Shown piece after piece: positions 1-14,066 of a DNA stretch of 14,066 nucleotides (the first letter of the stretch is position 1; each line of letters starts with the position of its first letter). The translations under genes and the position numbers were made by a program. This DNA comes from Kiritimatiellota bacterium (GTDB taxonomy: Bacteria; Verrucomicrobiota; Kiritimatiellia; JAAZAB01): contig VSJD01000115.1 of the NCBI GenBank assembly GCA_008636095.1, forward strand, positions 1 through 14,066. Reading direction: 5' to 3'. The notes beneath the pieces are model-generated. The model made no database searches and had not been told where the DNA came from. It saw nothing but the letters and a program-made list of their open reading frames with translations.

Positions 1-484
1 GCGTCAGCCGGAAACAATGCTCATGCGCGATGGTCCCAGCCTGGGCCGTTGGCTCGCGGTCAAACGCGCCGCTCAGTGTGAATCCTGTAAGCCGATTATC
101 CAGGGGCGGTAACCGAACCGTGATGTTGGATGGCGCGATCGTCTTGATGGAAAGCAGGATGTCCCGGTCCAGGTGAACCTGGGCTGGGTCGGCGGTGATG
201 ATTAGTTCCACGGCTCCCGAGGTCATTTTTTCCACGCGGGGCGCGGGTCTGGATTCCGGCGTGGCGGCAACAGCCGCTGTGGTACGCAGGCCCATGAACA
301 AAGCAGTAACTGCCAAGGCAATCGTTAACTTGGTAGACAGGAATTTTAATCCGTAGCGGTTCTTACGAACCGCGGCCACACCAGATCGTTGTAGTGGCCG
401 TTCGCCACGTCGGCGGGCGACGTGGATAGAACGGCAAAGTTGCCGAAGGCCGAATATACGACAGGCTGTTTGTTCATTCTTCAT
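1..484 (-). CDS. Partial secreted protein, probably BatD-like (C-terminus outside window)
   Basis: An open frame runs off the left edge. It contains a signal-peptide-like stretch (basic KNRYGLK, then hydrophobic LTIALAVTALF, then a small-residue AAVAATP cleavage region). After that comes a beta-rich segment (VELIITADPAQVHLDRDILL and onward) like the first Ig-like domain of BatD/oxygen-tolerance proteins. Position after a MoxR-DUF58 pair supports BatD, but too little is visible to be sure. The start is uncertain. ATG at 484 has an AAAGG-like ribosome site, but it would add about 40 very basic residues encoded by heptamer repeats and hairpins that look non-coding. GTG at 379 would give a normal signal peptide but has no ribosome site. 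ATG at 295 would lose the signal peptide. Likely exported to the periplasm or inner-membrane surface, and probably co-transcribed with DUF58 (20-base gap). Confidence 0.5.
   Translation of the reverse strand, partial: MKNEQTACRIFGLRQLCRSIHVARRRGERPLQRSGVAAVRKNRYGLKFLSTKLTIALAVTALFMGLRTTAAVAATPESRPAPRVEKMTSGAVELIITADPAQVHLDRDILLSIKTIAPSNITVRLPPLDNRLTGFTLSGAFDREPTAQAGTIAHEHCFRLT
356..435. repeat. Double hairpin element (GCGGTTC hairpin and CCACGTCG stem)
   Basis: Two inverted repeats lie close together. GCGGTTC (356-362) pairs with GAACCGC (367-373) around a TTAC loop. GCCGTT (397-402) plus CCACGTCG (405-412) pairs with CGACGTGG (418-425) plus AACGGC (430-435) around a GCGGG loop. Such structure is unusual for the 5' part of a gene and suggests a REP-like intergenic element upstream of the partial BatD-like gene. 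The same 8-base arms recur at 9181-9234. Confidence 0.6.
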
Positions 485-501
485 TCTGCCTTTTGCATTT
501 T
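474..501. repeat. Short heptamer array after the DUF58 stop
   Basis: On the plus strand this reads TCATTCT, TCATTCT, GCCTTTT, GCATTTT: two perfect and two diverged 7-base units directly after the DUF58 stop codon. It is a small member of the heptamer arrays seen in the other spacers of this gene train, and it overlaps the first candidate start (484) of the next gene. Confidence 0.4.
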
Positions 502-503
502 CT

Positions 504-1394
504 TCAGCCGCGATGCATACGATGCTGGCGAAGGTGGAAAAGCCGGCGCACATCGTCCACAAAGGGCCGGTCGGTTGTCAGCGCCAGGCGGTCCACTTTG
601 AGCCGCTGAAATTGCTTGTCACGCGCGAGTTCCTCGGCCGCGGCCTGAGCCTGGAACGACTTCAATAAACGACGGGAACTCGTGTCCACCATCATCAGGT
701 CGCCTGTTTCCGGGTTGAGAACTTCCAATAGCCCGATATTGGGCAGGCTCTGCTCGCGGGGATCGGAAATCGGACAGGCGATCAGGTCGTGGTGACGTGC
801 CATGACCCGTAATTCCTTTTCATATCCCGTTGCCAGAAAATCAGAAATCAGGAACACCACGGCCCGGCGTTTCTGTACCTTGTTCAGGAACTGCAGGGCC
901 GCGCCCAAGTTAGTTTCGCGGCGTGTTTCCTCGGCCGCCAGCACTTCCCGCACCAGTCGCATCGCGGCCGTCCGGCCCTTGCGCGGCGGAATGTAGCGCT
1001 CAATCCGGTCGGAGAACAGGATCATGCCGACCTTGTCCTGGTTTTTAATGGCCGAGAGCGCCAGGAGACTGGTCAGTTCGGCGGCCACCTCGGCCTTGGA
1101 ACGCAGGCCGGACCCGAAAATCATGGAGCCGGAAATGTCCACCAGGAAAATAATCGTCAATTCCCGTTCTTCGCAGAAGCGCTTGACATAGGGGTGGCCC
1201 ATGCGGGCCGTAACGTTCCAGTCAATGGAGCGCACGTCATCACCGGGCACGTATTCGCGCACTTCGTCGAATTCCATGCCCCGTCCTTTGAAGACGGAGT
1301 GATACTCGCCGAAAATGTGTTCGTCCACAAGCTTGGCCGTAACCACCTTGATCCGGCGGACATGCTTCATCAGTTCTTTGGTGTCAATGGGCAT
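504..1394 (-). CDS. DUF58 domain protein with vWA/MIDAS-like fold
   Basis: 296 residues, a normal length for the family. The DUF58 signature is clear: VFKGRGMEFDEVREYVPGDD followed by VRSIDWNVTAR (about residues 34-64). A vWA-type metal site follows, with DxSxS as DISGS (D86, S88, S90), then NLGAAL and VFLISDFLA as further fold elements. The role is not defined biochemically. DUF58 proteins are almost always encoded beside MoxR ATPases and are thought to be their partners or substrates in assembly of membrane or envelope complexes. That fits here, with MoxR immediately upstream (114 bases). The start is ATG 1394, which matches the usual family N-terminus (KELMKHVRRIKV). It has no recognisable Shine-Dalgarno sequence because the repeat array runs up to it, so translation may depend on coupling or be weak. 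No membrane segment is evident. Confidence 0.9.
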   Translation of the reverse strand: MPIDTKELMKHVRRIKVVTAKLVDEHIFGEYHSVFKGRGMEFDEVREYVPGDDVRSIDWNVTARMGHPYVKRFCEERELTIIFLVDISGSMIFGSGLRSKAEVAAELTSLLALSAIKNQDKVGMILFSDRIERYIPPRKGRTAAMRLVREVLAAEETRRETNLGAALQFLNKVQKRRAVVFLISDFLATGYEKELRVMARHHDLIACPISDPREQSLPNIGLLEVLNPETGDLMMVDTSSRRLLKSFQAQAAAEELARDKQFQRLKVDRLALTTDRPFVDDVRRLFHLRQHRMHRG

Positions 1395-1395
1395 T

Positions 1396-1508
1396 ATGGA
1401 GGAATGGTTAATGGTTAATGATTGATGGTTAATGAAAGAATGGTCAATGGTTGATGGAGCATGGATTACGGTTCATAGACTATTAGCCATTTACCATCAA
1501 CCATTTCT
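1396..1508. repeat. Inverted heptamer arrays filling the MoxR-DUF58 spacer
   Basis: Read on the transcribed (minus) strand, the MoxR stop is followed at once by degenerate ATGGTTG/ATGGTAA/ATGGCTA units (1508-1485). A short unique middle follows, then inverted CCATCAA/CCATTGA and CATTAAC/CATCAAT units (about 1464-1396) up to the DUF58 start. The period is 7. AATGGTTGATGG in one half is complementary to CCATCAACCATT in the other, so the mRNA could fold back on itself. Confidence 0.75.
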
Positions 1509-2498
1509 TCACGGCACTGGTATGTCGTTCAACAGGCGCGTGATCAGGTCCTCACTGGTGACTTCTTCCGCCTCCGCTTCATATGTCAGCATGATACGGT
1601 GCCGGAGCACGTCATGGGCGATTTCCTTGACGTCCTGGGGCGTGGCGTAACCGCGGCCGTGTAACATGGCGTTGGCGCGGGAGGCCAGGTTCAGGTAAAG
1701 CGTGGCTCGCGGCGAAGCCCCATACTCAATCTGGTGATCCGCCGGGATGTTGTAGGCCGAAGGCTGGCGCGTGGCAAACACGAGGTCAAGGATATATTCG
1801 CCCACCTTTTCATCGCAATAGACCTGGTCCAGCAGATCGCGCAACAGGAAGATCTGATCGGACGACATAACGGAGTTGACCTGAGCATCCCGTTTGCGCG
1901 TGAATCGGTTCATAATCCGGCGTTCGTCGTCCTTGGAGGGATAAGTGACCTTGCATTTTAGCATGAAGCGGTCAATCTGGGCCTCGGGCAGGGGATAAGT
2001 GCCTTCCTGTTCGATGGGGTTTTGCGTGGCCATGACCAGGAACGGCTCCGGCAGGGGATACGTATGGTCGCCAATCGTCACTTGGTGTTCTTGCATGGCC
2101 TCCAAAAGGGCCGACTGCACCTTGGCCGGGGCCCGGTTAATTTCATCCGCCAGCAGGAGGTTGGTGAAGACCGGTCCCTTTTTGACCGAAAATGTTCCGG
2201 TACGCGGATCATAAATCATCGTGCCGATCAGATCGGCCGGCAACAGATCCGGCGTGAAACTAATCCGTTGGAACTTGAGTCCCAGTGTCTGGGCCAGCGT
2301 TTTGACGGCCGTGGTTTTGGCCAGTCCCGGCACACCTTCCAGCAGGATGTGGCCGCCAGTGATGAGCGCAATCAGCATGCGGTCCAGCATGTGCTCCTGG
2401 CCCACCATGATTTTCATTACTTCCTGGCGTACGCTGTCGATGGCCTTGGTCTGTTCGTGAATCAGGTCGGTGGTCTTGGTGATTTCGGTATGGTCCAT
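1509..2498 (-). CDS. MoxR-family AAA+ ATPase
   Basis: 329 residues, typical length. AAA+ motifs in order: Walker A GVPGLAKT (55-62), the MoxR segment RISFTPDLLPADLIGT (78-93), Walker B LLLADEINRAP (114-124), sensor 1 ATQNP (157-161) and the arginine-finger region PEAQIDRF (171-178). A C-terminal lid domain includes ASPRATLYLNLASRANA. MoxR proteins are cytosolic ATP-driven chaperones that act on vWA/DUF58 partners. The DUF58 gene directly downstream and the probable BatD-like gene after it make the standard set. ATG 2498 is preceded by GGAG with 8-base spacing (2510-2507), which fixes the start. The upstream spacer holds an inverted-repeat element. Function of the set in this organism cannot be read from sequence. 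Confidence 0.95.
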   Translation of the reverse strand: MDHTEITKTTDLIHEQTKAIDSVRQEVMKIMVGQEHMLDRMLIALITGGHILLEGVPGLAKTTAVKTLAQTLGLKFQRISFTPDLLPADLIGTMIYDPRTGTFSVKKGPVFTNLLLADEINRAPAKVQSALLEAMQEHQVTIGDHTYPLPEPFLVMATQNPIEQEGTYPLPEAQIDRFMLKCKVTYPSKDDERRIMNRFTRKRDAQVNSVMSSDQIFLLRDLLDQVYCDEKVGEYILDLVFATRQPSAYNIPADHQIEYGASPRATLYLNLASRANAMLHGRGYATPQDVKEIAHDVLRHRIMLTYEAEAEEVTSEDLITRLLNDIPVP

Positions 2499-2530
2499 AG
2501 GTTGATCTCCTGTATTCTGTTATTAGTCAA

Positions 2531-2691
2531 TGTGTCTCGAATTCGGTTCGGGAAAGTCGGCGGCGATCTTGGGCCGTCTCCGGGTTTCCCGGGCTTGCGC
2601 ATACAGAAGTATAGCGCTACGCTCGGCGTACCCGTATCCGGCTCAAGCTTGCCTTGCTTTCCCGAATCCGCCTACGTCGGAAACCGAATTC
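2531..2691. repeat. Structured ~160-bp element with terminal inverted repeats
   Basis: GAATTCGGTT (2539-2548) is the exact inverse of AACCGAATTC (2682-2691), and TTCGGGAAAG (2547-2556) is the inverse of CTTTCCCGAA (2657-2666). Between them lie CCGGG-TTT-CCCGG and TAGCGCTA palindromes. The left end TGTGTCTCGAATTCGGTT recurs exactly at 4034-4051. This looks like a non-autonomous mobile or REP-like element in the DUF4340-MoxR spacer. No coding content was recognised, and no target-site duplication was identified. Confidence 0.6.
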
Positions 2692-2752
2692 AAGCCACAG
2701 TTACCACGCTTGCGCCGAACGCAACGGTTTATGATTGCTTCGCGTTTTACTA

Positions 2753-3967
2753 TCAGTCCTCTGGTCTGGTGTCCGGCGTCTGTCGTCTGTCGTCGTTCTT
2801 TGGTCCTCCGGGCGGCTCTGTTTTTTTGATCAGTTCCGTGCGCTTAATCAGGAACGGCTCCGCCCGATAGGACTTTAGGATGAATGTCCAGGTCACTAAC
2901 CGGTCGTTCAGTACCTTGGCTTCATCCGCCCTCTTGGCGGATTCATCCGCCTTGGCCGCATCCAGCGTGTTGGTCTTGGCATCCTGCGGTCTGTCGTCTG
3001 GTTCTGCCGGTGCCTTCCAGGCCACCGCCACCTGGACATAGCGATCAAAGGTGTCGTTGGTCAGCGTGTTGCCGATGCGTAATGTGTAAATCTGGCCCTG
3101 TCGTGTTTGGGCTTCGAATACCACCGGATGCTCCAGTCCGGTCTCTTTTGGGGACAGGGTGGGGGCGGCAATATCGTCAAATCCCAGGATGTTCAGCGCG
3201 CCGCTAATCTGGTTTACCTTGGCAGTGTCTAATGTGCCTTCCTCTTCCTTCAACCCTTCGAGCGTGAATGGCTCGCCATTTTTCGACCGCACCAGGTTGA
3301 TCGGCGCGCGGTCGGGCGCGGTGACCGTAATATTCTGGATATCATTGGCGGCAACATTGACAAACTCGTTGGCCAGCCAGTTTTTAACGTCGTCGGTCAG
3401 GCGGTCGAGGGTTTGGCCAACCAGAATAACGCGGCCATCGGCTGTCTGCACGTATTGCCCGTCCGGATAATTGCCAAAGGCAAGCGGTCCTTGCATGCTG
3501 CCGTCGGGGGAGGCGCGCATAAAAGGTTTGCCGATGAGCAGGGTGGCTATGAGCCCGTCATTTTCATCCCGCAGTTCCACGCGCGTTCCGGCCTGCTCTT
3601 TGCGGCCCGGGGATATTCCAACGGGGTTCAGCAGGTTGAAGGCGCCTTTCTGCGATTCACTTGCGGTTATGACTTGACCCACCTTCATCTCGCTGAGCTG
3701 AAGCAGGCCATCGGCGATCTTGTCGAAGGCGGCGGGATAATTAAATCGGTTTGCCACGGTCCAGATACCTTTAAACTTGGCCAGCGTGAGGGTGTTGTCC
3801 GTGGTGATCAGCACGATTTTGTTCACTCGGTTGATGGGCAGGTTGGGCAGGACTTTCGTGCCGATCAGGGCGATTCCCGGTTTTGGTTGAGGCCGCAGAG
3901 TCCAGACAGCCCAACCGATCAGAGCGCCTGCCAACACAACGAGCAGAATAAGGTTACGCGTCTTCAT
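2753..3967 (-). CDS. DUF4340 protein, membrane-anchored partner of GldG-type ABC system
   Basis: 404 residues. There is an N-terminal membrane anchor at about 5-23 (NLILLVVLAGALIGWAVWTL) followed by a large extracytoplasmic part. Features match the DUF4340 pattern: INRVNKIVLITTDNTLTLAKF near the front, then GIWTVANRFNYPAAFDKIADGLLQL, then repeated beta/alpha units ending around WTFILKSYRAEPFLIKR. Family members are usually encoded right after GldG-like proteins, as here (158 bases upstream), and are presumed to work with that ABC transporter outside the membrane. Biochemistry is unknown. Oddities: a charged linker (about 318-345) contains EPDDRPQD, encoded by a heptamer-repeat copy (2988-3000), and the C-terminus NDDRRQTPDTRPED is encoded by a heptamer array. 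ATG 3967 is chosen because it begins the anchor. A GGGAGG lies rather far upstream. Confidence 0.85.
   Translation of the reverse strand: MKTRNLILLVVLAGALIGWAVWTLRPQPKPGIALIGTKVLPNLPINRVNKIVLITTDNTLTLAKFKGIWTVANRFNYPAAFDKIADGLLQLSEMKVGQVITASESQKGAFNLLNPVGISPGRKEQAGTRVELRDENDGLIATLLIGKPFMRASPDGSMQGPLAFGNYPDGQYVQTADGRVILVGQTLDRLTDDVKNWLANEFVNVAANDIQNITVTAPDRAPINLVRSKNGEPFTLEGLKEEEGTLDTAKVNQISGALNILGFDDIAAPTLSPKETGLEHPVVFEAQTRQGQIYTLRIGNTLTNDTFDRYVQVAVAWKAPAEPDDRPQDAKTNTLDAAKADESAKRADEAKVLNDRLVTWTFILKSYRAEPFLIKRTELIKKTEPPGGPKNDDRRQTPDTRPED
2754..2800. repeat. Heptamer array within the DUF4340 3' end
   Basis: On the transcribed strand the units read GACGACA, GACGACA, GACGCCG, GACACCA, GACCAGA, with period 7. 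They run through the last codons to the stop. The same 12-13-base core (CAGACGACAGAC) also appears at 2988-3000 in the same gene and at 4106-4118 just past the GldG stop, and a variant array lies at 6155-6202. Confidence 0.7.
2988..3000. repeat. Heptamer copy inside the DUF4340 gene
   Basis: On the plus strand GGTCTGTCGTCTG here is identical over 13 bases to 4106-4118 in the GldG 3' spacer. Here it is translated as part of EPDDRPQD in a charged linker (about residues 319-326). Confidence 0.55.
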
Positions 3968-4033
3968 GGTCTATGTTGCTTGCCTCCCTGTATGTATTCG
4001 GTTGATGCATTCATTTTGATGCCTTGCTCCGGC

Positions 4034-4118
4034 TGTGTCTCGAATTCGGTTCCATCCATCCCTCCGGTCTGGCGCTTGCCCTGCGTAGCTCCCCGAGCGA
4101 AGCAGGGTCTGTCGTCTG
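4034..4118. repeat. Spacer with 18-bp repeat copy, hairpin and heptamer remnant
   Basis: The GldG-DUF4340 spacer holds three items. TGTGTCTCGAATTCGGTT (4034-4051) is an exact copy of 2531-2548. A compound hairpin pairs CCCTGC (4079-4084) with GCAGGG (4102-4107), with an inner GCTC-CCC-GAGC stem (4088-4098). A heptamer core lies at 4106-4118, about 8 bases past the GldG stop. The hairpin has no T-run, so an mRNA-stabilising or processing role is more likely than termination. Confidence 0.55.
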
Positions 4119-4125
4119 CCTGCGC

Positions 4126-6057
4126 TCAATGCATCACGCTCTGCCGTCGGTACCAGCCGAAGGCCAGGCCCGCCAGACAAACCAGTATGGGCACGGCCAG
4201 GATATTGATGGCCTTGACCTTCACGCCAAGCTCTTCGATACCTTCCCGCAGGTTTTTGCGCACCTGCTTGAGTTCATGCTGGGTCTTGATCTGTTCCTGT
4301 TTGAACTTGGCGATTTCCTGTTCCTGCTCGGCGCTGAGAATGAAGCGTTGGCTTTTGTCTTTCTTGGACTGCAGGCTTTCCAGTCGTTCCTGGGTGGCGG
4401 CCAGCTGTTCCTGGAGCGTGCGTTCCTGCATCATCCAGCGCTGTTGTGCTTCGCTCTGGAGCTCTTGGACGCGGTCAAACGGGCGTTCGAATCGGCCGCG
4501 CGCGCGGATCTGGCCCAAGTCTGCACTGCCGGAAAGCTGTTCGACTGCGTTGGCAAAGAAATTGACGTTGTCATTCAGCGGCTGAAACACGCGCTGACCG
4601 AAAATCGGCAATTCCTGCACGGCGAAGGCGTCGTAAAGCATATCCACGTCCGCCACCAGGATCACCGTGCCGGGTTTGGCGCTTTCCTGCAGGGCCGGGG
4701 TAGTGTCTTCCAGTTTCACCGGTTCCTTCTCGCTCGCGGCCGGATTTTTTTTCTCCGTGTCCGGCGCCGCCTTGGGCTTGCCTTGCGGAAAAGCAGTTTT
4801 AAACTTGCCTTGCAGGCGGATGGCCAAATTCAGGCGCTTGCCTCCGCTCTTGAACTCGCTGCGGATGGCTTCCGTACCCATCTGGACGGCCATCGCGCTG
4901 ATAAGCGCAGACTGGTCCGAGGAAACCAGCAGGGAGCCGACGCTCAAACCTTCCTTGCCGGTTCCGGCAAACGCGCCGGCAATGGGCAGGCCCAGCGATT
5001 CCAGCGAGGACGTAATCATGTCCTTGCCGTCAATATTGAATTTACGAAGGCTGAGAAATACGGGATTGTCCTCGATCGTATTATCACCGCGTTGCACACG
5101 GGTACTTGCCGAGAGGTCGGCAACGACCTTATCGGGCTCATAGGTAATGCCCCAAGCGGCGGTCAAGCGGCCGAGATCGGATATCGGGCGCGCCATGCCC
5201 ATGCCCATGGCCGCCTCCTGGTTCATGGCGTCCGCCAGGCACAGGGGGTCAATGAATGCCAGCAGACGGCCGCCGCGCAGGACGAACTGGTCAATAGCGT
5301 ATTGTGTCTTCTCAGAGATCGCCTTGGGATGTACAACGATCAAGACATCAATGGCGGGATCAATTGCGTCTGCCTCGACGGGCAGTTGACGCACATCGTA
5401 GTCCTTGTTCAGGTCCTGGAAAGCTACCCAGGGCGGCTGGTTCTTGGGGCGCGGTTGGCCCGGCATGGCATACGGAAACGTACGCACACCCATGACCGGC
5501 AGACTGCTCAGGATACCGACCACCGGTTTTTTTGGGTTCGCCACGCGGGTGATCATGCGGGTAATGTTGTATTCCAGCATTTCCTCGTTGCGCGGGTCGA
5601 GGAAAGGCAGGACCGTATTGGCGTCGCCTTTCACGGCCACGAGGCCCAAGTAAAGAACGGAGTCCGTAATCCCCATCTGTTCGCCGACGAGTCCGTAGCG
5701 TTGTGCCCATTCCTCGGCGTCCGAGTCCGGTTTGGGATTGTAGGTTTCAACCAATATCTTGCCGCCGGAGGCCAATTCATATTCCTTCAGTAAATCCTCC
5801 ACCTGCCTGGCAAAATTCTTGAGCGGCATGGGAACTTCCGAGGCGCCACCGGAAAAGAAAAATTTCAGGGTCACGGGTTCGTCCAGGGACTTTAACACGG
5901 TGCGCGTGCCTTCCGAGAGGGTATAGAGTTTTTCTTCCGTCAGGTCCACGCGCGCCCGGACCCGACTGAGCAGAATATTGACCGCGATCAGGATGGCCAG
6001 CAGGGCCAGCAAACCGACCAGACTGCCGGTGAATTTCCAGATTTGCCGTGCTTTCAT
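4126..6057 (-). CDS. GldG-like ABC transporter auxiliary/substrate-binding protein
   Basis: 643 residues. N-terminal membrane segment at about 11-30 (GSLVGLLALLAILIAVNILL), then the family hallmark VDLTEEKLYTLSEGT (38-51) and VTLKFFFS (62-69). The central region has GATase-like beta/alpha features (PAIDVLIVVHPKAIS; RGGRLLAFIDPL at 261-272). A low-complexity Lys/Pro/Glu linker follows at about 418-462, then a predicted coiled coil at about 530-612 (rich in Q, E, K) and a C-terminal membrane segment at about 617-636 (INILAVPILVCLAGLAFGWY). Both ends are therefore in the membrane with the bulk outside. This is the COG3225-type protein that accompanies GldA/GldF ABC-2 transporters. Outside Bacteroidota it does not by itself imply gliding. 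AAGGA sits 7 bases before ATG 6057. The preceding gene is the permease, 145 bases away. Confidence 0.88.
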   Translation of the reverse strand: MKARQIWKFTGSLVGLLALLAILIAVNILLSRVRARVDLTEEKLYTLSEGTRTVLKSLDEPVTLKFFFSGGASEVPMPLKNFARQVEDLLKEYELASGGKILVETYNPKPDSDAEEWAQRYGLVGEQMGITDSVLYLGLVAVKGDANTVLPFLDPRNEEMLEYNITRMITRVANPKKPVVGILSSLPVMGVRTFPYAMPGQPRPKNQPPWVAFQDLNKDYDVRQLPVEADAIDPAIDVLIVVHPKAISEKTQYAIDQFVLRGGRLLAFIDPLCLADAMNQEAAMGMGMARPISDLGRLTAAWGITYEPDKVVADLSASTRVQRGDNTIEDNPVFLSLRKFNIDGKDMITSSLESLGLPIAGAFAGTGKEGLSVGSLLVSSDQSALISAMAVQMGTEAIRSEFKSGGKRLNLAIRLQGKFKTAFPQGKPKAAPDTEKKNPAASEKEPVKLEDTTPALQESAKPGTVILVADVDMLYDAFAVQELPIFGQRVFQPLNDNVNFFANAVEQLSGSADLGQIRARGRFERPFDRVQELQSEAQQRWMMQERTLQEQLAATQERLESLQSKKDKSQRFILSAEQEQEIAKFKQEQIKTQHELKQVRKNLREGIEELGVKVKAINILAVPILVCLAGLAFGWYRRQSVMH

Positions 6058-6154
6058 AAGTGTTCCTTTATTCCGTGCAGTATATGCTTCAAATGTGGGC
6101 TATGCCCGACCAAAATTCGAACCACGGCTTCACCGGCGCGGCTACGAAACCACC

Positions 6155-6202
6155 GGCTTCCGTCCTCTGGTTGTCGTCCGTCGTCCGTCGTCCGGTGTCT
6201 GG
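6155..6202. repeat. Heptamer array after the permease stop
   Basis: Starting immediately after the permease stop, the transcribed strand reads CCAGACA, CCGGACG, ACGGACG, ACGGACG, ACAACCA and then decays. The period is 7. It is related to the GACGACA array at the end of the DUF4340 gene. The rest of the 145-base spacer (6058-6154) has no recognised feature apart from the GldG ribosome site. Confidence 0.7.
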
Positions 6203-6946
6203 TTACGCCGCTTTCCGGTTTTCCAGCACCAGGTGGGTGCCGAATAGCATGAATATCATCACGCTGAAGTAATATGCGAAATCGCGCAGGTCCAGTACGC
6301 CTTTCTGAAACGCCTCATAGTGCGGCATGAAACTGAAGGCCGCCACGCCGCGCACCAGCCATTCCGGCGCCCAGCGCACCATGAGGTCCGTTACGGGCGG
6401 CCAGCCGGCCAGCAGGAGAAACAGGCAGATGACCAGCGAGAGCACGAAGCTGATGACTTGGTTGCGCGTCAAGGCCGAGGTCAGCATGCCGACCGAGAGA
6501 TAGGCGCCGGCCAGTAGAAGGCTCCCGATATAGCCGCCAATGATGGCGCCGCGGTCCGGAGCGCCCAGATAGACCGTGGTCAGCACGATGGGGAAGGTCA
6601 ACGCCACGATGAGCCCGATAAAAATCCAAGCCGCCAGAAATTTACCGAGGATCACCTGCGTGACCGTCACGGGCAGGGTCAGCAGGGTTTCAATGGTCCC
6701 GGCACGGCGCTCTTCGGCCCAGAGCCGCATGGCCGCGGCCGGCACGAGAATGAGAAACATCCACGGATGCCAGAAGAAAAAACCGCGCAAGTCAGCCTGG
6801 CCACTTTCGTAAAAGCGGGACACGAAAAACGTCAGAAACCCGACCAGCATTATAAATACAATCATAAACACGTAGGCCACCGGCGACTCAAAGTATGACG
6901 CCAGCTCGCGTTTGATGATGGCCTTGGTATTGCGTATCGAATCCAT
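6203..6946 (-). CDS. ABC-2 type permease (GldF-like)
   Basis: 247 residues with about six hydrophobic segments (roughly 22-44, 60-75, 97-126, 134-156, 164-184, 223-241). The conserved ABC-2 motif RLWAEERRAGTIETLLTLPV (75-94), with EERRxGTIExLLTxPV, sits after the second segment. It forms the membrane channel of an ATP-driven exporter, with the ATPase encoded 113 bases upstream and the GldG-like protein downstream. The substrate is unknown. The start was set at ATG 6946 because AAGGAG lies 8 bases before it and the family normally begins a few residues before IIKRELASYF. The frame stays open further upstream to about 7138, but that extension only translates the octamer repeats (for example HSHTLTPIRPYAHT) and overlaps the ATPase gene, so it is rejected. 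Confidence 0.92.
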   Translation of the reverse strand: MDSIRNTKAIIKRELASYFESPVAYVFMIVFIMLVGFLTFFVSRFYESGQADLRGFFFWHPWMFLILVPAAAMRLWAEERRAGTIETLLTLPVTVTQVILGKFLAAWIFIGLIVALTFPIVLTTVYLGAPDRGAIIGGYIGSLLLAGAYLSVGMLTSALTRNQVISFVLSLVICLFLLLAGWPPVTDLMVRWAPEWLVRGVAAFSFMPHYEAFQKGVLDLRDFAYYFSVMIFMLFGTHLVLENRKAA

Positions 6947-6964
6947 ATATTCATCTCCTTTCCA

Positions 6965-7059
6965 CGTATGGGCGTATGGGCGTATGGGTGTGAGAGTATG
7001 GGAGTGCAAATGCAGATCTTTACTCCGATACTTCCATACTCCGATACTCCCATACTTCT
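6965..7059. repeat. Inverted octamer arrays filling the ATPase-permease spacer
   Basis: After the ATPase stop the transcribed strand reads AGTATGGG, AGTATCGG, AGTATGGA, AGTATCGG (7057-7021). A short unique middle follows, then inverted units ACTCCCAT, ACCCATAC, GCCCATAC, GCCCATAC (about 7005-6966), then the permease ribosome site. The period is 8. The two halves are complementary over stretches such as GTATGGGAGT/ACTCCCATAC, so a long imperfect RNA hairpin is possible. Confidence 0.8.
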
Positions 7060-8037
7060 TCAGTTCTTCGGTTCGGTCAGTTCGCGGAAGACGTCGTCCA
7101 GCCGTCCTTCCAGGGTTTTCATTGCGACCAATTCCCACCCCGGGTTGGCCTTGACCAGTGCCAGGATGTCAGGGGCCAGCTGCGCTGGTCCAGCGGCGAT
7201 GGCCGCTCCAGCGGCTGACGGACGGGGGTAGACCACCACGCGGGACATCTGGCCCCCGGTCGTCTGCGGCGGGTGAACTTCCACGCGGGCGGCGGAGGTC
7301 AAGCGCTCCAGTTTGGCCACCAGGTCGCCGGGCACCGATTTGACCGTCAGTTCTACCGCGCCGTGCGCGCGGCTTTTGGCCTTCAGTTCGGTCGGCGAGG
7401 CGTTAGCAACGATCGAACCGTCGCGGATAATGATGACGCGTGTGCAGATTGCCTCCACTTCCTCGAGGATGTGGGTGGAAATCACAATGGCCTTGCGCGC
7501 GGCCATGTCGCGAATCATGGTGCGGACAATATGTTTCTGGTTCGGATCCAGCCCATCGGTGGGTTCGTCCATGATGAGCACCGGCGGATCGTGCAGGAGC
7601 GCCTGGGCAAAGCACACGCGCTGTTTATATCCCTTTGATAGCGTTCCGATTGCCTGGTGCTTGACGGTATCCAGCCGGCAGGTTTCAATGGTTTGCTGGA
7701 CGCGCTCTGTGCGCACGCGGCCGGTAAAGCCCCGGATTTCGGCGATGAATCCCAGGTAATTCCAGACGGTCATGTCGGTATAAACCGGTGCATTCTCCGG
7801 CAGATAACCGATCAACTTCTTGGCAGGAATGGCGGCATGGATAATATCGTGCCCCATGATGACCGCCGTGCCCGCCGTAGGCGGCAGAAAGCCGGTGATC
7901 ATGCGCATCGTGGTGGTTTTGCCCGCGCCGTTGGGGCCCAGGAAGCCGAGGACTTCGCCCTGGGCAACCTGAAAAGACACGTCACGGACCGCGTGGATCA
8001 GTCCGAATGTTTTTTGGAGTTGCTTGACTGCCAGCAT
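7060..8037 (-). CDS. ABC transporter ATP-binding protein (GldA-like)
   Basis: 325 residues. Motifs in order: Walker A GPNGAGKTT (34-42), Q-loop region with glutamate instead of glutamine (YLPENAPVY, 78-86; usual in this subfamily), signature LSKGYKQR (133-140), Walker B VLIMDEPT (153-160), D-loop GLD (162-164) and H-switch STHILEEVE (187-195). A C-terminal extension of about 100 residues follows the ATPase domain, as in drug/gliding-type ATPases (COG1131). It hydrolyses ATP at the inner membrane face to power the ABC-2 permease encoded next. AGGAGA with 6-base spacing (8049-8044) fixes ATG 8037. It is the first gene of the transporter train. The upstream 127 bases hold a hairpin and a weak promoter candidate. 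The substrate cannot be inferred. Confidence 0.95.
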   Translation of the reverse strand: MLAVKQLQKTFGLIHAVRDVSFQVAQGEVLGFLGPNGAGKTTTMRMITGFLPPTAGTAVIMGHDIIHAAIPAKKLIGYLPENAPVYTDMTVWNYLGFIAEIRGFTGRVRTERVQQTIETCRLDTVKHQAIGTLSKGYKQRVCFAQALLHDPPVLIMDEPTDGLDPNQKHIVRTMIRDMAARKAIVISTHILEEVEAICTRVIIIRDGSIVANASPTELKAKSRAHGAVELTVKSVPGDLVAKLERLTSAARVEVHPPQTTGGQMSRVVVYPRPSAAGAAIAAGPAQLAPDILALVKANPGWELVAMKTLEGRLDDVFRELTEPKN

Positions 8038-8071
8038 CAGGTCTCTCCTATGTTAGTAACGATCATGTTGC

Positions 8072-8092
8072 TTATCCTGTAACACGGGATAA
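8072..8092 (-). other. Hairpin in the leader of the ABC ATPase gene
   Basis: TTATCC (8072-8077) and GGATAA (8087-8092) are perfect 6-base inverted arms with a 9-base loop. It lies between the Hsp20 stop and the ATPase ribosome site. There is no T-run after it, so it is probably not an intrinsic terminator. It could be a leader structure or an operator. Confidence 0.35.
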
Positions 8093-8163
8093 CGGCTGAG
8101 ATTTCCCGCCCCGCCTGTAACGCTGTAGCACTGCCTGCCGAACAGAAACGAAAACCTGTGCAC

Positions 8164-8191
8164 ATTATCGAATTGTAATGGATCTGACAAG
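8164..8191 (-). promoter_or_regulatory. Weak sigma-70-type promoter candidate for the ABC train
   Basis: GATAAT (minus strand, 8169-8164) with CTTGTC 16 bases upstream (8191-8186) overlaps the last codons of the Hsp20 gene. A start about 8157 would give a leader of about 120 bases carrying the 8072-8092 hairpin. The match is partial and the element could be chance. Confidence 0.25.
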
Positions 8192-9019
8192 TGAGTTGGT
8201 CTCCGCCGCCTTGGGAATGTGCACGCAGAGCACATCATGTTCGTACGTGGCCAGCGCGCCGGTACCTTCGATATTGTCCGGCATCATGATCTGCGTGTGA
8301 AACTGGCCCTGGCGCGCGATTGGGGCGTTCCGGGTAGCCGTGGCCTGTGCGCGGGACGTCCGAGCGGCATCAATGATCAACAAACGGCCTTCCAGACTGA
8401 TCGTGATCCCCTGCTTGTCATATCCCGGCAGGGCTACCGTGACCACATAATTACTGCCCTGATCTTCAATATTCATGGCCGCGGCCGAGGGTACCATGTC
8501 CCATCCACGGTTAAACCGAGATAACAAAGTGCTTTGTCGGCTTTCGTTATAGGCGTCCTCAAAGATTCGCTCGATTTCCCGCTGGAGCTGGTTCAGATCA
8601 CGGTCGGACGTTGGCATGGCCGGGGGCCGATTCCTGCTTTCGCGCTGAATGGCGATGCCGGGGAACGGCCCGCCGGCCATGGTTGCGCCAAAGTTCGGGG
8701 TCATATTTCGCAACAGCCGGTTAATCTGATCGTGGATTTGTTCGAGATCGTCCGTGGTTTCCCAAAAAACGACCTGGTTATCCGGTGGGCTTAAGGCCGC
8801 TTGACGGGATTTGTCGGCCAGGCCCGGCAGAACCTTCTGCAATCGTTCGTGCCATGCCCGGGATAGTAGCCGACCATCCCGTTCGGTTTTTATTCCAAAC
8901 AGCATGACGCCCTGTACAAAGGTCACGACGCACAGCACGATAATCACGGCGATCAGAATCCAGTTGGCCCTGGATTTCCGATTGGGTTCAGTATTGGTAT
9001 CTGGAATGTTTGTTTCCAT
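8165..9019 (-). CDS. Membrane-anchored small heat shock protein (Hsp20/alpha-crystallin domain)
   Basis: 284 residues, about twice the size of ordinary Hsp20. A basic N-terminus leads into one membrane segment at about 20-43 (WILIAVIIVLCVVTFVQGVMLFG). The linker has two amphipathic helices of similar type, FWETTDDLEQIHDQINRLL (85-103) and DLNQLQREIERIFEDAY (141-157), the second resembling the helix that normally precedes the alpha-crystallin domain. The domain itself spans about 180-272, with NYVVTVALPGYDKQGITISL, EGRLLIID, GQFHTQIMMPDNI and LATYEHDVLCVHIPK. The C-terminal ITI (281-283) matches the I-x-I oligomerisation motif. By the positive-inside pattern the chaperone domain should face the periplasm. 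It probably holds unfolding envelope proteins. A strong sigma-54 promoter lies just upstream, and the NtrC-type regulator is the preceding gene. The Shine-Dalgarno sequence is weak. Confidence 0.85.
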   Translation of the reverse strand: METNIPDTNTEPNRKSRANWILIAVIIVLCVVTFVQGVMLFGIKTERDGRLLSRAWHERLQKVLPGLADKSRQAALSPPDNQVVFWETTDDLEQIHDQINRLLRNMTPNFGATMAGGPFPGIAIQRESRNRPPAMPTSDRDLNQLQREIERIFEDAYNESRQSTLLSRFNRGWDMVPSAAAMNIEDQGSNYVVTVALPGYDKQGITISLEGRLLIIDAARTSRAQATATRNAPIARQGQFHTQIMMPDNIEGTGALATYEHDVLCVHIPKAAETNSLVRSITIR

Positions 9020-9046
9020 GGTCGAAAAATGATTTATGATTACATA

Positions 9047-9062
9047 GCACCAATCGTGCCAA
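9047..9062 (-). promoter_or_regulatory. Sigma-54 (-24/-12) promoter of the Hsp20 gene
   Basis: On the minus strand TTGGCACGATTGGTGC has GG at 9060-9059 and GC at 9048-9047 with exactly 10 bases between. TGGCACG matches the consensus -24 block fully, and GTGC is close to the TTGC -12 block. Transcription would start near 9035, about 16 bases before ATG 9019. An NtrC-type activator is encoded immediately upstream. Confidence 0.8.
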
Positions 9063-9129
9063 GATTACCTGCTCTCGGTTTCATTATCGTAGCCGTGCCG
9101 GTGATAGCGTGGCGGTTATGGAAATACCG

Positions 9130-9160
9130 GACAAAATGTCCGCGGACATGACATTTTGTC
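9130..9160. promoter_or_regulatory. Paired dyads, candidate activator (enhancer) sites
   Basis: GACA-AAA-TGTC (9130-9140) and GACA-TTT-TGTC (9150-9160) are two short dyads with centres 20 bp apart, about two helical turns. They are also exact inverses of each other, and a 14-bp palindrome ATGTCCGCGGACAT (9136-9149) overlaps both. They lie 68-101 bases upstream of the sigma-54 promoter, a normal distance for an NtrC-family activator. Binding by the regulator at 9265-10614 is inferred. The alternative is that they are part of the neighbouring repeat element. Confidence 0.55.
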
Positions 9161-9180
9161 GCCTTCTGGAACGAGGAACA

Positions 9181-9234
9181 CCACGTCGCCCCGTAGCGGG
9201 GCAAATGGCCGCTTGGCGCCAAGCACCGACGTGG
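9181..9234. repeat. Branched palindromic element
   Basis: Outer arms CCACGTCG (9181-9188) and CGACGTGG (9227-9234) enclose two further hairpins: CCCCG-TAG-CGGGG (9189-9201) and the perfect 14-bp palindrome GCTTGGCGCCAAGC (9211-9224). A three-way-junction fold is possible. The outer arms are the same as at 405-425. It lies between the regulator stop and the Hsp20 upstream region. There is no T-run on the transcribed strand. Confidence 0.65.
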
Positions 9235-9264
9235 AAGAACCAGGAACGCAGCTTGGCCGTCTCG

Positions 9265-10614
9265 TCAAAACGGCAAATCGCATTCCTTGATCTTGCGCTG
9301 GATGGTGCGGGTGGAAATACCCAGTTCTTCCGCCGCTAAATTACGACTGCCTGTATGCCGGGTCAGTGATTGCAGGAGTGCCTGCCGCTCGATCTCGGCC
9401 AGGGTCGTCTGCGGAGGGATGTTAATTTCTGCGGGGGGGTGTTCTCCGGGTGGGACCAGGTTCAGACTGGCGGTGGTCAGCCGGGATGTGGTTGCCATTA
9501 TAACCGCAGACTCGACCGCGTTTTTCAACTCGCGGACATTGCCGCTCCAGGGATGGCGCTCCAGAGTTTTATAAAAACCATCCTCGATCTCGTCAATGTG
9601 CCGGCCATGCAGGCTACAGGCAGCAGTAATGAAGAAATCCGCCAAGGGTCGAATATCTTCGCGCCGTTCCCGCAACGGCGGTATGTGGATTGTGACCACC
9701 TGCAGGCGATAAAGTAAATCGTGGCGGAAGGTACGTTCGGCAACGAGGTCATCCAGGTTGCGATTGGAGGCCGAAATCACGCGCACGTCAATGGGAATTG
9801 GCTTGCTTCCCCCCACCCGGATAATTTCACGTTCTTCCAAAACCCGCAAAAGCCTGATCTGCACGGCAGGGGGCGCGATGCCGATTTCATCCAGGAATAG
9901 CGTGCCGTTCTGGGCGCGCTCGAAAGCGCCTGCGTGTTGATTGACGGCGCCGGTGAAAGCGCCTTTTTCATGGCCGAACAATTCCGATTCGAGCAGGGAT
10001 TCCGAAAAAGCCCCGCAGTTAACGGCCACGAACGGTCCATCGGCGCGGGCGCTGCCATCATGCAGGGCGCGGGCAATCAGTTCCTTGCCGGCGCCGCTTT
10101 CCCCGAGAATCAACACCGTGGCCTGGGTGGCGGCAACGGTTTTCACCTGGCGGAGCACCTCGATCATAGCGGGCGAGACCGCGATGATCTCACGGCCGTA
10201 GAGCGCCTTTTTGAATGATGAAACCTGTGAACGCAGTCGCCGGTTTTCGATGGCATGCGCCACTTTGGACTGAATATCCGTCAGGTCAAGCGGTTTGAGA
10301 ATGTAATCGTAGGCACCGGATTTGAGCGCGGCCACGGCGGCTGATACGGTTCCGTAGGCCGTCATGAGCAGGACGGGGATGTCGGCATTGATCGCCCGCA
10401 GGCGTTCCTGGACTTTATGGCCGTCAAGGTCCGGGAGCCGGATATCCGAGAGCACGGCATCGAAGGTTTGTTCCTGGAACAGGCGGATGCCCGTATCTCC
10501 CGTGGCGGCGGTGACCACCGTATAACCGGATTCTTCCATGGCTTCCGCCACGGAACGGCGCCCGTCAGGGTCATCCTCGATGATCAGGATTCGGGCTGTG
10601 GGTTCTTTGCTCAT
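9265..10614 (-). CDS. NtrC-family sigma-54-dependent response regulator
   Basis: 449 residues from ATG 10614. Receiver domain about 7-122: acidic pocket E13/D14/D15, phosphorylated D57 in LSDIRLPDLDG, T85 and K107. AAA+ domain about 140-375: Walker A GESGAGKE (171-178), the sigma-54-contacting loop GAFTGA (218-223), Walker B GTLFLDEIG (237-245). A Fis-type HTH lies at the C-terminus (NLAAEELGISTRTIQRKIKE). All key residues for phosphorylation, ATP hydrolysis and sigma-54 contact are present, so it should be a working activator. It probably pairs with the kinase at 12642-13982, although another gene lies between them. Likely targets are the dyads at 9130-9160 and hence the Hsp20 gene. A TTG codon at 10623 could add three residues. 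Neither start has a clear ribosome site. Confidence 0.95.
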   Translation of the reverse strand: MSKEPTARILIIEDDPDGRRSVAEAMEESGYTVVTAATGDTGIRLFQEQTFDAVLSDIRLPDLDGHKVQERLRAINADIPVLLMTAYGTVSAAVAALKSGAYDYILKPLDLTDIQSKVAHAIENRRLRSQVSSFKKALYGREIIAVSPAMIEVLRQVKTVAATQATVLILGESGAGKELIARALHDGSARADGPFVAVNCGAFSESLLESELFGHEKGAFTGAVNQHAGAFERAQNGTLFLDEIGIAPPAVQIRLLRVLEEREIIRVGGSKPIPIDVRVISASNRNLDDLVAERTFRHDLLYRLQVVTIHIPPLRERREDIRPLADFFITAACSLHGRHIDEIEDGFYKTLERHPWSGNVRELKNAVESAVIMATTSRLTTASLNLVPPGEHPPAEINIPPQTTLAEIERQALLQSLTRHTGSRNLAAEELGISTRTIQRKIKECDLPF

Positions 10615-10691
10615 CAGGGTCAAGATAATGAAAATGGTGATAAAATTACAGAATAAAGTTCAAACGATTCGCTCCGAAGCCGATCCCCATA

Positions 10692-10710
10692 ACCGTTGCC
10701 AAGGCACGGT
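10692..10710. other. Imperfect inverted repeat in the regulator upstream spacer
   Basis: ACCGTTGCC (10692-10700) and GGCACGGT (10703-10710) pair with one bulged base across a two-base loop. It sits 78 bases or more upstream of the regulator start. No convincing promoter was found in this 177-base spacer. Confidence 0.3.
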
Positions 10711-10791
10711 GGTAAAACTTTCCCAACATAATCGCACAGAAAGGACAAGTGGAGATGCGCTGAACCGTGGCGACAGTATGCCGCAGTTTAC

Positions 10792-12510
10792 TTATGGCAG
10801 GTAGAACGGGTTCGGCAACAGCGCTCCGGCCGCGGCCTCGATTTCAAGTCGAATAAATCCCTGCGCACCGCACAGCTCCGAGGACAACTCCCGGAGCAGT
10901 TCATTTTGGCCATCCAGCGCTTCGGAATAGAAGAGCCCGTTCTTGTCGCAGACCCGCAACTCGCGCAGTGGCGTCGGTGAATTAACGCTTAACTTGATGG
11001 GACTTAACGCCGGGACCGCGTCGCCGGGCCGGAATTTTCCCATGCGGACGTCGGCACGGTCGATGTTCCACGCCGGCATAAGATGGCGCGCTTTGATTGC
11101 GGCGACCACGGTTTCACGCGATGGTTCGCCGTCGAGGTAGATGAAGCTGAACAACGGATTTTCGCGCAGTCGCTGGAGACCCCACATATCGACCGAGGTC
11201 AACATCGCGATCCGCTTACCGGAGCCGAGGTGGCGGTCCAGCGCCGAGCCGGCGAGGCGGAAATTTTCGGGCTGCGGCGGCTTGATATACCCGCGGAACG
11301 CCACATCTACCGCGTCGAGGTCATAGTCTAGCCAGAAATCCTCAGTTGGGTGCGTGGCGGCGCAGGCCCCGCCGTTTTCCCGTATAAAAGCGATGGCGCG
11401 CCGGATGTAATGGTCGATTTCGGTGCGGTCAAAGAGGCTTTGGGTAAAGTCCGTGGTGTATCTGGTGGTTCCGAGCGCGAGAATATGGAAATCGTTGTGT
11501 CCCTTGGACCCCGCCTGCCAGTTGAACGGATGAAACTCCTGTCCCGGCAGCAGCAGTACACGGTCGTCGCAGCACGGTTCGATATCGGCGAAGTCGTGCA
11601 GTGGCCTGGTGTCCTTCACGCTGAACACCCCGATGTCGAAGTTATGGAACTTCATCGCCGCCGCGATTGCGGCCGGAGCGGCGTCGGCGCCGTACCAGTC
11701 GAGACTGTGCAGATGGACAATCATCCGGTAATTGTTTTTTTTCGGGAGCTTTTTCGGCTTTGGTGGTGCGACGGTCTCCTTCCCGGTGCGGAGATCGGCA
11801 AAGTAGTTCAGCGCATTGATGATGTACCGGTCCCAGAAGGCCAGGCAGCGGTCGTCCTCGGTGTGCCGGAGTTCCGGGAACAACAGCTGATTCCAGAAGA
11901 ACATCCCTTTGACGTAGCGCAAACGGGCGACCAGTGCCCCATCGTCGACGCAGCCGTCGCGGTAGCTGCCCAGCACCTGCCACGGCTGATAGTTTACGAT
12001 ACAACTGGTCGCGGTGCTCCGTATGAAATCGCCTCCCTCGTTCGGAGCGCACGTGCCGAATGAATTGCCGGGGACGCTCCAGTAGACGAATTCGGAGCTG
12101 TCGATCGCGTTCGGCGTGCCGAACAATCCAACTCCGGCGGGTTCCACCAACGGCAAGAGATAGCTCTTGTGCCGGGGCGAAATGGTGTTGAAATATCGCT
12201 TTACCAGACAAGGTCGCCCCGCTTCGTCCGGCAGAAAATCGGTATGCCAGCGCTCGTAATCCTGATGCATAATCCAACAGATGCCGCCATTGGCGATGAA
12301 GTGGTGGAGGTAGTCGGCGTTATTTTCAAAATAGTCGTCCAGCCCGTTCTGTTCCAGGACCAGTACGTCGATGTCGTCGAGGTAACCGCGCCGTTTGAAG
12401 TCGATGGTTTTGACATTGCAGCCGAATTTTTCCCGCAGACGGTCGGTGATCTTGGATTTCCCCTGGAACCAGTGCGGCCAGGTACCGAAGCGCAGAGGCG
12501 GTATATTCAT
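10792..12510 (-). CDS. ThuA-like plus PHP-like metallohydrolase domain protein (CehA/McbA type)
   Basis: 572 residues, no signal peptide, probably cytosolic. The N-terminal part (about 1-240) looks like a ThuA/class I amidotransferase-like fold: DDIDVLVLEQNGLDDYF, then FIANGGICWIMHQD. A Lys/Pro linker (243-260) joins it to a PHP-like region (about 261-480). That region has VHLHSLDWYG with the metal-binding HxH (H266, H268), PGQEFH with E325, HNDFHILALG with H338, ATHP with H387, and SVDMW with D441. The usual TDHN segment is degenerate (SVKD, 297-300). A small beta domain closes the protein (about 500-572), as in CehA/McbA-like enzymes. The substrate is unknown; related enzymes cleave phosphoester or carbamate-type bonds. 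ATG 12510 follows GAGGA; an upstream TTG (12522) is less likely. The gene splits the kinase-regulator pair and has its own promoter candidate. Confidence 0.65.
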   Translation of the reverse strand: MNIPPLRFGTWPHWFQGKSKITDRLREKFGCNVKTIDFKRRGYLDDIDVLVLEQNGLDDYFENNADYLHHFIANGGICWIMHQDYERWHTDFLPDEAGRPCLVKRYFNTISPRHKSYLLPLVEPAGVGLFGTPNAIDSSEFVYWSVPGNSFGTCAPNEGGDFIRSTATSCIVNYQPWQVLGSYRDGCVDDGALVARLRYVKGMFFWNQLLFPELRHTEDDRCLAFWDRYIINALNYFADLRTGKETVAPPKPKKLPKKNNYRMIVHLHSLDWYGADAAPAAIAAAMKFHNFDIGVFSVKDTRPLHDFADIEPCCDDRVLLLPGQEFHPFNWQAGSKGHNDFHILALGTTRYTTDFTQSLFDRTEIDHYIRRAIAFIRENGGACAATHPTEDFWLDYDLDAVDVAFRGYIKPPQPENFRLAGSALDRHLGSGKRIAMLTSVDMWGLQRLRENPLFSFIYLDGEPSRETVVAAIKARHLMPAWNIDRADVRMGKFRPGDAVPALSPIKLSVNSPTPLRELRVCDKNGLFYSEALDGQNELLRELSSELCGAQGFIRLEIEAAAGALLPNPFYLP

Positions 12511-12538
12511 GATGGTCCTCAATGTTCTTTAGATTTTC

Positions 12539-12567
12539 AATGTACACCATTAGTACAGTAATTTCAA
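12539..12567 (-). promoter_or_regulatory. Sigma-70-type promoter with an internal dyad, upstream of the PHP-like gene
   Basis: On the minus strand TTGAAA (12567-12562) and TACATT (12544-12539) are separated by exactly 17 bases. Between and overlapping them, TGTAC (12541-12545) and GTACA (12553-12557) form a 5-base inverted repeat, a possible operator. A start near 12532 would leave a leader of about 22 bases with a GAGGA ribosome site. Confidence 0.5.
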
Positions 12568-12641
12568 CAACTGGGTAAACGCGGGTCAGCAGTCATGCGA
12601 ATGAGCAATATTGGCGTTGATGGCGCTGGCTGGTTATCCGG

Positions 12642-13982
12642 TCATGCCTGCATGGGAATCCGGATGACAAAGCGGCTGCCTTTGCCGGAGGCCGGGGTTT
12701 CCACGTAAATGGCGCCGCCGCAGTTTTCCACTGCAGTTTTGGCCAGGGCCAGGCCGATGCCCGTGCCGCCGGGCCGCCGGGAAAAGAAGATTTCAAAGAT
12801 ACGACTATGGTCGGCGCGGGGGATGCCGGGGCCCTCGTCGGTAACAGTCACAATCGCCTGGCAATGCTCCCCCCGTGTTTGCACCGTTACCGTGCCATCC
12901 ACGGGCGAAAAGTGCTCGGCGTTGTTCAACACATTAGACAGCGCCCGTTTGAATTGCACGGGATAGCCCCGGACGTAGAGCGGCGTCGGCGAGAGTCCCA
13001 AGACAACCTGGATCCTGGCTTTGGCAAACCGGTGTTTGACCAGCTCGATGCAATCCTGTACGCAGGTGTTAAGGTCGAATCGTTCCCGGGCTGCGGCGTC
13101 CGGTTTGTAAATCACCAAAAACTCACCCAGCAGGGTATCCATCCGGTCAATTGTCTGCGTAATGCGGTTGGCCAGGTCCAGCAGCCGTTCGGGACGGCCG
13201 GCGGGTCCCTTGGCGGCTTCATGCTGGAGAAGCTGGGCGTCCAGCCGCATGGCCGACATGGGATTCCGGAAATCATGTATAATGCTGCCGGCCATGGCGC
13301 CCGCAAAGGAGAGGTGCTCGTTTAGCCGCTGGCGTTTCTGCCAGGTCAGCTCACGCCGGACCAGGCCGATGACGGCCAGCAGGCAAAGGCCAAACGAAAC
13401 CACCAGGGTCAGGAGCGACATATGGAACATCGTGGTCACGGCCGTGGTGGCGCCCGCATGTTCGCGCTCAAATACATTCTTGCGGAAAGCCACCTGCAGA
13501 TCGCGTGCGCGGCCTTCGGGGTAACGGAAGGTGCGGGTGAACGTGATTACGGGAATCATGTTCGTGCCTATCCATAGTTTTTTTCGCCCCATGCTTACCG
13601 TTTCCGGACGGTTGGTGGCGGGGGTGGTGGATTTTCCCTGTTCCGACGCCAGGCGCGCCTGCTTGTGATAGATAATGGCACCACGTTCGCTGACCGATAC
13701 ATATTCCAAGCCGGGGTCCACCATCTGCAAGGCATCCACTACTCGTCCGAACTGTTCGGCATCTTCCTTGCCAACGGCGCTTTTGCTGAAAAATGGCTGG
13801 TGCTCCAAATCCCTGGTCACCAGGAGTCCGTATTGGATGGCCGACAGCGTCGAGGATGAGCGTGCCGTGCTCTCGTACAGGTTGACAAGCAGCCAAAGGT
13901 TGACAATCGCCACGCCGGCAATTAGCAGAATCACCAGCCCGGCGATAGGGATCAGCGGAGTATGACGACGGGAATTGTGCAT
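12642..13982 (-). CDS. Two-transmembrane sensor histidine kinase
   Basis: 446 residues from ATG 13982. Membrane segments at about 10-36 (LIPIAGLVILLIAGVAIVNL) and 189-208 (SLLTLVVSFGLCLLAVIGLV) enclose a periplasmic sensor of about 150 residues with a PAS/Cache-like strand pattern (LEYVSVSERGAIIYH). There is no HAMP domain. The HisKA H-box is SIIHDFRNPMSAMR with H236; the acidic residue after His is Asp rather than the commoner Glu. HATPase motifs: N-box LSNVLNNAEHF (348-358), G1 DEGPGIP (382-388), G2 GGTGIG (405-410). It should autophosphorylate and pass phosphate to the NtrC-type regulator at 9265-10614. A TTG at 14057 would add 25 residues but overlaps the promoter candidate, so the ATG is preferred. 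The ribosome site is weak. The signal sensed is unknown. Confidence 0.92.
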   Translation of the reverse strand: MHNSRRHTPLIPIAGLVILLIAGVAIVNLWLLVNLYESTARSSSTLSAIQYGLLVTRDLEHQPFFSKSAVGKEDAEQFGRVVDALQMVDPGLEYVSVSERGAIIYHKQARLASEQGKSTTPATNRPETVSMGRKKLWIGTNMIPVITFTRTFRYPEGRARDLQVAFRKNVFEREHAGATTAVTTMFHMSLLTLVVSFGLCLLAVIGLVRRELTWQKRQRLNEHLSFAGAMAGSIIHDFRNPMSAMRLDAQLLQHEAAKGPAGRPERLLDLANRITQTIDRMDTLLGEFLVIYKPDAAARERFDLNTCVQDCIELVKHRFAKARIQVVLGLSPTPLYVRGYPVQFKRALSNVLNNAEHFSPVDGTVTVQTRGEHCQAIVTVTDEGPGIPRADHSRIFEIFFSRRPGGTGIGLALAKTAVENCGGAIYVETPASGKGSRFVIRIPMQA

Positions 13983-14022
13983 AGTAGGTTCATATTGTAA
14001 AGTGTCTTGAATGCAGGAGAAC

Positions 14023-14053
14023 TTATAAGGGGGTATAGTAAAAAGCATGTCAA
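14023..14053 (-). promoter_or_regulatory. Sigma-70-type promoter candidate for the sensor kinase
   Basis: A consensus TTGACA (minus strand, 14053-14048) is followed 19 bases later by TTATAA (14028-14023). The -35 is perfect but the spacer is longer than ideal. A start near 14015 would give a leader of about 33 bases to ATG 13982. Confidence 0.35.
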
Positions 14054-14066
14054 GCAAAAAATTTGG

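Follow-up and report, generated by a model that had tools for sequence, protein, structure and literature searches.

What controls the small heat shock (Hsp20) gene found on this Kiritimatiellia contig, and what would this control serve? The window (the whole stretch of DNA analysed, 14,066 nucleotides long) was initially annotated as carrying a sigma-54 promoter and two phased dyads upstream of the Hsp20 gene, beside the gene of a sigma-54 activator. We consider it likely that a sigma-54 two-component envelope-stress system of the class Kiritimatiellia acts here, with this locus as its output promoter, and for the core of this reading, the promoter and its activator, our confidence is high. 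The following features carry the argument.

9150..9160, unstranded: distal candidate activator dyad GACATTTTGTC (GACA-N3-TGTC), the pair being conserved in orthologous loci
9130..9140, unstranded: proximal candidate activator dyad GACAAAATGTC (GACA-N3-TGTC), 20 bp from the distal dyad
9047..9062, minus strand: sigma-54 -24/-12 promoter TTGGCACGATTGGTGC, with a predicted start at about 9035
8165..9019, minus strand: small heat shock protein with an alpha-crystallin domain and a predicted membrane anchor, its gene heading the operon (Pfam HSP20, hydropathy, AlphaFold/Foldseek)
9265..10623, minus strand: NtrC-type sigma-54 response regulator, presumed dyad-binding activator (domains, co-occurrence)
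12642..14057, minus strand: membrane-bound sensor histidine kinase, the presumed partner of this regulator (domains, profile loci, model)

Sigma-54 promoters follow the consensus TGGCACG-N4-TTGCW, with GG and GC 10 bp apart. The box first annotated 28 bp before the Hsp20 start was located on the minus strand at 9062-9047, where TTGGCACGATTGGTGC showed the GG-N10-GC spacing and one mismatch to the consensus (aligned at 9061-9046), its last base lying 28 bp from the Hsp20 ATG (9019). It was the only sigma-54 site of the window at up to one mismatch (1 vs. a mean of 0.14 in 100 shuffles), and the genome encoded RpoN. A simple scan of the minus strand from 8950 to 9320 returned no sigma-70-like site. 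Over the whole genome, 37 sigma-54-like sites (up to one mismatch) were counted vs. 23 for the reversed control; a lone box of this kind means little in this genome.

The dyads GACAAAATGTC and GACATTTTGTC started 20 bp apart, as first described, and occupied the positions 68-98 bp upstream of TTGGCACGATTGGTGC, rather than the 68-101 bp given initially. Their centres fell at about -100 and -120 relative to the predicted start. The tandem sites of NtrC-type activators lie roughly 100-150 bp ahead of the start, and -100/-120 is a usual place for such an enhancer. Lone GACA-N3-TGTC sites were no more frequent in the genome than chance predicts (33 vs. 33 for the reversed control). The exact pair at 20-bp spacing was single copy in the genome and never appeared when the window was shuffled 2000 times by mononucleotide; allowing up to two mismatches at fixed spacing added one genome site (contig C95), and the reversed control also gave one. 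Dyads scattered over unrelated loci had been foreseen as an outcome opposed to the proposal, and no such scatter was found for the pair in this genome. An origin from a repeat or mobile element was rejected on the single copy of the pair (the repeat listing of the window had a minimum length of 12 and is therefore blind to 11-bp dyads).

The pair was conserved among relatives of the window. Within the family, an Hsp20 ortholog was found in 6 of 10 genomes, and all 6 upstream regions, including that of the window, carried the exact pair with dyads 20-22 bp apart, as the initial annotation had proposed to check; no ortholog was found in the 4 others, 3 of which are at most 70% complete. Across the class, 32 of 345 genomes held an exact pair (8-12 bp between dyads), against 1 of 345 for the reversed control. 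A regulator ortholog (E <= 1e-130) was present in 77 of the 345 genomes, with one match per genome, and the exact pair occurred in 26 of these 77 vs. 6 of the 268 without ortholog (Fisher p 8e-14, kinship ignored). It was absent from 51 of the 77 regulator-bearing genomes, partly because contigs end.

From the 26 genomes with both regulator and exact pair, 26 loci were taken (L001 and L085-L109, second pairs in G005 and G098 left out), and at 19 of them the pair adjoined the Hsp20 and/or kinase gene. Two others lay before DegP-like genes (L106, L107), two adjoined LptE genes, and three (L086, L087 and L089) had no recognisable target. The two genomes with the LptE cases (L108, 1501-1532; L109, 27-58) belong to a single genus. 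About 270 bp on from the L108 pair, a sigma-54-like site preceded an ORF resembling a type II secretion F protein on reading of its translation alone.

The same sites emerged from a survey of kinase loci. A kinase profile run against GTDB genomes gave 79 loci, 77 of which were used in the counts; L259 and L260 (Latescibacterota, Zixibacteria) were left out as weak kinase matches, L260 having a two-mismatch pair. By label, the 77 loci belonged to PVC groups, among them Kiritimatiellae, Verrucomicrobia and Lentisphaerae, or were given only as "(uncultured) bacterium". The regulator was found at 62 of them, Hsp20 at 35, the ABC gene at 21 and GldG at 20, many contigs being short, and at 31 of the 77 a divergent Hsp20 gene lay no more than 700 bp from the kinase gene. 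Near-exact pairs (up to 2 mismatches of 16) numbered 24 in the 54,177 bases at Hsp20/kinase starts vs. 0 in the other 952,254 bases, and 20 mononucleotide shuffles of the target regions gave a mean of 0; at 3 mismatches, 36 pairs were found in target regions vs. 20 elsewhere. No pair was detected at 53 of the 77 loci even at two mismatches, again partly as a result of contig ends. Class-wide and kinase-locus counts are not independent, because their loci overlap (common public genomes).

A scan of the target regions for 4-mer palindromes (gaps 0-15, at least 8 occurrences) ranked ACAA-N1-TTGT first (12 vs. 0.28 expected) and GACA-N3-TGTC second (29 vs. 1.2 expected), which are two views of one motif. 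A GlrR-like TGTC-N10-GACA as the true unit was rejected, the scan favouring GACA-N3-TGTC by the latter counts; TGTC-N11-GACA occurred 6 times in target regions (0.6 expected), as would follow from the spacing of the pair. The promoter was conserved as well: a sense-strand sigma-54 box stood upstream of 28 of the 35 Hsp20 genes vs. 0.36 expected, with 2 on the antisense strand, by a regular expression fixed after inspection of the upstream regions. The recurrence of pair and box at Hsp20 orthologs in several families, and the tracking of the regulator by the pair, support the initial view of Hsp20 as a probable direct target of sigma-54 and an NtrC-type activator.

By gene order, the target is the predicted head of a conserved multi-gene operon, and not the single Hsp20 gene first proposed. 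Behind it came the following genes.

7060..8037, minus strand: ABC transporter ATPase in this predicted operon (domain search and gene order)
6203..7138, minus strand: ABC-2 type permease in this predicted operon (ORF drawn from its first possible start; translation probably begins downstream of 7060)
4126..6057, minus strand: GldG-like ABC auxiliary protein, ABC_transp_aux (domain search and gene order)
2753..3967, minus strand: DUF4340 protein (domain search and gene order)
1509..2498, minus strand: MoxR AAA+ ATPase (domain search and gene order)
504..1394, minus strand: DUF58 / VWA protein (domain search and gene order)

The order Hsp20-ABC-permease-GldG-DUF4340-MoxR-DUF58 recurred, whole or in part, over 27 cluster loci, which were picked for holding cluster genes and three of which repeat others. 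The kinase and regulator genes were placed upstream and co-oriented (genus of the window), divergent from Hsp20, or at the lead of the ABC operon with Hsp20 divergent. At four loci where the ABC operon comes after the regulator, a sigma-54-like site between the regulator and ABC genes (L153, 6013; L171, 5805; L183, 4758; L249, 4537) suggests that the ABC genes have an additional promoter.

The Hsp20 protein matched Pfam HSP20 at 6.6e-10 over residues 184-283 (39.4 bits vs. a cut-off of 20.8). Its AlphaFold model (mean pLDDT 70) predicted a confident C-terminal beta-rich domain and a long helix at residues 15-47, and the best 50 PDB matches of this model in Foldseek were all small heat shock proteins. 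Small heat shock proteins are typically soluble oligomers of the cytoplasm with chaperone activity. With start codons chosen by script, hydropathy indicated an N-terminal transmembrane segment in 36 of 39 Hsp20 ORFs at kinase loci, the three exceptions being tandem extra copies at L194. The alpha-crystallin domain may be periplasmic, behind an N-terminal membrane anchor; positive charges displayed no clear preference for an outside location of this domain in several of the proteins, including those of the close relatives L184 and L185. In the Hsp20 profile, L095/G005 was excluded for an in-frame stop, L096 and L085 were trimmed to short C-terminal parts, L075 was shortened and L097 retained an extra N-terminus. 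At L067 (12444-13280)/L095 (G005), the Hsp20 gene was split by an in-frame TAA, reflecting either a decaying gene or an assembly error. At L194 (5074-8726)/L150 (726-4378), five Hsp20-like ORFs adjoined the kinase, three of them without a membrane anchor by hydropathy.

Genes for DegP/HtrA hint at a further output in some relatives. The query covered 30 genomes, all from the 77 regulator-bearing ones, and matched 16 places in 14 of them; with L282 (cut, no open frame) excluded, 15 readable DegP genes were counted. The pair (up to two mismatches) lay upstream of 7 of the 15, where 0.25 would be expected even at three mismatches, and the TTGGCAY core upstream of 7 (1.07 expected), both together in 6. 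Two of the genes (L269 and L273, those of L107 and L106) were the discovery cases, which leaves 5 of 13 as independent. Seven of the 15 had neither pair nor box upstream, and the genus of the window gave no DegP match over the cut-off. In two genomes DegP adjoined Hsp20: in L075/L256, which are the same genome, it stood between the Hsp20 and ABC genes, and in L201 it was a neighbour of Hsp20. Envelope stress fits this output better than heat shock, since the Hsp20 protein has a predicted membrane anchor and, in some relatives, dyads and sigma-54 sites also precede DegP/HtrA genes. The name "heat shock gene" used initially is misleading for such a membrane-anchored, possibly periplasmic protein.

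The composition of the operon, mostly ABC, GldG, MoxR and DUF58, also allows the circuit to be real with another output, a secretion, surface or gliding-like ABC machine for which the alpha-crystallin protein would be a dedicated assembly chaperone. Pairs beside LptE in L108 and L109, and the type II secretion F-like ORF of L108, agree with such a machine; the occurrence, in several genomes, of DegP/HtrA genes with these sites or within the operon points instead to protein quality control. We regard the ABC machine as a rather unlikely output, and it has the promoter part in common with the envelope-stress explanation.

Returning to the envelope-stress system, its regulator carried a receiver, a sigma-54 AAA+ domain and a Fis-type HTH, with GAFTGA in the translation, in agreement with the activator first annotated. 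Most positions of its recognition helix were at least 90% conserved among 63 sequences. In G005, G007 and G008, the regulator was on a different contig from the Hsp20 operon, and action in trans is therefore implied there. Among the best 25 of 113 NCBIfam matches to the regulator, and likewise the best 25 of 75 to the kinase, all were below their cut-offs. PrsR/PrsK, NtrC, AtoC, ZraR and GlrR were rejected as the regulator family on these missed cut-offs, and so was the PEP-CTERM PrsK/PrsR system (PEP_resp_reg 374.8 vs. a cut-off of 502.6, PrsK 67.7 vs. 300).

The regulator-promoter core of the "self-contained" circuit was upheld, while the conserved partner of the regulator, the histidine kinase at 12642-14057, had been omitted from it. 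The kinase model displayed a predicted alpha/beta domain between two long helices. No sensor family could be claimed, the Foldseek matches listed being kinases aligned mainly through their cores. Between the kinase and regulator genes lay a CehA/McbA-metallohydrolase-like ORF (10792-12522), under the NCBIfam cut-off; the gap between these genes measured about 600 bp in G003 and about 6.8 kb in G004.

The membrane histidine kinase would sense an extracytoplasmic signal and phosphorylate the NtrC-type regulator. We infer that this regulator binds the two GACA-N3-TGTC dyads, two helical turns apart; from there it would loop to RNA polymerase-sigma-54 at 9062-9047 and its ATPase would open the promoter. 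The output would be the membrane-anchored, possibly periplasmic alpha-crystallin chaperone and, transcribed behind it, the ABC/GldG/DUF4340/MoxR/DUF58 operon; in some relatives, the regulator would also drive the periplasmic protease DegP. Three features suggest envelope stress as the signal: the chaperone with its membrane anchor, the sites at DegP genes and the location of the kinase in the membrane.

Promoter and dyads could also be real, with a different NtrC-type activator from this genome binding the dyads and the neighbouring regulator linked to them for other reasons. The genome held 54 first-look candidates related to the regulator, and six genomes had the pair and no regulator ortholog at the threshold, among them G227 (L110, 1012-1695), where pair and sigma-54-like box stood at Hsp20 and neither a regulator nor a kinase ortholog reached the cut-offs; the kinase search was empty in these six, which is not informative on absence. 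The strong co-occurrence of pair and regulator, the finding of pairs in the stretch separating Hsp20 from the kinase gene in other families, and the strongly conserved recognition helix make another activator improbable. Pairs near HTH_36 genes (L112, 1501-1555, with three dyads; L113, 1501-1533), in genomes where again neither regulator nor kinase was found at the cut-offs used, are perhaps an unrelated use of the palindrome. A chance meeting of a sigma-54-like box and two short palindromes upstream of a gene under sigma-70 or a heat-shock repressor, to which single dyads at control level and single boxes at less than twice the control would lend themselves, is hardly credible given the conservation and enrichment of pair and box (24 pairs vs. 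0, 28 of 35 boxes) and the lack of a sigma-70-like site in the simple scan.

In layout and logic, the nearest known system is ZraPSR (HydHG) of E. coli and Salmonella, in which ZraR drives the divergent sigma-54 promoters of zraSR and of a periplasmic chaperone gene in envelope stress (PMC4987338). Both systems pair an NtrC-type sigma-54 regulator with a membrane kinase, and in many Kiritimatiellia loci, as in E. coli, the chaperone gene is divergent from the kinase-regulator pair, whereas in the window and in the two relatives from its genus the genes all run the same way. The system falls outside the ZraPSR family: identity is 41% between the regulator and ZraR and 29% for the kinase, compared along 262 residues of its kinase part, and NCBIfam scores were 369 bits vs. 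a cut-off of 760 for ZraR and 110 vs. 479 for ZraS, below the level of orthologs. Unlike in ZraPSR, an alpha-crystallin protein takes the chaperone place (BLASTP of Hsp20 against ZraP gave no match) and an ABC/GldG/MoxR operon is attached; the E. coli zraP-zraS gap held no exact GACA-N3-TGTC dyad. GlrKR (QseEF) of enterobacteria also has a sigma-54 response regulator, with the site TGTC(N)10GACA (PMC4987338). Its half-site letters are those of the dyads, in a different order and spacing, and it differs in the C-terminal HTH residues of the regulator and in gene neighbours.

Transcription of a small heat-shock gene by sigma-54, as considered here, has been predicted before. The sigma-54 promoter of E. 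coli ibpB reportedly gave only background sigma-54 ChIP signal and was taken as a misannotation (PMC4591121). In a 2025 PSSM survey, a heat-shock cluster that includes COG0071 was predicted to be under sigma-54, with enrichment in Planctomycetota and Bacteroidota, and the general idea is therefore not new; the passages on this cluster name no activator, and the main text does not contain "Kiritimatiell" (PMC12316311). With the E. coli example questioned (PMC4591121), the present locus is a clear candidate for this kind of control. In the open-licence literature, no description of the circuit was recognised (titles and abstract openings), and no paper joined "Kiritimatiell" with "sigma-54".

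The Cpx and sigma-E responses have a periplasmic chaperone and DegP among their outputs. Neither is known to use sigma-54, nor is RavA-ViaA known to be encoded alongside them. In V. cholerae, RavA-ViaA (AAA+ and VWA proteins) is reported to be linked to Cpx and a Zra-like system (PMC10848872), and the Kiritimatiellia operon resembles it in its MoxR and VWA-type proteins. We propose, tentatively, that the sigma-54 system could be the main envelope-stress response of the Kiritimatiellia, doing the job of sigma-E and Cpx elsewhere, with a regulon of tethered periplasmic alpha-crystallin chaperone, DegP and GldG/MoxR-VWA ABC machine acting jointly in envelope protein repair.

If the envelope-stress reading is true, the stress regulon of a little-studied, mostly uncultured class would become defined and its DNA code readable, and the sigma-54 envelope-stress layout of ZraPSR would recur with a different chaperone. 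An alpha-crystallin chaperone would then perhaps work outside the cytoplasm, and the GldG/DUF4340/MoxR/DUF58 ABC cluster would receive a functional hint, towards envelope protein quality control.
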